This document shows positions 1 through 64,000 of a DNA stretch of 64,000 nucleotides, piece by piece (within the stretch, counting starts at the first letter, position 1; every line of letters begins with the position of its first letter). This stretch comes from Acidobacteriota bacterium. GTDB taxonomy: Bacteria; Acidobacteriota; Terriglobia; Bryobacterales; Bryobacteraceae. The position numbers were made by a program, and so were the translations under genes. Location of the stretch: NCBI GenBank assembly GCA_017307505.1, contig JAFKEE010000033.1:1-64000 (forward strand). The letters run 5' to 3'. The notes below the pieces were generated by a model. The model ran no database searches, had not been told where the DNA came from, and saw nothing but the letters and a program-made list of their open reading frames with translations.

Positions 1-1
1 C

Positions 2-2611
2 GCCGACGCCATCGAAAAGCGGACCCGCCCCCCCAAGCGCCTCACGGAAGGCACCCTGCTCACCGCCATGGAAACGGCCGGCAAAACCCTGGACGACAAG
101 GAACTCTCCGACGCCATGAAGGAGAGCGGCCTCGGCACCCCGGCCACCCGAGCCCAGATCATAGAAGTCCTCCTCAAGCGCGGCTTCATCGAGCGCCGCG
201 GCAAAAGCCTGGAGGCCACCGACAAAGGCATCCGCCTCATTGAGGTCGTCCACCCCGAGGTGAAAAGCCCCGCCATGACCGGCCAGTGGGAAGCTCACCT
301 CAAACGCATCGAACGCGGCCAGGCCGAACTCCAGCCCTTCCTCCACGGCATCGAGGAGTACGTCCGCGAAGCCGTCGGCAAAGCCTTCAGCGGAGCCATC
401 GCCGCCGAGCGCGCCCAGCACACGCGCGTCCCCACCCGCGAAATCGTCCGCGCCCAGCGCCAGGCCGCCACCGGCACCCTCGACGAAATCCTCCACGCCC
501 GCTTCGGCTTCCCCGGCTTCCGCCCCAACCAGGAAGCGGTCTGCCGCGCCGTCATGGAAGACAAGGACGTCCTCCTCGTCATGCCCACCGGCTCCGGCAA
601 ATCCCTCTGCTACCAGCTCCCCGGAGTCGCCCGCGGCGGCACCACCGTCGTCATCAGCCCCCTCATCGCCCTCATGGAAGACCAGGTCGCCAAGCTCAAC
701 ACCATGGGCTTCGCCGCTGAACGGATCCACTCCAATCGCGACCGCGCCGCCTCCCGCGAAACCTGCCTCGCCTACCTCGCCGGCGAGCTCGACTTCCTCT
801 TCATCGCCCCCGAACGCCTCCGCGTCCAGGGCTTCCCCGAGATGCTCGCCAAGCGCAAACCCACTCTCATCGCCATCGATGAAGCGCATTGCATCTCGCA
901 ATGGGGCCACGACTTCCGGCCCGACTACCGCAACATCGGGCAGCACCTGCCCGCCCTCCGGCCCGCGCCCGTGATCGCCCTTACCGCCACGGCCACCCCC
1001 CTCGTCCAGCGCGACATCGCCGTCCAGCTCGGCCTGCACGCCGCCGAATCCCTCATCCACGGCTTCCGCCGCGAAAACATCGCCATCGAGGTCGTGAAAG
1101 CCCCACCCGGCAGCCGCGCCAAACTCGCCCTCGAGCTCCTGCAGGACGACGACCGCCGGCCCGCCATCATCTACGCCCCCAAACGCAAGGACGCCGAACA
1201 CCTCGCGAGCCTCCTCGCCGGCTCCTTCCCCTCCGCCGCCTACCACGCCGGCATGGAAGCCGACCGCCGCGAGAAGGTCCAGACCGGCTTCCTCCAGGGC
1301 AAACTCGAAGTCATCGTCGCCACCACCGCCTTCGGCATGGGCGTCGACAAGGCCGACGTCCGCACTGTCATCCACACCGCCCTGCCCTCCAGCGTCGAAG
1401 GCTACTATCAGGAAATCGGCCGGGCCGGCCGCGACGGGCTCCCCGCGCGCGCCATCCTGATGCACTCCTACGCCGACCGCTACACCCACGACTTCTTCTA
1501 CGAGCGCGACTACCCGGAACCCGACATCGTCGCCAAAATCTACAAGGCGCTCGCCGCCGACGCCCAGCCCAAGGACCTGGTCCGAGCCAAAGTCCGCATG
1601 GCCGAAGACGAATTCGACATCGCCATGGAAAAACTCTGGATCCACGGCGGAGCGGTGGTCGACTACGCCGAGAACCTCAGCCTCGGCTCCGTCCAATGGC
1701 GCGAATCCTACATCGAGCAGCGCGAGCACAAGATGGCGCAGTTCCAGAAGATGCTGTCCTACTGCGAGGTCTCCTCCTGTCGCATGCTGGCGCTGTTGCG
1801 CTACTTCGGAGACAGCGAAGACCTGAACCGCCGCTGCGGCCACTGCGACATCTGCGCTCCCGACGAAACAGTCGCCCAGCAGCTTCGCGAAGCCACTCCT
1901 AAAGAGGCGGCGCGCGCGGAACAGATTCTGGAGGCCCTCAAGAAGATCGAAGCCGTCTCCGCCGGCCGCCTCTATTCGCAGGTGTTCCCGGACGCGGCCC
2001 TGGACCGCCGAGCCTTCGAGGAGCTGATCGGAGCCATGGCCCGCAGCGGCCTGATCGTGATCACGGACACGTCGTTTACGAAGGATGGCAAGGAGATCGA
2101 ATTCCGTCGGGTCCGCATCTCGGACGCCGGCTGGGCCGAAGACGCCGCCGGGACCCTGCGTCTCCCGGTGGAGATCGAAGCGGTCCCGAGAGCCAAGCGG
2201 AGCCGCAAAAAGACCACTGCGGCCGCGTCAAAATCCACGAGATCCTCAGCCAAGATCACCGAAGCCAAACCCAAGCGCGAGCGCAAACCCCGAGCCGCTC
2301 GGACCTCGGAAGCGAAGCCCCCGAAGCGCTCCGCCGCCCCCTCGGATCCCGCTCACCCAACGCCCAAGGCCGCGATCCCGCCCCCGGCGAGAAATCTGAA
2401 GCTGGAAGAAGCGCTGAAAGCCTGGCGCCTGGGCGAGGCGAAGAAGAAAGGCCTCCCGGCTTTTAGGATTCTGACGGACCGGACGCTCCAGACGATAGCG
2501 GCCAAGAGGCCGCAGACGACGAGGGAGTTGCTGGAGGTTCCGGGTATGAGCTTGAGGTTGGTAGAGCAGTATGGAGCGCCGATCTTCCGGATTATTGAGA
2601 AGGCGGGGTAG
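2..2611 (+). CDS. recQ: DNA topoisomerase III-RecQ helicase fusion (5' end outside the window)
   Basis: The frame is open from the first bases, so the gene begins upstream; 869 residues are visible. The first ~130 are the C-terminal end of a type IA topoisomerase III: PPKRLTEGTLL at nt 29-61, then the ESGLGTPATRA block. A complete RecQ follows: Walker A MPTGSGKS at nt 581-604, DEAH at nt 878-889, the helicase C-terminal part with QEIGRAGRDG, and an RQC zinc site (YCEVSSC ... CGHCDIC, nt ~1762-1857). A basic Lys/Arg/Pro/Ala linker (nt ~2200-2390) and an HRDC domain (nt ~2400-2608) close it. RecQ and Topo III normally act as separate partners that dissolve recombination intermediates; here they share one chain. 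The topoisomerase catalytic Tyr is not visible. The HRDC end is intact and the gene stops at TAG. Confidence 0.93.
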   Translation, partial: ADAIEKRTRPPKRLTEGTLLTAMETAGKTLDDKELSDAMKESGLGTPATRAQIIEVLLKRGFIERRGKSLEATDKGIRLIEVVHPEVKSPAMTGQWEAHLKRIERGQAELQPFLHGIEEYVREAVGKAFSGAIAAERAQHTRVPTREIVRAQRQAATGTLDEILHARFGFPGFRPNQEAVCRAVMEDKDVLLVMPTGSGKSLCYQLPGVARGGTTVVISPLIALMEDQVAKLNTMGFAAERIHSNRDRAASRETCLAYLAGELDFLFIAPERLRVQGFPEMLAKRKPTLIAIDEAHCISQWGHDFRPDYRNIGQHLPALRPAPVIALTATATPLVQRDIAVQLGLHAAESLIHGFRRENIAIEVVKAPPGSRAKLALELLQDDDRRPAIIYAPKRKDAEHLASLLAGSFPSAAYHAGMEADRREKVQTGFLQGKLEVIVATTAFGMGVDKADVRTVIHTALPSSVEGYYQEIGRAGRDGLPARAILMHSYADRYTHDFFYERDYPEPDIVAKIYKALAADAQPKDLVRAKVRMAEDEFDIAMEKLWIHGGAVVDYAENLSLGSVQWRESYIEQREHKMAQFQKMLSYCEVSSCRMLALLRYFGDSEDLNRRCGHCDICAPDETVAQQLREATPKEAARAEQILEALKKIEAVSAGRLYSQVFPDAALDRRAFEELIGAMARSGLIVITDTSFTKDGKEIEFRRVRISDAGWAEDAAGTLRLPVEIEAVPRAKRSRKKTTAAASKSTRSSAKITEAKPKRERKPRAARTSEAKPPKRSAAPSDPAHPTPKAAIPPPARNLKLEEALKAWRLGEAKKKGLPAFRILTDRTLQTIAAKRPQTTRELLEVPGMSLRLVEQYGAPIFRIIEKAG

Positions 2612-2953
2612 TTTCACCTATATAGGGGCCCTCGGGCGTTAATATCGGCATTTATACCTCGGCACACATCATCAAACACAAATCGCAGCGCAATTAGCAT
2701 CATTAGGTCGACTATTTGCCAATTGCAGCAGCGTCGAGTTATATTTTGAACCACCTTTCAATTCGAGATCCATTATGCCAACGCTATCACGTGAAAACAG
2801 CAGTCTATGAGCCAGGCTCAGAAAGAAACCAAAAATCCAACTCCCACACCCAAGAAGGACGTAGATCTCTCCGAGGTGAAGGACTACAATACTTCCAAAC
2901 TCCGTACAGCATTATCGCAATACAACCTTGGCCAATATAGGCAGCAATACCAC
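2612..2953. other. Gene-poor AT-rich left edge of the island
   Basis: No supported gene. Base composition turns visibly AT-richer right after the recQ stop codon. A 74-codon open frame at 2807-3031 (+) has no clear ribosome-binding site and its end runs antisense into the PIN gene, so it is not called. The stretch may be the left junction of the inserted island. I found no convincing direct repeat or attachment site; CACCTATAT occurs at 2616 and again at 2950, but nine bases is too short to rely on. Confidence 0.4.
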
Positions 2954-3469
2954 CTATATGCGAGTCGGGATGCCTGCGTACCTTGCATTGGGCACACCCA
3001 CATACTGAAGAGTCAGCACCGAAGTAAATGACTCAAGCGAACGCAGTATGTCATATAGCCCCCAATCGGACATATAGAAGGTAATCCTCTCTTTGCGCTC
3101 AAACGCCAAGTCCAAGCAACTACTAGCGACTAGAGCATCTCCGCTTTTCAGCCTTCTCCTGTTTATAACGCCAGCAAATCTAATAAGCTCGCGGGCTCTC
3201 GTTATATCACGTGTAGTCGTATTTCGAACAAGTAGTCTTCCATTTGCTAAGTCTTTTATAATCGCTCGATTCATGGCGTCATACCGGCGCGCAGGAAGCC
3301 CTCCCTGTCGACATCTGTTTGCAAAGGCACTAGCCATCTCCAATACGGACCATTCCGATATGTAGCATTCATTTCGCCTGCTTGAAACAAGACGTTTTAT
3401 ACTAGACGTTTCAGTACTCTCGACGTATCGATGCTGAAGAGCAGAAGAGTCCAAGAAATGTATCCCCAT
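2954..3469 (-). CDS. PIN-domain (VapC-like) ribonuclease
   Basis: 171-residue single-domain PIN protein. The start at 3469 (MGIHFLDSSAL) is chosen because the PIN fold begins there and GAGAAAG lies upstream; a longer frame to 3589 would run into the preceding gene. Candidate metal-binding acids sit in the expected order: D7 in FLDSSAL, E44 in EWSVLEM, D111 in SGDAL and D135 in MSDWG. PIN domains of this VapC type are Mg-dependent RNases, usually toxins. No antitoxin gene is adjacent; instead the gene lies 11 bp after a response regulator and ends a five-gene operon with a kinase and a DNA methyltransferase. I infer that it is the effector of that system. The substrate (tRNA, mRNA or DNA) cannot be read from sequence. 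Confidence 0.82.
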   Translation of the reverse strand: MGIHFLDSSALQHRYVESTETSSIKRLVSSRRNECYISEWSVLEMASAFANRCRQGGLPARRYDAMNRAIIKDLANGRLLVRNTTTRDITRARELIRFAGVINRRRLKSGDALVASSCLDLAFERKERITFYMSDWGLYDILRSLESFTSVLTLQYVGVPNARYAGIPTRI

Positions 3470-3480
3470 AGCAACTTTCT

Positions 3481-3984
3481 CTAGATGTCCTTCTGCTTCT
3501 TGAGGGCCTTCAGCTTTTTTGACGCTCTTGCCGCCTCTTGCAGCTTGATGCCACTTGCGCGCGCCATATCCTTGGCGATTGCCTGCCAATCTGCAACCGG
3601 CTCCCTCGTCAAAAGGGAAGACATGGTATTCAACAAAACACCACTCGTAAGGGGTTTATGCAAATAGGCATCCGCCTGCACAGATTGCTTTAGCTCTCCG
3701 GCAATGTCTTTCTCAGTAGCATTAGGCTCCAATTTTCCGGAAATAATAATAGATCTCACCAATGGCTGAATCTTTCTAATTCTCGTTAACAGCTCAAGCC
3801 CATTGACTCCTGGCATGAGAAAATCAAGGATTACAATATCAAACGAGTGCTGCTCACAACATTCAATTGCATCCTTCGCATTTGACGCTGTTTTTACAGC
3901 ATAGCCAGCGAGTCTTATCGCCCTAGAAGTCGCCCCTAGAGCATCCGGCTCATCATCCACCACCAAAACTCTGTTATTAGCCAT
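3481..3984 (-). CDS. Single-domain response regulator with a short basic C-terminal tail
   Basis: 167 residues. A canonical receiver fills residues 5-125: acidic pair D10/D11 (VLVVDDEPD), phospho-acceptor D54 (VILDFLMPG), S82 and K110 (YLHKP). After it there is only a ~40-residue helical, Lys-rich tail (ARASKKLKALKKQ) and no DNA-binding or enzymatic output domain. The start at 3984 has GAGGTG just upstream and overlaps the end of the kinase gene by 8 nt, which points to translational coupling. The kinase encoded upstream is its obvious phosphodonor and the PIN nuclease 11 bp downstream its obvious target. I infer that phosphorylation controls the nuclease by protein contact, with the tail as a possible docking or antitoxin-like segment. 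Confidence 0.87.
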   Translation of the reverse strand: MANNRVLVVDDEPDALGATSRAIRLAGYAVKTASNAKDAIECCEQHSFDIVILDFLMPGVNGLELLTRIRKIQPLVRSIIISGKLEPNATEKDIAGELKQSVQADAYLHKPLTSGVLLNTMSSLLTREPVADWQAIAKDMARASGIKLQEAARASKKLKALKKQKDI

Positions 3985-5884
3985 CCGACACCTCACCATT
4001 TAAAAATAGTACAGTGAACGTTGTACCTACTCCGTCTTTTGTTGTAAACGCTATTTCACCTCCTCTTGCACGCAACATTGTGTGGCAGAAGTACAGACCT
4101 ACGCCCCATCCTCCGGTTTTCTGTGTATTGAATTGTTTAAAGATCTTTGCGCGAATTCCCTCAGGTATTCCATATGCGTTGTCAGTTACAATAAGCTGAT
4201 GCTTTCCATTCACCTTTGACAGAACGACTTTGATCTCTCTATTCCGTCCGTCGTCGGTATTTACATGCGCATCCATGGAATTTCTGAGCAGGTTAAGAAG
4301 GACAATTCGAAATAACGTCTCATCAATATAAGCATCGTGCTTATCACTACTTTTTACTTGAATCGTAATCCCCTCGGATGCACACCTAGCCTCAAGATTT
4401 CCGCACACTTCGCTTACAACCTTCGCAAGATCAACATCTGAGTCAACACCTAAGTCGCCCTTGGCCAATGAGGCAATCGTTTGAATGCTCTTCTCAATCC
4501 TCTCAATGCCAGTGGTAACGTTTGCGTGTGCCTCATTGATATCAGGATCGTCGATCTCCAATTGCACAAGGCGAGTCTTAATATTGTCTACCTCAAGTTG
4601 GACCGTATGCAGCGGCTGCCTGAGTTCGTGTGCAAGCCCATATGACATCAGGTTTAGAGCTTGCAATCTGGCACTTTCAAGCTCCGCCACCTTTCGGCTC
4701 TGATTCTCTTCCCAGCGCGGCTCCGCAATTTCCGCGCGAATAATCTCTTCGAGCACCTCAAGTTGCTCTCTCAGCAGCTTGACCAAGGCACGAGCGGCCG
4801 TCGTGTCGATCAGAGCCTCTCTGCTAGTTGTATCGATCAGATCAGGATTTGCGGTCCGAGAGATCCCGACAAATCCAAACAAACGAGACGGAACAATATG
4901 CGCATGCCCAGCGCGTTTCGCTCGCTTCTCTGCTACGCCGAGCCAGTCAGCTGTGTTCGAACCAAATGGCTCAATTCGAAATCCATCACGGAAGAGCCGG
5001 ACACCTGGCTCAAGACCTTGAGTTTCATTTTTGGATGGCCGCGCTAAGAAATACAGGAGTCGCCCACGAACTCCCTTCAGTTCAGATAGCACGGCTGCGC
5101 CTGCTGCCCATTGCCCACCCTTCGCCGTTGGATGCTCGGAACCTTTGATCTTGCGCCTGACTTTCCCATCTTTCTCAACGAGAAAATGAAGCTCGATGCT
5201 CGCGCCGCTTAGCGGAGATTGTTGAATCGCGCCAGACAATGCAGGAGATCCAACAACAGAGAGGGTAACAATAAACTGTGAAAGAGCTTCGAACGGATTA
5301 AACAACTCCGAAAGTGCCGCCCGAAGCGCCAGGATTTTGGATCGCTCCCAAGCATCCCTCAACCGAGTGATGCGCATGAGAGTACCCTGCTCGTCTTTCT
5401 TAAACTCCACGGCTCTCCGGTACGTGAAAGGCACTGTGACATCGCCAAACTCTTTCGCGCGATTATCGAAATCACTCCAGTCGATTGCGACGCATAGAGT
5501 CCGGTCGTCTTCTTTAATCTTTGTCAAAATTTCTAGTTCGACACCTAAGCGATCCGCTGCAAATCTACCGATTCCTTTCTCCCCAGTTGGAATTCTCTCT
5601 GCAGCAGCAACTTCTTGAGGTCGACTACTGAATCCCGCAAACATGAATTGCCCGCGGAATTGAACAATTGACATACCAGAGCCATCGTCCTGAATCGAAA
5701 TTACCCCTGGCTGCTTTATCGTAGGCTGCTGTATTGTGATATCAACATGTTTTGCGCCTGAATCGTAAGCATTCTTAACCAACTCGACGATAGCCATCTC
5801 GTCACTACGGAAAAGCTCCCTCCCAATCAACCGCTGCAGGTAGGCAGAGGCCTTAAATCTGAACTCATCATCGCCCTTAGGCAT
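3977..5884 (-). CDS. Dual-GHKL sensor histidine kinase (Hsp90/MORC-like ATPase + histidine kinase)
   Basis: 635 residues, no membrane segment, so cytoplasmic. The N-terminal Hsp90/MutL-type ATPase has an N box (ELVKNAYDS, 34-42), DDGSGM (66-71) and GEKGIGRFAADRLG (101-114). A middle transducer-like region includes RDGFRIEPFG (299-308). A coiled coil (~365-410) leads to a histidine-kinase dimerisation helix with HELRQPL (phospho-acceptor H419). A second ATPase follows: N box LNLLRNSMDAH (~530-540), DNAYGI (568-573, with Ala where G1 normally has Gly) and G2 GGWGVGL (591-597). The start overlaps the methyltransferase stop by 8 nt, and the end overlaps the response regulator start by 8 nt. The lack of a classical input domain suggests that the N-terminal ATPase itself senses an intracellular cue, such as DNA or protein. 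Confidence 0.88.
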   Translation of the reverse strand: MPKGDDEFRFKASAYLQRLIGRELFRSDEMAIVELVKNAYDSGAKHVDITIQQPTIKQPGVISIQDDGSGMSIVQFRGQFMFAGFSSRPQEVAAAERIPTGEKGIGRFAADRLGVELEILTKIKEDDRTLCVAIDWSDFDNRAKEFGDVTVPFTYRRAVEFKKDEQGTLMRITRLRDAWERSKILALRAALSELFNPFEALSQFIVTLSVVGSPALSGAIQQSPLSGASIELHFLVEKDGKVRRKIKGSEHPTAKGGQWAAGAAVLSELKGVRGRLLYFLARPSKNETQGLEPGVRLFRDGFRIEPFGSNTADWLGVAEKRAKRAGHAHIVPSRLFGFVGISRTANPDLIDTTSREALIDTTAARALVKLLREQLEVLEEIIRAEIAEPRWEENQSRKVAELESARLQALNLMSYGLAHELRQPLHTVQLEVDNIKTRLVQLEIDDPDINEAHANVTTGIERIEKSIQTIASLAKGDLGVDSDVDLAKVVSEVCGNLEARCASEGITIQVKSSDKHDAYIDETLFRIVLLNLLRNSMDAHVNTDDGRNREIKVVLSKVNGKHQLIVTDNAYGIPEGIRAKIFKQFNTQKTGGWGVGLYFCHTMLRARGGEIAFTTKDGVGTTFTVLFLNGEVSDG

Positions 5885-7202
5885 TGGATTTCCTTAACAC
5901 TATGACTGATTCTCGAAGGAAATGATTCCCCGACAGGCGCCGCTTAAGACTCCGGGCTACCAATGTACTCTCGACAGTGAAGCCGAGAATCGGAGCCATA
6001 ACACTAATTATTAAGTCAGTTGGAACAAGATATGGAAATGCAGCTCCTCCGTGGAGTGAATTACCCACAACGAGCACCTCGTAACCACCTGGCTTCAAAC
6101 ACTGATAGTGCTGCGATAGCGCATTGTGGAGGTCAGAAAAATAGCCAACAAGAAGTCGTCTTCGCCATTTTTGTGACGATGCGTCAGCACGCTCGAGCAT
6201 TGGATCAATGAGCTTGCGCAGTTCTGAGTGGCCGGGCCCCAGATGAAAGTGGGCATCATTCTCCAAGGGCGCGGCTGTAGGATGGCTACGCAGAGTTTCC
6301 CGCCTTAGCCCCAAGAACTTCTCCGCCGTGTCAACAAATCCTAGAAACCACAATTCGAGCTTGTATACCTCAGTATAATCAATTGTGTTTGGATACGGAG
6401 GCGAGGTAACAATCAAGTCAATAGAACTCGGCCGAATTCCGTACTTCAGTGGACGCCTCCCATCTCCTAGAATTACTTTGGAAGGAGTTGCTTTTGATAT
6501 ACTTGCTCTTCGAGCCTGCACGTCCTTTGCGATCATTGTCCATTTTTCCCGAAGAGTTGCAAATACGGGCTGCTTTGCCTTCTCCACAATTCGCAATGCC
6601 CGCCCGTCCTTTCTGACTTTGCTTAAAGCCTCTATACTTGCGGCTAACCCGAGCAGAAGCGCATTGGCCTCAGCGTCGTCGGCCAGTGACCGAATAGCAT
6701 CGCGAACCGCTAATAGCTGCAGGGAAACATCGATATTTATGCATCGAGCATCAGAGATACTGGAGAGGCACGGCAATTGAGGGCTTATCGATAAAGATTT
6801 TGACAGGGCACATTCACCGAGCGACAACAACCGCTCCGGGTTAATTTTGTTCCAATTCGCTTTCACGCTAGCGACAAATGCGATGAATGGATTGATTTCA
6901 AACCCTATGCCTTTAAATCGTTGACTAGGAATCTCAGAACACGACAGCAGGCTAGTCCCAGAACCGCAAAACGGGTCAAGGAAATTTAGACTTTTGGCAA
7001 CTGGCAAGTCCAATGAAGGAATTATAGTCTTGAGCAAATCTGACGAGAAGCCCTCCTTGAATCTAAACCATCTGTGAACCGGACGAGATTCATTTCGGGA
7101 AGACACTACAAGATCCGAGTATGCGGGAGCATACCAGATTGGCATGTTTTTCTCAATATCCCTAAACGCAGCCAACTCGGGCAATTGATCATCGCGAATC
7201 AT
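5877..7202 (-). CDS. Site-specific DNA methyltransferase (amino-methyltransferase, SPPY type)
   Basis: 441 residues. The AdoMet-binding motif I is LDPFCGSGTS (75-84) and the catalytic motif IV is TSPPYPNTIDY (266-276). Motif I precedes motif IV, and SPPY is the form often seen in N4-cytosine enzymes, although N6-adenine is possible. The ~180 residues between the two motifs probably hold target recognition. The start codon overlaps the stop of the HTH gene as ATGA, and the end overlaps the kinase gene. No restriction endonuclease lies beside it, so this is not an ordinary restriction-modification pair. Within the operon it could mark self DNA so that the kinase-nuclease arm fires only on unmodified DNA (inference). 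Codon use is AT-richer than in the flanking chromosome. Confidence 0.87.
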   Translation of the reverse strand: MIRDDQLPELAAFRDIEKNMPIWYAPAYSDLVVSSRNESRPVHRWFRFKEGFSSDLLKTIIPSLDLPVAKSLNFLDPFCGSGTSLLSCSEIPSQRFKGIGFEINPFIAFVASVKANWNKINPERLLSLGECALSKSLSISPQLPCLSSISDARCINIDVSLQLLAVRDAIRSLADDAEANALLLGLAASIEALSKVRKDGRALRIVEKAKQPVFATLREKWTMIAKDVQARRASISKATPSKVILGDGRRPLKYGIRPSSIDLIVTSPPYPNTIDYTEVYKLELWFLGFVDTAEKFLGLRRETLRSHPTAAPLENDAHFHLGPGHSELRKLIDPMLERADASSQKWRRRLLVGYFSDLHNALSQHYQCLKPGGYEVLVVGNSLHGGAAFPYLVPTDLIISVMAPILGFTVESTLVARSLKRRLSGNHFLRESVIVLRKSNA

Positions 7203-7405
7203 GACTTCCTCGGAGGAGTTGTAGTATCGGCATAGATCCTAATTCGCGAAATATCCTGTTCAGTGAAGATGCGCCACCCATTACGGTTGCGAGCGACTTC
7301 TCCTACTTTCTCAGCCAGGAGCCAGCGCTTCAACGTGATTGGGGATACACCAATTTTCGTTGCGGCCGCTTTCAGCCCGTATGTTCTTGCACTTGTATTA
7401 CTCAT
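7199..7405 (-). CDS. Small MerR/excisionase-like HTH protein
   Basis: 68 residues from the ATG at 7405 (MSNTSARTYGLKAAATKIG). The helix-turn-helix reads GLKAAATKIGVSPITLKRWL, followed by a wing-like NGWRIFTEQD segment, the pattern of MerR-type and excisionase-type DNA-binding domains. It has no effector domain. It heads the operon and its stop codon overlaps the methyltransferase start (ATGA). The most likely role is an operon autoregulator, possibly acting at the palindrome at 7421-7432. A role as a recombination directionality factor from the element that delivered the island cannot be excluded. The longer frame to 7459 would run through the promoter-like sequences and is not preferred. Confidence 0.78.
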   Translation of the reverse strand: MSNTSARTYGLKAAATKIGVSPITLKRWLLAEKVGEVARNRNGWRIFTEQDISRIRIYADTTTPPRKS

Positions 7406-7420
7406 GCGTCTTGAATACCC

Positions 7421-7449
7421 CGTATCAATACGTATCGCCACGCATTGTA
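7421..7449 (-). promoter_or_regulatory. Candidate promoter -10 and operator of the island operon
   Basis: On the minus strand, TACAAT (7444-7449) resembles a -10 box 39 nt before the HTH start codon. Between them lies the inverted repeat CGTAT-TG-ATACG (7421-7432), overlapped by ATACGTAT (7428-7435), so that GATACG is also directly repeated at a 10-bp period. A good -35 box is not evident. The position just downstream of the -10 suits a repressor site for the adjacent HTH protein; this is inference from layout. Confidence 0.4.
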
Positions 7450-7635
7450 CCATGATCAAAACTGCAAGGAGATGGCAGTGGACATCCTTTTATTGCTATG
7501 CCCCATTTGGTTACGAGATCGGGGCAGGAGAACAGGCGGCCGGTGGCAGCCTGGGAGCCAGTCGAAATAGATTGCGGTCCACCGCCGATTTGTTGAAGCC
7601 TCATTGGTCTTGGCGACATCCAGCCTCTACACCCA

Positions 7636-7896
7636 ATGAAGGGATTTCGGCCCTGTGATCTGGATTGGCCTTTTCTCCTTCCCCCTTCCCTGCAGGACTG
7701 GCAGCCCGAGGGCCACCTGGCCAGCTTTATCGCCACTGTCGTTGACGCGCTCGATCTGAGCCTCGTCCTCGATACCCGTACACGCAAGGATGGCCGCTGC
7801 AAGGCCGCTTACCATCCGATTCTCTTGGTCCGACTTCTGGTCTGCGGCTATGCCCTAGGCAAGCGGAGTTCTTGTCAATTGGAGCGCGCAACTTAG
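7636..7896 (+). pseudogene. Truncated IS1182/DUF772-type transposase (N-terminal remnant)
   Basis: 86 codons match the start of DUF772 transposases: FRPCDLDWPFLLPP, a DW.PEGHLA..I..VVDALDLS block, and AAYHPILLVRLLVCGYALGKRSS. In intact members this is the first ~90 of 400-500 residues, before the DDE catalytic part. The frame then ends at a stop, and I could not follow the rest of the protein in any frame downstream. It is a dead fragment, but it marks past insertion-sequence activity at the right edge of the AT-rich island. Confidence 0.72.
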
Positions 7897-8312
7897 CATC
7901 CCTTCAGCCTGACCCGTCGCACCGCGAGAACCCACAATCACCTCTGCAATTGGGCGTAATCAGCCAAGTGCACGGCCAAGCGAGCTTTGCCTCCGTTCCC
8001 CTTCCGCCGCTATGCCGCCCACCGGGCCAGAACTCGAAGTGCGAGCCCACCAAACGACGCCCGACTCCGCGCCGTCTCCCACGAAAGACGCAAAGTGGTC
8101 AGCAATCAGGGAAAGAGAAGGCCCGCTGGAACGGGTGCAACTGCCCCCAGCTTTCTCGAATTGGCCCCGGTAGTCCTGGGCGCTGCGCCCAATCAGAACT
8201 TCCTCGGCTGTATCGCTAGGCGACGTCCAGTGGTGTGTGACATTCCACTCTGCCGCTACATCATCCACTTTCGGCAGGACGAAGGGGAAGACTGGAAGCC
8301 GCCCCGCCCACC
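7897..8312. other. Gene-free stretch
   Basis: No supported gene on either strand. Open frames here lack ribosome-binding sites and recognisable motifs. The sequence may be decayed remains of the transposase-bearing element plus the region downstream of the NlpC/P60-like gene. Confidence 0.4.
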
Positions 8313-9077
8313 TCACACCCGAATCACGGCCACCCGGCTCCCCGACACCCCGTGCCGCTTCACCACCAGGATCATCACCGGCACTGCTCCGCCCCTCGGG
8401 ATTATCTGCTCCACCGTGTACATCGAGTCCAGCAGCTTTGGGTTCGCTCCGGCGGCTCCGGTGGCCTCCACTACGCACATGTTCCCGCCTGGCCGGCTCT
8501 GCGCCACGTACGACTCGACGACGGCAATATGGCCGGGGTTCGTCTTGACGCTGTTCCCGTTCATCCAGACGAGCAGATCCCCCTGCCGCACCTGGCTGGC
8601 ATCGTTCACGGCGGCCGCCGTACTGAAATAGGAGGCGGCGCTGGTGTTCCGGACCACCGAGGCGGAGTAACTCCGCTTGCCAACGGCACACAGGTAGTTC
8701 GTGGCGAAGCCCGAGCAGTCGATCCCGAGATGGTCGTCGCAGTAGGTCTGGATCGTGGTCTGGTTCGGCGTGCTGATCTTGCGCGCCCGGACGGCCCATT
8801 CCAGCGCAAGCTGGTAGTCCTGCGGCGCGCCCTTGCCCATCGCCGCCGTGCGGATGCGCTCCTTGTTGGCCTGGAACCAGGCGTCGTCGCGGGAGCCGCG
8901 CGTCACCTCGGCGTAGTCGCGGGATTCCTCGGTGCCCGCGTTCCAGTCCATCATGAAGTACTTCCGGAGCTGGGCAATATAGACCTGATTGCGGCACACC
9001 CGCGTGACGGGGTCGTCCACTCCCACGTTCACTCGCAGGTTGCGGTACTGCCTCATGAATTCAACCGGTGTTGGCAT
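8313..9077 (-). CDS. NlpC/P60-like cysteine peptidase/amidase
   Basis: 254 residues from the ATG at 9077, which has a strong AGGAGGA site. The C-terminal half holds a papain-like amidase signature: DCSGFATNY (catalytic C121), then a QGDLLVW strand and PGHIAVVES (catalytic H183). Proteins of this kind cleave peptide stems of peptidoglycan or related amides. The N-terminal ~110 residues are unrecognised and contain several conserved-looking aromatic and Asp residues. There is no signal peptide, so it either works in the cytoplasm, leaves by another route, or has a non-wall substrate. It lies 36 bp downstream of a lipoprotein gene on the same strand and is probably co-transcribed with it. Confidence 0.72.
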   Translation of the reverse strand: MPTPVEFMRQYRNLRVNVGVDDPVTRVCRNQVYIAQLRKYFMMDWNAGTEESRDYAEVTRGSRDDAWFQANKERIRTAAMGKGAPQDYQLALEWAVRARKISTPNQTTIQTYCDDHLGIDCSGFATNYLCAVGKRSYSASVVRNTSAASYFSTAAAVNDASQVRQGDLLVWMNGNSVKTNPGHIAVVESYVAQSRPGGNMCVVEATGAAGANPKLLDSMYTVEQIIPRGGAVPVMILVVKRHGVSGSRVAVIRV

Positions 9078-9113
9078 AGCATTCCTCCTGTAGTCCGAAC
9101 TCCTCCAAAACAA

Positions 9114-9725
9114 CTAGTGACGATTGGGGCCGCCGGCGTTTCGCGGCGGCAGCGCCGGAACGCACGGTCGCTGCCCGGCGGTGTCGGCCGTGGCGCGCAC
9201 CTCGTCCATCGATTGCGCGCCCTCCGGAAAGCGCTCCGTGACGCACGCCGAGTCCGCCGTGATCTTCGCCACGGTGAGATAGGTGTGCGTGACCTTCTCC
9301 GGATCCTCGTCATCCTCGCGGGCCTGGACGTTCACGATCAGCGCCACCGGCCGCGGAGCGCCGCCGCCGGTGGTGGTCACCCGCCACTCGGCCTGGCCCG
9401 TCAGGTTGGCCATGTGACGGGTGACGGTGTCCTGTAGATTCAACGGGCGGACCTGACCGCCGGGGTCCACTACGTCGATGGAAACCCGGCCCGACTCGAC
9501 CTTGCGCACGTGGAGCGTATACCCGCCGATGCCGGGGCAGGCGAGGTACGGCGTATCGTTGGGGTCGTTCCGCTCGACCTTCTGCTGGCAGGCCTCCCCC
9601 TGGAGGCCGGTAAACTCCGAATGAATGGCGGTCCTGGCAGGCGTAGCCTCCGAGCCGCGAGGGCCCGCGCAGCCGCACAGACTCAGCGCGCCCACCACGG
9701 CCGCGCCGAAAAGCTGAATCCTCAC
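9114..9725 (-). CDS. Putative lipoprotein of unknown function
   Basis: 203 residues. The N-terminus is a lipoprotein signal: a short positive start, a hydrophobic stretch and a lipobox LSLCGCAG, with lipidation expected at one of the two Cys near residues 17-19. The mature part has no recognised domain. It contains three further Cys and an acidic REDDEDPEK segment before an HTYLTVAKI strand, suggesting a small beta-rich envelope domain. It shares direction and close spacing with the NlpC/P60-like gene downstream. Confidence 0.65.
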   Translation of the reverse strand: MRIQLFGAAVVGALSLCGCAGPRGSEATPARTAIHSEFTGLQGEACQQKVERNDPNDTPYLACPGIGGYTLHVRKVESGRVSIDVVDPGGQVRPLNLQDTVTRHMANLTGQAEWRVTTTGGGAPRPVALIVNVQAREDDEDPEKVTHTYLTVAKITADSACVTERFPEGAQSMDEVRATADTAGQRPCVPALPPRNAGGPNRH

Positions 9726-10339
9726 GATGTCTTCTCCCCGTTATTCCGCCAACAACGGTTCGCCCGATTATTCCGATCACCCGCCGCACCACCGGCGGGT
9801 CTAGCCAGTCTAAACCGTTCCCGCATCGCGATCAATCGTTCGATACAAAGCGGTTTTCTTCGCCCAATGATCGCCAGGAATTCCGGGCAATTCTTCCTGC
9901 GATGGGAATTACTTCCAATGGGTTGGGACTTTGGCTTTGTTTCGTCAACATCGGGTGGACGCCGGCGCTCGGGTCTCATTGGCCCGCCGCTGGGGCTCCC
10001 GGGACTGGGCGATTGGGATGGAAGGAGCGCGCCGGTTCCGGATCCGGCCGGGGCCAGCGCCCTGGGTGGGGGAACCGGCACAGCCTGGGCTTGATGGCCG
10101 AGGCCGGGGCTCCCCTTGTCATGGCTTCAAGGTGTGGTTGTCAAAGATCCTGGCCGGCACTGCTCCCGCTCCGGGTGCGGCTCCGGCTCGCGGCGCGATT
10201 CCGGCTCTGTTTGCCATTGCCGATTTGGGAGGAGGTTCCCGCCTCGGGGTTCGGTTCCGGCGGCGAGGCGCTGCTCGTGGGGTAGTCCGACGGTGGCTTC
10301 GTTTCGTTGCTTCGCGGCGACTGCTTTCCTTTGGGGTGA
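9726..10339. other. Long gene-free GC-skewed stretch
   Basis: About 610 bp without a convincing gene. Open frames on both strands are composed of Gly/Ala/Pro/Arg low-complexity residues and overlap each other. Near 10150-10270 the plus strand carries imperfect repeats of a GGCTCCGG-like motif. The section just upstream of 9725 should hold the promoter of the lipoprotein gene. Confidence 0.35.
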
Positions 10340-11047
10340 TCAGATGAGGGACACGTCGTGGAGCATGAGGGGCACTCCGTCCACTACGGGCAGGTTGGGT
10401 TCGTTTCGCAGAACTCGGACCGGTTGGAGGCCGGCGAGCGGATCCTGGTTGTCGGGGTGGTTGGTCTCGACTCCGGTGGTCAAGTGTTCGAGGGCCTGGC
10501 GGGGGCGGCCATAGCCCTCGTAGAAGAAGACTTCCTCTGTGTTTTTGGTCAGGCGGGTGACTTCGGCCAGGGGGACATTCTCCTGGATGCCCTGGACGAC
10601 GTGGGGGTGCTGCTGGCCGAGAGCGGCTCGCTCCGTCTGGAGCTTGCCGAGCTCCCTGATGGCGCGATAGAGGCCGCGTTCGAGGTCGCGACGGTAGCGG
10701 GCGTAGCGTTCAAGCTTGCCGGCGTGGGGGTCGGTTTCGGCCAATGGGTCCGTTTCGGCGAGGATCAGCGCTTCGAAGGTTTCGATGCGGCGGAGGTTCC
10801 AGGTATGAGTGAGCATGCGGTGGAAGATCTCTTCCTCCAGGCAGTCCGCGGGGCGGGTTTTGAGGCGCATCGCGGCCTCGAGTTCCGTGAATTCGGCGCG
10901 GTCCTCCGGCGTGATGTCGAGGTGGCGGGCGGTGAAGCCGTGGCGGCGGGCGTTCTGAGAGGCGCGGGCCTTGCCGACGGGGGAAACGGGTCCGGTCGAG
11001 AGTTTTGCGTTCGCCTGGTTGGCGGTGATCTGGGCTGCGGTGGCCAT
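10340..11047 (-). CDS. Acidobacterial conserved protein of unknown function (MATAAQ... family)
   Basis: 235 residues from the ATG at 11047, preceded by AGGAG. The N-terminus (ATAAQITANQANAKLSTGP, then GKARASQNARRHGFTAR) is a pattern I recall from many paralogues in Solibacter-like genomes. The middle is helical and rich in Glu, Arg and Leu, typical of a coiled-coil bundle. No catalytic motif or signal peptide is visible. The N-terminal Asn/Gly/Lys/Arg-rich block looks like a nucleic-acid-contact or processing segment, but no function is established. A hairpin followed by a T tract sits directly before the ribosome-binding site (see 11070-11095). Confidence 0.62.
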   Translation of the reverse strand: MATAAQITANQANAKLSTGPVSPVGKARASQNARRHGFTARHLDITPEDRAEFTELEAAMRLKTRPADCLEEEIFHRMLTHTWNLRRIETFEALILAETDPLAETDPHAGKLERYARYRRDLERGLYRAIRELGKLQTERAALGQQHPHVVQGIQENVPLAEVTRLTKNTEEVFFYEGYGRPRQALEHLTTGVETNHPDNQDPLAGLQPVRVLRNEPNLPVVDGVPLMLHDVSLI

Positions 11048-11069
11048 GATGTCAAGCTCCTTGTTCCAC

Positions 11070-11095
11070 AAAAAAAGGCCGGCTTCTGTGCCGGC
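11070..11095 (-). terminator. Terminator-like hairpin in the 5' leader of the 10340-11047 gene
   Basis: On the minus strand GCCGGC-acagaa-GCCGGC (11078-11095) is followed by a run of seven T (11070-11076) and, a few bases later, the AGGAG and start codon of the next gene. It has the form of an intrinsic terminator but lies inside the leader. It could be an attenuator or the end of an upstream transcript. Confidence 0.5.
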
Positions 11096-11122
11096 GCGAT
11101 TCCAATGTAAGGGGGACGTCAA

Positions 11123-11507
11123 GGGGGTACGGGGTGATTTTGGGAAGGGCGTGTTGATAATAAAGGAAAAAAAGATCTGAAACCACTGTGACTGAAAAAG
11201 GCTTAATGCGGAAATTGGGGGCGTGATGGGGGCGCGGCAAGCTGGCGAGTTGGACTGAGCAAAGGCTGGGACAATACCTGCGGCCTGGTGGGCCGGCCTT
11301 TTGTGGGGTGACCGTTATCGTGCGCGGAGCTTCAGCTCCGCCGGTCAAAGCCCCGGCGGCTGCAGCCTGGTTCTTTGGGAGGGCGGGTGCCCGCGCCCGC
11401 AGGCGGCCACCCGGCCGGCTCTTTTTCAACTTCGGAGGGGAAGCTACCGCACGGGTCCCCAGAAAACGAGAAGCCGCAGCCGCCCAGTCATCGACGGCAC
11501 CGCCCCC
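11123..11507. repeat. Intergenic stretch with iterated short palindromes
   Basis: No gene. Three separate perfect palindromes lie close together: GCGGAGCT-tc-AGCTCCGC (11324-11341), GGCTGCAGCC (11358-11367) and GCGGG-tg-CCCGC (11383-11394). They lie downstream of the stop codon of the PA-IL-like gene. Similar GC-rich intergenic hairpins recur in acidobacterial genomes as REP-like sequences; whether these belong to such a family needs a genome-wide count. Confidence 0.45.
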
Positions 11508-12788
11508 TCACTTCGCGATCACCGGAACCGTCGTGAACGTCCCCCCACGAAACCGCAACCCCAGCACACTGATCGCGCCGCCGGCGCCGGCCCGGAACTC
11601 CACAGTTCCGCGCGCCTGCCCCGTCCCCGTCACCATCGCCGCCAGTTCAAACGACGTATGCCCCATTGCCGGCAAGGGAATCGTACCCGAGCCCACCACC
11701 GCTCCGCTCTCGTCCCGAGCGGTAGCCTGCACGTTCAGTGCTTCCGGCGCCAGATTCGCCACGGCCACGCCCATCACAAGCCCGCCCGTCTGATCGAACC
11801 AAAGCACGTAGGAGTCCTGCCGCCGCGTCTCCAGCGGCACCACCGCCTCCTGCGCCTGGTCCCCACTGCGCTGCCCGAAGATCGCAAATCCGGTCACGTC
11901 TCCATCCGACAGCAGTTGCGCCCACCCGGCCTGCACCGGTTGATCCTCCAATCCCGCACTTTCCACGGTCATCGAACCACCAGCGGCCAGGCTCTCCTCC
12001 AGGGTGGAAGCCGAGACCGGACCAGCCGGCACGGCCCGCGAAAGCGTCAGCGGCAGCACCAGCGGACGGCCGCTGTCCTCGTAGAAACTCAGCCGCGCTT
12101 TGGCCGGCTGCGCGCCGGAGTTCACCAGCACGATCGTCGTCTTCCATCCCCCGCCCGCCGCCACCTGGGCCATCGAGCCCGCGTTTTTCATCACCGCCGG
12201 GGCCGGCCCGCTGACCGTCGCTTTCAGCGCCGTGAAGTAGTCGCGCGCGTCGGAGTAGCCATACAGGTTCGAACCCAGTTGGAGCTGAGCCGCCCCTGCC
12301 GGTACGGTCACATTCACGGGCCCGTTGCCCACTTTGAACGGAGTGCCGGCAATCTGGCCGCGCGCATCGGCAAACGTACCCACCAACTGCATCAGGTAGA
12401 TCGGGTAGGTCGCCGGATTCATATACCGGCTGGGTGCATAGGTCGTGGACGCGCCCTGGGGCCGGTCATCACTGGGGGCGTAGATGCGGTACCCGTTCCC
12501 ATCGACGCACGTGCCCACGCTGACATACGTCCCGGCGCACCACAGACCCGAGTCATATTGAATTGTCAGGACGTCTCCCGCCTGGAAGGCGAATCCGTCC
12601 GCCGCACTGAAGAGGGCCGGCGCCCGCTGCCCGCCCCCATAGGGATAGTCGAAGTTGATCGAGAGAGTCACGGCCCAGGGGCCGGAGGAGGCATGAATCT
12701 CTTTGGTAACGCTGGCGCGGTCAGCGGCGGAAACCCCGTTGGCCACAATCAGGAGAAGAACAAGACAGGACAATCCGCAGCGGCGCAT
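11508..12788 (-). CDS. Secreted protein with PA-IL-like (LecA) N-terminal domain
   Basis: 426 residues with a Sec signal peptide (MRRCGLSCLVLLLIVANGVSA). Residues ~60-195 resemble the calcium-dependent galactose-binding PA-IL/LecA fold: AFQAGDVLTIQYDSGLW, a GTPFKVG strand, VPAGAAQLQLG and YSDARDYF. The C-terminal ~220 residues form a beta-rich domain (GGGWKTTIVLVNSG ... GHTSFELA ... GAISVLGLRFRGGTFTTVPV) seen as a repeated C-terminal module in secreted acidobacterial proteins. Exported sugar binding is plausible. The gene is monocistronic, with intergenic space on both sides. Confidence 0.65.
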   Translation of the reverse strand: MRRCGLSCLVLLLIVANGVSAADRASVTKEIHASSGPWAVTLSINFDYPYGGGQRAPALFSAADGFAFQAGDVLTIQYDSGLWCAGTYVSVGTCVDGNGYRIYAPSDDRPQGASTTYAPSRYMNPATYPIYLMQLVGTFADARGQIAGTPFKVGNGPVNVTVPAGAAQLQLGSNLYGYSDARDYFTALKATVSGPAPAVMKNAGSMAQVAAGGGWKTTIVLVNSGAQPAKARLSFYEDSGRPLVLPLTLSRAVPAGPVSASTLEESLAAGGSMTVESAGLEDQPVQAGWAQLLSDGDVTGFAIFGQRSGDQAQEAVVPLETRRQDSYVLWFDQTGGLVMGVAVANLAPEALNVQATARDESGAVVGSGTIPLPAMGHTSFELAAMVTGTGQARGTVEFRAGAGGAISVLGLRFRGGTFTTVPVIAK

Positions 12789-13017
12789 ACTACCTCCTTC
12801 CGCGGATGCAAAGCCTGCACGGCTACCGGTCTAGGTCATAGGCCTGTTGAAGACATCTGAGTCCGGTTCAGTATAGCGCCGAGCGCGTGCGGGGGCCACG
12901 AGGCGGAGCCGGGGTCCGCCTTCTCCGTGCTGAGATTGTTCAACCGGCTACCGGGCAGCCCATCGAGGAGCCTTTGGCTGGAACAGCGGGCCCGCCCTGT
13001 CTCAGGAGCACGCCCCC

Positions 13018-14868
13018 TCATCTCCGGAATGGATACGCGCCCGCCGTGCGGGCCTCCTCCTCGCTCCATCCCAGCAACTTCCGCACATCCTGCGGAGTCG
13101 CGCCCGGCAACCCCGGCACCGCCTGCTGCAGGTCATACCGGCCCACATCGATCCCCCGGAACACCGACCGCGGAGTCCGGTCCAACTGCCGCCCACCCGC
13201 CTCGAACCCTTTGGCCAACCCGCGCAACTCTTCCAGGGAGGCAACGGCCGCCACACAGCTCTCCGCCGCGGCCGGGCCCCAGGTCGCCAGCGGAGGCTTC
13301 GTCTCGCCACCGGCCGCCCGGACATACACGTTGCCATCCAACTGCTGCGCCTGGGGCCGAGGCAACCGCTGGCACAAGGCGGCAGGCTGCTCGAACCGCA
13401 GCAGCGGACGCCGGCTCGACTCGCTGGCCGCCAGCAGGTTGTTCACGAAGATATGCCCCTCGCGCTGGTCCACGCCCGGGCCCGTGGCCGGATGCCAGCC
13501 GAAGTGGTCGCCCGTCGCGCTCCGCTGATTGCGCTCGAACGAGGCCGGCGCGTCGAGGAACGTATTTTTGTAGATCCGCGCCCCGGCGGAGTTCAGGATG
13601 TACACGCCCCGGTCGCAGTTCAGGAAGACGTTGCCCGCCACCGTAGCGCCCCGCGAGATCTCGAAGAAGAAGCCGTTCACGGCCCGGTCCACCCAATTGT
13701 TCACGAACACCGCGTCGCGGTTGCCCACGTCATACCAGACGCCGCTCGAGTTCGGATTGTCCAGGATCAGGTTGTCCCGCACGGTCACCCGGTGCGACTG
13801 GTTGAAGATCTTCACTGCCGCGGGGTAGTAGCCGGTCAACTGCTCCATGTTGTTCCGGCGGATGATGTTCCGCTCCAGCAGGACATCGGACGACCCGATC
13901 ACATAGATCCCTTCCGTGCTGGTGTCGCTGATGAGCGATTGCCGGATCACCAGGCCGTCCCCGCGGAAGTAGCCGGCCACCCGAGAGCAGTAGGTGATGG
14001 AGACATTCTCCAGCACTGTGCCCGTCACCTCTTTGCCATAGGTCGCCGGATCCGAGGGGCCCACCGGCTCATCCGTCGGCTCATCGGCGGCCGTGAAGTG
14101 CTTCTTGCCTTCCACCTCCAGTGCCCGGTAAGCGTACTGGGTGAACGCGATCCCACGGATCACCGGACCCTTGCGATCTGAGTTCCGCCCATGCACCGGA
14201 GCGCTCGTCCGCACCAGCGCACTGTCAAAGGCCGTGATCTCCACCAGCCGGTTGGCCGGGTTCACGCCCAGATAGACGTAGCCGCCCTGATAGTCGATGT
14301 AATAGGACTTGGGCGTGAGTTCCCCTTCCCACCCGGCGGACTGCAGCAGTTCCCCATCCAGGAACACCATGTCGTTGTTGAAGCGGTGCAGCGGCGTCCG
14401 CATGCCCTCACGGCCGCGCTGCCACCAGCCCAGCGGAGCGGCCGGAAACAGCCGCTTCCAGGGGGTCCGCCAGACATTGTCGCGCAGCGTTTCCCACTTC
14501 GCGGCCACCTGCGTCCCCTTCAATACTGGCCGTTCCTCTCCATAGGGCTGCATCGTGATGCCCTGGTTCAGCACCAGCCCGCCCGTGCGGTACACGCCTC
14601 CCCGCAAAACGACCGCATCGCCCGTCACAACCTTTTCGATCGCGGCCTCGAGCGTCGTCGGCTGGGCGAGATCCGTACCGGGGGCCTCCGCCACACCGTT
14701 GGGCGCCACGTAGTAAACGTGCGCTGCCCTGGGGATCTCGTAGCGCTGGTCAATGGGTCCGTACGGGCCGCCCGAAGGCTGTGCATAGCCGAGGGCCGTC
14801 ACAAACAGTAAGGAAGAGAACAACAAGCCGCCATGAGTGCGTCGTGCCGTCCGGTGAACTGGGCGCAT
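13018..14868 (-). CDS. Secreted right-handed beta-helix protein
   Basis: 616 residues from the ATG at 14868, with AGGAG eight bases upstream and a signal peptide (GLLFSSLLFVTALGYAQ). The N-terminal part has the CASH-like opening AHVYYVAPNG followed by TLEAAIEKVVTGDAVVLRGGVY, as in NosD/pectate-lyase-like proteins. From ~290 to ~520 there are repeated coils with N-x-I/V ladders (VLENVSITYCSR, LLERNIIRRNNM, TVRDNLILDNPN, TVAGNVFLNCDRG, RIYKNTFLD). This fold binds or cleaves polysaccharides. The catalytic residues of characterised lyases cannot be assigned, so the substrate is unknown. Confidence 0.72.
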   Translation of the reverse strand: MRPVHRTARRTHGGLLFSSLLFVTALGYAQPSGGPYGPIDQRYEIPRAAHVYYVAPNGVAEAPGTDLAQPTTLEAAIEKVVTGDAVVLRGGVYRTGGLVLNQGITMQPYGEERPVLKGTQVAAKWETLRDNVWRTPWKRLFPAAPLGWWQRGREGMRTPLHRFNNDMVFLDGELLQSAGWEGELTPKSYYIDYQGGYVYLGVNPANRLVEITAFDSALVRTSAPVHGRNSDRKGPVIRGIAFTQYAYRALEVEGKKHFTAADEPTDEPVGPSDPATYGKEVTGTVLENVSITYCSRVAGYFRGDGLVIRQSLISDTSTEGIYVIGSSDVLLERNIIRRNNMEQLTGYYPAAVKIFNQSHRVTVRDNLILDNPNSSGVWYDVGNRDAVFVNNWVDRAVNGFFFEISRGATVAGNVFLNCDRGVYILNSAGARIYKNTFLDAPASFERNQRSATGDHFGWHPATGPGVDQREGHIFVNNLLAASESSRRPLLRFEQPAALCQRLPRPQAQQLDGNVYVRAAGGETKPPLATWGPAAAESCVAAVASLEELRGLAKGFEAGGRQLDRTPRSVFRGIDVGRYDLQQAVPGLPGATPQDVRKLLGWSEEEARTAGAYPFRR

Positions 14869-14971
14869 CGCCGCTCCTTTCGAAGACGAACCACAGGTCG
14901 TCCGAGATCCATTAGACACCCTGCGCCGCCACTCGATGAGAGGGCTCTCCGGACCCGCACGGCGGCGTCCG

Positions 14972-16486
14972 TCACACGAACGCGGACTCCACGGAATCAA
15001 TAATCAGCTTGAGATCCTCCGGGGTGTAGCCTCTCTCGATGCCGTGCTGGCCGCCGTCGTGCACCATGTCCCGCGCGGTTTTCGTCGAGAGCTCGCTCAC
15101 TTCAGCCCGCTTGTACAACGTAGAGGTGTTGTCCTTGCCGGTCCACTTCGTCGTCCGCTTAATCTGCTCGTTGCCTGCCTGCTCGATAAACCTCGTATGC
15201 ATGCCCAACAACGCGGCGGCATCCATAGCGCCGCTGCGCATGCCCAGATGGACCAGCGAGCACTTCCATTCGGCGCTCTTCATTCGCAGGAAGATGGCAT
15301 ACTCTGCCGCGCGGTTCGGACCGATGATCTTCGTATTCGGATTCCCGCCTTCGGACTTCCAATACTCGCCCCAGATCTTCAGGCGGTCGCGGTCCACAGG
15401 GTCGTTCGCCGAAAGCTTGTCCAGGTGCTGTTTCATCTTGGCGTGGACGTCCCGGTTCTGGCGTGGCCGGCCCACCAGAATGACATTCCGCTGCTTCTTC
15501 AGGAAGGCGTGGCAGATCTGCCCCAGTCCGGTCCAGCTGTCGTCGAGCTCCTTGTGCGCTCCGCCCTCCTTGCCGCTGAAGCGCATCCATAGGATGACGT
15601 ACTTCTGCCCCTTCACAATGCCTTTCAAGTTCAGGAACTTGTCCACGCGATAGGCCCAATAGCGGTTTTTGTTGGGGTCCACGCCATCCCATTTAGCGAC
15701 AATCTGGTCCCCTTTCCCGCTCATAACGGACGCGGCGACGTCGGTGGTGGCTCCCCCGACAGGACAGAGCTTGGCGCCCCTGGCCGGGATCTTCAGCAGA
15801 AACTTCAACCCGTCCGGGAGGTCGGGCATCGGTTTGTCTGCATCGATGCGGTGGTCCACCAGTTGGCGGCAGCTCTCCACCGCATCCTTTGCATTGGGCA
15901 CCTGGACCACGAGTAACCGATCCTTGGTCAACCGGCACGAGGCGGCATAGAACCGGACAAGCCGCGCAGCCGCATTCCTGTCGGCCTCGGCGTACAGCAG
16001 GATCAAGCGCGCTGTGCCATCGAACGCAAGAGCGGCGCCCACGGCAAACTGGTCGCCCGACATGTAGCCGCCCTGGTAATAATAGACGCAATTCCGCGCG
16101 GCAAAGAGCTCCGGTTTGTTCTTCGCTGCTTCCGAGAACAAGAGCGCGCCGGCCTCGCCGGCCTCCGCCAGCATTTTGTTGTATTTCTCTTTGTCAGGCT
16201 GGCGGGCCTGTTTCGCCTTGCGGTCCAACTCCACCTCAAGATCCGCCAGGCAGTCATTGATGCTCCTGTTCGCCGGGGTTTGCGGTTGCACCCCGATTCC
16301 AAATTGCATCGCATTGGCTTGCGCCGGGTTGGCCAAAGCGGCCGCGGCTGCCTCGATGCTGGCGAAGCGAATGGTGACCTCCGAGCCAGCGAAACGTTCA
16401 ATCGTTGCTTTGTAGGCCGCCAGTGCTTTGTGCGCAGCCATCAGGCTCCAAGTGGTGACAGGCGTGTTCCCAATGGTAATTGGCAT
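14972..16486 (-). CDS. Large conserved protein of unknown function
   Basis: 504 residues with a good GGAGG site before the ATG. It has no signal peptide or membrane segment. The first ~230 residues are Ala-rich and helical with a YYYQGGYMSGDQFAVG segment. The C-terminal half has alternating strands and helices: KGQKYVILWMRFSGKEGG, RNVILVGRPRQN, NTKIIGPNRAAEYAIFLR and SLVHLGMRSGAMDAAALLG. The last part recalls the nucleotide-sugar-binding end of fucosyltransferase-like proteins (RSG..D.AA..G), but this is a weak resemblance. It lies upstream of the beta-helix gene and ~140 bp downstream of a cell-wall hydrolase gene, all on one strand. I cannot assign a function. Confidence 0.6.
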   Translation of the reverse strand: MPITIGNTPVTTWSLMAAHKALAAYKATIERFAGSEVTIRFASIEAAAAALANPAQANAMQFGIGVQPQTPANRSINDCLADLEVELDRKAKQARQPDKEKYNKMLAEAGEAGALLFSEAAKNKPELFAARNCVYYYQGGYMSGDQFAVGAALAFDGTARLILLYAEADRNAAARLVRFYAASCRLTKDRLLVVQVPNAKDAVESCRQLVDHRIDADKPMPDLPDGLKFLLKIPARGAKLCPVGGATTDVAASVMSGKGDQIVAKWDGVDPNKNRYWAYRVDKFLNLKGIVKGQKYVILWMRFSGKEGGAHKELDDSWTGLGQICHAFLKKQRNVILVGRPRQNRDVHAKMKQHLDKLSANDPVDRDRLKIWGEYWKSEGGNPNTKIIGPNRAAEYAIFLRMKSAEWKCSLVHLGMRSGAMDAAALLGMHTRFIEQAGNEQIKRTTKWTGKDNTSTLYKRAEVSELSTKTARDMVHDGGQHGIERGYTPEDLKLIIDSVESAFV

Positions 16487-16625
16487 GGTCCCTCCGAGTG
16501 CTGAATGCCCAGACCGTCAATGGGGACAGAATAGCTCAGCTGGATCGGGGAGTTTCAGCCGGCAACGGCAGCGGCCTTTCGGCCGCGCCTCTGCCCTCAC
16601 CTCCTCGGTACGCAATGAACGCGGC

Positions 16626-17360
16626 CTAGACGATCAGATAGTCCTTGTCCGCGATACCGCGCGTCCGCCGGCACACCTCGAAACCCTCGGCCGAGCCGCT
16701 GTCGTTCGTGTTCCCTTCGATCGTGAGCATCGCCGCGCCCTGCAGCGCTTCCACCACGCCGATATGCGCCCAACTGTTGGTCGTCCGCCGGACCAGGAAC
16801 AGGTAGCCGGGCTTGATTGAATCCAGGTCTGCCTGGGACTTCGGCTGGAGTAGCCGCCCATTGCCTTTCGCGACGCCCGCCAGGAAGTCGCAGCCGAACG
16901 CATACGGATGCGGCATCGCGACGCCCAGCGTCCGAGCGGCGTGGCGCAGCAGGAACGTCGCGAAGCCAGCACACCACGGCCACTCGCGCCCCTCATTGCC
17001 GGCCATGTAGAGACGGACCCAGGGCCCTGCATTCTGTCCACCGATCTCAACCGGATGCTGTTTCAAGTGCTGCCGGGCATAGGCGACGACCAGGTCCCCA
17101 AGCGTCTTATTCCCGGCCGCGATGTCGGCATCCGCCGCGGCCACCGGCGCCAGCAGGGCCGCCTGCGTGTCAGGATCGACCGCCCCGGATTCCGCCAGTC
17201 CGCGCTTATTCTGGAAGGCCCGGACACACGAGTCGGTCGCGGGTCCGAAGCCGCCATCAATGGAAGTCGCAAAGCCGTGGAATGTCAGCCATTCCTGGGC
17301 CAGGCGCACATCGCGCCCGCGATCTCCCAACCGCACTGTCTTTGAAAAGCTCTCAGCCAT
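16626..17360 (-). CDS. Peptidoglycan-binding domain + CHAP-like amidase
   Basis: 244 residues from the ATG at 17360 with AGGAG upstream. Residues 10-75 form a PG_binding_1 three-helix domain (RLGDRGRDVRLAQEWL, DGGFGPATDSCVRAFQ). Residues ~100-244 resemble a CHAP/endolysin amidase: WPWCAGFATFLL (catalytic C130), a PGYLFLVRR strand, WAHIGVVE (catalytic H199) and TIEGNTND. It would hydrolyse peptidoglycan stem or cross-bridge peptides. There is no signal peptide, as in phage endolysins or cargo of dedicated secretion routes. With the NlpC/P60-like gene at 8313 it is the second wall hydrolase in this accessory region. Confidence 0.78.
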   Translation of the reverse strand: MAESFSKTVRLGDRGRDVRLAQEWLTFHGFATSIDGGFGPATDSCVRAFQNKRGLAESGAVDPDTQAALLAPVAAADADIAAGNKTLGDLVVAYARQHLKQHPVEIGGQNAGPWVRLYMAGNEGREWPWCAGFATFLLRHAARTLGVAMPHPYAFGCDFLAGVAKGNGRLLQPKSQADLDSIKPGYLFLVRRTTNSWAHIGVVEALQGAAMLTIEGNTNDSGSAEGFEVCRRTRGIADKDYLIV

Positions 17361-17574
17361 CCTGTTCTCCTCCCAAAGGCAGCGCACCTCGCTCGATTCC
17401 ACGCGGTGCGCTGCCGGTCTCGATCTGGTCTTCCGTGGGCAGGAAGCCCTTCTTCCGGCTCCTGCCATGATTGCATTCTGCCCGAGCCGGCCGAGCGCGG
17501 GATCACCGTAGGAACGATCGCTGCCTGCTGATCCATCCAGACGGCTACCGGCGCGAGGGCCGCCGCATCTCCAC

Positions 17575-17853
17575 CTAGGGCGTGCGCGCCTTCGCCCGCT
17601 TGCGGCCAGCCCTCTTCCGGGCCTCGGCCGCCGGCACCGCTACCAGTCCGGCCGCGGCCACCATGGCCTCCTCCGGGAGGTTCGCCAGCTCCTGGTTCAA
17701 CTCACTGATCCGCCGCTCCAAGTTGGCGGCCTTGTTCTCCAGACCCGGGATGCGCGAACCCGGCGTGTTGGGATCGTCGATCTGCCCCTGCACAGTCGCC
17801 AGTTGCGCCTGCGCTTCGGCAATTCTCGCCATCAGTTGCTCTCTGCGTGTCAT
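17575..17853 (-). CDS. Small coiled-coil protein
   Basis: 92 residues, almost entirely predicted coiled coil in the first two thirds (LMARIAEAQAQLATVQGQI ... LENKAANLERRISELNQEL), ending in a basic tail (RKRAGRKRAKA). A GGAGG site precedes the start at a slightly long spacing. There is no signal peptide. It follows the coiled-coil lipoprotein gene by 21 bp and is probably co-transcribed with it. The basic tail might bind nucleic acid or anionic polymer. Function unknown. Confidence 0.6.
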   Translation of the reverse strand: MTRREQLMARIAEAQAQLATVQGQIDDPNTPGSRIPGLENKAANLERRISELNQELANLPEEAMVAAAGLVAVPAAEARKRAGRKRAKARTP

Positions 17854-17874
17854 CGCGTCCTAGTCCTCCTTCCC

Positions 17875-18507
17875 TTAGCTGTCTCCGCACTTGCGGTCCT
17901 TCCTGAGCTGCTCCAGCGCCGCCTTGCTGTCGGCCTTTGTCGCCGGATCGTCGATTCGCTTGCCGATGTCGGCGCAGATCTTCTTGTCCAGCTCCTCCTT
18001 GGTGGCCTCGACAAACTTGCCGATCTCCTTGCCCTGGTCCACCAGGCTTTGCTTCTTCACCAGGCTCTCCAACAGCTTGCCCAGCGCCTCGACCTTTTCC
18101 TTGTCCGCCTGCAGCTTCTCCAGCTTGTCCAGGTAAATCCGGCTCTCGTCCGCATCGTTGAGCCACCGTTTCTGATTCACCTCAAACTGCACTTTCGCCA
18201 CTTCCAGCAGCTGCTCGCGGACCCGCCTGGCTTGCTTCGCGCGTTCGATGTAGTCCGCACTCCATTTGTCGGCCATCTCCCGGCGGGCTACCCCTTCATC
18301 AACAATGGCCCGGCGGTGCGCGGAGTCGGCTTCGACCGCCGCAAACTGCCGGTAGTGTTTCTCCGATTCCCCGATCTCCTGGCTCAGCCTGGCTTCGTAT
18401 TCCTTCAGCAGCACCGCCGTTTTGGCCGCAAACTCGCGGGCCTCTGTGTCGCACCCGGCCAGCAGCAGGGCGCTGAGCAGGGCCGTTCCAGCGAATGTCT
18501 TCTTCAT
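17875..18507 (-). CDS. Coiled-coil lipoprotein of unknown function
   Basis: 210 residues from MKKTFAGTALL (ATG 18507, GGAG upstream). A lipobox LLLAGC places the lipidated Cys near residue 19. The mature protein is nearly all charged helix with heptad periodicity (EYEARLSQEIGESEKHY, LDKLEKLQADKEKVEALGKLLESL) and two late Cys (KKICADIG, DRKCGDS) that could form a disulfide. It probably forms an elongated periplasmic coiled coil. It is 11 bp downstream of another secreted coiled-coil gene. Confidence 0.65.
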   Translation of the reverse strand: MKKTFAGTALLSALLLAGCDTEAREFAAKTAVLLKEYEARLSQEIGESEKHYRQFAAVEADSAHRRAIVDEGVARREMADKWSADYIERAKQARRVREQLLEVAKVQFEVNQKRWLNDADESRIYLDKLEKLQADKEKVEALGKLLESLVKKQSLVDQGKEIGKFVEATKEELDKKICADIGKRIDDPATKADSKAALEQLRKDRKCGDS

Positions 18508-18518
18508 GGGCTTGCTCC

Positions 18519-19784
18519 TCACTTCGTAACGGCGACGTAAGGCAGGGCCACCGCCGTTCCCAACTGATAGACGAACTGGGCCAACTGCGTCGGCTTCAGC
18601 CCGGAGGCATAGTAGGCAGCCAGCCGGCTTGCGGCCGCCTGCAGGGCCGTTTCGTAACTGCCGTTGTAGACACTGTTCACGCTCACGCGGTAGCGCCGGT
18701 ATTCAATCGACTCGCGCACGTCGTTCATGGTCTGGTCGCCGGATTGCCTGGCTGCAATCTGCGTGGCCAGCAGCAGGGTCACGAGCCGCTGCTCCAGGTC
18801 GTCCCGCATCTGCTCGTTCCCCATGAAGCGAGAGAGGTCGTCGGTGATTGGAGCATTGAGTTCGGCCGGGCTGAAGCGGCATCGTCCAAACTCCGCGGCA
18901 AACCGCCGCAGCAGGTTCCGGGTCTCCGCTACTTCCATATAGCGTCGGACCCGGATCGCGGTCAGCGTCTTGATGTACTGCGCCTCCCGCTCCAGCAACT
19001 CCAGCGCGATCTTTTCCGGAGAGGGAGCCAGGGAGGATGGATCCACTTTTACGCCATTCCAGGAGTCGATAATCGACTCGACGGTTGCCGCCAGTTCCTG
19101 AACTTCCTGTATGCCCTTCTGGATGTCCGCCAAGGCGTCCTGCGCCGCCTTCTGTTTCGTGGCCAGATCGTCGAGTGCGGACTGGTTGCCCGGCGGCGCT
19201 GCCTGCTTCAGGGTCGTCGTGAGCTTGCCCGCGAGGCCCAGTAACTCGCTGAACTGGCCTACTCTCTCCCCCAGTGCCTTCAGCTCCACACTGACGGGGA
19301 CGACTTTCGCCTTATTCGGTTCAGCGGGTCCTGTTGTGGCCGGAGTCTTCTTAGCTTCCGCGGCCGGCGCCGACGCGCTGCTCACCGCACTGTCCGCGGC
19401 GCTCTTCGCTGCCCCGGCCCTCGAGGTCAACGAATCCATCGTGACCTGGGTCATGCCGTCCCGCCGCACTGCGGCAAGATCCTTCTCCCTGGCGTCCAGC
19501 TCCTCCTGGATCGTGGCAATCGCATCCCTGACGTCGCCCCAGGTCCGGAAGGCCTGGATGTTCGATCGCATGGTCACCCGGTACCACTCGATCGCACTCT
19601 TTAACTGGTTCTGCTCGATCACGCCCAGATTGCGCTGCTCCGCTTCTGAGAGCGGTTTGCTCGCTATCTGCCTGGCCGCTTCCAACGTGTCCCTGGCGAT
19701 CTTGTCGCGCGCCTCGTTGTATAGAATGTGCTGGCCGAAGAGCGTAGTTCCTGAAAACAATAACAGGCTGATTTGACGATACAC
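18519..19784 (-). CDS. Secreted coiled-coil protein, GTG start
   Basis: 421 residues. The open frame extends upstream to 20087, but the GTG at 19784 is preceded by a near-perfect AAGGAGGTGA at ideal spacing and opens a signal peptide (VYRQISLLLFSGTTLFGQ); the longer frame would run antisense-like through the transglutaminase gene. The mature protein alternates long helices (IATIQEELDAREKDLAAV, LDDLATKQKAAQDALADIQKGIQEVQEL) with an Ala/Ser/Pro-rich linker at ~135-170. No enzyme motif is visible. With the next two genes it forms a three-gene set of coiled-coil envelope proteins of unknown purpose. Confidence 0.68.
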   Translation of the reverse strand: MYRQISLLLFSGTTLFGQHILYNEARDKIARDTLEAARQIASKPLSEAEQRNLGVIEQNQLKSAIEWYRVTMRSNIQAFRTWGDVRDAIATIQEELDAREKDLAAVRRDGMTQVTMDSLTSRAGAAKSAADSAVSSASAPAAEAKKTPATTGPAEPNKAKVVPVSVELKALGERVGQFSELLGLAGKLTTTLKQAAPPGNQSALDDLATKQKAAQDALADIQKGIQEVQELAATVESIIDSWNGVKVDPSSLAPSPEKIALELLEREAQYIKTLTAIRVRRYMEVAETRNLLRRFAAEFGRCRFSPAELNAPITDDLSRFMGNEQMRDDLEQRLVTLLLATQIAARQSGDQTMNDVRESIEYRRYRVSVNSVYNGSYETALQAAASRLAAYYASGLKPTQLAQFVYQLGTAVALPYVAVTK

Positions 19785-19906
19785 CCTGTCACCTCCTTCA
19801 CTGCAGCAAGCGAGACGCGACTGCGGAAAGTGACATCGAGATTGTGGAAATCTCACCGGGAGACGGTCAGACCGGGAGCGAGGACGGGCAGGGCGCAGTG
19901 GTGGGG

Positions 19907-20785
19907 TCAGTCGGTGGCCACGGAGGCCTTCTCCGGCGCCACGCGCACCCTGACGGAGATCAACTGCTCGCCGCCGCCGAGCGCGACGCCCCGCACCGGG
20001 GTCACGTCCCCATAGTCGCGGCCCCAGGCCAGCGTAATATGCGCCTCGGAGGGTAGCAGGTCGTTGGTCGGATCGATATCCAGCCACCCGTGCCCGGGGC
20101 AGTAGGCCGACACCCAGGCATGGGACTCCTCCGCCCCCACCAGGTTCGGGTTACTGCGCAGGTAGCCGCTCACATACCGCGCCGGCAGCCCGATCGAGCG
20201 CAGGGCTCCGATCATCACATGGGCGAAATCCTGGCAGACGCCGTGCCGAGCGTGCAGCACTTCATCGACTGGAGTCGCCACCGTCGTTGCCCGCGGATCA
20301 TAGCGGAACTGCGTGTAGATGCGGTGCGACAGGTCCAGCAACCCGCCGAGTATCGGACGCCCGGCCGGAAACGACGGCCCGGCGAAGGTTGCAAACTCCG
20401 GTCCCGCCTTCACATACTGCGACGGAAAGACGAACTGGAAGGCTTCCAACGCGGCACCACCCCGATGGGCCCGCACTTCCGCGCGCACATCCTCCCACGC
20501 CGGAGTCGCCTCCGGATCGAGCACCGTCGCCGGGCGCACCTCTACGAGGCTGTCCGCCGAGATGATCAGCCTGGAATGCGGCTCGTGGATCGAGAAGAAC
20601 GTCGTCTCGTTCCCGAAGTAGTCGGTCCGCGAGAACAGGTGGCCCGGATCCGGCAGCACCGTGATGCTGCTGTCGATCAGGGTCTGCCGGTATCCGCTCC
20701 TGGGCCGCAGGTGCACTTCGTTGTGGCAGATGGAGACCGGCTCGCTGTAGGTGTAGGTCGTGATGTGGGTGGCTCGATACGTCAT
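19907..20785 (-). CDS. Transglutaminase-like protein
   Basis: 292 residues. The N-terminal Bact_transglu_N beta domain (YRATHITTYTYSEPV ... NEVHLRPR) is followed by a transglutaminase core with the Cys-His-Asp triad in GVCQDFAH, ESHAWV and DIDPTND. It lacks a signal peptide. It lies 13 bp after the ATP-grasp/alpha-E gene, itself downstream of the DUF2126 transglutaminase gene: a conserved trio found in many bacteria and predicted from genome context (Iyer and colleagues) to make or process a peptide-like product. The biochemical substrate is unknown. Confidence 0.88.
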   Translation of the reverse strand: MTYRATHITTYTYSEPVSICHNEVHLRPRSGYRQTLIDSSITVLPDPGHLFSRTDYFGNETTFFSIHEPHSRLIISADSLVEVRPATVLDPEATPAWEDVRAEVRAHRGGAALEAFQFVFPSQYVKAGPEFATFAGPSFPAGRPILGGLLDLSHRIYTQFRYDPRATTVATPVDEVLHARHGVCQDFAHVMIGALRSIGLPARYVSGYLRSNPNLVGAEESHAWVSAYCPGHGWLDIDPTNDLLPSEAHITLAWGRDYGDVTPVRGVALGGGEQLISVRVRVAPEKASVATD

Positions 20786-20798
20786 GGCGGCCTCCGGA

Positions 20799-23327
20799 TC
20801 AGAAATGCCGCAACTGCTGCGACGGGATGGCGTGGCTGAAATAACTGCTCGACAACACGCTGGATAACTCCCGGATGTCCGCCGCCAGGCGGTCCATCAG
20901 GGAGAGCAGCCCAGCCCACTCGCCGCGTCCGTCCGCCTCCATCAACTTGTCCATGTCGGCCAGCTGCACGCTCGAGAGCAAACTCAGAATCAGGCGCGAC
21001 TCAGCGCTGCGCCGCGAGAGCGAACCGCTGTCCGGCAGCTGCGCGATGTGCTCCGACAGGCGCGCGAACTGGAACGCCACCGACCGGGGATTGGCCTCGT
21101 CGCAGAGGAGCAGGTCGATCACCAGATCGGACTGCATCGTCGTCAGATACCGTGACCGGTAAGTGATCGAGCTGTCCGCGATCTCCAGCAGCTTGGCCAG
21201 GCGCCCGCTCTCGTCGTTCACCTGGTTGCCCAGACCGTGCCGCAGCACGTCCAGCAACTGCGAAGCGCGCTCAATGCGCCGGCCGATGTCCAGAAAGCGC
21301 CAGCCCTGCCCGCGCGTCATGCCGTCCATCACCAGGCCGCTGAACGCCGCCAGCGTGATGATGGACTGGTCCAACAGGTTCGTTGCGCCCAACAGGTGAA
21401 AGGGCTCGGCCGGCCGGCGTGTGCAGAAGTCGTTGTCGAGCCGGTTCAGGATGCGCCAGGCGTCCGGGGAGATCCGGTCCCGCAGCAGCCACGCCAGCCG
21501 CCGTGCTTCGTGGACGATGCGCCCGATGCTGTAGCGCCGGTCCGAATCGAAGATCATCGACACCAGGTCCGCGTTGACTACAGCGGGTCCGCCAGCCTCC
21601 GCCGCGTCGCGGACAAAATGGAGCGCCGTCAGGATGCCCACCGCCGCCTGCAGCCCCGTGGCCGAGCCCGCATCCGTCTCCTGCGACAACAGCGGCAGCG
21701 CGCTTCTCGCCAGGCGGACCGTCGAGTCCACGCGCTCCATGTACCGGCCCAGCCAGAACAGGTTGTCCGCCACACGGCTGGGGAGGTCGAATGTCGCCCG
21801 GCTCACTTCCAGCGTCTGGCTGGAGGGCTTCAACAGGCTGAACTCCTTCTCCTGTCCGCGGCCCAGCACCCATGTATCCTTGCTGCCGCCGCCCCGCTGT
21901 ACCGAGACCACCATGGTGTCCAGCGAGGACGACACCCGCGTCAAGCCGCCCGGCATCACCTTGTAGCCGCCGCCCGAGGGCACCGCATAGACGCGCATCA
22001 CCATGTGCCGCGAGTGCAGTCCCTCTTCGGTCCAAACCGGCACTGTCGAGAGCGCTACCTGTTCCTGGGCCACGAACTGATAGGGCGTTGCGCGGATCCG
22101 CGCTATCAGCTCATCCCGTTCCGCGGCGCTGATCCTGCCGCCGAAGATCGGCTCCTGCGCAGTGCCCGGGAAAGCCTGTTTGACCACGAGCCGCGCCAGG
22201 TTCTGCTTAACGTACTCCAGCGGTTTTTCCTGGCCGCACCACCAGTTGGCCACCGACGGCATCTTGAGTTCTTCCCCGAGAATCTGGCGGCTCAAGCCGG
22301 GTAGGAACGGCGACAGGGCCGCCGTCTCGATCGCACCGCTGCCCAGCGCATTGGCGACGGCCACGGTCCCAGCCCGCACGGCTTCCACCAGGCCCGGCAC
22401 GCCCAGCATGGAATCGCCGCGCAGCTCCAGCGGATCGCAGAAGCCGTCATCCTGGCGCCGCAGGATCATGTCCACCGGCAGCAGGCCGCCCAGCGTTTTC
22501 AGGTAGACCCGCCGGTCGCGCACCGTCAGGTCTCCACCTTCCACGAGCGTGTATCCCAGATAGCGGGCGAGGAACGCATGCTCGAAATAGGTTTCGTTGT
22601 AGGGCCCGGGCGTGAGCAGCACGATGCGCGGATTCTCGCGATGCCCCGGGGCCAGGCTCATCAGCGTCTCGCGATATGACAGGAAGAAGTTCGCCAGCCG
22701 CCGCACGTAGGTTTTGCGGAACAGGTCCGGCAGGGTGCGCGTCGACACCAGCCGGTTTTCCAGCGCGTAGCCCGCGCCGGAAGGAGACTGTGTCCGGTCC
22801 GACAACACCCACCACTGCCCGTCGGGTGAGCGCGCCAGGTCGGCGGCGTAGAGGTGGAGACGGATATCGCCGGGCACGCGGATGCCATGGCAGCTCCTGA
22901 GGAACCCAGGGTTCGCATAGACCAGTTCCGGTGGAAGGAGCCCCTCGGTCAACAGCCGCTGCGGCCCATACAGGTCGCACAGAATCGAGTTGAGCAGGCT
23001 GGCGCGCTGCGCCACCGCTGTTTCGATGCCCGCCCACTCCTGCGGGTCGATGACCATCGGAACCGGGTCCAGAGGCCACGGCCGGTCTGTGCCGTGCGGG
23101 TCGCCATAGACGTTGTAGGTGACACCGTTGTCGCGGATGAGCCGCTGCGCTTCCTTCCAACGGCTGGCCAGATCTTCAGGTCCGGAGGCTTTCAGCGCTT
23201 CCATCAGGGCGCGCCAATGCAGGCGCGTGGTGCCCTGCGCCGTCGCTAGTTCGTCGTAATATCCTGCGTTCGGCGAGTAGTCCCAGCCTTGGGCGACACA
23301 ACTCCCCTTCTCATTCGGACCCTGCAA
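20799..23327 (-). CDS. Circularly permuted ATP-grasp + alpha-E fusion protein
   Basis: 842 residues, TTG start at 23327 with GGAGGT five bases upstream. Residues ~10-480 are the circularly permuted ATP-grasp type 2 domain (NGVTYNVYGDPHG, PLDPVPMVI, LLPPELVYANPGFLRSCHG, VLSDRTQSPSGAGYALENR, LLTPGPYNETYFEHAFLARYLG, GEELKMPSVANWWCG). Residues ~520-840 are the all-helical alpha-E domain (RVADNLFWLGRYMERVD, WRFLDIGRRIERASQ). Elsewhere these are often separate neighbouring genes. The ATP-grasp part is expected to form an amide bond; product and acceptor are unknown. It sits in the middle of the triad. Confidence 0.9.
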   Translation of the reverse strand: MQGPNEKGSCVAQGWDYSPNAGYYDELATAQGTTRLHWRALMEALKASGPEDLASRWKEAQRLIRDNGVTYNVYGDPHGTDRPWPLDPVPMVIDPQEWAGIETAVAQRASLLNSILCDLYGPQRLLTEGLLPPELVYANPGFLRSCHGIRVPGDIRLHLYAADLARSPDGQWWVLSDRTQSPSGAGYALENRLVSTRTLPDLFRKTYVRRLANFFLSYRETLMSLAPGHRENPRIVLLTPGPYNETYFEHAFLARYLGYTLVEGGDLTVRDRRVYLKTLGGLLPVDMILRRQDDGFCDPLELRGDSMLGVPGLVEAVRAGTVAVANALGSGAIETAALSPFLPGLSRQILGEELKMPSVANWWCGQEKPLEYVKQNLARLVVKQAFPGTAQEPIFGGRISAAERDELIARIRATPYQFVAQEQVALSTVPVWTEEGLHSRHMVMRVYAVPSGGGYKVMPGGLTRVSSSLDTMVVSVQRGGGSKDTWVLGRGQEKEFSLLKPSSQTLEVSRATFDLPSRVADNLFWLGRYMERVDSTVRLARSALPLLSQETDAGSATGLQAAVGILTALHFVRDAAEAGGPAVVNADLVSMIFDSDRRYSIGRIVHEARRLAWLLRDRISPDAWRILNRLDNDFCTRRPAEPFHLLGATNLLDQSIITLAAFSGLVMDGMTRGQGWRFLDIGRRIERASQLLDVLRHGLGNQVNDESGRLAKLLEIADSSITYRSRYLTTMQSDLVIDLLLCDEANPRSVAFQFARLSEHIAQLPDSGSLSRRSAESRLILSLLSSVQLADMDKLMEADGRGEWAGLLSLMDRLAADIRELSSVLSSSYFSHAIPSQQLRHF

Positions 23328-23392
23328 CCTGACCTCCGCCCAACGTCCTGCGGTGTATTAGTGAAATTCTGTCACATTTCGGCCATCTATGA

Positions 23393-26300
23393 TCACCTTG
23401 CGAGGGGGCCGCGCCGCAGATCCAGCGTGTAGGGGAACTGCTGATTTACCTCCGGCGCCGGCGCCTGCATGGGCCCTGGCGTGTGCCCGAACCGGAAGAA
23501 CCGCGCCGCCCGCCGTGATTCCGCCTCCGCCGCGTTCACGGGGAACGTCACGTAGTTGCGCCCGCCCGGATGGGCCACGTGATAGGTGCAGCCGCCGATC
23601 GACCGGCTCGACCAGAGGTCCAGCAGGTCGAAGATCAGCGGCGTGTGCACCGGAATCGTCGGATGCAGGCAGGAAGGCGGCTGCCACGCCCTGTAGCGGA
23701 CTCCGGCCACGAACTCGCCTTCCGTTCCCGTCGGGGCCAGCGGGACGCGCCGGCCGTTGCAGGTGATCACGTGGCGTTCGCCGAACAGGCCGCGCACCTT
23801 CACCTGCAACCGCTCCAGTGACGAATCGACGTAGCGCGCGGTGCCGCCGCCGCCGGGCTCCTCGCCCAGCACATACCAGGGCTCGCCCGCCTGCCTCAAC
23901 TCGATCTCGACACCGGAATGCACCACTGAGCCGATGGCCGGGAAGCGGAACTCGAAGTGCGGCGCGAACCAGGACGAGTCCACGGGATACCCGCTCATCC
24001 GCAACTCCGCCAGCACGTCCTCGAAGTCCAGCGACAGGAAGTGCGGCAGCATGAACTTGTCGTGCAACTGCGTGCCCCAGCGCGCCGGCTTCCCTAAGTA
24101 CGGCTGCTTCCAGAACCGCGCCACCAGCGCCCGAATCAGCAACTGCTGCATCAGGCTCATGCGCGCATGCGGCGGCATCTCGAAACCGCGCATCTCCAGC
24201 AGGCCCAGCCGGCCGGTTGAGGTCTCTGGAGCGTACAGCTTGTCGATGCAGAACTCGGCCCGGTGCGTATTGCCGGTCACATCCACCAGCAGGTGGCGGA
24301 AGATGCGGTCGACCAGCCATGGAGGGCAATCGCCTTCGCCGGGCAGCGGGATCTGTGAGTAGGCGATCTCGAGCTCGTACAGGCTGTCCTGCCGCGTCTC
24401 ATCAATGCGCGGCGCCTGGCTGGTGGGTCCGATGAAGAGCGAAGAGAACAGATACGACAAGGAGGGATGATTGAGCCAGTAACCGATCAGACTGCGCAGG
24501 AGATCGGGGCGGCGCAGCAGCGGACTGTCCGCCGGGGTGGGCCCGCCGAGCACGACATGGTTTCCGCCGCCCGTGCCGGTATGCCGCCCGTCCAGCATAA
24601 ACTTCTCCGTGCCCAGCCGGGACTGCCGGGCATCTTCGTAGATCCCGATCGTATTGCGCACCAGCTCATCCCAGTTGCGCGCGGGCGGCGTATTCACCTC
24701 GATCACACCCGGATCCGGCGTCACCCGGATCTGGCTGATGCGCGAATCCCGAGGCGGCTCAGTCCCCTCGACAATCACCGGAGTGCCTCGTTGTGCGGCG
24801 GTGTCCTCAATTGCCGCCAGCAACTCGATATAGTCTTCCAGAGTTGTCACGGGCGGCATGAACACGTGCAACTGCCCGTCGCGCGGCTCCACGCAGATCG
24901 CGGTGCGCACTACCCAGCCGGCCGATTCGCCGAGTTTCGCCTCTTTCTCTGTCTCCCGGGGCCGCGAGAAGTTGCTGCGCCAGTCGCCCTTCTGCTGCCG
25001 CGGAGACTGTGCGCCTTGGTTCTGGCGGTCCGGTATCGGTAGTGGATTCCTTGGAGCCATCGGATCCTGTGGAAACAGGAACGGCATGTCGGCCGGCGCC
25101 GCCCAGGGCAGGCTGGGCAGAGGCAGCCGCAACCCTACCGGTGAGTCACCGGGAATGAGAAATAGCTTCTGCCCGCGCAGCAGCCACAGCCCGGTCTGCC
25201 ACTCCGGGCCGCTCTTGCCTGCCCCCCGCTGCACGGGCAGCACGAAGCCCACGGGATGCGTGAGGCCGCGCTCAAAGACGCGCCGGATGCGGTCGCGCTC
25301 TTCAGCGCTCTCGAGGCGGCTGTCGAGCGGGTCCACATTTACCGGCAGCTGGCGTTCGCGCTGCAGGTAGTGCAGCGGGTCTTCGAAGGCCGCGTTGACG
25401 TACTCGGGATCCAGCCCCAGGCGGCGGGCCAGCCGTTCGATAAAGTCGAAGGCGTCGGCCTCGTCGTAGCCGTGGCGCTCGTCCTCGGCGGCAATCAGGT
25501 TCGGATCGAGCCACATCGGCACGCCGTCATTGCGCCAGTAGCAGGTCAGCGCCCAGCGCGGCAGGCTCTCGCCGGGATACCACTTACCCTGGCCGAAGTG
25601 CAGGAAGCCACCGGGCGAAAAACGGTCGCGGAAGCGTTTGATCAGCTCGCCGCTCGTGCGCCGCTTGTTCTGGCCCAGCGCCTCGGTGTTCCACTCGGCG
25701 CCGTCCATGTCGTCGACGGAGACGAACGTGGGTTCGCCCCCCATCGTCAATCGCACATCGCCGGCCTGCAATTCGGCGTCGATGGCATGCCCCAGCGCTT
25801 CGATCTTCGACCACTGTTCTTCCGTATAGGGCAGCGTGACGCGCGGATCCTCGTGGATGCGCCGTACCGACATCTCGTGAGTGAATTCGACCTCGCACTC
25901 GTCCACGCCTCCGGTGACGGGCGCAGCGGAGAACGGATCCGGAGAGGCCGCTACCGGCAGATGCCCTTCGCCCGCGAACAGTCCGGAGGTGGGATCCAGT
26001 CCGATCCAGCCCGCGCCGGGCAGGTAGACTTCGGTCCAGGCATGCAGGTCAGTGAAGTCCTGCTGCGGACCCTCGGGCCCTTCCAGCGGCTTCAGATCCG
26101 GCTTGAGCTGGATGAGATAGCCGGAGACAAACCGCGCGGCCAGCCCCAGGCGGCGCAGGACCTGGACCAGCAGCCAGGCCGAGTCGCGGCACGAACCGCT
26201 GCGCAGATCCAGCGTCTCTTCTGGCGTCTGCACGCCCGGCTCCATACGGATCGTGTAGCGGATCTCCTGCTGAAGGCGCTGGTTCAAGCCGACCAGGAAG

Positions 26301-26728
26301 TCGATGATGTGACACTTCGAGCGATCGATCGCCGCCGTGTAGGCGTCCAATCGCGGGGCGCCGGGCAAGGTTTCCAGAAAAGGGGTCAGTTCCTTGGCCA
26401 GGGAGGGTTCATAGGCAAACGGAAACTGCTCGGCGGCCGGCTCCAGGAAGAAGTCGAAGGGATTGATGACCGTCATGTCGGCCACGACATCGACTTCGAT
26501 GGAGAAGTGGCGCACCGGCTCGGGGAAGACCACGCGCGCCAGGTAGTTGCTTTGCGGGTCCTGCTGCCAGTTGATGAAGTGCTCGCGCGGGCTGATCCTG
26601 AGCGAGTAGCTCTCCACCGTGGTGCGGCAATGAGGCGCGGGCCGCAGGCGGATGATCTGCGGCGACAGGCGCACCAGCCGGTCATAGTGGTAGACAGTCT
26701 TGTGATGGAGAGCGACTCGAATCGCCAT
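23393..26728 (-). CDS. Transglutaminase-like + DUF2126 protein
   Basis: 1111 residues. The N-terminal ~290 form a transglutaminase-like unit: YHYDRLVRLSPQIIRLRPA, then SGSCRDSAWLLVQVLRRLG with the catalytic Cys, DLHAWTEVYLPG with His, and LDPTSGLFAGEGH with Asp. The rest is DUF2126 (MGGEPTFVSVDDMDG, KWYPGESLPRWAL, RGTPVIVEGTEPPRDSR, DGRHTGTGGGNHVVLGG), a domain related to glutamine-synthetase-like or ATP-grasp ligases. It is the first gene of the triad on this strand. The end is set by the stop at 23393. There is no signal peptide. Confidence 0.9.
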   Translation of the reverse strand: MAIRVALHHKTVYHYDRLVRLSPQIIRLRPAPHCRTTVESYSLRISPREHFINWQQDPQSNYLARVVFPEPVRHFSIEVDVVADMTVINPFDFFLEPAAEQFPFAYEPSLAKELTPFLETLPGAPRLDAYTAAIDRSKCHIIDFLVGLNQRLQQEIRYTIRMEPGVQTPEETLDLRSGSCRDSAWLLVQVLRRLGLAARFVSGYLIQLKPDLKPLEGPEGPQQDFTDLHAWTEVYLPGAGWIGLDPTSGLFAGEGHLPVAASPDPFSAAPVTGGVDECEVEFTHEMSVRRIHEDPRVTLPYTEEQWSKIEALGHAIDAELQAGDVRLTMGGEPTFVSVDDMDGAEWNTEALGQNKRRTSGELIKRFRDRFSPGGFLHFGQGKWYPGESLPRWALTCYWRNDGVPMWLDPNLIAAEDERHGYDEADAFDFIERLARRLGLDPEYVNAAFEDPLHYLQRERQLPVNVDPLDSRLESAEERDRIRRVFERGLTHPVGFVLPVQRGAGKSGPEWQTGLWLLRGQKLFLIPGDSPVGLRLPLPSLPWAAPADMPFLFPQDPMAPRNPLPIPDRQNQGAQSPRQQKGDWRSNFSRPRETEKEAKLGESAGWVVRTAICVEPRDGQLHVFMPPVTTLEDYIELLAAIEDTAAQRGTPVIVEGTEPPRDSRISQIRVTPDPGVIEVNTPPARNWDELVRNTIGIYEDARQSRLGTEKFMLDGRHTGTGGGNHVVLGGPTPADSPLLRRPDLLRSLIGYWLNHPSLSYLFSSLFIGPTSQAPRIDETRQDSLYELEIAYSQIPLPGEGDCPPWLVDRIFRHLLVDVTGNTHRAEFCIDKLYAPETSTGRLGLLEMRGFEMPPHARMSLMQQLLIRALVARFWKQPYLGKPARWGTQLHDKFMLPHFLSLDFEDVLAELRMSGYPVDSSWFAPHFEFRFPAIGSVVHSGVEIELRQAGEPWYVLGEEPGGGGTARYVDSSLERLQVKVRGLFGERHVITCNGRRVPLAPTGTEGEFVAGVRYRAWQPPSCLHPTIPVHTPLIFDLLDLWSSRSIGGCTYHVAHPGGRNYVTFPVNAAEAESRRAARFFRFGHTPGPMQAPAPEVNQQFPYTLDLRRGPLAR

Positions 26729-26840
26729 GCTTGCCCCTTCCCCTGTGCATCACACTGACCCTGCCACGTGGAGGGAGTAAGCGAATCAGGCCGGGTGACT
26801 CGCGCCCGGCCAGATCCAAATTATAAAGGATGCGGAGGGC

Positions 26841-28991
26841 TCAGCGGATTGAGGCGGAGCCGCTATCGCCCTTGCCCGACTTGGCCCGTAACGGCAACGC
26901 GCGCAAAGGCTCACCGGTGATGGCGAAGATCGCGTTGGCCATGGCCGGAGCCACCGCCATGATGGGCGTTTCGCCCGCGCCGGCCGGCTCGAGGTCCTTG
27001 CGCTCGACCAGCACGGTTTCGATCTTCGGGGTGTCCTTGAAGCGCGGCACACGGTAGCGAGTGAAGCTGCCGTTCTTCAGCCGGCCGTTCTCAAAGAGGA
27101 TCTCTTCCCGCAGCGCGGCGCCGAGGCCCATGAGAATGCAGCCTTCCACCTGCAGGCGCAGATTCTTCGCATTGAGCACGGGGCCGCACTCGAATGCTTC
27201 GCAGATTTCCACGAGCCGCGGGATGCCGCTGGCGCGGTCGAGTTCCACTTCGACGCAGGCTGCCACGTACGAACCCTTCTCCGTACCGCAGGCAAGGCCA
27301 ACACCGGAGTTCGGCTTCGACTCCTTACGGCGTTTCTGCCAGCCGAAGCGCTCGGCCGCGGCCAGCAGGACATCGCGCAGGCGGCCGTTTTCGAGATGGG
27401 CGAGGCGGAACTCGAGCGGGTCCTTGCCCGCAGCGGAGGAGAGTTCATCCATGAAGCTCTCGCGGGCAAAGTTATTGGCCGTGGCCGCCAGTCCGCGGTA
27501 GGAGCCGGAACGCAGCGGGGAGTCCGCGTAGACGAAGCGTGTCCGGGTATTCTCCAGCTTGTACGGCGACGCGATGGCCGAGGGACCCGAGTTGTAGTTC
27601 GTGAAGTCCCAGGCGCTGAGCCGGCCGTTTGCGTCGAGGCCGGCTTCGATGTCGATGACGCCGGCCGGGCGGAAGTAGCCCCACATGAACTCCTCCGCAC
27701 GGGTCCAGCGCAGCGAGACGGGCTTGCCCGCCTCCTTCGCCAGACGTGCTGCTTCGAGAGCCGCTTCGCCGGTGTGTTTGCCGCCGAAGCCGCCGCCGAA
27801 GTCCGGCACAATGACACGAACCTTCGAAGGGTCGACGTGAAAGGACTTAGCCAGGTCCTCCCTTACCTCGAAGGGATTCGAGGTGCCGGTCCAGACCGTC
27901 AGACTGCCGTTGGTCCATTCGGCCACGGCAGTGCGCGGTTCCATCGGCGAGTGCGCGACGTAAGGGATGTGATAGGACGCGGTGAGCTTCTTACTGGCCT
28001 GTTGCAGGCCGGATTGGACGGAGCCGCTCTGCTGCACCTGAGGCTGGCGGTCACCGTCCGGCTTCTTCAGGTGCGCGTACAATTCGTCGCTGGAGATCTG
28101 TGGTTTGGTCTGCCATCTGGCATTCGCCGCCAGCGCGGCCACCGCTTTTCGGGCGGTGTAGGAGGTGGGGGCCGCGCAAGCGACGAACTCGCCGTCGCGC
28201 AGGGCGACGACACCGGTCATCTGCTTCGCGGCGTTAAGGTCGACGGACTCCAGCGTCGCGCCATAGGACGGCGGACGCAGCACGCAGCCGTAGAGCATGC
28301 CGGGCCGTTGGATTCCGGAAGGATAGGCATGAGCCCCGGTAATAATGTCGTGCGCGTTCACGCGCACGAGCGGCTGGCCGAGCGTCTTCCAAGCCGCCGT
28401 CGGGGTCAATTCCGCGGGCCTCCCCGTGGGATCGCCGCCGGATTTCGCCAGATCGGCGTAGCCCAGGGTCAGCTTGCCATCGGGGCTCTTCACGAACCCG
28501 GCGTTGATCTGGAAGCTGGATGCGTCGACCTTCCAGCGTTCGGCGGCGGTGGCCAGCAGGAGGGCGCGGGCTTCGGCGGCGGCGCGGCGCACCAAGGGAA
28601 CCGTAACGGGCGTGGAGCGGCTGCCGGCGGTGAGCCAGTCGTTCGGCACGAGTTGCGTATCGGCGAGTACCACCCGGACTTTCTCGACGGGCAGGCGCAG
28701 TTCTTCCGCGGTGGCGGCCGCGAACTCGGTCCGGGGTCCCTGCCCTTCTTCCACCTTGCCGGAGAGCACGGTCACGAAGCCGTCTTCGCCCAGGTGGATG
28801 CGGCCCGCGGAGGAGGCAGGAGCCGCGCCGCGCTGGGCATCGAGGGTTCGTGCAAACACACTGATCAGCAAGCCGGCGCCGGCGCATTGCAGGAAGACGC
28901 GACGGTCACAGTGAAATTCGTAGCGGAGCGGTTCGCGCAGTTCGTAGCGCTCCGGTTCGACGGAGGCGATCCATTCGGTTCTATCCGGCAT
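26841..28991 (-). CDS. Molybdopterin-binding oxidoreductase subunit (IorB/xanthine dehydrogenase family)
   Basis: 716 residues. A twin-arginine-like export signal lies at ~28-55 (CDRRVFLQCAGAGLLISVF), unusual in position because ~25 residues precede it. The large molybdopterin domain shows GGGFGGKHTGEAALEAARLA and the C-terminal GAGETP with the catalytic Glu of this family. It overlaps the upstream [2Fe-2S] gene by 11 nt. Two-subunit enzymes of this kind (isoquinoline 1-oxidoreductase or aldehyde oxidase type) hydroxylate aldehydes or N-heterocycles and pass electrons to an acceptor without a FAD subunit. The substrate cannot be told from sequence. Confidence 0.87.
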   Translation of the reverse strand: MPDRTEWIASVEPERYELREPLRYEFHCDRRVFLQCAGAGLLISVFARTLDAQRGAAPASSAGRIHLGEDGFVTVLSGKVEEGQGPRTEFAAATAEELRLPVEKVRVVLADTQLVPNDWLTAGSRSTPVTVPLVRRAAAEARALLLATAAERWKVDASSFQINAGFVKSPDGKLTLGYADLAKSGGDPTGRPAELTPTAAWKTLGQPLVRVNAHDIITGAHAYPSGIQRPGMLYGCVLRPPSYGATLESVDLNAAKQMTGVVALRDGEFVACAAPTSYTARKAVAALAANARWQTKPQISSDELYAHLKKPDGDRQPQVQQSGSVQSGLQQASKKLTASYHIPYVAHSPMEPRTAVAEWTNGSLTVWTGTSNPFEVREDLAKSFHVDPSKVRVIVPDFGGGFGGKHTGEAALEAARLAKEAGKPVSLRWTRAEEFMWGYFRPAGVIDIEAGLDANGRLSAWDFTNYNSGPSAIASPYKLENTRTRFVYADSPLRSGSYRGLAATANNFARESFMDELSSAAGKDPLEFRLAHLENGRLRDVLLAAAERFGWQKRRKESKPNSGVGLACGTEKGSYVAACVEVELDRASGIPRLVEICEAFECGPVLNAKNLRLQVEGCILMGLGAALREEILFENGRLKNGSFTRYRVPRFKDTPKIETVLVERKDLEPAGAGETPIMAVAPAMANAIFAITGEPLRALPLRAKSGKGDSGSASIR

Positions 28992-29475
28992 GGCCTACTC
29001 CCTGAGTGTTCATGGCGCTGAGCCTGGCGGCCAGGCGGACCGCGGTGACGATGCTGGGGTAGCAGCAGCAGCGGCACAGGTTGTTGTTCATTCCCTCAGC
29101 GACCTGCTGCTCCGTGGGGTTGGGCGTCGTTTTCAGCAACGCTACGGCGGTGAGCATCATGCCGGAGGTGCAGTAGCCGCATTGCAGTGCACCCTCTTCG
29201 AGGAAGGCCTGCTGAACGGGATGGAGTTTTCCGTTCACGGCCAGCCCTTCCACGGTGAGGACGGACTTGCCTTCGGCGAGCCGCACGGGCGTGACGCAGG
29301 ACGGCACGGGCCGCCCGTCCAACAGCACGGTGCAGGCACGGCACTGGCCTTCGCCGCAGCCGTAGCGGACTCCGATGAGCCCAAGATCCTCGCGCAGCAC
29401 TTCCAGCAGCGGCCGGTCCGCCTCGGTTTCGATGCGCTGCGCCCTGCCGTTCAGGTTGAATCTGAAAGCCGGCAT
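28981..29475 (-). CDS. [2Fe-2S] subunit of the molybdenum hydroxylase (IorA-like)
   Basis: 164 residues. A plant-type [2Fe-2S] cluster (CGEGQCRACTVLLDG) is followed by the all-helical second cluster (CGYCTSGM and NLCRCCCYP). An AGGAGGT site precedes the ATG. The last 11 nt overlap the molybdopterin subunit gene, so the pair is translationally coupled. It carries electrons from the molybdenum site. It has no export signal of its own and would have to be co-transported with the Tat-like partner. Confidence 0.92.
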   Translation of the reverse strand: MPAFRFNLNGRAQRIETEADRPLLEVLREDLGLIGVRYGCGEGQCRACTVLLDGRPVPSCVTPVRLAEGKSVLTVEGLAVNGKLHPVQQAFLEEGALQCGYCTSGMMLTAVALLKTTPNPTEQQVAEGMNNNLCRCCCYPSIVTAVRLAARLSAMNTQGVGHAG

Positions 29476-29724
29476 CTTTTAGCACCTCCTCTTCCGCTTG
29501 TCTTCATGGTGGCATGCCGGATGACGGATGCAAACCCCAAAAGACTGCCTATCCAAAGGAAGAACCAGACGGCTATCCCTCTGTTTACGAGCGAAAATCG
29601 GAAGATACCGTCAATACGGTATGTAACCAGCCACGCCAAGGGGCACGCCCACACCTGCAGTCCTGCTTATATCCGGAGTGGGCGTTGAGCGCGGAGAGAT
29701 TCGCCGGGCATGCAAGGAACAGGA

Positions 29725-30450
29725 ATGGTCTTTATTCGCAAAACAGCGGTATTGTGTGCACTCGCCGCGGCGGCGTCGATGGGCGTGAGCGGCCAGGAGA
29801 ACAGTGACCCCGCAGCGGCTCCGAGCGAGGCGGCAGCCGCCCCCGCTGCTGCAATCGACAAACGTGTCTTTGGCGTTTTGCCGAATTACCGGGTAGCGGA
29901 TGGCAATGCGCCTTTCTCGCCCATTACGACGAAGCAGAAATTCACGATTGGAGCCAAGGATTCCTTCGATAAACCAGTGTTCCTGCTGGCCGGTTTCTAT
30001 GCAGGCCTGGCCCATCTGCAGAACTCCAATCCCTCATTTGGACAGGGCGCAAAGGGCTTCGGCAACCGCTATGTCCGATCCCTGGGCGACACCATCATCG
30101 GCAACTTCATGACGGAAGCGGTTTTCCCCAGCCTGCTGAAAGAGGATCCACGGTATTACATGCTGGGCCCGAACGGGAAGACGGGCAAGCAGCGTTTCTT
30201 CTACGCGCTGTCGCGAGTCATGGTCACGAAGACCGATTCTGGAGGCAGCCGGTTCAACTTTTCAGAAGTCCTGGGCAATGGCGTGTCCGTGGCCGCGTCG
30301 AATCTCTACTACCCGGAGAGCCGGACCTATTCGGCCAATCTTTCCAAGCTGGCGCTGCAGATCGGAACCGATGCGATCTCCAATGTGCTGAAGGAGTTCT
30401 GGCCGGACGTCAAGCAGCGCATGCAAAAGAAAAAGGCGGCGAAGCCCTGA
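29725..30450 (+). CDS. Secreted protein of unknown function
   Basis: 241 residues from the second ATG (29725), chosen because AAGGA lies just before it and it opens a clean signal peptide (MVFIRKTAVLCALAAAASMGVSG). An Ala/Pro/Glu-rich linker follows, then a domain with FGVLPNYRVADG, KFTIGAKDSFDKPVFLLAGFYAG, RYVRSLGDTIIGNFMTEAVFPSLLKEDPRYY and VAASNLYYPESRTYSAN. I recall this as a family frequent in Acidobacteriota, but with no assigned function. It faces the molybdenum hydroxylase genes across ~250 bp, which must hold divergent promoters. Confidence 0.62.
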   Translation: MVFIRKTAVLCALAAAASMGVSGQENSDPAAAPSEAAAAPAAAIDKRVFGVLPNYRVADGNAPFSPITTKQKFTIGAKDSFDKPVFLLAGFYAGLAHLQNSNPSFGQGAKGFGNRYVRSLGDTIIGNFMTEAVFPSLLKEDPRYYMLGPNGKTGKQRFFYALSRVMVTKTDSGGSRFNFSEVLGNGVSVAASNLYYPESRTYSANLSKLALQIGTDAISNVLKEFWPDVKQRMQKKKAAKP

Positions 30451-30498
30451 GTCTCGCATTCGACACGCGTTCCCGCTGAATGCTAGACTTTGGCGATC

Positions 30499-31278
30499 AT
30501 GATCCAGCTTGAGGCGCTTACCCGGCGCTTCGACGGGCAGCGGGCCGTGGACGCAGTTTCGCTGGAGGTAGCCGAGGGCGAACTGCTGGTGCTGCTCGGC
30601 GGGTCGGGCTCCGGCAAAACGACGACTCTCAAGATGATAAACCGGCTCATCGAGCCCACCAGCGGCAGGGTGCTGCTGGCCGGGGAAGATGTGGCCGGGA
30701 TGAAGCCATACGAGTTGCGGCGACGGATCGGGTATGTGTTCCAGCGGATCGGCCTGTTCCCGCACATGACCGTGGCCGAGAATATCGGGATTACTCCTGC
30801 CCTGCTGGGGTGGGATCGGGATCGCATTCGAGACCGGGTCGACAAGCTGCTGGAACTGGTGGAGCTGGATGCGGCGCTCTATCGCGAGCGCAGGCCGGAA
30901 GCGCTTTCCGGCGGCCAGGCACAACGCGTGGCCGTGGCCCGGGCACTGGCGGCGGAACCCCGGGTGATGCTGCTGGATGAGCCCTTTGGCGCGCTGGATC
31001 CCCTGACCCGGGGGCGGCTGCAGCAGTCGTTCCTGCGAATCCGCCAGACTCTGGGCCTCACCGCCATCTTCGTCACGCACGATGTGATGGAGGCCATCCT
31101 GCTGGGAGACCGCATTGCGGTGATGGAATCGGGCCGGGTGAAACAGGTGGGCACGGCACGGGAGCTGCTTGACTCGCCCGTGGACGAGGCTATCCGGGCG
31201 CTGATCACGGCACCCTGGAGTCAGGCCGAGATCGCATCAGACCGTGTAGGCCGCGGTCAAGGGACGCCGCCAGCTTGA
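30499..31278 (+). CDS. ABC transporter ATPase, EgtV/OpuCA-like
   Basis: 259 residues. Walker A GGSGSGKTTT, Q-loop YVFQRIGLFPHMT, signature LSGGQAQRVAVARAL, Walker B VMLLDEPFGALDP, and the H-loop VTHDV. It lacks the long CBS tail of osmoregulatory OpuCA/ProV proteins, having only ~25 residues after the core. Its TGA overlaps the TTG start of the fused permease gene. It sits at the head of a run ending in egtB and egtD, so it most likely powers import of ergothioneine (EgtV role) rather than glycine betaine; this is inferred from context. Confidence 0.85.
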   Translation: MIQLEALTRRFDGQRAVDAVSLEVAEGELLVLLGGSGSGKTTTLKMINRLIEPTSGRVLLAGEDVAGMKPYELRRRIGYVFQRIGLFPHMTVAENIGITPALLGWDRDRIRDRVDKLLELVELDAALYRERRPEALSGGQAQRVAVARALAAEPRVMLLDEPFGALDPLTRGRLQQSFLRIRQTLGLTAIFVTHDVMEAILLGDRIAVMESGRVKQVGTARELLDSPVDEAIRALITAPWSQAEIASDRVGRGQGTPPA

Positions 31279-32798
31279 ACGAACAACTCCAGCTCCTGCC
31301 GGGATACCTGTCGGCGCATCTGGGCCTGACGCTGGCGGCGATTCTTGTGGGGGTATTGGTCAGTGTTCCGCTGGGCGTGCTGGTAGCAGGCTCGAAGCGG
31401 CTGGAGCCGTTTGTTCTGGGGACGGCCAGCGTGATCCAGACAGTGCCAAGCCTGGCGCTGCTGGCTTTCATGGTTCCGGTGCTGGCGGCGGCGGGGCTAC
31501 AGAGCATTGGGTATCTGCCCGCGCTGATCGGGCTGTGCCTGTACAGTGTGCTGCCCATCCTGCGGAACACGCTCGTGGGTCTGGCCAGTCTCGAGCCGGC
31601 GATCCTGGAAGCGGCGCAGAGTGTGGGGATGACCCCTCGGGAGCAGCTCTTCCAGGTGGAGCTACCGCTGGCGCTGCCGATGATCATCGCGGGGATCCGG
31701 ACGGCGACGGTCTGGACCGTGGGCACGGCTACCCTGTCCACACCGGTGGGCGCGCCGAGCCTGGGCAATTACATCTTCAGCGGCCTGCAGACGCGCAACT
31801 ATGCGGCGGTGCTGGTGGGCTGTGTTGCGGCCGCGTTGCTGGCGCTGACTCTGGACGGGCTGATTCGCGTATTGGAGCTGGGCCTGAAACGGCGACGGCG
31901 GGCGCTGTGGATCGGCGCGCTGTGCGTATTTGCGGCGCTGGCGGCCTGGCCGGTGGCTCGGCTGATGGGCGGTTCTCCGGGGGGCGGCCAGCGGCCCGTG
32001 CGGATTGGCGCCAAGAATTTCACCGAGCAGTACATCCTTTCCAGAATCCTGTCGGGCCTGATCCACGCAGGCACCGGCCGGCCCACGGAGTTGATTGAGT
32101 CGCTGGGGTCGACGGTCGTATTCGACGCACTGCGAACGGGGCAGATCGATGTCTATGTCGATTACACGGGGACGCTATGGGCGAATATCCTGGGGCGCAC
32201 AGACAGGCCTGCCAATCGAGCGGACGTGCTGGATGAAACACGGCGCGGCCTGAGCGAACGCTTTGGCGTGGAACTGGTGGCCGCGCTCGGTTTTGAAAAT
32301 GCTTACGCCCTGGCGATGAACGGGCAACAGGCGGGGCAACTGAACGTGCGGAAGATCAGCGACCTGATTCCACATGCCTCGAGGCTGCGGCTGGGCAGCG
32401 ACTATGAGTTTCTGTCGCGGCCGGAGTGGAAGGCGCTGCAGGAGAAGTACGGGCTGGTGTTTCAGGAGCAGAGGTCGATGGATCCGGCGCTCATGTACCA
32501 GGCGCTGCGCAGCGGCGGGGTCGACCTGATCAGTGCGTTTTCGACAGACGGGCGGATTGCGCCGTATCATCTGCGCGTGCTGGAGGACGACCGCGGGGCG
32601 ATCCCCCCGTACGACGCGGTCATCCTGGTGAACCGGGCGTTCGGGCGCGAGAACCGGGCGGTGATGGACACGTTGCGATCGCTGGCGCAGAGCATCGATG
32701 CGGAGCGGATGAGGGCGTTGAATGCCGAGGTGGATGAGAACGGACACTCGCCCGCTGAAGCAGCAGCCGGGTTCCTGAAGGCCGCGAGCCGGCGCTGA
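31275..32798 (+). CDS. ABC permease fused to substrate-binding domain, EgtU-like
   Basis: 507 residues, TTG start overlapping the previous stop. Residues 1-~215 are a BPD-type permease with about six membrane helices and an EAA-like loop (EAAQSVGMTPREQLFQVELP). Residues ~237-507 are a periplasmic binding domain of the OpuAC/QAT type (RPVRIGAKNFTEQYILSRIL, DVYVDYTGTLWANIL, LRLGSDYEFLSR, VDLISAFSTDGR). EgtU of gut bacteria and OpuC-type systems share this permease-binder fusion. EgtU binds ergothioneine; the neighbouring egtB and egtD favour that ligand here, but carnitine or betaine remain possible. Confidence 0.87.
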   Translation: MNEQLQLLPGYLSAHLGLTLAAILVGVLVSVPLGVLVAGSKRLEPFVLGTASVIQTVPSLALLAFMVPVLAAAGLQSIGYLPALIGLCLYSVLPILRNTLVGLASLEPAILEAAQSVGMTPREQLFQVELPLALPMIIAGIRTATVWTVGTATLSTPVGAPSLGNYIFSGLQTRNYAAVLVGCVAAALLALTLDGLIRVLELGLKRRRRALWIGALCVFAALAAWPVARLMGGSPGGGQRPVRIGAKNFTEQYILSRILSGLIHAGTGRPTELIESLGSTVVFDALRTGQIDVYVDYTGTLWANILGRTDRPANRADVLDETRRGLSERFGVELVAALGFENAYALAMNGQQAGQLNVRKISDLIPHASRLRLGSDYEFLSRPEWKALQEKYGLVFQEQRSMDPALMYQALRSGGVDLISAFSTDGRIAPYHLRVLEDDRGAIPPYDAVILVNRAFGRENRAVMDTLRSLAQSIDAERMRALNAEVDENGHSPAEAAAGFLKAASRR

Positions 32799-32861
32799 GG
32801 CGCAGGGTTCGAATTTGCATGCAATGAGCGCCAGCGGCTTGAATCGCGTTATCATCGGCGC

Positions 32862-34262
32862 ATGGAACGGGCTGTTACTGGGCAGTACAGCGCGATCGTG
32901 ATCGGAACTGGGCAGGCGGGGCCGTCTCTCGCCGCGAAGTTAGCGGGTGCGGGGCAAAGGGTCGCCATCATCGAGCGTGCCAAGTTCGGCGGAACGTGTG
33001 TCAACACCGGATGCATTCCCACCAAAACCCTGGTAGCCAGCGCACGGACTGCGTACATTGCGCGGCGTGCGGCCGATTTCGGGGTGATGATCGACGGATC
33101 GATCAGCGTCGATATGAAGCGTGTGAAGGCGCGCAAAGATCAGGTCTCAGGCGCTTCGCGAACAGGCGTCGAACACTGGTTGAAGAATACGCCGAACTGC
33201 ACTGTCTACGAGGGCCATGCGCGCTTCGTGTCGGATCATGAAGTGCAGGTCGGCGATGCGGTACTGACGGCGGAGAAGATCTTCATCAATACCGGAGGGC
33301 GAGCCAGTGTCCCAGCCATCCGCGGCCTGGACCAGGTGCCGTACCTCACCAACTCTTCGATGATGGGGGTCGACTTCCTGCCGCGTCATCTTGTGATCCT
33401 CGGAGGCAGCTATATCGGCCTCGAGTTCGCGCAGATGTACCGGCGGTTCGGGAGCAAGGTGACGATTGTGGAGCGTGGTGCGCGTCTGATCGCCCGCGAA
33501 GATCCGGCGGTCAGCGACGCCATCCGCGCGATTCTGGAGAACGAGCAGATCGAGGTCCGCCTGAACGCGGATTGCATCGAGGTAGCGAAGACGGCGGAAG
33601 GGATCGAGGTCAAAGTGGACTGCGGTTCCGGCGCGAAGTCAGTGCTCGGCTCCCACCTGCTGGTGGCGGTAGGGCGTCAGCCCAACACGGACGACCTGGG
33701 CCTGGAGAACACCGGCATCCGGCGCGACCGGCGCGGTTACATCGAGGTCGATGACCAGCTGCAGACGAGCGTGGCCGGCGTCTGGGCAATGGGCGACTGC
33801 AACGGGCGGGGCGCTTTTACGCACACCTCCTACAATGATTTTGAGATCGTGGCGGCAAACCTGCTGAACCACGATCCGCGGCGTGTGTCGGACCGCATTA
33901 CGGCATACGCGCTGTATATCGACCCGCCTCTAGGCCGGGCCGGAATGACCGAGTCAGAGATCCTGCATTCAGGCCGCCCTGCCCTGGTTGGCGCGCGCCC
34001 GATGACGCGAGTCGGACGGGCCAATGAGAAGGGCGAAACACAGGGCTTCATGCGGATTGCGGTCGATGCAGAGACGAAGATGATCCTCGGCGCGGCGATT
34101 CTGGGCGTCGAAGGCGACGAAGCGATCCACTGCATTCTGGATGTGATGTACGCGAAGGCGCCCTACACGGTGCTGCAGCGGGCGATGCACATTCATCCCA
34201 CTGTCTCCGAACTCATCCCAACCATACTGGGCAAATTGAGACCACTCGAGAAAAATACCTAA
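32862..34262 (+). CDS. FAD-dependent pyridine nucleotide-disulfide oxidoreductase (MerA-like fold)
   Basis: 466 residues. FAD-binding motif VIGTGQAGPSLAAKLAG, redox-active disulfide GGTCVNTGCIPTK, NAD(P)-binding ILGGSYIGLEFAQ, the second FAD motif GVWAMGDCNG, and a C-terminal dimerisation domain with HIHPTVSELIPT (catalytic His). It lacks both the N-terminal heavy-metal domain and the C-terminal vicinal Cys pair of mercuric reductase, so mercury is an unlikely substrate. Located between the ergothioneine importer-like genes and egtB-egtD with 2 bp to egtB, it is a good candidate for reducing ergothioneine disulfide or another low-molecular-weight disulfide (inference). Confidence 0.87.
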   Translation: MERAVTGQYSAIVIGTGQAGPSLAAKLAGAGQRVAIIERAKFGGTCVNTGCIPTKTLVASARTAYIARRAADFGVMIDGSISVDMKRVKARKDQVSGASRTGVEHWLKNTPNCTVYEGHARFVSDHEVQVGDAVLTAEKIFINTGGRASVPAIRGLDQVPYLTNSSMMGVDFLPRHLVILGGSYIGLEFAQMYRRFGSKVTIVERGARLIAREDPAVSDAIRAILENEQIEVRLNADCIEVAKTAEGIEVKVDCGSGAKSVLGSHLLVAVGRQPNTDDLGLENTGIRRDRRGYIEVDDQLQTSVAGVWAMGDCNGRGAFTHTSYNDFEIVAANLLNHDPRRVSDRITAYALYIDPPLGRAGMTESEILHSGRPALVGARPMTRVGRANEKGETQGFMRIAVDAETKMILGAAILGVEGDEAIHCILDVMYAKAPYTVLQRAMHIHPTVSELIPTILGKLRPLEKNT

Positions 34263-34264
34263 CA

Positions 34265-35518
34265 ATGGCAACCCAGGAAGCTGTTGCCCATGACCGTACG
34301 ACATTAATCGGCCGGCTCCATCAGGCAAGAGAGGAGACGGATGCGCTCCTTCAGATCGTGCTGCCTGAAGCGGTATACGACCGGCCCATCCCCGAGCGAC
34401 ACCGCATTGTTTTCTACCATGGCCACCTCGAGGCGTTCGACTGGAATCTGCTGAGCGGACTGTGCGGCCTGCCCAGCACCGAACCGGAACTGGACCGGCT
34501 GTTCGCCTTCGGCATCGACCCAATCGACGGCCGGCTCCCATCCGATCAACCCGGGGACTGGCCGCGGCCTGAGCAGGTTGCGGCGTACAGGAATCGCGCA
34601 CGAAGGGCGCTCGACGAAGTCATCGAGCGCGTTCCCAATCCGGAACTGCTGCTGAATGTCGCGATTGAGCACCGGCTGATGCACGCCGAAACTCTGGCTT
34701 ACATGTTCCATCAGTTGCCGTTCGAGCGAAAGGCGCGCAGGACTGTGCGCCGGATGGTGGACGGCAAACGGTGGAGCCCCGAAATGGTGCGCGTTTCTGA
34801 AGGCCAAGCGGTGCTGGGGCTGCGCCGGGACTCGGGTGTTTTCGGCTGGTGTAACGAGTTCGATGAACTGAGAGTCGATGTTGCCGCGTTCCGCATCGAT
34901 AAATACAAGGTAAGCAACGGCCAGTTCCTGCGGTTCCTGGAAGCAGGAGGATATGAAGACCGAACGCTGTGGGCGGATGCCGATTGGGCCTGGAAATCGG
35001 AGCACGGGATCACGCATCCGGCGTTCTGGGTGAATCACGGTGGCCGCTGGGCGTACCGTTCGATGTTCGACGAGTTGCCCCTGCCGCTGGACTGGCCCGT
35101 CTATGCCAGCCATGCGGAGGCGAGTGCCTACGCCCGCTGGGCGGGCAAGCGATTGCCGACGGAAGCGGAATGGCATCGCGCCGCGGAAGGCCTGGCCGGG
35201 CGGCATGGGGAACCGGCGCGCGACAGGTGGGATCCCTTGCCGGTGCAGGAGTGTGTCTCCGGTGAGCAGGCAGTGGAAGGACTGTTTGCGAATGGGTGGG
35301 AGTGGACCTCCACGACGTTTGGACCACTGCCCGGATTTCGACCGTTTCCGTTCTATCCCGGTTACTCCGCCGATTTCTTTGACGGACACCATTTTGTTTT
35401 GAAAGGCGGCAGCGAAAGAACCGCCTCGTGCATGCTTCGCGGAAGTTTCCGCAACTGGTTTCAACCGCATTATCAATACGTCTACGCGGGCTTCCGCTGC
35501 GTGAGCGTGGAGGACTGA
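34265..35518 (+). CDS. egtB: EgtB-type sulfoxide synthase (ergothioneine biosynthesis)
   Basis: 417 residues. The N-terminal DinB-like domain carries the iron ligands: H54 in FYHGHLEAF and the HxxxHxE motif at 136-142 (HRLMHAE). The C-terminal formylglycine-generating-enzyme-like domain has FRIDKYKVSNGQFLRFLEAGGY, KRLPTEAEWHRAAEG, NGWEWTSTTFGPL and a VYAGFRCVS end. EgtB joins trimethylhistidine to a thiol with O2 on a non-haem iron. No egtA or egtC is nearby, which fits the cysteine-using type known from the acidobacterium Chloracidobacterium; the C-S lyase (EgtE role) must be elsewhere. It is followed by egtD after 6 bp. Confidence 0.93.
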   Translation: MATQEAVAHDRTTLIGRLHQAREETDALLQIVLPEAVYDRPIPERHRIVFYHGHLEAFDWNLLSGLCGLPSTEPELDRLFAFGIDPIDGRLPSDQPGDWPRPEQVAAYRNRARRALDEVIERVPNPELLLNVAIEHRLMHAETLAYMFHQLPFERKARRTVRRMVDGKRWSPEMVRVSEGQAVLGLRRDSGVFGWCNEFDELRVDVAAFRIDKYKVSNGQFLRFLEAGGYEDRTLWADADWAWKSEHGITHPAFWVNHGGRWAYRSMFDELPLPLDWPVYASHAEASAYARWAGKRLPTEAEWHRAAEGLAGRHGEPARDRWDPLPVQECVSGEQAVEGLFANGWEWTSTTFGPLPGFRPFPFYPGYSADFFDGHHFVLKGGSERTASCMLRGSFRNWFQPHYQYVYAGFRCVSVED

Positions 35519-35524
35519 TTCGCC

Positions 35525-36490
35525 ATGGCCGCAACAGCAACCGCCATTGCCCCCCTGGAGCAGTTTGCTTCCGACGTCCGCAGCGGGTTAGCGAAACCGC
35601 GGAAGGAGCTGCCTTCCAAGTATTTTTATGATGCGCTGGGTTCCGCGCTATTTGAAGCGATCTGCCTGCTACCCGAGTACGGCCTGACTCGCGCGGACGA
35701 GCGAGTGCTGGCGCGCTACGGGCGAGAGATCGTCAGCCGAATTCCGCACCGGGTTCTGGTGTCGGAACTCGGCAGCGGCAGCGGGCGGAAGACCCGGCAG
35801 ATTCTGGGCGCCTTGTGCAAGCGCGGACCGGTTTCCTACTATCCGATCGAGATCTCCCCCAAGGCGCTGGCGTCGTGCGCGGCGGAACTCGACGATATTG
35901 ACTGCCTGAGCATTGTGGGCATCGAGCGGGAGTACCTGGACGGGCTCAGATCCGTAGCCATCGACAGGCCTGCCGGCGCGCACATGATGGTTTTGTTCCT
36001 GGGCAGCACGATCGGCAACTTCGACACGGGGGCCGATGCGAAGTTCCTGCGGGATGTTCGAGCTGTTCTGTACCCTGGCGATTCCTTGCTGTTGGGGACG
36101 GACCTGGTGAAGAACATCGACGTGATGCTGGACGCCTACAACGACTCGCTGGGCGTCACCGCCGCATTCAACCTGAACCTGCTCTCGCGGATCAATCGCG
36201 AGTTGGAGGGGGATTTCGACCTGGGTCAGTTCGAGCATCTGGCCCGGTTCAACGAGGCAACCTCCAGCATCGAGATGCACCTTCTGTCGAAGCGACGGCA
36301 ACTGGTCAGCGTACGGCAGAGTGGAATCTCGACGACATTCGAGGAGGGTGAGACGATCTGGACCGAGACCTGTCACAAGTACACTCGCCCCGAAATTGCG
36401 CGACTGGCCGCGGCTTCCGGCTTTCGAATCGCGGACCAGTGGGTGGATGAGGCGTGGCCGTTCGCGGAGAGCCTGCTGGTCGCCGAGTGA
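35525..36490 (+). CDS. egtD: L-histidine N-alpha-methyltransferase EgtD
   Basis: 321 residues. The family hallmark LPSKYFYDALGSALFEAI lies at 29-46, followed by LPEYGLTRADER, and the AdoMet-binding motif SELGSGSGRKT is at 80-90. VLFLGSTIGNFD and LLGTDLVKN follow, then the late FNEATSSIEMHL and ETCHKYT segments. It trimethylates histidine to hercynine, the first step of ergothioneine synthesis. A GGAGG site within the end of egtB precedes its start, so the two are co-translated. Length and motifs are complete. It is the last gene of the plus-strand ergothioneine run. Confidence 0.95.
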   Translation: MAATATAIAPLEQFASDVRSGLAKPRKELPSKYFYDALGSALFEAICLLPEYGLTRADERVLARYGREIVSRIPHRVLVSELGSGSGRKTRQILGALCKRGPVSYYPIEISPKALASCAAELDDIDCLSIVGIEREYLDGLRSVAIDRPAGAHMMVLFLGSTIGNFDTGADAKFLRDVRAVLYPGDSLLLGTDLVKNIDVMLDAYNDSLGVTAAFNLNLLSRINRELEGDFDLGQFEHLARFNEATSSIEMHLLSKRRQLVSVRQSGISTTFEEGETIWTETCHKYTRPEIARLAAASGFRIADQWVDEAWPFAESLLVAE

Positions 36491-36537
36491 GCGCTGGGCC
36501 CGGCGGGGGAGTCGGCTCGCGGTCCGGTGGCCAATCC

Positions 36538-37473
36538 CTAGTCCTGGTGTTTGGGCGAAAGACCGTTCGCTGCACCTGGAAATGGGACACCGCGACGCCT
36601 GGCGGGACGGCGATAAATCCTATCCGTTCCCGTTACGTAGAGCCATTGAAGCCCGGGACCACCGAAGAAGACATTGGTGAGGCCGCCTGCGCCCGGAGGC
36701 CGGAGAATGGCGCTTACGCGGCCTTGCGGGTCACAAACCTGAATACCCTGGCTGGTGGCGATGTATAGAAAGCCATCCGAGTCGAACGCGATGCCGCCAG
36801 AGTCGATCTCGGAGGACTGGTCTGCCTCCAGACGGCAGAATCGTGTTCCATTGAGCAGCGAGCCGTCGCCGGCGAGTTGAAACGACCAGACCCAGGGAGT
36901 GCGTGAATCCGCAATCGCCAGCAACGGCTGAGTATTGGAAGAGCGGACGCCGCGCGGCCATTCCATGCCCTTGTCAACGACACGCTTGCTGCCATCCGGC
37001 TTCACCAGCCACACCACGTGGGCAGGAGGTTGGCTGAGGTAGATGTCGTTGCGGGCTGTGACCGTGAGGTGGTGCGATTGGACCCCCTCCGCAACCACAG
37101 CTTCCCTGCCGTCGAGAGAGAGGGCCACGACCCTTTGGCGATCGTGCTGGCCGATGTAGAGGCGGCCGTCCGGCCCGAAGGCAATGCCGTGCGCTCCGCC
37201 GCTGTTCTCTTTCCATGTCGTGATATTGCCGGCAGTATCGATCTTCATGATCCGATTGCGGTGGGCGTCGGTGAAGTAGACAACGCCGCTGTTGTCCACG
37301 GCGGAATCCGCGGTGAGTTGATAGCCCTCGCCCAGGAGCACCCACGGTTCGCCTGGAACCAGGATGGTTGCCGCATTGCGCCCGTCATCGGGGATTGCGG
37401 GACGGGGGTCCTGCGAGCCTGCGAGCGGAAGGGTGACGAGCGCCAGGACGAGCAGGCCGGCGGCGCGAAGCAT
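36538..37473 (-). CDS. Secreted SMP-30/gluconolactonase-like beta-propeller
   Basis: 311 residues from the ATG at 37473, where a signal peptide begins (MLRAAGLLVLALVTLPLAG); the longer frame adds a Pro/Ser-rich non-signal extension. Repeated propeller blades read ADSAVDNSGVVYFTDAHRNRIMKID, AHGIAFGPDGRLYIGQHD and GGIAFDSDGFLYIATSQG. This is the SMP-30/gluconolactonase/LRE pattern of calcium-dependent lactonases, but the specific metal ligands were not confirmed. The 3' end faces the egtD 3' end across ~50 bp. It diverges from the EamA gene. Confidence 0.78.
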   Translation of the reverse strand: MLRAAGLLVLALVTLPLAGSQDPRPAIPDDGRNAATILVPGEPWVLLGEGYQLTADSAVDNSGVVYFTDAHRNRIMKIDTAGNITTWKENSGGAHGIAFGPDGRLYIGQHDRQRVVALSLDGREAVVAEGVQSHHLTVTARNDIYLSQPPAHVVWLVKPDGSKRVVDKGMEWPRGVRSSNTQPLLAIADSRTPWVWSFQLAGDGSLLNGTRFCRLEADQSSEIDSGGIAFDSDGFLYIATSQGIQVCDPQGRVSAILRPPGAGGLTNVFFGGPGLQWLYVTGTDRIYRRPARRRGVPFPGAANGLSPKHQD

Positions 37474-37631
37474 GGTCACAGTATTCCATGGGATTGCCGG
37501 CGACGATGCCGGAATTGTGCAAATTGAATTGTTTGTCGAAGGAAAACCGGCACTCGGCGTGCGATTCTGGCTGGGTCGCATCGCATGGTTCTGGGGTAGG
37601 CTGGGAAGCAGGACCGGAATTCCTGGCGCCG

Positions 37632-38570
37632 ATGATGCCGGCGCCGCCGCCACCTGATCCAGTGAGTTCTGCAAGACCGACAGCCATCCAACCCGTCACC
37701 TCTCTGCGGACAGTTGTCCTGACGGCGCTGACCATGGTGTTTTTTGCCGCCAATTCGCTACTGGCTCGTTTTGCGCTGCGATCGGGCGCGATTGATGCCG
37801 GCAGCTTTACGACGATTCGAATTGGAGCCGGGGCAGTGGCCTTGGCCTTGATCGTGGGTATGGGGCGCCCGCATGCCGAATCGGGCCGGCGGCACGGCTC
37901 ACTCCGGGCGGGTCTGGCCTTATTCGGCTATGCGCTCGCCTTTTCCTATGCGTATCTCCTGCTGAATGCAGGGACGGGCGCCCTGGTGTTATTCGCCGCC
38001 GTGCAGATGACCATGCTGGGCGGCGGAATCGCGCACGGGGAGCATCCGAGCGCGGCGGAGTGGAGCGGTCTGGCGCTGGCCTTCGGAGGATTGATCTACC
38101 TCGTGTTTCCGGGCCTGACAGCGCCTTCGCCAGCCGGAGTGGCGCTCATCGCCGCATCGGGAGCGTGCTGGGGATTCTATTCCATGGCCGCCAGGGGTGT
38201 GCGTTCGCCCGTGCAGGCGACGGCCGGCAATTTTGTATGGGCGTTGCCGCTCGCCGCGGGGACCCAACTGGTGATCTGGGCCTTCGGCCGGCATCATGCC
38301 ACCTGGCTGGGCGCCGGGTTGGCGGCGGTTTCCGGAGCGGTCACCTCCGGATTGGGCTATGCCCTCTGGTACACAGCGCTGAAAGAGTTGCGCACGAGCG
38401 CCGCAGCGATTGTCCAACTGACAGTGCCGGTGCTGACAGCAACTGCCGGCGTGCTGCTGCTGGGAGAGCAACTGACCGGACGACTCGTGCTGGCTTCCGC
38501 GGCGATTTTGGGTGGGGTGGCGCTGGCGCTGACCGGCAAAGTCCGGGCGGCGGCACGCGGGGTGCAATGA
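37632..38570 (+). CDS. EamA/DMT-family transporter
   Basis: 312 residues with ten predicted membrane helices in two EamA repeats (first ~20-150, second ~165-300; GLIYLVFPGL and ACWGFYSMAARG mark the join, and ALWYTALKELRTSAAAIVQL the typical late helix). The start is uncertain: two adjacent ATGs at 37632 and 37635 directly precede a Pro-rich cytoplasmic tail, whereas the upstream frame to 37488 overlaps the promoter of the divergent SMP-30 gene. Members export or import small metabolites such as amino acids. The substrate is not predictable. Confidence 0.83.
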   Translation: MMPAPPPPDPVSSARPTAIQPVTSLRTVVLTALTMVFFAANSLLARFALRSGAIDAGSFTTIRIGAGAVALALIVGMGRPHAESGRRHGSLRAGLALFGYALAFSYAYLLLNAGTGALVLFAAVQMTMLGGGIAHGEHPSAAEWSGLALAFGGLIYLVFPGLTAPSPAGVALIAASGACWGFYSMAARGVRSPVQATAGNFVWALPLAAGTQLVIWAFGRHHATWLGAGLAAVSGAVTSGLGYALWYTALKELRTSAAAIVQLTVPVLTATAGVLLLGEQLTGRLVLASAAILGGVALALTGKVRAAARGVQ

Positions 38571-38594
38571 GAATCGAATTTTCCGGGGGCGGGT

Positions 38595-40193
38595 TCAGTT
38601 CGGCCGCCGGAGAGCAGGCAAGGCCGGGACGCGGATGCGGTAGGCCCGATACTCGTCGCCGAACTGCTCTTCCAAGGCCAGTTCCTCGTGGGGGATGAGC
38701 CAGCCAGGAACGGCCAGGGCGAGGCACGCGAACAAGACTGCGAGAACGGGACTGCCGAGCAGCAGCGTGAGTCCGGCCCAGAAGCAAGCTTCCGCCAGGT
38801 AGATGGGATGGCGCATCCGGGCGAAGGGTCCCGTCTGAAGCAACATGGCCGGCCGGAGTCCGAGACGGCATAGCGGAGGCAGCGAGCTGACGGCACGGAG
38901 CATGGTCAGGAGCACCCACAGCAGCAGTCCTGCTCCGGCCAAGATCACCAGAAGCCCCAGCAGATTGAGTGGCTGGGGCATGCCGTCCTTCCAACCCCAA
39001 CGAGGCCCAACGCGGGCAAGCAGGAAGGGGATGCCCAGATGAACCGCCGGGATCCCCAGAGTAAACACAGCCAGGAGAAGTAGCCGCACGGTTCCGCGGG
39101 TCACGAATCGCGCGGCATCGCGCAGGAAGGGCTGCCAGCGGAGGTAAGAGATGCAGCGCCACAACCATTCCAAAGGCCCGAAGTGAAATCGCCTCAGCCA
39201 CCAAGCGCTGAAGCCCAACTGGAGGCAATAGAACACGATGCCGCCCGCCATGGTTACGCCGACCCCGAGTGTAGAAAACAGCGCCAGACCGTAGCCGTAG
39301 AAGACAAATGCAAAGACGACGGATTGCGCGAGGTAGTTCGTGAGGGCGGTACGGCCGGCCGCGGCAAGCCAAGGCGCGTGCGGTTTCCAGAGCAGGATTG
39401 CCGCCCCATAGGCAAAAGCGAGCGGAATGATTGCGACCTGGCCGCTACGCAGAATAGCTGCTGTAATACCGGCGGCCAAGCCGAGGAACAGAATCCAGCG
39501 GAGCAGGCGCCGGTTGTTTTCGAAGAGCCCAAGGCGCCAGGCGGCGACGCCCCAGAGCATCAGGCCGAAGGTCCGTGGCATTGAAAGCAACAACAGCGGC
39601 AGAATCAGGAGTTGCGTTTCGTGCCAGCGAAAAGCCAGCAGTTCCTGCCAGCCACCTGAACGGTAGGCGTGGACTGCTCCGGATGACAATGCCAGCAAGG
39701 CGGCATTGTCGGGAAATGGCACGGGCAAGGAAACGAGGTACTGTGCCCCGATGGCGATCAGTCCAAGGGCGGCGAGAGTGTGGGCCGGCAAGCGGAGAAG
39801 CGGGACGATGAGGAGTCCGCAGACACCGTATAGGGCAAGAATGTCACCGTTCCAAATGAGAAAGAGGTGAACGAGACCCAGAACGAGCAGCGCCCCGAAA
39901 CGCCGCAGGAGAAACGGGGTGCGCTGATCCTGACCGGCCCGCTCTGACTGAATCGCGATGCCCACCCCAAACAGGAACGAGAAGAGGGTGAACGCCTTGA
40001 ACTCCAGGAGCGAGTCCATCAGCGCCAGTAGTACGGATCCAGCCGGCCCCAGAGGCTCATCCTGACCCAGTATGTGCGCGGAGAGCGGCACCCGGAAACC
40101 GCTGACGAGATTGACGAGCAGGACACCGCCCAGTGCCGCGCCGCGCAGCGTATCGATTTCGACGATGCGCTCCCTGGACGAGGCCGGCTTCAT
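38595..40193 (-). CDS. DUF418 membrane protein fused to isoprenylcysteine-methyltransferase-like domain
   Basis: 532 residues from the ATG at 40193 (MKPASSRERIVEIDTLRG). The open frame runs 209 codons further upstream but is low-quality there and would cross the promoter of the divergent DUF1593 gene. Residues ~1-370 are a YeiB/DUF418 multi-pass protein (EIDTLRGAALGGVLLVNL, FTLFSFLFGVGIAI, TALTNYLAQSV, FGPLEWLWRCISYL). After a further membrane region, residues ~430-532 match the ICMT/phospholipid-methyltransferase fold (LLQTGPFARMRHPIYLAEACFWAG, then the EELALEEQFGDEYRAYR loop). It looks like a natural fusion of an acyltransferase-like membrane protein with a membrane methyltransferase. Substrates unknown. 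Confidence 0.8.
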   Translation of the reverse strand: MKPASSRERIVEIDTLRGAALGGVLLVNLVSGFRVPLSAHILGQDEPLGPAGSVLLALMDSLLEFKAFTLFSFLFGVGIAIQSERAGQDQRTPFLLRRFGALLVLGLVHLFLIWNGDILALYGVCGLLIVPLLRLPAHTLAALGLIAIGAQYLVSLPVPFPDNAALLALSSGAVHAYRSGGWQELLAFRWHETQLLILPLLLLSMPRTFGLMLWGVAAWRLGLFENNRRLLRWILFLGLAAGITAAILRSGQVAIIPLAFAYGAAILLWKPHAPWLAAAGRTALTNYLAQSVVFAFVFYGYGLALFSTLGVGVTMAGGIVFYCLQLGFSAWWLRRFHFGPLEWLWRCISYLRWQPFLRDAARFVTRGTVRLLLLAVFTLGIPAVHLGIPFLLARVGPRWGWKDGMPQPLNLLGLLVILAGAGLLLWVLLTMLRAVSSLPPLCRLGLRPAMLLQTGPFARMRHPIYLAEACFWAGLTLLLGSPVLAVLFACLALAVPGWLIPHEELALEEQFGDEYRAYRIRVPALPALRRPN

Positions 40194-40271
40194 GCCGCGC
40201 AGTATAACCGAATGCCGGACCGCAGTTTCGGTGCGGGCCCTACCTGCGGAGCAAGTTGATAGATTGGAGCG

Positions 40272-41543
40272 GTGTTTCTCAGAATCCTGCTGGCGGTGGT
40301 GTTCCCATTGCTCGCATTCGCCGCGGATAAGCCGCGCGTGCTTGTTCTGACCGACATCTCGAGTCTGACCGCGGGTGTCCGGGAGCCGGATGATGGGCAG
40401 TCGCTGGTTCGTTTTCTGCTGTTCTCGAATGAGTTTGATGTCGAGGGCTTCGTGGCCTCGTCCAACCTGGGCCACGGGCAGGTAGTGCGGCCCGAACTGA
40501 TCCGGCAGGCGATCGAGGGCTATGCAGCGGTGTGGCCCAACCTGCGGCGCCATCTGTCGAGCTATCCCGATCCTGCCCGGCTGCGTGACCGAGTTAAAGC
40601 GGGACAACCCATCGCCGGACCAAAGGTTCCCGTGGAAGCAAGCGTGGGCGAAGGCAAGGATACGGAAGGTTCCGATTGGATTGTCCGCACGGCGATGTCG
40701 CCCGACCGGCGTCCGCTGTGGATTCTGATCTGGGGTGGATCGGCGGACCTGGCGCAGGCTTTGTGGAGGACAAGGGACAATGTTGAGCTCCGCAGGAAAC
40801 TGCGAGTGCATGCCGTGCACGATCAGGATTCGACGGGGCCGTGGATCCGCAAGACCTTTCCTGACCTGTTCTACATTCTCAGGGGCGATGGCGTGCGCGG
40901 CACATATCGCGGCGGGGATACCAGTCTGGTGTCACCCGAGTGGGTGGAGAGGAATGTGCGCGTGGACCACGGTCCGCTGGGCGCCCTTTATCCGAACTAC
41001 AAAGGCGGCGACGTCTGGTCCGGCAGGCTGGGCGCTGTGCGCGGCGTGAAGGAGGGAGACACACCAACCTTTCTGTCATTGATAGCGAATGGACTGAACG
41101 ACCCGGAGAGATTGGATCTGGGCGGCTGGGGCGGACGGGTGGTCGACGCGAGGGATGCGGTGGAAAGCGATGCGGATCCGGGGGACCCGAATGCGTCCAT
41201 GATCTCGGTATACCGATGGAGGGCCGACTGGCAGGCGGAGTTTCAGGCTCGACTGGACTGGTGCGTGCGCGACCCGGCGAAGGCCAACCATGCGCCGAGC
41301 GTGAAACTGAAGGTCACCGGAAACCGGCTGGATGCGCGCGGCTCGCGTGATCCGGATGGCGACAAGCTCACTTATGAATGGATGATCTATCCGAAGGGGA
41401 AGCGGAAGGTGCGCCTTGAGGCGAAAGGCGCCCGGGCTCGCATCTATGCGGAGCCGGGGCCGGGGGCGGTGCATGTGGTGGTGGCGGTGCGCGATTCAGG
41501 CACTCCGGCCTTGACGAGGTATGCCCGAGCCGAAGTGCGTTAA
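40272..41543 (+). CDS. Secreted DUF1593 nucleoside-hydrolase-like protein
   Basis: 423 residues, GTG start at 40272 (an in-frame stop lies just upstream, so no earlier start exists). A signal peptide (FLRILLAVVFPLLAFA) precedes the DUF1593 domain: VLVLTDISSLTAGVREPDDGQSLVRFLLFSNEFDVEG resembles the Asp-rich calcium site of nucleoside hydrolases, followed by ILIWGGSADLAQALW. The C-terminal ~90 residues form a PKD-like beta domain (ARGSRDPDGDKLTYEW). Family members are thought to act on glycosides in polysaccharide-utilisation settings. Adjacent genes are divergent (DUF418) or follow on the same strand (old yellow enzyme). Confidence 0.8.
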   Translation: MFLRILLAVVFPLLAFAADKPRVLVLTDISSLTAGVREPDDGQSLVRFLLFSNEFDVEGFVASSNLGHGQVVRPELIRQAIEGYAAVWPNLRRHLSSYPDPARLRDRVKAGQPIAGPKVPVEASVGEGKDTEGSDWIVRTAMSPDRRPLWILIWGGSADLAQALWRTRDNVELRRKLRVHAVHDQDSTGPWIRKTFPDLFYILRGDGVRGTYRGGDTSLVSPEWVERNVRVDHGPLGALYPNYKGGDVWSGRLGAVRGVKEGDTPTFLSLIANGLNDPERLDLGGWGGRVVDARDAVESDADPGDPNASMISVYRWRADWQAEFQARLDWCVRDPAKANHAPSVKLKVTGNRLDARGSRDPDGDKLTYEWMIYPKGKRKVRLEAKGARARIYAEPGPGAVHVVVAVRDSGTPALTRYARAEVR

Positions 41544-41717
41544 GGGTGCGGCCAGAGAATGACCGATCCGGGTGTGGTATCGACATTGAGCAATAGGCCA
41601 GGGTTCCTGACTGTCGCGCCGTCCGCCATGCCAGGATGGTAGGTACGGGCGCTGGGCGCAAGCCATCGAGTGTTCTGCAGCTCGGACACGAAAGCGTAGC
41701 GTGGGAAAGGACCAAAG

Positions 41718-42809
41718 TTGCCTGAGCAAGCAGGGCTGTTTTCGCCGATCGTGATCGGCGAGCTGGAGTTACCAAACCGGATTGTGATGTCGCCCATGAC
41801 ACGCATCCGCGCCGAGGAGGGCTGCGTCCCCGGTGAACGCATGGTCCGCTATTACTCGCAGCGGGCCTCGGCGGGTCTGATTGTCACCGAAGGGACACAT
41901 CCGAGCCCAATGGGACGCGGTTACACCCATCCGCCGGGGCTGCATAACGATGAACAGGCGGCGGGCTGGCGGAAGGTCACCGATGCGGTCCACAAGGCCG
42001 GCGGCCGCATTTTTGTGCAGTTGATGCATGCGGGACGTGTCACGCATTCTTCCCTGCTGCCGGATCACGCGCTGCCTGTCGCCCCTTCGGCGATTCCCGT
42101 CTTCGGTGAGATTCACACCTTTGATGGGAAACTCCCCTTCGAAACCCCGAGAGCGCTGGAAACAGAGGAGATTCCCGGCATCGTCGATGAGTATCGCAGG
42201 GCAGCGGAGTTGTCCATCGCGGCAGGGTTCGATGGAGTCGAGTTGCATGCGGCGACGGGCTACCTTCCCAATCAGTTCCAGGTCACCGGGTCCAACCAGC
42301 GTAGCGACGGCTATGGCGGCTCACTGGACGGCCGAACCAGATTCACATTGGAGGTGTTGGAAGCGCTTTGCGGAGTCAGGGGCGCGAAGCAGGTGGGCCT
42401 CAAGATCGCGCCGGGCTATACGGTAAACGACATGTATGACGAGGATCCCGCCGGCACCTATACTTATCTTGCCCAGCGGCTGAATTCGTTCGGGCTAGCG
42501 TATCTGCATACCGGTTACGACAGCGGCTATGCGCGGGGCACGGCTCCGTCGTTCAATCCTATCGATCTCATCCGTTCTGTCTACACCGGGACGCTGCTGG
42601 CGGTGGGCGGATTTACCAAGGCGTCGGGCGAAGCAGCAATCGCGTCCGGCAGGACCGATTTTATTGCCTACGGGCGGCCGTTCATCTCCAACCCGGACCT
42701 CGTCGAGCGGTTCAGGGTAGACGCCCCATTGAGTCCCTGGGATGTTCGGACATTCTACGGAGGGGACGATCATGGTTATACGGATTATCCTGCCCTGGGC
42801 GCAGAATAA
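41718..42809 (+). CDS. Old-yellow-enzyme-type FMN ene-reductase
   Basis: 363 residues, TTG start at 41718 preceded by AAAGGA. TIM-barrel FMN oxidoreductase: LPNRIVMSPMTR, FVQLMHAGRVTH, FDGVELHAATGYLPNQF, RSDGYGGSLDGRTRF and the phosphate-binding IAYGRPFISNPDLVERF. This matches the NemA/alkene-reductase branch, which reduces activated C=C bonds or nitro compounds with NAD(P)H. Of the usual substrate-binding His/Asn pair, His is present in VELHAATGYL. The physiological substrate is unknown. It converges on a type-B esterase gene 23 bp away. Confidence 0.9.
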   Translation: MPEQAGLFSPIVIGELELPNRIVMSPMTRIRAEEGCVPGERMVRYYSQRASAGLIVTEGTHPSPMGRGYTHPPGLHNDEQAAGWRKVTDAVHKAGGRIFVQLMHAGRVTHSSLLPDHALPVAPSAIPVFGEIHTFDGKLPFETPRALETEEIPGIVDEYRRAAELSIAAGFDGVELHAATGYLPNQFQVTGSNQRSDGYGGSLDGRTRFTLEVLEALCGVRGAKQVGLKIAPGYTVNDMYDEDPAGTYTYLAQRLNSFGLAYLHTGYDSGYARGTAPSFNPIDLIRSVYTGTLLAVGGFTKASGEAAIASGRTDFIAYGRPFISNPDLVERFRVDAPLSPWDVRTFYGGDDHGYTDYPALGAE

Positions 42810-42832
42810 GGGCCTGTTCCACAGGGAGCGGG

Positions 42833-44488
42833 CTATCTCAAACGAGCCCGGAGACCGGTGACGTCGAGGTCGCAGAAGGCAGGCCGGCTTTTCGGCCGTG
42901 CCTTCGCCTGGCCCTGCGGAGTGAACTCAATTGCGGCCTGATTTCCGGCCTCGAAGGACGGCCAATTGGGGAGGCTCGGCCCGTTGGGATTGCCGGTTTT
43001 CGCGAAGTTGGTCCAATAGCTCATGATGGTTTCCCCCAGGGCGTAGTCGACGGCCTCAAAGGGCAGCCAGTTCCAAGCCGGCCTTTGGAAAGCACCGAAA
43101 ACGTACGGTAGTTCGAGGCCGTGAAAGGAACCCAACGTGTTCTGCCCCTTGCCCGGAATGGAACGCAGGAACTGATAGACGTAGGCGGGGTGACCGGTGC
43201 GGGCATGAAGCAGGGACATCGCCATGGCGGGGCAGGCGCAGACAACATCATTGATCCAGCTATCGGCGGATTCGGTCCGGCCGAGGGCGTTATTGAGCAG
43301 AAAGAGTGAGGTCACCAGAGGCGCGGAGCTTCCGTAGAAGATGCGGATGGTTTCCTTCACGGAGTCGCCCGCCAGTCCGCGGTTTGAGCCTTCTGAGGAA
43401 GACGGGCCCCGAAATACGCTAATTTCGCGCCCGTTGTTGCCGATCATCAGGTCCACGGGCAATTGGCGACCCTCCGCAAAGATGATTGCCGGCGGCTCGC
43501 GCAGGCACCATCCATCCAGCACAAAGCCGGGGTCTCCGGCCTGGGCGGCCGCCTCACGGGCTGCCTTAACGACAATCTCCGGAGACGATTCGCGCAGCTT
43601 CTGGAGATTGGCGGGAGCGCCCAGGGAACGAGCCACGCTCTCGCCGAATCGCTCGCCCTTTTCCCGCGCGGCGGGGTGGTGGGCCAGGCTAAGGACAGGA
43701 CCACTCTCCAGAATGACCCGCTGAAAAAGGCCCGCAGCCAGAGGGGAGCAGAGCAGGAGTCCCGCATTGATGGAGCCGGCGGATTCGCCGAAGACCGTAA
43801 CCCGCTTCGGATCGCCGCCGAACTGAGCGATGTTCTTCTGGACCCATTGCAGGGCCGCAATCTGGTCCAGCAGACCGTAATTGCCGGAGGCGTGATGGGG
43901 CGACTCACGGGTGAGTTCGGGGTGCGCAAAGAAGCCGAGCACTCCCAACCGGTAGTTGATGGTGACAACCACTACCCCCTTACGAGCCAGGGCCGTTCCA
44001 TCGTAGCCGTTCTCGCCGCCACTGCCGATCACATTCGAACCACCGTGAATCCAGACCATGACGGGTGCCGGATTCTCAGCCGGCCAGTGAGGCGTCCAGA
44101 CGTTGAGGTACAGGCAGTCCTCGGAGACCTGGATGGGCGTGTGGTTGTATTGGGTGCCGTACCGCTGGGCCAGCGGTTTGAGAAAGCGCCCGCTGCCAAG
44201 CGCGGGCTGGATGCAGGAGGCGGACACCCGGGTGGTGTCGCGGATTCCGCTCCAGGGCTGCACGGGCTGCGGTTCGCGCCATCGGAGTTCCCTGACAGGC
44301 GGCCGGGCGAAGGGGATGCCCTTGAATACGCTACCTCCGGGCAGCGAAGGATCCAGCAGACCGCGGACTGAGCCACCCGTCACGCTGGCCACGGGGGCCT
44401 GGGTCCCTGCCGGCATGGGCGGACTGGAGAAGGCGGCGAGCGAGAGGAGGAAGAGTCCGGCTGCCGTCCGCGGGATGAATTTACTCAA
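42833..44488 (-). CDS. Secreted type-B carboxylesterase
   Basis: 551 residues with a signal peptide (FIPRTAAGLFLLSLAAFSSPPMPA). The alpha/beta-hydrolase hallmarks of carboxylesterase type B are present: GIPFARPPVRELRWREPQ, SEDCLYLNVWTP, oxyanion IHGGSN, and the nucleophile elbow FGESAGS with S236. The late acid and His residues of the triad are expected near ENALGR... and FHGLELPYVF. Such enzymes cleave aliphatic or aromatic esters outside the cytoplasm. A related esterase lies at 54184, and a tannase-type enzyme at 49578. Confidence 0.88.
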   Translation of the reverse strand: MSKFIPRTAAGLFLLSLAAFSSPPMPAGTQAPVASVTGGSVRGLLDPSLPGGSVFKGIPFARPPVRELRWREPQPVQPWSGIRDTTRVSASCIQPALGSGRFLKPLAQRYGTQYNHTPIQVSEDCLYLNVWTPHWPAENPAPVMVWIHGGSNVIGSGGENGYDGTALARKGVVVVTINYRLGVLGFFAHPELTRESPHHASGNYGLLDQIAALQWVQKNIAQFGGDPKRVTVFGESAGSINAGLLLCSPLAAGLFQRVILESGPVLSLAHHPAAREKGERFGESVARSLGAPANLQKLRESSPEIVVKAAREAAAQAGDPGFVLDGWCLREPPAIIFAEGRQLPVDLMIGNNGREISVFRGPSSSEGSNRGLAGDSVKETIRIFYGSSAPLVTSLFLLNNALGRTESADSWINDVVCACPAMAMSLLHARTGHPAYVYQFLRSIPGKGQNTLGSFHGLELPYVFGAFQRPAWNWLPFEAVDYALGETIMSYWTNFAKTGNPNGPSLPNWPSFEAGNQAAIEFTPQGQAKARPKSRPAFCDLDVTGLRARLR

Positions 44489-44710
44489 GAGTCAGTTTCC
44501 TTTCGCACGGGCGGACCGGTACAGGCAGTCTGGATCGGAATGGACGAAAGACAAGGATATCCGCTCAGTCGGGCGATGTGGAGAGAAAAGATAAGGAGTT
44601 CAGAGTACGGGAGCTTCGGAAGAGTGTGGGACGAGGGCGTTCGAAGTGAGACTGTGACCGGGTTCCGGGTTGCGCATTGTGTTGGGGCGGCAGGCCCTGC
44701 GAGAGAAGAC

Positions 44711-44753
44711 GAAAAAGGGCCGGCCCTGCTCACGAGGAGCAAGGCCGGCCTGA
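44711..44753 (-). terminator. Intrinsic terminator of the TonB-dependent receptor gene
   Basis: On the minus strand a long stem (AGGCCGGCCTTGCTC ... GAGCAGGGCCGGCCCT, with a short mismatch) is followed by TTTTT. It begins 24 bp after the receptor stop codon. Stem strength, loop and T run make it a clear rho-independent terminator. Confidence 0.8.
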
Positions 44754-44775
44754 TCGGGGGGATCACAACCCCGCG

Positions 44776-47700
44776 CTAGAAGAGAATCTTCAGGGCCAAC
44801 TGGCCGATACGGGGATCCTGGGCGCTGGTGATGGTGCCGAAACCGCCGGCGCTCTGGGTCACGTTTGGGTTGTTGAAGTTGGCGTGATTGAAGACATTGA
44901 AGAACTCCGCGCGGAACTGAAGGTGGTAGCGTTCCGTGCCCAGCGGGAAGTCCTTGAAGATGCCGGTGTCCCAATTGACGAGCTTGGGGCCATGCAGGGC
45001 GCCCTTGCCCATGTTGCCCCAACTGCCGGTGACGGGCAGTCCGAAGGCAGCGGGATTGAGGTAGGACACGCAGGTGCCGGAGCCGGTGCAGGCGTTGGAG
45101 CCGTAGGTGTTGCCGCCGATATAGTTGGCACGGTCGCTGCCGATGCCGGTTTGAGACTGGTCTTTGCCGGCGAGCAGAGTGAGCGGGCCGCCTGTCTGAA
45201 CGGTGAAGATGCCGGAGAGCTGCCAGCCGCCCAACGCGGTGCGGACAAACAGATTGGAGCCGGCGAACTTCGGCACGTCGTAAACATAGGAGGCAACAAA
45301 CCGATGGCGGTGGTCGAACTCAGAGAGGCCGCGATCGAACTGATGGCGGCCGGACATGTACCACGGCACCGGCGAATTGCTGCCCTGGGCGACGCCGGTG
45401 ATGCCCATATTGGCGGGTGTATCGTCGATGGACTTGGACCATGTGTAGTTGACCATGGTAGTGAAGCCCTTGGAGTAATGCTTCTGCAGCGTGGTCTGGA
45501 AGGAGTTGAAGCTGGAGTTCTCGTCAAACGAGGCCTGGCTGATGGAACCGTAGGGCTGGAACAGGCGGCGGGCGTCGGCGGAGAGCTTGCTGCCCGCGGA
45601 GTAGACGGCGGGATTCATCTCGATGGCTTCGCCGAGGTGGGAGCCGTGAGATCCGACATAAGCGACGCGGCCTACCCAGGCATCGGCGAGCTGGCGTTCG
45701 AGAATCAGGTTCCAGTTGTAGATGACGGGTGCGATGGCTTTGGCGCCATTGGCAGGGTCGTAGGAGATCACGAGCACTGGACCGGGGAAGGCAACGTCCT
45801 TCGGAGGCGGCCAGACAGCCGGATAGGGGTTGGTGATGCCCTGGTAGGGGTTGGAGAATGTGCCCTGAGGCTGGGTCAGACTGATCTGGGGGCTGAACGG
45901 CGTGACGTCCACAAAGCGGTTGTTGTAGACGCCGGGCTGCAGGGCGTCGTAGAACATACCAACGCCGCCGCGGAGGCTGGTCTTGTTGTCGGACGTGAGG
46001 GCATAGGCAAAGCCGGCGCGCGGGGAGAAGTACTTGAGGTTGGACTTCTGGCCCCAGAAGGGCATGCCCGAATCGCCCGGGAAGAGGAGGCCGGCGGGGG
46101 CGTTGGTGTAGACGGATGAGCGCTTGTTGGCGATGTAGTCGGCGGGCGAGAACTGCTCCATGCGGTTCTGCATTTCGTGCCAGGGGAAGAACGGTTCCCA
46201 ACGCAGGCCCATATTGATGGTCAGCCGCTGGCTGGCATGATAGTCGTCCTGGACGTAGAGGCTGTAGGAGTAGAGCTGGTTGTCTTTGTACTCGCCGTAG
46301 CCCTGGGAAAAGGTGCGGACATAGCCCAGCATGAGGCTGGCCAGGGCATCGTTGGTGTTGTCGGCCGTGAAGCCGAATGAACCGGAGGTGCGGAACAGGT
46401 TGCGCAGCAGCACCTGGCCGCGAATGGCGGCGCCGCCGAAGGCGATGTTGTGCTTGCCGCGAATCCAGCTCACGTCGTTGCTGAGGTTGTACTGGTTGCG
46501 GATGAAGGAGGCGGGATCCGTCTGTCCCTGGCTGAAGAAGCCCGAGACGGAGATGCCGTTCAAGGCCTTGATGGTGGGCTGCCAGATGTTCACACCGAGA
46601 TCGGCCAGGTTGATGGTATCGAGCGATGGACCACGCACCGAGGTCTCACGGGAGAACGAGGCGCGGAACTCGTTGATGACCGACGGCGAGAACATGTGGG
46701 TCTCGCTGATGAGGGCGTTCTGGCTGATGATCGTGGAGTAGTTGGAGTTGGCGAGGTAGTTTGCCTGCTCCAGGAAGCTCTTGTTGGTGAATTTGTCGTA
46801 GAAGTAGCGCGCGCTGAGGCGGTCCTTCTCGCTGAAGGTGTGATCCCCGCGCGTGAGGAATTCATTGAAGTTCTGTGCAAGGGGCGTGGAGTAGAAGATG
46901 CGCCCATTGCCTGCGCTCTGGACGGGCAGGTACTTCATGAACTTCACGGCGGCAGGATCGAGCCGGCTGGTGGGGATGATGTTGCCTGCGAACGGCGTGC
47001 CGGTGGTGGGGTCGAGCACGGTGGTGGCCTTGGCAAACGGGTTGGCCGGATCACTGGCGCTGAGCACGTTGGAGAAGTCGCCGGTCGTGTTCTGGACGAG
47101 CGGAGCGTAGGCGCTTGAGGTGTTGCCGACGTTGCGAATGAGCGTGCCCTGGTAACCGAAGAAGAAGAAGTCCCGATTCTTGCCGTTGTAGACGCCGGGG
47201 ATCGTAATGGGCCCGCCGATGGTGCCGCCGAACTGGTTGCGCTTGAGCAGGTCGCGCCTGGCAGCGAAGAAGTTGCGGGCATTGAATTCGGCGTTGCGGA
47301 CAAACTCGAACCCGCTGCCGTGGAACTCATTGGTTCCCGACTTGGTCACCACGTTCACGACGCCACCCGCGTTGCCGCCGAACTTGGCAGCGTAGTTCGA
47401 GGTCTGGACGGAGAACTCCTGCAGGGCGTCCGGGAAGGGGAAGGGCTGGTTGACGTTTGTGTAGATGTCGTTGTTGTAGGAGCCGTCCAGGCGGAAGGAG
47501 ATCTGGTTCTGGCGGCTGCCGTTTGTGGACACCGTGACGACGGAGGGGAACGTCTTTGTGTTGCCCTGGTCCACATCGTTGGCGGGGGCGGGAATGGCAC
47601 CGGGCACCACGAGGAGGAGAGAGGCGGCGTTGCGGCCGTTGAGCGGCAGGTCGACCACCCGGCGCTGGTCGACGACGGCGTTGGCGGTGGCGCTGGTGGT

Positions 47701-48093
47701 ATCGACCTGGATCGACTCAGCGCTGACGTTCACGCTTTCGACCGCCTGCTGGACCGAAAGCGGAAGGTTCACAGTGAGATTCTGGTCGGCCTGGAGTTGG
47801 ATGGCCTTACGGGTGAGGGGGGCGAACCCGGAAGATTCGACGGTGATGGTATACAGAGCGGGCCGTAGGGCCGGTACGACGTAATAGCCCTGGTCGTTGG
47901 TTGTTGTTTCCCGGGAACCGGCCGTGGCTTCGTCCGTAATCCGAATCTTGGCCGAAGGGACAACGGCGCCAGTGGGGTCAGTGACTGTACCGACGATGGT
48001 GCCGAAGCCCTGACCAAAGGCGGCAAGGCTGGTCAGCAGGAGGAGGAGAGGTAGCGCAACTTTGCGCAGAGGGTGAAGGCATGTTGACGACAT
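44776..48093 (-). CDS. Oar-type TonB-dependent receptor
   Basis: 1105 residues with a signal peptide (KVALPLLLLLTSLAAFG). Residues ~30-120 are a carboxypeptidase-regulatory-like beta domain (IVGTVTDPTGAVVPSAKI, GYYVVPALRPALYTITVESSGF). A plug follows (VVDLPLNGRNAASLLLVVPGA, QTSNYAAKFGGNAGGVVNVVTKSGTN), then a long outer-membrane barrel ending in a terminal aromatic (QLALKILF). Oar-like receptors are abundant in Acidobacteriota and are thought to import oligosaccharides or other large nutrients. The gene is monocistronic, with a clear terminator and a ~550-bp upstream region shared with the divergent DUF1080 gene. Confidence 0.93.
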   Translation of the reverse strand: MSSTCLHPLRKVALPLLLLLTSLAAFGQGFGTIVGTVTDPTGAVVPSAKIRITDEATAGSRETTTNDQGYYVVPALRPALYTITVESSGFAPLTRKAIQLQADQNLTVNLPLSVQQAVESVNVSAESIQVDTTSATANAVVDQRRVVDLPLNGRNAASLLLVVPGAIPAPANDVDQGNTKTFPSVVTVSTNGSRQNQISFRLDGSYNNDIYTNVNQPFPFPDALQEFSVQTSNYAAKFGGNAGGVVNVVTKSGTNEFHGSGFEFVRNAEFNARNFFAARRDLLKRNQFGGTIGGPITIPGVYNGKNRDFFFFGYQGTLIRNVGNTSSAYAPLVQNTTGDFSNVLSASDPANPFAKATTVLDPTTGTPFAGNIIPTSRLDPAAVKFMKYLPVQSAGNGRIFYSTPLAQNFNEFLTRGDHTFSEKDRLSARYFYDKFTNKSFLEQANYLANSNYSTIISQNALISETHMFSPSVINEFRASFSRETSVRGPSLDTINLADLGVNIWQPTIKALNGISVSGFFSQGQTDPASFIRNQYNLSNDVSWIRGKHNIAFGGAAIRGQVLLRNLFRTSGSFGFTADNTNDALASLMLGYVRTFSQGYGEYKDNQLYSYSLYVQDDYHASQRLTINMGLRWEPFFPWHEMQNRMEQFSPADYIANKRSSVYTNAPAGLLFPGDSGMPFWGQKSNLKYFSPRAGFAYALTSDNKTSLRGGVGMFYDALQPGVYNNRFVDVTPFSPQISLTQPQGTFSNPYQGITNPYPAVWPPPKDVAFPGPVLVISYDPANGAKAIAPVIYNWNLILERQLADAWVGRVAYVGSHGSHLGEAIEMNPAVYSAGSKLSADARRLFQPYGSISQASFDENSSFNSFQTTLQKHYSKGFTTMVNYTWSKSIDDTPANMGITGVAQGSNSPVPWYMSGRHQFDRGLSEFDHRHRFVASYVYDVPKFAGSNLFVRTALGGWQLSGIFTVQTGGPLTLLAGKDQSQTGIGSDRANYIGGNTYGSNACTGSGTCVSYLNPAAFGLPVTGSWGNMGKGALHGPKLVNWDTGIFKDFPLGTERYHLQFRAEFFNVFNHANFNNPNVTQSAGGFGTITSAQDPRIGQLALKILF

Positions 48094-48644
48094 GGTAGAA
48101 CCCTTCCGGCAGGCTGGCGGAGCTCCCTATCCAAGGACAGGCAACGCGTTTTCATTCCAGCCTGCATTTCTATTCGAGTCTGCGCACGGATCGGGATTAG
48201 ACCCATGGGAGCAAATCTGGCTCAGTATGTACCAGCGCCGTGATTCCAGGCCAGCACGATAAACCGCAGGCTTTGGAGCTTCCGCCGGAGTCGCGACAAC
48301 TGACTGATAAATCAGAGGAACATCCAACTGTTCCAGGACGGAACGAATTGGGTGGACATCGCAGATATTCCGCCATGCGGAATTAACAAATTTAAGCGCT
48401 TACATCAAATCGGTTTTGATTGCTGGGCTCAATGACCTTCCAAGTGGGCTGGGATCATCCAACGGAGCGGTTTCGTTGCCACCGACGCTTTCCTCCACGA
48501 TCGCGGCCCCAGCAGGTGAAGCTGTGAGAGAGATCTGCGATGGATGGATGATTCAATCTGACCTCCAATCGCCGAGCATCCGGCCAGGATTGGTATAGAC
48601 TCCTATTGATCTGGCATCTCCCTTTTGGAAAGGCATCCAACCTC
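48094..48644. other. Divergent regulatory region between TonB receptor and DUF1080 genes
   Basis: 550 bp without a supported gene, AT-richer than the flanks near its centre (48380-48420). It must hold the promoters for both flanking genes and contains a LacI-type operator-like palindrome at 48391-48404. Confidence 0.6.
48391..48404. promoter_or_regulatory. Candidate LacI-family operator
   Basis: TTTAAGCGCTTACA reads as TGTAAGCGCTTAAA on the other strand: a near-perfect palindrome around AAGCGCTT with the central CG typical of LacI/CcpA-type operators. It lies ~300 bp upstream of the receptor start and ~240 bp upstream of the DUF1080 start. No LacI-type gene is in the window, so the regulator would be encoded elsewhere. 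Confidence 0.5.
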
Positions 48645-49553
48645 ATGTCCGTACTCTCCTGGCGTGTCGCTCGCTTCGTCTGTCCCCGTCTTTCGATGCC
48701 CACTGCGGTGGCCCTCTGCCTGGCGGTCGTGCCCACCGGCCTGTGGGCCCAAACCGTACCGCCGGCGCTGGAGTCTCCCGCCGCGCGTCCGCCGCAGACA
48801 GGGCCCAATGGCGAGAAGTACATCGGCATGCCCAAGTTCCACGAACCGGCACCCTACGACATCAATGAGCACACCGGGTATAAGCAGATCTTCGACGGCA
48901 GCACCTTGAACGGATGGGATGCGGACCACACCATCTGGCGTGTGGAGAACGGCGTGATGATCGGAGAGACGCTGGAAGGAAAGCCGAGGGGAAACAACTA
49001 CATCGTCTACAAAGGCGATAAGCCCCGCGACTTTGACTTGAAACTCCAGATGAAAATCGAGAAGGGCGGCGGTGGCGGGATCCAGTACCGAAGCGTGACG
49101 GGTGTGCCCTGGACGCGTCCACAGCCGAAGGCACTACCGCCTTATGATCTGAAGTTCATGCTGACCGGACCGCAGGCGGACTTCTGGTTTCCCGTGACCG
49201 CGCGAACTTCGGAATACACCGGCCAGTGGTACTCGGAGAACACGATGCAGGGCATCCTCGCCTATCGGGGCCAGGTCACCCAGGCGCTGCCCGGGCAAAC
49301 CAACCGACTGGTGGCCAACATCGGCGACCGCCAGGCCCTGGGCGGCTATGTGAAGGTGAACGAGTGGAACGACTACGAGATCATCGCCCGCGGAGGGGTG
49401 ATGATGCACATCATGAATGGCCAACTCATGTCTGTTTTTATTGACGACACGAAGGACTCGGTCAACAACCAGCCGGGGCTGATCGGCTTCGAGATCGAGA
49501 GTCAGCCGTGCAAGATCTCGGTGCGGAATATCTGGCTGCGGAATTTCGACTAA
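48645..49553 (+). CDS. Secreted DUF1080 (3-keto-disaccharide hydrolase-like) protein
   Basis: 302 residues from the ATG at 48645, which opens a signal peptide (RLSMPTAVALCLAVVPTGLWAQ). The DUF1080 jelly-roll shows YKQIFDGSTLNGWDADHTIWRVENGVMIGET, KIEKGGGGGIQYRS and GGVMMHIMNGQLMSVFIDD. Related proteins are secreted glycoside-processing lectin-like enzymes; 3-keto-glucoside hydrolysis has been shown for some. It diverges from the TonB receptor gene across a region with an operator-like palindrome, so the two may be co-induced. Confidence 0.87.
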   Translation: MSVLSWRVARFVCPRLSMPTAVALCLAVVPTGLWAQTVPPALESPAARPPQTGPNGEKYIGMPKFHEPAPYDINEHTGYKQIFDGSTLNGWDADHTIWRVENGVMIGETLEGKPRGNNYIVYKGDKPRDFDLKLQMKIEKGGGGGIQYRSVTGVPWTRPQPKALPPYDLKFMLTGPQADFWFPVTARTSEYTGQWYSENTMQGILAYRGQVTQALPGQTNRLVANIGDRQALGGYVKVNEWNDYEIIARGGVMMHIMNGQLMSVFIDDTKDSVNNQPGLIGFEIESQPCKISVRNIWLRNFD

Positions 49554-49577
49554 GAGCCGCCGTAACGGACTCGACCA

Positions 49578-51143
49578 CTACGGTTTCGTGCAAGTGAAGT
49601 TGGCTGCGTCATCGATGCTGCCGCTGCCGTTGTACCTGGCGACCGCTGGATACACGCAAAGGGGCCGGGTCCGGACGACATTCCCGTGCAAGACCCTGGC
49701 TGCTTCAATGCGGGCAGGCGGTTTGGATTCCTCCACCCAGTTGAGCAGCGGAGTGGTTGCGTCAAACTGGCTGGTACCCACGCCGCCGCCGCAGTGGAAC
49801 ATCCCGGGCACCATGAAGAGCCGGAAGAAATCTGTGGTCGAACCGCCCATAGCGGCCTGCGCGCGCTCGTAGTATTCCACACCCATCATGGGGTTCAACT
49901 GAGGATCGGCCCAGCCGAAGTACATCAGCAGTTTGCCACCGTGCTTGCGGAACGCAGTCAGGTCCGGATCATTTGCGTCGATAATCTGGCTTAGTTCCTC
50001 GACCTTGGCCGGCGCGCTATCCATGTCAAACAGCCGGAACGCTTCGGCGGGGTTGTCGTCCACCTTGCCGCCCAACACGGCCGGTGCAACGAAGCGCAGA
50101 AAGTTATAGCCGTAAGATGTCCACGCGCCCGGGCCATTCGGCCCCGGAATCTCCTGGCCAATCCAGCCGCTTTGCCCATTGGGCCCGATCACCTCCGGAC
50201 CCACCGGCCAGCCAGGAAAGAAGCGCTTGCCCTGGCTCATGACATCGCCGTAAATGCGCTCGAGCGACCGGACCTGTTCGGCCGTGACGCAATCCGCCGC
50301 GTCAACACCCGTGGCGCAGCGAGGCAGATCCCTGGCAGGCCGGAAGTCGCAGCGGCGCGGGTCCTCGATCAGACCATCTTTCAAGCCGTCCCGGGCGTCA
50401 CATTTGTCGTAGACTGCCTGGGCGAGCAGACCCAACTTCGAAGCGGGGAACGGGTTGGCGTTCATGCCCTGCATCCAGTACGCGCGGGAGAGATGAGTAG
50501 CGGTCTGATACAAGGCGGGCGCGCCGGCGATGATGCCGTCGAAATCGTTGGGGAATCGCTGCGCCAGCGTGAGTCCCTGGCGTCCCCCCTGCGAACAGCC
50601 TTCGTAGTAGGACTTGCGTGGAGCTTCGCCATAGTAGGTCCTGGCCATCAGCTTCGCCGTTTCCGCGGTGAGATGCAGCGATCGGAAGCCGTAGTCGAGC
50701 AACTCCTGCCGGTTGAGCGCGAAACTGGCGCCGGGCTCCACGGCAGCAGAATGGCCGGTATCGGTGGATGCCGTGACAAAACCGGCTTTCAGGCCACGCG
50801 CGGCGGTGGCCAGGCGTCCTGGAGTATCAAATGACTCGCCCGCCCAGCCGCCGTTGCCGAACATATAGAGCCGCCCGTTCCATGCGGTGGGCAGTTTGAC
50901 CTCTATGTTCAGAGCCGGCTGGATGAAGATCCGCACCTGGCAGTGCTCGGGCGCGGCAGCGCTGGCGGCGACGACGCTCGCACTCACGACGGAGTATTCG
51001 AAGTTTGTGAGGCTCCGCAGGTCGGCGCAGGCGATGGCCGGCTTTCCGATGGGTGCGGGCACGGGCCAGTCCCGCAGGGGCACTACCTGGGCGGACAGCG
51101 CGGCGGCGCCGAGGAGAGGAAGCAGGAGCGTTCGTTTTGACAT
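49578..51143 (-). CDS. Secreted tannase/feruloyl-esterase family protein
   Basis: 521 residues from the ATG at 51143, where a signal peptide begins (KRTLLLPLLGAAALSAQ). Tannase-family features: CQVRIFIQPALNIEVKLPTAWNGRLYMFGNGGWAG, nucleophile elbow YEGCSQGGRQGL (Ser in GCSQGG, flanked by the paired Cys), and MVPGMFHCGGG with the catalytic His and partner Cys. The Ca-binding lid region contains DARDGLKDGLIEDPRRCDF. It would release ferulate or gallate from plant polymers. The 3' end faces the DUF1080 gene. Confidence 0.9.
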   Translation of the reverse strand: MSKRTLLLPLLGAAALSAQVVPLRDWPVPAPIGKPAIACADLRSLTNFEYSVVSASVVAASAAAPEHCQVRIFIQPALNIEVKLPTAWNGRLYMFGNGGWAGESFDTPGRLATAARGLKAGFVTASTDTGHSAAVEPGASFALNRQELLDYGFRSLHLTAETAKLMARTYYGEAPRKSYYEGCSQGGRQGLTLAQRFPNDFDGIIAGAPALYQTATHLSRAYWMQGMNANPFPASKLGLLAQAVYDKCDARDGLKDGLIEDPRRCDFRPARDLPRCATGVDAADCVTAEQVRSLERIYGDVMSQGKRFFPGWPVGPEVIGPNGQSGWIGQEIPGPNGPGAWTSYGYNFLRFVAPAVLGGKVDDNPAEAFRLFDMDSAPAKVEELSQIIDANDPDLTAFRKHGGKLLMYFGWADPQLNPMMGVEYYERAQAAMGGSTTDFFRLFMVPGMFHCGGGVGTSQFDATTPLLNWVEESKPPARIEAARVLHGNVVRTRPLCVYPAVARYNGSGSIDDAANFTCTKP

Positions 51144-51209
51144 GGTCTCTCGCAGTACGGGAAGTTTCGAGTCTATCCCATGTGCGATCCGGCGCCTTGC
51201 AGGCAACCT

Positions 51210-53765
51210 CTAGCGGTGGACGAGTTCGCTTTCCAGCACAGCCCGCACCCGGCGAGCGAGCACCCGGACGTGCGGCTGGCGGAAGATCCGGTCGGCTTTG
51301 CCTGAAGTTGCCGCCACTTCGAACTTGCCCAGGACAAACTCCCGCCAGGCCGTCAGCGGATCATCCAGCACGGTTGCCCTGTGTTCCTCTTCCGCTGACA
51401 CAAGTTGGAGTACATCGCAGTGCAGAGGCTTTAGCTGATAGTCGCGGCCCGCCCTCCAATTGGGATGTTCATAGCGCGCGGAGGAAGGCGTGAGCGGAGT
51501 AAGGACGGCCACTCGCCGACCCAGGGAGGACACGCGTTTCCGGCACAGGCCCATCACGACGCGGGCGTGCAAGCGCAGTTCCCGGAATCCGACCTGTCGC
51601 TCGCCTTTCATCACTGCCAGCGCCTGCCGGCCGTAGCGCTTCCAATGCCGCAGCACTTTCGGGTAACCGGGCGCCGGCGTCTCAAACAGCACGAGGCGGG
51701 CCACCCGGTGTCCCTGTTCCACCAACTGCCGTGCCATCTCGTAAGCGACAATCCCACCGAAGCAATGGCCGCCGAGCAGGTAAGGCCCTTCGGCCTGAAC
51801 CGCGCGGATCTGTTCGACGAAGCGAGCCGCCACCTCCTCGACGGTGTAGGCGGGGCGGTCTTCCATCGGGCGCGGATCCCTCACGATGTAGAAGGGCTGC
51901 TCTTCCCCAAGCTCCTGCGCCAGTTCCCTGAAGTAATAAGGATTCTCGTCCGCGCCCGGGATGCAATAAAACGGAGTGCGGGTTCCATGTCTTTGCAGCG
52001 CCACCAGCGGCCGGCGCAGTACGGCCTGTTTCCGGCGCTGTAGGGCGGCCTCACCATCCAACAGGCAGGCGAGCGTGGCGATTTCAGGAGTTTCGAAAAA
52101 CGTTGAGGCATCCAGGGCGGCGGCGGACGGTCCGAATTCCGCTTCGAGTTCGGCCATCATGAGCGTGACGGCAAACGAATCGCCACCCAGGTCGAAGAAG
52201 TCGTCGCGGACGCCCACGCGTTCCAGGTTCAACACTCTTCGCCAGATGCCTGCGATGGATTTCTCCAGGTCTGTGCGCGGCTCTTCGTGGTGGGCGATAC
52301 GGGTGGACAGTTGCCTGGCCAGGTCGGCGCGACGCACCTTGCCGGTCGCGCCAACGGGGATGGCCTCGACGAAGAAGATTCGCCGCGGTACTTTGTACGC
52401 CGAAAGGTGGCCCGCGGCGTGGCTGCGCAGTTCCCACTCGTTTGCCCTGGCTCCTCTGTGCAGCACCACGGCGGCGCCCACGTCTTCTCCCAGTGTGGGG
52501 TGAGGCCGCCCGAAGGCCGCGGCCTTCTTCACTGCCGGGTGCGCCATCAGCACATCTTCAACTTCTGACGGCAGCACCTTCTCGCCGCCGCGGTTGATCA
52601 TCTCCTTAATGCGGCCGGTGACGTATAGGAAGCCTTCGCCATCCAGGCGCCCCAGGTCGCCGGTGAGAAACCAGCCGTCAAAAAAGGCCTTGCGTGTCGC
52701 CTCTTCGTCCTCGCGGTAACCCTGCATGACGGACGGGCCTCGCACGGCAATTTCGCCCTCCTCTTCCGGACCCAGGCAACTGCCATCGGAATCCAGGATG
52801 GCGACTTCCGGACCGCAACTCCGGCCGACCGAGCCAGGCTTGCGCGGATGTGGCGGGCACGAATTGCTGGTCACAAGCCCTGTCTCTGTGAGTCCATAGC
52901 CTTCGAGCACAGGGACACCCAAGGCGTTCTCAACGTCTGTCATTAATTGCGGCGCCATGCGCGCGCCGATGGAACGAACGAACCGCAGGCGGCCCGGATC
53001 GACGGGGCCTGCGGAGAGAATCGCGCCGTGCAGTGCGGGCCCTGCCGTATACCAAGTCGGGAGAAACTCGCGCATGCATGCGCCGAGCCGGCCGGTTTCA
53101 AAGCCGCCGAGAAACACCACGCTTCCGCCGGCCAGCAACTGCGCCAGGGTGCTGAGGAGTCCCTGCAGGTGGAAGAGCGGCATCATACTGAGGAACCGAT
53201 CGTTCTCGTTCAACGCCAGCGCACGGCGTGTGGAGGCGAGCATAGCCAGCAGATTACCGTGTGTGAGGGGAACGCCTTTGGCGCGGTCTGTCGTCGCCGA
53301 CGTGAAGACGACCACGGCGACGTCGCCGCTCTCAGGCTTGTCGGGCATCCGGTCGACGGAACGCTCAATGAACAGTTCCGGGAGTTCCATCACGCGGATC
53401 CCCATGACGGCGGCAACAGCGACGGCGGCGTTGTCGCGGCGCTCCACGACCAGGGCACGGGGCCGAAGCTCACCCAGCGCAAACTCGAACTCCGCGCGAG
53501 AAGAAGCGGGGTTCAATGGCGCGCATGTGGCTACGGAGATGATCCCTGTAAAGGTCAGCACGAGATCAACGCCGTCCGGCAGGACCATTGCCACGACGTC
53601 GCCGCGCTTCACACCAGCTTCGGCGAGATTTTGCGCGATGACTCGAGTGGCTGCCACTAGTTGAGAACGGCTCACCTGCCGGCGCTCAGGAGACAGCAGA
53701 GATGCCGTTCCTGGCGAGACCGCCGCCCATTGCGCCAGTTCATCAAGGATGTGTATTCCTGCCAC
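51210..53765 (-). CDS. Orphan NRPS-like synthetase: adenylation, carrier and thioesterase domains
   Basis: 851 residues, GTG start at 53765 chosen for its GAGGAG site; a longer frame to 53807 has none. The adenylation domain (~1-495) has core A3 as FTSATTDRAKGVP (instead of SGTTG), YGLTETG, GEIAVRGP, TGDLGRLD and the catalytic Lys in VGATGKVRR (~476). The carrier domain follows with DDFFDLGGDSF (Ser ~530). A type-I thioesterase domain (~590-851) has GGHCFGGIVAYE, so the nucleophile is Cys (~668) rather than Ser. There is no condensation domain. It activates one carboxylic acid, loads it and releases or transfers it. No phosphopantetheinyl transferase is near. Confidence 0.9.
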   Translation of the reverse strand: MAGIHILDELAQWAAVSPGTASLLSPERRQVSRSQLVAATRVIAQNLAEAGVKRGDVVAMVLPDGVDLVLTFTGIISVATCAPLNPASSRAEFEFALGELRPRALVVERRDNAAVAVAAVMGIRVMELPELFIERSVDRMPDKPESGDVAVVVFTSATTDRAKGVPLTHGNLLAMLASTRRALALNENDRFLSMMPLFHLQGLLSTLAQLLAGGSVVFLGGFETGRLGACMREFLPTWYTAGPALHGAILSAGPVDPGRLRFVRSIGARMAPQLMTDVENALGVPVLEGYGLTETGLVTSNSCPPHPRKPGSVGRSCGPEVAILDSDGSCLGPEEEGEIAVRGPSVMQGYREDEEATRKAFFDGWFLTGDLGRLDGEGFLYVTGRIKEMINRGGEKVLPSEVEDVLMAHPAVKKAAAFGRPHPTLGEDVGAAVVLHRGARANEWELRSHAAGHLSAYKVPRRIFFVEAIPVGATGKVRRADLARQLSTRIAHHEEPRTDLEKSIAGIWRRVLNLERVGVRDDFFDLGGDSFAVTLMMAELEAEFGPSAAALDASTFFETPEIATLACLLDGEAALQRRKQAVLRRPLVALQRHGTRTPFYCIPGADENPYYFRELAQELGEEQPFYIVRDPRPMEDRPAYTVEEVAARFVEQIRAVQAEGPYLLGGHCFGGIVAYEMARQLVEQGHRVARLVLFETPAPGYPKVLRHWKRYGRQALAVMKGERQVGFRELRLHARVVMGLCRKRVSSLGRRVAVLTPLTPSSARYEHPNWRAGRDYQLKPLHCDVLQLVSAEEEHRATVLDDPLTAWREFVLGKFEVAATSGKADRIFRQPHVRVLARRVRAVLESELVHR

Positions 53766-54183
53766 GTCAACTCCTCGACACCAGGGATGCAGCTCAGACC
53801 CGGGCATTGGCCCGATGCAGCACTCCCGTCACAATGTATCGGCTTGGGTCTTGCGACAAAAGTCCAGTTAAGCATATCGGACTCAGGCCGCCACAGAGCA
53901 CCGCTTATGCGTCAGCCACTGCAGGCATGCGTCACGGTACCGGAGGGCATGGGCGGCTTCGCGCATGGTCCGGCAGGGCTCACGCCCATGGCGCACAGGC
54001 ACGTAAACCGCAGCGAAGATATCTCCGTGCTCATGTGGCCGGAGCATCGCGGAGAATGGCAGCGGCGGTCACTCGCAAACGGGCGCCGGAAATGGTGATT
54101 GACGCCGTCGTGGACAGGGGGTGGCCCTCATCAGTGATGCGGAGCGCACCCCCCTTGCGAGCCTGGTTCACGGAACAGCTGAG
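53766..54183. other. Upstream region of the NRPS-like gene
   Basis: About 420 bp with no supported gene. It lies between the stop of the type-B esterase (54184) and the start of the synthetase and should contain the latter's promoter. Open frames on the plus strand have no ribosome-binding sites or recognisable content. Confidence 0.45.
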
Positions 54184-55788
54184 CTACGGTTTGGCCAGCG
54201 CCGCGTCGATGGCCAGGTAGCGATCCCGGTGCGCCTCGGGTTCGGCGCGTGACTCCACATCGATCCTCAGGATCTGGTAGTTGTCGCTGGCACTGTAAGC
54301 CGGCCACTTAGGCAAACCCTCGCCATTTGGATTGGCCGTTTTGATGAAGTTCACGAAATAGGCCTGCATCTGCTTGGAGACTTCAAAGTCGGCGGGTTCC
54401 CAGTTGTAGCGCTTGTCCAGGGACAGGTTGCCCATTGCATACTGAATCTCGGCGGAATGGACTGCGCCTTGCGGTCCGGCGGACGGGCCAGCCTGCGCGG
54501 GCGGCGGCGGTTGCCCGGGCATCCCGAGGTAAGGCGGGCGGACCCGCGCATAGAGATAGCGATAGACGGGTTTGGTGCCGGTCTTCATTTGCAGCTCGGT
54601 CCACTTCCAGGTGCCGTGAGAGATGAAACGCGCGCTGGCGAGGTGCCGCGCCGCTTCGTACACTTCCTCTGTCGTCTTGACGGCATAGGCTTTCAAGACC
54701 GCGTCCGCCCGGTCGCCATAGAACTTTGTAATGGCATTAGCGAGAGCCGCCGGCGTCGCCTCGCCGGGGCCTAGCACGAATCGTGCCGACTGCTCCTGAG
54801 TGTTGGATCCGGCCAGCAGCGGGATCTTGGCCTGTTCACCGGCCTCGAAGATGGCCACCAGCGGCTTCGGCAGGAAGTAGCCGTCAAGAGTCGCCCCGAA
54901 CCGGAACCCCTGCGTCTTCGTGAGTGCTTCCTGGACTTGTTCGGCGGTCATCGCCCGGAGAGCGGCCAGCGTGGACGCCCCGACCGATGTACCAAACTTT
55001 GCGCCATTCTGTTCTGCCGCAGCCAGAGGTTGCGGAGGCAGGCTGGAGATCATGGCGCCGCTCTCTCCAATCGCTCCGGCCATCAAGTCGCGGGAAAGCG
55101 GAGAAGCCATCAGCGCGCTGACCGAGATGGAGCCGGCAGATTCGCCGGCGATGGTGATGCGCTGCGGATCGCCTCCGAAGGCCGCAATGTTCTTCTTGAC
55201 CCACTGCAGGGCCGCGACCTGGTCGAGCAAGCCGTAGTTGCCTGCCGCATGGTGCGGCGATTCTTTGGTCAGTTCCGGATGCGCGAAGAAGCCGAAAATG
55301 TTGGTCCGGTAGTTGATCGAAACCGCGACCATGCCTTTGCTGGCCATGTTCGCGCCATCATACCGAGGCTCAGAGCCATCGCCATTCTGGAAGCCGCCGC
55401 CGAAAACATAGAAGAGCACCGGAAGCTTCTCTTTGGACGATTTGGCGGAGGTCCAGACATTCAAGTAGAGGCAGTCCTCGCTCATGCCGTTGCTGCGGAA
55501 CCAGTAGTCGCCTCCGGGCCCAATGCGTTGCATACAGCGCGGCCCGAACTCATCCGCTTTGCGGACGCCTTTCCAGTTCTTCACAGGTTGCGGCGGACGC
55601 CAGCGCAGGTCACCCACCGGCGGCTGCCCGAACGGGATGCCTTTGAAACTGCGTACGCCATTTTGCGGAGCGCTGGTGGATTCGAGAACGCCATTAGCCG
55701 TTTTGACGCGATCGGCGGCGAACGAGAACTGAACCGTGCCGGCACACATCGCAAGGACGGGGAGGAGCATCAACTGAGGGGACTTCAT
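54184..55788 (-). CDS. Secreted type-B carboxylesterase
   Basis: 534 residues with a signal peptide (QLMLLPVLAMCAGTVQFSFA). FKGIPFGQPPVGDLRWRPPQ, SEDCLYLNVWTS, GGGFQNGDG (oxyanion region) and the nucleophile elbow AGESAGS with S218 identify carboxylesterase type B. A Pro/Ala-rich insertion (QPPPPAQAGPSAGPQGA) lies before the late segment with VHSAEIQYAMGN, where the catalytic His is expected. It is paralogous to the esterase at 42833. The gene stands alone, 63 bp upstream of no partner on its 5' side except the epimerase, which ends at 55852. Confidence 0.88.
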   Translation of the reverse strand: MKSPQLMLLPVLAMCAGTVQFSFAADRVKTANGVLESTSAPQNGVRSFKGIPFGQPPVGDLRWRPPQPVKNWKGVRKADEFGPRCMQRIGPGGDYWFRSNGMSEDCLYLNVWTSAKSSKEKLPVLFYVFGGGFQNGDGSEPRYDGANMASKGMVAVSINYRTNIFGFFAHPELTKESPHHAAGNYGLLDQVAALQWVKKNIAAFGGDPQRITIAGESAGSISVSALMASPLSRDLMAGAIGESGAMISSLPPQPLAAAEQNGAKFGTSVGASTLAALRAMTAEQVQEALTKTQGFRFGATLDGYFLPKPLVAIFEAGEQAKIPLLAGSNTQEQSARFVLGPGEATPAALANAITKFYGDRADAVLKAYAVKTTEEVYEAARHLASARFISHGTWKWTELQMKTGTKPVYRYLYARVRPPYLGMPGQPPPPAQAGPSAGPQGAVHSAEIQYAMGNLSLDKRYNWEPADFEVSKQMQAYFVNFIKTANPNGEGLPKWPAYSASDNYQILRIDVESRAEPEAHRDRYLAIDAALAKP

Positions 55789-55851
55789 AGGTTTGGACTC
55801 ATCGGGATAATATCACCGCGGGAGGAACACGGCTGCGGTGGGCGCTGGCAC

Positions 55852-56790
55852 CTAACGCGAACGCCACCAGAACAGCGACTCACGTACCGCCTCATCGGAC
55901 CGGTAGACCGGCCTGTAGTCGAGCAGGCGTTCCGCCTTCGCGATGCTGCAGTTGGGGGATCGTGCAATGTGATCCCAGGTCATCTCGGCGTCCCTCTGAG
56001 TCACTGTTGTCCGCCATTCCTCCCAAGGCAGGAATGAGAGATTTGCCTCCCGGCCGAACCAGCCGGCCACCCGCTCGGCATAGCCGCGCAAGGTCAGAGC
56101 CGCCGGCGAGACTATGTGGAACGACTGGCCCGTCGACGCAGCTCGCCGAGCCACAGCATGGGTGAATGCCTGCGCCACGTCGCTTGCGTGCACGTGGTGG
56201 ACCGTCTCCAGGCCGAAGTTCGGAAGCACCAGTGCCCCGCCCTGCGCCAGTCGCTCGAACACCTCCGGATTGAAGTTTGCGGCGGGATTCAGCGGCAGCC
56301 AGCCGCAACCCACCAGGTGTCCGGGATGCAGCAGTGTCGCGGGGAAACCGTGCTCGTGTGCCTGGCCGAGCAGGTACTCCTCGATCGCCGCCTTCTTCTT
56401 TCCGTATTCACTGATGGGCCTGCGAGGCTGGTCCTCGGTGGTAGGTACTTCCACGCTATGGCCGTGGATCCAGATGGTTCCGCAGTGGAGGAAGTGGCCG
56501 ACGTCGCCACGCAGAGCCTCCACCAGTTGCCGCGCACTCTCCAGCGTGTAGCAGGTCAGGTCAATGACAGCCTCGGCGTGCAGTTCCGCAATGCGGGCGC
56601 CAAACGTGCCCGCGGATTCCTCCGCGGTGCGATCCACCAGGACGTGCTCCACCGCAGCCCACGCCGCATGCGGCTGGTAGGGTTTCCGCTGGCCCCGGCT
56701 TACGCACAGCACGGTATGCCCGGCCTCGACGAGTTGGGGGATCAGGTAGGTTCCGATGTGTCCGGAACCACCGATGACGGCGATGCGCAT
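55852..56790 (-). CDS. NAD-dependent epimerase/dehydratase (extended SDR)
   Basis: 312 residues. The Rossmann motif GGSGHIG is at the N-terminus, a DLTCYTLES segment follows, and YGKKKAAIEEYL provides the Tyr and Lys of the SDR active site. Members modify nucleotide-sugars or related cofactors. The C-terminal substrate-binding part (FHIVSPAALTLRGYAERV) is typical of UDP-glucose-4-epimerase-like families. The substrate is not assignable. Confidence 0.85.
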   Translation of the reverse strand: MRIAVIGGSGHIGTYLIPQLVEAGHTVLCVSRGQRKPYQPHAAWAAVEHVLVDRTAEESAGTFGARIAELHAEAVIDLTCYTLESARQLVEALRGDVGHFLHCGTIWIHGHSVEVPTTEDQPRRPISEYGKKKAAIEEYLLGQAHEHGFPATLLHPGHLVGCGWLPLNPAANFNPEVFERLAQGGALVLPNFGLETVHHVHASDVAQAFTHAVARRAASTGQSFHIVSPAALTLRGYAERVAGWFGREANLSFLPWEEWRTTVTQRDAEMTWDHIARSPNCSIAKAERLLDYRPVYRSDEAVRESLFWWRSR

Positions 56791-56934
56791 GAGAGTAAAG
56801 TGCTCTCAGCTTAACAGTTCGCCACGCGAACGCAGAAGGGGTGTGCCGGGCCCCATCCGGCTCCGGTAACGAGCCCCTTCCCCTGGATGCCGCTTGCCCG
56901 CACGCTTGGAGCGGCGTCTCAGCTCCGTGCGAGT

Positions 56935-57306
56935 CTACTTAGCCAAAGTTGCCGTGAAATCGCCCTCGACGCTGTACTCCTCCACCAGAACACTGCCCGT
57001 GATCTTGCTTGTCCCGTCCAGGGTGCCCTTGTACTTGATGGTCAGCGGCGCGCCGTTGTACTCGGACTTATAGGTCCACGTGACCGTCTTGTCCTCCACC
57101 TTTCCCGTGAGCTTGCCCGTCGCCTGGTCGGATCCGCAGGTGCCGGTCAGTTCATTGCCTTCCTGGGTCAGCGTGCAGGTCTGGTCACTTTCGTTGCTGG
57201 CAACGCTCAAGTGAACCTGCCATTTTCCGCTGAGCGAGACCTTATCCTGAGCACTCGCAAACACCGCCGTGGAAACGATGAGGAGTTGGAGGAGCAGAAG
57301 TCGCAT
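56935..57306 (-). CDS. Small secreted beta-barrel-like protein
   Basis: 123 residues from the ATG at 57306, where a signal peptide begins (MRLLLLQLLIVSTAVFASA). The mature ~100 residues are alternating beta strands (SLSGKWQVHLSV, CTLTQEGNELTGTCGS, GKLTGKVEDKTVTWTYKSE, LTIKYKGTLDGTSKITGSV, EGDFTATLAK) with two Cys that could pair. The pattern matches small acidobacterial proteins of a lipocalin-like or DUF-type fold; no ligand is known. Confidence 0.65.
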   Translation of the reverse strand: MRLLLLQLLIVSTAVFASAQDKVSLSGKWQVHLSVASNESDQTCTLTQEGNELTGTCGSDQATGKLTGKVEDKTVTWTYKSEYNGAPLTIKYKGTLDGTSKITGSVLVEEYSVEGDFTATLAK

Positions 57307-57523
57307 GTTGTGGCCTTTCGGGGACGAGTTTGGCTCTTGGGCCATAGGGGCAGTATATTGGCACTCTGTGCCAAAGTCAACATCAACTGACACCAACGCA
57401 TCCAGATGAAAGGCGCAGCCCCGGACAGCCGCGGCGGACCCAGCGGGTGATTGCACCACAACCGGTCCACCGCAGAAGCCCGGAACTGACGTCAGGGAGT
57501 CTTTTCGAAAAACGGCTGGGCCG

Positions 57524-59062
57524 CTACTTCACGTCCAGCATGACGACGGACTTGGCCGGAAGAACAGCCTTCAGCTTGCCCGCCTCAATGGTGGCGCCGT
57601 TGAAAGCAGCCGGTTTGACGGCCGAGGGCTGATCGAACGTATTGTGTGTGTTGATCGCCGCAGCAGTGAGGACACGGCCGCTGACCGAAGCCGCGGCGCC
57701 TCCGGCGAGGTCAGCCGTCACGGTCACAGCTTGATTGGGATCGACGTTGACCAGACCGATGTGGATGAGGCCGTCCTTGCCGCGGACCGCGGTCGCACTC
57801 ACGGCGGGCATATTGGAGGAGCCCTTGTTGTACCAGGGCGACTGGATGTCGACCGGTAGAGCCGTGGCGTCCTGATACGACTTGAACATTTCGAAGACGT
57901 GGTAGGTGGGTGTGAGCACCATCTTCTCGTCCTTCGTAAGAATCATCGCCTGCAGTACGTTGATCATCTGGGCGATGTTGGCCATCTTGAGCCGGTCTGC
58001 ATGCCTGGTAAAGATGTTGATGTTCAAAGCCGCCACGAGAGCATCGCGCAGGGTGTTCTGCTGAAAGAGGAAGCCGGGGTTTGTGCCGGGTTCCGTGTCG
58101 AACCAGGTGCCCCACTCATCGACGGCCAGCCAGACACGCTTCTGCGGATCGTACTTGTCCATGATGGCCGAGTGACGGGTGATGATGCCGTCCAGACGCA
58201 GGGTGGCCTGCAGGGTCGTGGCGTACTCAGCTTCATCGAAGACGGTGGCCGATCCCTTGACGCGCCAATTCCTGGTGATCGTGTAGTAGTGCAGGCCGAT
58301 GGCGTCGAAGTGGCGGCCGGCGTCCCTCATCATGACCTCCATCCAGTGGTAGTCCTCATCGGATGGGCCGGAGGCGGACTTCAGGATCTTCACGCCGGCA
58401 GGCACCTTGATAAAAGTGGAGAAGCGGCGGGTGACATCGGCGGCATATTCGGCGCGCATGTTGCCGCCGCAGCCCCACAATTCGTTGCCCAGCCCGATAT
58501 AGGGCAACTTCCAGGGATCCTTGCGTCCGTTCGCGGCGCGTTCAGAGGCAAGCGAGCCGGCAGGAGATGTCACGTACTCCACCCACTCGGCCAGTTCCCG
58601 CGGCGCCGCAGAGCCAACGTTGCCGCTGATGTAGGCCTCTGCTCCGACGAGTTCCGCGAAATCGAGGAACTCGTGGGTGCCGAAGGAATTTGGTTCGGTC
58701 ACGCCGCCCCAATGGGTATTGATCTTGACGGGACGTTTGGCGCGCGGCCCGACGCCCTCGCGCCAGTTGTACTCGTCGGCGAAGCAGCCGCCGGGCCAGC
58801 GGATGACGGGCACCTTGAGGTCGCGCAAGGCTTGCAGGACATCGTTCCGGTAGCCGCGCGTGTTCGGAATCTTCGAGTTCTCACCCACCCAGATGCCGCC
58901 GTAGATTCCGGCACCGAGGTGTTCGGCAAACTGGCCGAATAACTGCCGGTTCACTTGTGGACCCGGCTGGGCGGTCTGGATCGTAAGGCTGGCGGAGAGG
59001 GGTTGCTGCGCAGAGGCGGAGAAGGCCGCGACGAGGAGGACGATCAGGATTCGGATAGTCAT
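57524..59062 (-). CDS. Secreted GH51 alpha-L-arabinofuranosidase
   Basis: 512 residues with a signal peptide (IRILIVLLVAAFSASA). GH51 features: NRQLFGQFAEHLGAGIYGG, VIRWPGGCFADEYNW, GLGNELWGCGG (acid/base Glu), LHYYTI, AVDEWGTWF (nucleophile Glu), and the C-terminal beta-sandwich. The catalytic Glu pair is intact. It removes arabinose side chains from plant polysaccharides, in keeping with the esterases and receptor nearby. Confidence 0.93.
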   Translation of the reverse strand: MTIRILIVLLVAAFSASAQQPLSASLTIQTAQPGPQVNRQLFGQFAEHLGAGIYGGIWVGENSKIPNTRGYRNDVLQALRDLKVPVIRWPGGCFADEYNWREGVGPRAKRPVKINTHWGGVTEPNSFGTHEFLDFAELVGAEAYISGNVGSAAPRELAEWVEYVTSPAGSLASERAANGRKDPWKLPYIGLGNELWGCGGNMRAEYAADVTRRFSTFIKVPAGVKILKSASGPSDEDYHWMEVMMRDAGRHFDAIGLHYYTITRNWRVKGSATVFDEAEYATTLQATLRLDGIITRHSAIMDKYDPQKRVWLAVDEWGTWFDTEPGTNPGFLFQQNTLRDALVAALNINIFTRHADRLKMANIAQMINVLQAMILTKDEKMVLTPTYHVFEMFKSYQDATALPVDIQSPWYNKGSSNMPAVSATAVRGKDGLIHIGLVNVDPNQAVTVTADLAGGAAASVSGRVLTAAAINTHNTFDQPSAVKPAAFNGATIEAGKLKAVLPAKSVVMLDVK

Positions 59063-59121
59063 AGTGCACTTCTGGAGTGTTTACATTCTATAGAAGTGCT
59101 GGATCTCGCGCCTTGGAAGCG

Positions 59122-59164
59122 CCCGGGGTGCGTTGCCGTCTGGCAGTCGTGGCCGCACCCCGGG
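59122..59164 (-). terminator. Strong hairpin after the polyferredoxin gene
   Basis: An 11-bp perfect inverted repeat, CCCGGGGTGCG (59122-59132) and CGCACCCCGGG (59154-59164), with a smaller hairpin inside the loop. It begins 11 bp beyond the polyferredoxin stop. No T run follows, so termination may be imperfect or the element may protect the 3' end. Confidence 0.5.
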
Positions 59165-59174
59165 AGGACTTCAG

Positions 59175-60584
59175 CTACTTGCCGCTGGCCTTGTAGCTGG
59201 CAACCGCGTCCCGCACATCCTGAATGGACTTCCCCTGCGCGTGCATCCATTCGCGCAGCGGCTGGCTGGCGTTCACCGGAGCTTTGATTTCCATAGCCTT
59301 CAGGATGAAGCCGGCGGGCACTCCGGTCTTGGCTGAAACCTCATTGAGGCTCATAAAACCCTTCACTTCGTCACTGCCGCCGCTGTGTGTCATGGCTGGC
59401 TTCCTGGCGGAGGTCCCGGACAAGAGGCCCGACACCACGTCACGCATGCCGTCAGGATCGAATTGGAGTTTGTACTTGCCGGCGATCTGGTTAAGCCGGG
59501 TGGCTGAATCGACCGACGAGGGCAGGTGCGCCTGGGCATACAGCGTGGACAGCGGCAGCCGGTAGCCTTCACTGATTTCGGACAGCGTCATCCAGCCCCT
59601 GATCTGGCCCGCATCCAGTTTCCCGGATGCATTGGTGAAGGCCACGGCAACGGGCTGGGTCCTCCACTTGCCCCACATCTGGCTCAGCCCGATGGTGGTA
59701 AACAGGCCGGCCAGCAGCAGAGCGGCGTAGGCGCCGTGGGAAAACTTCCAACCGCCTCCGCGCAGTGTGAGGACATTCGGCTTCGGGCAGCTCGTCACAC
59801 ACTCCAGGCAGTGGTTGCACTCCGCATCGTTGATCTTGTTCGTCGACAGGAATTCAATATGCGCAAAGCAGGACTTCTGACAGACATTGCATCCTTTGCA
59901 GCCATCGTCGGTGCGTGCGATGCGCGTCAGACCGACCTTGCCGATGAGGCCGATGACTGCGCCGAGCGGGCAGGCGTATTTGCAGAAGAAGCGGTCCACT
60001 TTGAGTGAACCCAGCAGCACTCCGCCGAGAGCGGCGTATGCGTAAGGCATCTCGCGGAACCCATTGCCCAGGTGGAAGAAGGCGAGGAAGGGGTCATAAG
60101 GGCGGAAAACAAGCGTGCCCAACCGCCAGGTGAAGAAGACAATCAGCGCAAGAATGACGTATTTCAAAGCCCGCAGCCGCTTCTCCCATGGGGCCGTGGG
60201 ATTGTAACGTTTGCCGAAGATCCTGCGGCCGATCATCCCCAGCCACTCCTGCAGACTTCCGAACGGACAGATCCAGCCGCAGAATCCACGGCTGAGAACG
60301 AGGGTCAGGATCAGCACGGCCCCCATGAGAATCAGGGCCGACGGCTCAATATGGCGGATGAAGCCGCCGGTCGTGATGAACTGGTACAGAGTCTCGATGC
60401 CGCCAAACGGGCAGTAGGCTTCAATGGACGGAGAGCCTTTCGGCCCTCCGCCACGCAATTGATGGTCGTACGCAACGTGAAGCAGGAACAGGAAGAAGAA
60501 GATCATCACGCCCTGACGGATCACGACGGGCGAGCGGTACCAGGCTTTACGAGACTTGAGTGGTTGAATTTGAGTGAGAGCCAT
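59175..60584 (-). CDS. Membrane 4Fe-4S polyferredoxin (NapH/CcoG-like)
   Basis: 469 residues. About five membrane helices carry the NapH-type motifs SRGFCGWICPFGSLQEWLG and FFCKYACPLGAVIG. Two 4Fe-4S clusters follow on the cytoplasmic side (CKGCNVCQKSC and CNHCLECVTSCPKP). The C-terminal ~170 residues are a soluble extension with two copies of a short helical motif (GWMTLSEISEGYRLPLSTLYAQ and GFMSLNEVSAKTGVPAGFILKA). Such proteins move electrons between the quinone pool and periplasmic or cytoplasmic partners. A Gly-rich secreted peptide gene lies 42 bp upstream. No partner reductase is evident in the window. Confidence 0.87.
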   Translation of the reverse strand: MALTQIQPLKSRKAWYRSPVVIRQGVMIFFFLFLLHVAYDHQLRGGGPKGSPSIEAYCPFGGIETLYQFITTGGFIRHIEPSALILMGAVLILTLVLSRGFCGWICPFGSLQEWLGMIGRRIFGKRYNPTAPWEKRLRALKYVILALIVFFTWRLGTLVFRPYDPFLAFFHLGNGFREMPYAYAALGGVLLGSLKVDRFFCKYACPLGAVIGLIGKVGLTRIARTDDGCKGCNVCQKSCFAHIEFLSTNKINDAECNHCLECVTSCPKPNVLTLRGGGWKFSHGAYAALLLAGLFTTIGLSQMWGKWRTQPVAVAFTNASGKLDAGQIRGWMTLSEISEGYRLPLSTLYAQAHLPSSVDSATRLNQIAGKYKLQFDPDGMRDVVSGLLSGTSARKPAMTHSGGSDEVKGFMSLNEVSAKTGVPAGFILKAMEIKAPVNASQPLREWMHAQGKSIQDVRDAVASYKASGK

Positions 60585-60626
60585 TGGGGTAGATCCTCGA
60601 CTATCCTTGTCTGCTTCGTCGTCTGA

Positions 60627-60887
60627 TTAGCGTCGGCCTCCGCGAGCCTGACCGCCACCGCGGCCCCCTTTGGGTCCGGTCTTGTCGCAGGTGCCAGAGC
60701 CATTGCCCCGGCCCGACTTCGCTCCGTAGCCGGTACCGTCCTGGGGACCATTCCCCCGGCCGGACCTGGCTCCGTAGCCTGTGCCGTCCCTGGGGCCGTA
60801 ACCTTTGTTGGAACTCGGGGCAAACTGAGCGGATGCGGTGGCCAGAGTGAAAGCCGCCGCGAGAAGGATGGTTAGTGTCCGTTGCAT
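60627..60887 (-). CDS. Small secreted Gly/Arg-rich peptide
   Basis: 86 residues from the ATG at 60887 with AGGAG upstream; the signal peptide is MQRTLTILLAAAFTLATASA. The mature ~66 residues are almost entirely Gly, Arg, Lys, Asp, Tyr and Ser, built on a repeated GNGPQDGTGYGA(R/K)SGR unit, with one Cys (GTCDKTGPKGG). No fold is expected. It precedes the polyferredoxin gene by 42 bp and is probably co-transcribed. Possible roles include metal or cluster handling, an extracellular matrix component or a modified peptide precursor; none is supported beyond context. Confidence 0.6.
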   Translation of the reverse strand: MQRTLTILLAAAFTLATASAQFAPSSNKGYGPRDGTGYGARSGRGNGPQDGTGYGAKSGRGNGSGTCDKTGPKGGRGGGQARGGRR

Positions 60888-61037
60888 GGTGTTGTCTCCT
60901 GCCCGGAAGAAGTGCATTCCGCCTTCCAAGTGGAAAGACAACCAGAAATCAAGAACTTACAGCTGGCTCCTGACCGGTGGCCGCAAAGCCTGCACAACAG
61001 CAGGCGCGCTGCCGCGCAGAAGTTGCGCGGGCGGTTG

Positions 61038-62465
61038 TTAGCGGAGGGTGGTCGTGGCACGGGCCAGGGAGACAGGCTGCCTCAGCTTTGCGGGGATTGG
61101 AAACGCGGGCAACTCGTGGCTGGGCTGGATGGTGCGGAAAAGCGCTTCCGCCTCGAGCTCAAGCGGAGCGGAGGAGGTCACCCGAAAGCTCGCGATCGCC
61201 ATACCAGGCTGAAGATCGATGTTCGCGGGCACCGCGACAGGAGCGATGTCGAATCCGCGCAGTCCGGCCTCGGCCAGCCGGCTCGCCCGGAATCCAGCGG
61301 GCGGAATGCGCGTGTCCTTGCGATATCGGGCCGCTTCCAGCAGCGAGACGGTCGCACGGCCCTGAGCATCGGAGTAGACGGCTTCAAAGACCACGGGTTC
61401 GGGCCCGCCGGCGAAGGCGCCAGAGGCCGGGTCCAGGCCACCGCTTTCGAAGACGACCTTGCCTGTGTTGTCCCGCGCCTGCAGATGGATCCACATCTGG
61501 CGGCTGGGAAAGGCGGTGGGCAGCTTGTGTCCGGTGAGGTTCGTAACCACGACGTCCACAATCGCAACGCCCTTCTCGCGCCGGGCTGTCACGTCGAGCT
61601 TCAGCGCGCGCCCCAGTTGCTGCCGTGCCCGCGACTCCATCTCGACATTGCCGAGCACCGCGGGCACCAGCGCGTTACCGCCCGCGAACAGATGCCGGGC
61701 AAACGGCGAGCGCGGCGAGGTGGGCGGGAAGGCGCCGCCAGGCGGGCGGTGGGCGATGTACTGGGCCGAGTCCAAAGCCGGCATGTGGCAACTCTGGCAT
61801 GTGGATCCTTTTTGCGGATACTCGCTAGCCAGCCACTCCAGGAATGGCGCCTGTTCGACAAAGTCCGCGCCGCCGCCACGCGGGTGGGTGATGACCGTGT
61901 GGCAGCTGCCGCACAGCGCAGCCTGCCGGATATGGCCGGCTTCCGTCGCTGTGAATCCCGTGTGATGCAGCATCGGCATCGTGAACGGGTCAGCGAAGGG
62001 CCCGTAGATGCGGTCGTCCGTTCCGAGAGTGAAGGAGCCGGTGAAGGACTCCGCCCGCCCAAGCCCGCGCGCTTCGATCTGATGACAGACTGTACAGCTG
62101 ACACCTTCGCGGCCAAGGCTCGTCAGCCCGGCCAGTGCCAACTGCGTCCCGGCAATGCGTTTCGGGTACTGATCGATGGGTGCATGGCACCGCAGGCATT
62201 TGTCTTCAATTGCCCGGGCTTCGGAAGGAGCGAGCGCCGTTTCAAAGGCGATCTTGGCGCGCCAGTACGGGTCCTGCGCGGCATGAGCCATCATCGAGTT
62301 CTTCCACAGGTGCGAAGGACCGACCCAGCCGGCATCATCCCGCCAGGATCCGCCGGCATTCGGGATGCGGGTATGGCAAAGGGCGCAGGCCTGCTCCGGC
62401 AGAAAGCGGGCGGGTTGCTGGGCGGCAAGGGACAGGGTGGCAAGCAGGAAAATGAGCGGTCTCAT
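61038..62465 (-). CDS. Secreted five-heme c-type cytochrome
   Basis: 475 residues with a signal peptide (MRPLIFLLATLSLAAQ). Five CxxCH haem sites: CALCH (27-31), CLRCH, CTVCH, CGSCH and CQSCH. The C-terminal ~200 residues are beta-rich without haem sites (NLTGHKLPTAFPSRQMWIHLQARD). The GREGVSCTVCHQIE and HMPALDSAQYIAH segments resemble the cytochrome c554/NrfA-type multihaem group, but the exact class is unknown. Its ATG overlaps the stop of the ECF sigma gene (ATGA), so translation is coupled. Confidence 0.88.
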   Translation of the reverse strand: MRPLIFLLATLSLAAQQPARFLPEQACALCHTRIPNAGGSWRDDAGWVGPSHLWKNSMMAHAAQDPYWRAKIAFETALAPSEARAIEDKCLRCHAPIDQYPKRIAGTQLALAGLTSLGREGVSCTVCHQIEARGLGRAESFTGSFTLGTDDRIYGPFADPFTMPMLHHTGFTATEAGHIRQAALCGSCHTVITHPRGGGADFVEQAPFLEWLASEYPQKGSTCQSCHMPALDSAQYIAHRPPGGAFPPTSPRSPFARHLFAGGNALVPAVLGNVEMESRARQQLGRALKLDVTARREKGVAIVDVVVTNLTGHKLPTAFPSRQMWIHLQARDNTGKVVFESGGLDPASGAFAGGPEPVVFEAVYSDAQGRATVSLLEAARYRKDTRIPPAGFRASRLAEAGLRGFDIAPVAVPANIDLQPGMAIASFRVTSSAPLELEAEALFRTIQPSHELPAFPIPAKLRQPVSLARATTTLR

Positions 62466-63076
62466 GATGGGACTCCGGCGTTCCGGTTCAGCGAATTTCT
62501 CAGCACGATCCGTGCGCGTCTCAGGCGCGTTCGGACAGCCATTTCTGTAATGTTCAGGCAGGCGGCAGTTTCCTTCGTGGAGAGCTGGTCCAGCACACGA
62601 AGTTGAAACACCTGGTTGAGGAGGGGGGGCAGGGACTGGGCTGCGCCAGCGAGGGTTCCGGCGGTTTCGCGCACGATGAGGAGGTCGATCGGAGAATCCG
62701 GTTGACGGAGGGGCACTAACTGGAGGCCATCCGAGAAGTCGTCAAAGGCGGGCGGAGCGAACCTGCTTTTGCGGCGGCGCTCGCGAAAACGATTGCGGGC
62801 GATAGCCGTCAGCCAGTGCATTAGTAGATGCGGCTGTTTCAGGCTACTAAGCCCCTGGAAGGCCAGTGCCAGAGTCTCCTGCGCCAGATCCTGGGCCTCG
62901 TCGGCATCCTGGCAGATGCGTAGCGCGTGCCGGTAGGCCGACGAATAGATGCGCTCGAATAGGAGCTCAATCGCGACACGGTTGCCGCGCGCGGACTGCC
63001 GGATGAGACAGCGGCGCGCCTGGCAGGAAGCGGTCTTCTGGGCAGTCAGGCACGGCGAATCACAAAATCTGGTCAT
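62462..63076 (-). CDS. ECF-type RNA polymerase sigma factor
   Basis: 204 residues from the ATG at 63076 (a TTG at 63091 would add five). Sigma region 2 is LLFERIYSSAYRHALRICQDADEAQDLAQETLALAFQGL followed by HWLTAIARNRFRERRRKSR; region 4 is PPLLNQVFQLRVLDQLSTKETAACLNITEMAVRTRLRRAR. A Cys-rich N-terminus (FCDSPCLTAQKTASCQARRC) precedes region 2. No anti-sigma gene is adjacent; the next gene is a multihaem cytochrome overlapping by ATGA. Confidence 0.9.
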   Translation of the reverse strand: MTRFCDSPCLTAQKTASCQARRCLIRQSARGNRVAIELLFERIYSSAYRHALRICQDADEAQDLAQETLALAFQGLSSLKQPHLLMHWLTAIARNRFRERRRKSRFAPPAFDDFSDGLQLVPLRQPDSPIDLLIVRETAGTLAGAAQSLPPLLNQVFQLRVLDQLSTKETAACLNITEMAVRTRLRRARIVLRNSLNRNAGVPS

Positions 63077-63107
63077 GACAGCATCGGCCAAGAGCGTATC
63101 GTAAATG

Positions 63108-63147
63108 ACCGTTGGACGGGAGCCTTGGCGTGGTCCCGTCCAACGGT
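63108..63147 (-). terminator. Long perfect hairpin between the duplicated-domain gene and the sigma gene
   Basis: Fourteen-base perfect inverted repeat (ACCGTTGGACGGGA at 63108-63121, TCCCGTCCAACGGT at 63134-63147) with a 12-nt loop, 10 bp beyond the stop of the gene at 63158. It lacks a T run. It may terminate transcription of that gene or act as a stabilising 3' structure. Confidence 0.55.
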
Positions 63148-63157
63148 ATGCCGGAAT

Positions 63158-63895
63158 CTAGTCGCGGAGAACAAGCGTTTTGCCACTCGCGTCCGTCAAC
63201 TGCAGCGCTACCAGTTCGTCAGTGCAGGTGGAGAGCACGTATTTGACTGTGATGGTGGCTCCTACGTTGAGCTCAAAATCGCTGGCGAGGATCAGCCGTT
63301 CCGAGCCCAGCTTCACGCTGAGCAGCGAGGCATCGGCCAGCCGCAGGACAAGCGTCGGCTGCTGGATCCCCAGGCCCACATTGACGCGGTCGATGACGCC
63401 CGTAGCGGTTTTCGCGGTGGCGAGATCGATGCAGGCTCCGCAACTGGCCGGGCCCTGAGGCTGGACCCCATGGCCGCCCGGATTAATCCAGACCGGCACG
63501 CCGAGAGAGTCTCGCAAGGTGAGGCTGGTCGCGCCTTTGGTGATCCGGACTGCGTATAAGTAGGAGTCGGCGGTATTGTTCGACGGCGCGGCAAGGACGG
63601 AAACCGAGTCGCCAGCCGCCAGTTCGAAATCATTCTCCAGCAGGAACCAGATAGGTGCCAGCTTGATTTGGGTCTGATTGACGACGATGGAGGGATACTG
63701 CACGCCGTAGCCAATCTGGACACTGGTGATGGGGCCTGCAATGGTCTTCTGGGCCGTCATATTGAGCCCGGTGTGGGCCGGCTGGGTGCCGCCGTTTCCA
63801 CTAGCGGGAGCGGCCGGTCCGTTGTGGCCCTGGGCGAGGACAGCTGCCGCGGCCAGCACGGACGAGGACAGCAGGGAAAAGAATCTGCGATTCAT
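63158..63895 (-). CDS. Secreted protein with two copies of a beta domain
   Basis: 245 residues from the ATG at 63895 with GAGAT upstream, opening MNRRFFSLLSSSVLAAAAVLA (twin-Arg or Sec signal). After a Gly/Pro/Ala linker there are two homologous ~75-residue units: AGPITSVQIGYGVQYPSIVV ... ATSLTLRD and TGVIDRVNVGLGIQQPTLVL ... GKTLVLRD, joined by a segment with a CGAC motif. Each unit contains a DFEL.AGD.V.V-like strand pair. No enzyme motif. The Cys pair in SCGACIDL might bind metal or haem. Confidence 0.62.
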   Translation of the reverse strand: MNRRFFSLLSSSVLAAAAVLAQGHNGPAAPASGNGGTQPAHTGLNMTAQKTIAGPITSVQIGYGVQYPSIVVNQTQIKLAPIWFLLENDFELAAGDSVSVLAAPSNNTADSYLYAVRITKGATSLTLRDSLGVPVWINPGGHGVQPQGPASCGACIDLATAKTATGVIDRVNVGLGIQQPTLVLRLADASLLSVKLGSERLILASDFELNVGATITVKYVLSTCTDELVALQLTDASGKTLVLRD

Positions 63896-64000
63896 GGTGG
63901 ATCTCCATTCGTGAGGAATTCTGCGAACGCATATGGTGGTGCAACTCGCACTCCAATCGGTAAGCGATTGAAAATGCATTGACTTCGCTCACCGCCAGGA

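What the first reader, a model, noticed from the sequence alone, without database searches (positions are those of the whole stretch)
2954..7405. Five-gene HTH / DNA methyltransferase / dual-GHKL kinase / response regulator / PIN nuclease operon
Seen: five minus-strand genes joined by ATGA, 8-nt, 8-nt overlaps and an 11-bp gap, in AT-richer DNA between a recQ fusion and a truncated transposase. Known: PIN proteins are usually toxins, methyltransferases often mark self DNA, and Hsp90-like ATPases and two-component-like relays (for example Detocs) occur in phage defence. Inference: a self/non-self check by methylation or by the kinase N-terminal ATPase feeds a His-Asp relay that frees or activates an RNase. 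I do not recognise this five-gene combination as a named system.
Basis: partly seen in the sequence, partly recalled or inferred. Interest (0 to 1): 0.85.

Follow-up and report, generated by a model that had tools for sequence, protein, structure and literature searches.

The report
Methylase-linked kinase relay controlling an RNase
A soil bacterium carries an acquired five-gene set in which a DNA-methylating enzyme, an unusual two-ATPase sensor kinase and its partner switch protein sit next to a likely RNA-cutting toxin; it looks like a new version of a partly described kind of bacterial defence relay whose killing part can be exchanged.

Summary
In detail: five tightly coupled minus-strand genes (MerR-like HTH, N6/N4 DNA methyltransferase, 635-aa kinase, single-domain response regulator, PIN protein) lie in low-GC DNA beside a recQ-type gene. 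Kinase, regulator and PIN keep their expected active-site residues except one G1-box glycine. The kinase joins a paraMORC/MORC-type GHKL ATPase to a HisKA-like histidine kinase. In related loci the gene after the kinase is almost always a receiver protein (phospho-acceptor Asp in 132 of 133, window included), and methyltransferases cluster nearby (97 of 148). The paraMORC kinase/receiver pair beside methylases was published in 2021 (PMC8011034), so this is a new variant, not a new kind. What differs is the output. Of 153 loci, 31 have receiver-fused HEPN-like RNases, 16 HNH nucleases, 14 caspase-like proteins and 91 are unassigned; a PIN occurs in the window alone. The exact five-gene set was not found elsewhere. 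Best explanation: a horizontally acquired, methylation-linked phosphorelay that licenses a PIN RNase on invasion (abortive infection). No phage phenotype was tested. Boldest reading: the receiver has replaced the antitoxin of a VapC-type toxin, giving a phospho-switched toxin.

The parts
7199..7405 (-). 68-aa MerR-like helix-turn-helix protein, probable operon regulator
   Evidence: Pfam MerR_1 1.3e-5; weak PADLOC mad1 match 2.5e-4
5877..7202 (-). 441-aa N6-adenine/N4-cytosine DNA methyltransferase; motif I DPFCGSG at residue 76, motif IV TSPPY at residue 266
   Evidence: Pfam N6_N4_Mtase 1.2e-7; PADLOC MTase_II PDLC03224 1.7e-50; motif positions
3977..5884 (-). 635-aa kinase: N-terminal paraMORC/MORC-type GHKL ATPase (E34, N38, D66, G68, G70, G101/G104/G106), HisKA-like helix with H419, C-terminal HATPase_c (N531, N535, D568, G572, G592/594/596; A570 where at least 90% of relatives have G)
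3481..3984 (-). 167-aa single-domain response regulator (D10, D11, D54, S82, K110) with a basic, lysine-rich tail of about 40 residues
   Evidence: Pfam Response_reg 3.7e-22; residues
2954..3469 (-). 171-aa PIN-domain protein, catalytic acids D7, E44, D111, D135; proposed RNase output
   Evidence: Pfam PIN 8.6e-4; hhalign to six VapC-like proteins probability 98.6, E 1.2e-15, over residues 1-121; four acids invariant in 7 of 7
7421..7432 (.). 12-nt inverted repeat CGTATtgATACG ending 15 nt before the HTH start; possible operator, unproved
   Evidence: no chance estimate made

Best explanation
A horizontally acquired, methylation-linked phosphorelay defence module. SHOWN by sequence: five coupled genes; paraMORC-type ATPase fused to a histidine-kinase transmitter; receiver with a full active site; methyltransferase with its motifs; PIN with an intact VapC-type tetrad; the same kinase-receiver pairing beside methylases and varied effectors in many other loci. 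INFERRED: (1) the methyltransferase marks host DNA; (2) the paraMORC ATPase, like MutL or MORC a nucleotide-driven clamp on DNA or DNA-bound protein, monitors whether DNA carries the mark, or whether methylation has been disturbed; (3) engagement triggers phosphorylation of H419 and transfer to D54 of the regulator; (4) the phosphorylated regulator activates or releases the PIN, which cuts cellular RNA and stops the infection by dormancy or death; (5) the MerR-like protein tunes operon expression.
For: Operon structure and foreign base composition. H419 invariant in 65 of 65 kinases, window included (the nearby E34-D41 motif is also invariant, but most loci were found with that motif as the search pattern). 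Gene after the kinase, 133 dereplicated proteins: phospho-acceptor Asp in 132, acidic residue at D15 in 132, Ser/Thr at 87 in 127; gap of 10 nt or less in 134 of 144 loci that have such a gene, near-identical loci left out. Methyltransferase motif within 2.5 kb in 97 of 148 loci; 104 of 657 near genes against 3 of 373 genes more than 5 kb away in the same 148 loci. Effector class and methyltransferase together: HEPN-like 30 of 31, HNH 15 of 16, caspase-like 12 of 14, PIN 1 of 1. One HNH tested matches Septu PtuB at 3.7e-18. Relatives of the kinase occur at 55 loci on viral contigs and in 56 plasmid records, 19 of them covering at least 80% of the query. Two same-genus genomes carry different DNA at the same recQ-side site. 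Precedents read in passages: VcSduA, a GHKL ATPase with a nuclease, blocks phage and needs its ATPase residue (PMC12137116); PIN-dependent defence without a classical antitoxin (PMC13092281); paraMORC-HEPN fusions in R-M neighbourhoods (PMC3710099).
Against: The PIN version is a singleton: a PIN profile found no second PIN among all called genes of 158 loci, and there was no close PIN relative in 299 same-class genomes (13 others matched, 28-35% identity) or in plasmids. No phenotype was measured. No other defence gene was noted in the rest of the window, which was viewed only as an ORF list. The C-terminal ATPase has A570 in place of the usual G1-box glycine, so kinase activity is not certain. 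The kinase sits on a long, poorly placed branch, and its histidine-kinase half is more like ordinary kinases, so inference from relatives about what it senses is weak. 51 of 148 loci show no methyltransferase within 2.5 kb by the motif test, and 91 of 153 have no assigned effector. The PIN structure prediction failed (pLDDT 36.5); against PDB sequences the PIN alone found no PIN, only a weak flagellar L-ring match (E 0.09; NCBIfam FlgH 1.1e-3).
Confidence: 0.5

Rival explanations
1. Phospho-switched toxin-antitoxin or addiction module: the receiver occupies the antitoxin's place and its basic tail blocks the PIN; the main effect is stabilising the element, not defence.
For: Among VapC-like relatives of this PIN, a short gene lies directly upstream in 4 of 10 loci where the PIN ORF was picked (L182, L183, L185, L188; a fifth, L194, is possible) and in both viral loci (L206, L207); called antitoxin-like by size and place only. 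Here that place is taken by the regulator 11 nt upstream. The PIN has a VapC-type tetrad.
Against: In relatives the same kinase-receiver pair serves HEPN-like, HNH and caspase-like outputs, which an addiction role does not predict. The tail was not tested for inhibition.
Confidence: 0.2
2. Restriction-modification in a strict sense: the PIN, or a complex with it, cuts unmethylated foreign DNA, gated by the paraMORC ATPase and relay.
For: The kinase N-terminus resembles the GHKL part of type II restriction enzymes of the BbrUII/HgiDII family (NCBIfam 3.3e-19, 68.9 bits against a cut-off of 550; PADLOC 4.6e-8). Relatives carry HNH or Vsr nucleases and methylases.
Against: VapC-type PIN domains are RNases (established knowledge of the family); no DNA-recognition subunit was seen; many relatives have HEPN-like or caspase-like outputs.
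Confidence: 0.13
3. A regulatory two-component system answering cell state (nucleotides, DNA damage) by RNA cleavage, with no role against invaders.
For: The histidine-kinase half and the receiver are close to ordinary two-component proteins; HTH regulator present.
Against: Foreign composition, strain-variable site, carriage of relatives on plasmids and viral contigs, methylase and nuclease neighbours.
Confidence: 0.1
4. Chance neighbours: the PIN gene is an unrelated orphan VapC dropped behind a kinase-receiver-methylase unit, or the operon is decaying.
For: Singleton PIN; A570 in the G1 box.
Against: All five ORFs intact; 11-nt spacing; PIN third-position GC is close to that of its neighbours; the PIN stands where relatives with short receivers have an effector gene.
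Confidence: 0.07

Closest known systems
HEF_HK / Response_reg_2 two-component-like pair with paraMORC ATPase (Bellieny-Rabelo 2021, PMC8011034; abstract and parts 1-4 of 7 of the text read)
   Same: Kinase with N-terminal HATPase_c_3 and C-terminal HATPase_c, next to a receiver gene, in methylase and nuclease neighbourhoods
   Different: Window kinase matches HisKA and not HEF_HK; receiver is canonical Response_reg, not Response_reg_2; methylase is N6/N4, while C5 methylases are the conspicuous ones there; output is PIN
paraMORC GHKL ATPases in R-M operons (Iyer 2008, PMC2292703; passages read)
   Same: GHKL plus S5-type ATPase module beside methylases and nucleases
   Different: The words receiver and response regulator do not occur in its main text
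VcSduA, a Shedu protein with a GHKL N-terminus, paraMORC3-like (PMC12137116; passages read)
   Same: GHKL ATPase domain thought to control a nuclease; anti-phage activity shown
   Different: Nuclease fused directly; no phosphorelay, receiver or methylase in the protein
VapC PIN toxins (VapBC)
   Same: PIN fold and catalytic tetrad
   Different: Upstream gene is a response regulator, not a VapB-type antitoxin
PADLOC receiver-bearing defence models (SduA, PDC-M60B/C, PD-T4-6)
   Same: The regulator matches their receiver parts weakly (SduA 1.4e-7, PDC-M60C 1.2e-4)
   Different: Match is to the receiver domain only; no other part of those systems was hit in the window operon
Detocs (recalled; no text read)
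   Same: Kinase and receiver relay controlling an effector in phage defence (recalled)
   Different: As recalled it has no paraMORC ATPase or methylase and uses another effector; not compared by sequence
MADS (gene order recalled; PADLOC models mad1, mad2)
   Same: Small HTH followed by a methylase; weak mad1 similarity
   Different: Only two weak partial matches and none to another mad model

Membership tests
paraMORC-type kinase family | HATPase_c_3 at the N-terminus and HATPase_c at the C-terminus | tested here: met
   for the window; both domains in 65 of 65 kinases scanned, window included
HEF_HK / Response_reg_2 pair | HEF_HK (PF19191) domain | tested here: not met
   not among matches at E up to 1; 3 of 65 kinases match it, the window matches HisKA
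HEF_HK / Response_reg_2 pair | Response_reg_2 (PF19192) in the neighbour | tested here: not met
   Response_reg 3.7e-22 instead; 1 of 133 downstream proteins matches PF19192
HEF_HK / Response_reg_2 pair | Receiver gene adjacent to the kinase, with a methylase in the neighbourhood | tested here: met
VapBC toxin-antitoxin | PIN domain with acidic tetrad | tested here: met
VapBC toxin-antitoxin | VapB-type antitoxin gene directly upstream | tested here: not met
   upstream gene is a response regulator
MADS | Further mad genes next to mad1/mad2-like genes (gene set recalled) | tested here: not met
   five operon proteins only: HTH to mad1 2.5e-4 and methylase partly to mad2 2.3e-6; other window genes were not scanned against PADLOC
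Type II restriction-modification | Restriction endonuclease sharing the methylase's site | not testable with these tools
   no recognisable DNA endonuclease in the operon; specificity needs methylome data
Detocs | Homology to the Detocs proteins | not tested
   no hit carried that name; whether PADLOC 2.0.0 holds Detocs models was not established

The most novel reading that the evidence does not exclude
The paraMORC kinase plus receiver is a general immune chassis, linked to DNA methylation, whose output is exchanged: PtuB-like HNH DNase, HEPN-like RNase fused to the receiver, caspase-like protease, or, as here, a PIN RNase. In this window the receiver has taken the antitoxin's place beside a VapC-type toxin, making a toxin whose release is set by phosphorylation.
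Probability: 0.3. Interest if true: 0.82.

Novelty: new variant of a known kind. Interest (0 to 1): 0.62.

Why it matters
If right, bacteria use a His-Asp phosphorelay driven by a MORC/MutL-type ATPase, linked to DNA methylation, to fire exchangeable killing parts, including RNases and caspase-like proteases. It would give the paraMORC kinase/receiver pair published in 2021 an output and a testable role, and give a way to ask what MORC-type ATPases sense. A VapC-type toxin under a receiver would be an unusual way to control a toxin.

Tried and rejected
Rejected: MADS, because only two weak matches were found; plain HEF_HK/Response_reg_2 membership, because both defining domains are absent. The methylase's plasmid relatives stand in other contexts where annotated: two methylases with HNH or AAA genes, or no visible R-M partner; one search returned no annotation.

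Led nowhere: PIN structure from single sequence (pLDDT 36.5, not used). Foldseek of the receiver-HEPN model returned receiver-driven matches and no HEPN structure among the 50 shown of 1239; HEPN therefore rests on the Rx4H motif in 32 of 32, an all-helical C-terminal prediction and weak HEPN Pfam matches, below cut-off, in 3 of 10 pieces. The caspase-like class was grouped by eye (14 loci) and its profiles were built from those same 14 loci, so the count is the hand-made group; the label rests on conserved His-Gly and Cys and weak profile matches (caspase-3 E 0.29; legumain E 0.028, below two designed TIM barrels). No Rfam match; promoter and terminator scans at chance level; no repeat pair bracketing the operon. 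No PDB sequence match for the methylase. [quoted passage not shown]

Rows dropped before counts: A2 held 133 downstream proteins out of 135 dereplicated (L035 and L115, very long ORFs, left out; for L114 the next gene replaced a 71-aa ORF). A3 held 66 of 78 dereplicated second-downstream proteins, 12 judged outside the operon or overlapping. Five loci had kinase ORFs under 600 aa (158 to 153). Searches left out five further near-identical loci (148). L079/L205 and L123/L204 are the same contigs; L204 and L205 were not counted. The loci were selected by the kinase N-terminus, so counts describe that family, not all genomes. The methyltransferase test is a crude motif search. In one search the ordinary kinases compared had been chosen for similarity to the window kinase, which favours them. 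The 4 effector changes on the tree come without a shuffled control and on a quick tree.
Full report
THE OBSERVATION. The five genes are present as described, on the minus strand at 7199-7405, 5877-7202, 3977-5884, 3481-3984 and 2954-3469, with overlaps of 4, 8 and 8 nt and a gap of 11 nt. The region is clearly AT-richer than its surroundings. In two relatives of the same genus (92% and 90% DNA identity in the recQ-type gene) the match stops at that gene's stop codon: nothing else in the first 16 kb of the window matches the roughly 12 kb fetched beyond it. Those genomes carry other genes there, several of lower GC; by eye some look like HipA and RES toxins, which was not scanned. The operon therefore sits in a strain-variable site and was probably acquired.

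THE PROTEINS. The kinase has an N-terminal HATPase_c_3 ATPase of the MORC/paraMORC kind, a HisKA-like segment and a C-terminal HATPase_c. Its N-terminus also matches BbrUII/HgiDII-type restriction enzymes (3.3e-19, far below that model's cut-off). In an alignment of 65 kinases H419 is invariant; the E34-D41 motif is too, but it was part of the search pattern that found most loci. One departure is A570 in place of the G1-box glycine. The histidine-kinase half is closer to ordinary kinases of its own genome (best 73 bits) than to the same half of any of the other 152 paraMORC kinases (best 41 bits), while the N-terminal half scores up to 161 bits against them. It may be a paraMORC module joined to an orthodox transmitter, though the ordinary kinases compared were chosen for similarity. 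The regulator has a full receiver active site, D10, D11, D54, S82 and K110. The PIN is supported by profile comparison over residues 1-121 (98.6, 1.2e-15) and by four aligned acids; the VapC-like profile itself, built without the window, matches a solved PIN protein, 2fe1, at 1.2e-4 (listed there as a conserved hypothetical protein, its PIN nature recalled).

RELATIVES. Searches brought in 157 further loci: 8 from plasmids, 14 from Acidobacteriota genomes, 80 from GTDB genomes and 55 from viral contigs. With the window, 153 of 158 have a kinase ORF of at least 600 aa. The next gene downstream is a receiver protein almost without exception: the phospho-acceptor Asp is present in 132 of 133, although Pfam recognises only 46 as Response_reg and 1 as Response_reg_2. 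It starts within 10 nt of the kinase's end in 134 of 144. Methyltransferases are concentrated near the kinase (104 of 657 near genes, 3 of 373 far genes); of 70 dereplicated genes directly upstream, 34 match C5 methylase, 7 Eco57I, 7 N6_Mtase and 3 N6_N4_Mtase, with some overlap possible. Deinococcus gobiensis plasmid P2 shows the same order of parts as the window: HTH, methylase, kinase, receiver-length protein and HNH nuclease, though the HTH is of another kind.

OUTPUTS. Three effector classes recur among 153 loci: a HEPN-like domain fused to the receiver in 31, an HNH nuclease in 16, and a caspase-like protein, grouped by eye, in 14; 91 are unassigned. In 58 of the 62 loci with a recognised class, the window included, a methyltransferase motif lies within 2.5 kb. 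Only the window has a PIN: a PIN profile matched no other called gene in 158 loci at E up to 0.01. The HNH of L050 matches Septu PtuB at 3.7e-18. The HEPN-like and caspase-like labels are sequence-level inferences with the limits given under tried and rejected. On the kinase tree the three classes need 4 changes, and HEPN-like and caspase-like outputs lie side by side in one supported clade (L100 with L075 and L118), so outputs do change within the family. A PIN in the output position fits this, but it is a single case.

WHAT IT PROBABLY DOES. The parts suggest that methylation marks host DNA, that the paraMORC ATPase reports an unmarked or disturbed state, and that phosphate passes from H419 to D54 to let the PIN act on RNA. 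Only the parts and their residues are shown; the sequence of events is inferred. Precedents are a GHKL-nuclease protein with anti-phage activity needing its ATPase residue (PMC12137116), PIN-dependent anti-phage systems (PMC13092281) and paraMORC-HEPN fusions in R-M neighbourhoods (PMC3710099), all read in passages.

NOVELTY. The kinase/receiver pair and its link with R-M genes are in print (PMC8011034, abstract and parts 1-4 of 7 read). That paper says that no canonical DHp domain is found in HATPase_c_3 proteins; here HisKA matches 4 of 65 kinases at E up to 0.01, best 1.9e-7, the window's own match being below Pfam's cut-off. Ten literature searches listed no paper whose title or shown abstract describes these effector classes beside the pair, or a PIN version. 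Several lists were cut (for instance 12 of 289, 15 of 50), the library holds only part of the literature, and PMC7159879 (passages) and PMC12839542 (passages) treat other systems. One predicted system in PMC13092281 (a figure legend names HATPase and REC; figure not seen) could be related. I rate it a new variant of a known kind.

Noticed in passing
L208:4446-6839 (own genome, contig C17): A second paraMORC-type kinase (797 aa, profile E 6.7e-117) with a 657-aa protein that begins like a receiver (by eye) directly downstream and a 481-aa possible methyltransferase (by eye) upstream.
   Followed up: partly
L104:11328-12248 and 30 other loci: Receiver proteins with a C-terminal HEPN-like domain (Rx4H in 32 of 32 profile matches) directly after paraMORC kinases.
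   Followed up: partly
L086:11732-12331, L082:12256-12918 and 12 other loci: Small proteins with conserved His-Gly and Cys after the receiver, caspase-like by weak profile matches.
   Followed up: partly
L147:7059-8411 and similar loci (alignment A5, 21 proteins): About 450-aa receiver proteins with a conserved C-terminal domain of unknown kind.
   Followed up: partly
L205:2-7085: A GHKL protein and three large genes stand just upstream of the paraMORC kinase; by eye the set resembles the Mza system.
   Followed up: no
L214 and L215, next to the recQ-type gene: In two same-genus genomes the site beside the recQ-type gene holds different cargo, by eye HipA-like and RES-like toxins, suggesting an integration hotspot.
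   Followed up: partly
window:10295-11220: A repeated gene family: this stretch has many copies, mostly at about 74-85% DNA identity, in its own genome and in two same-genus genomes.
   Followed up: no
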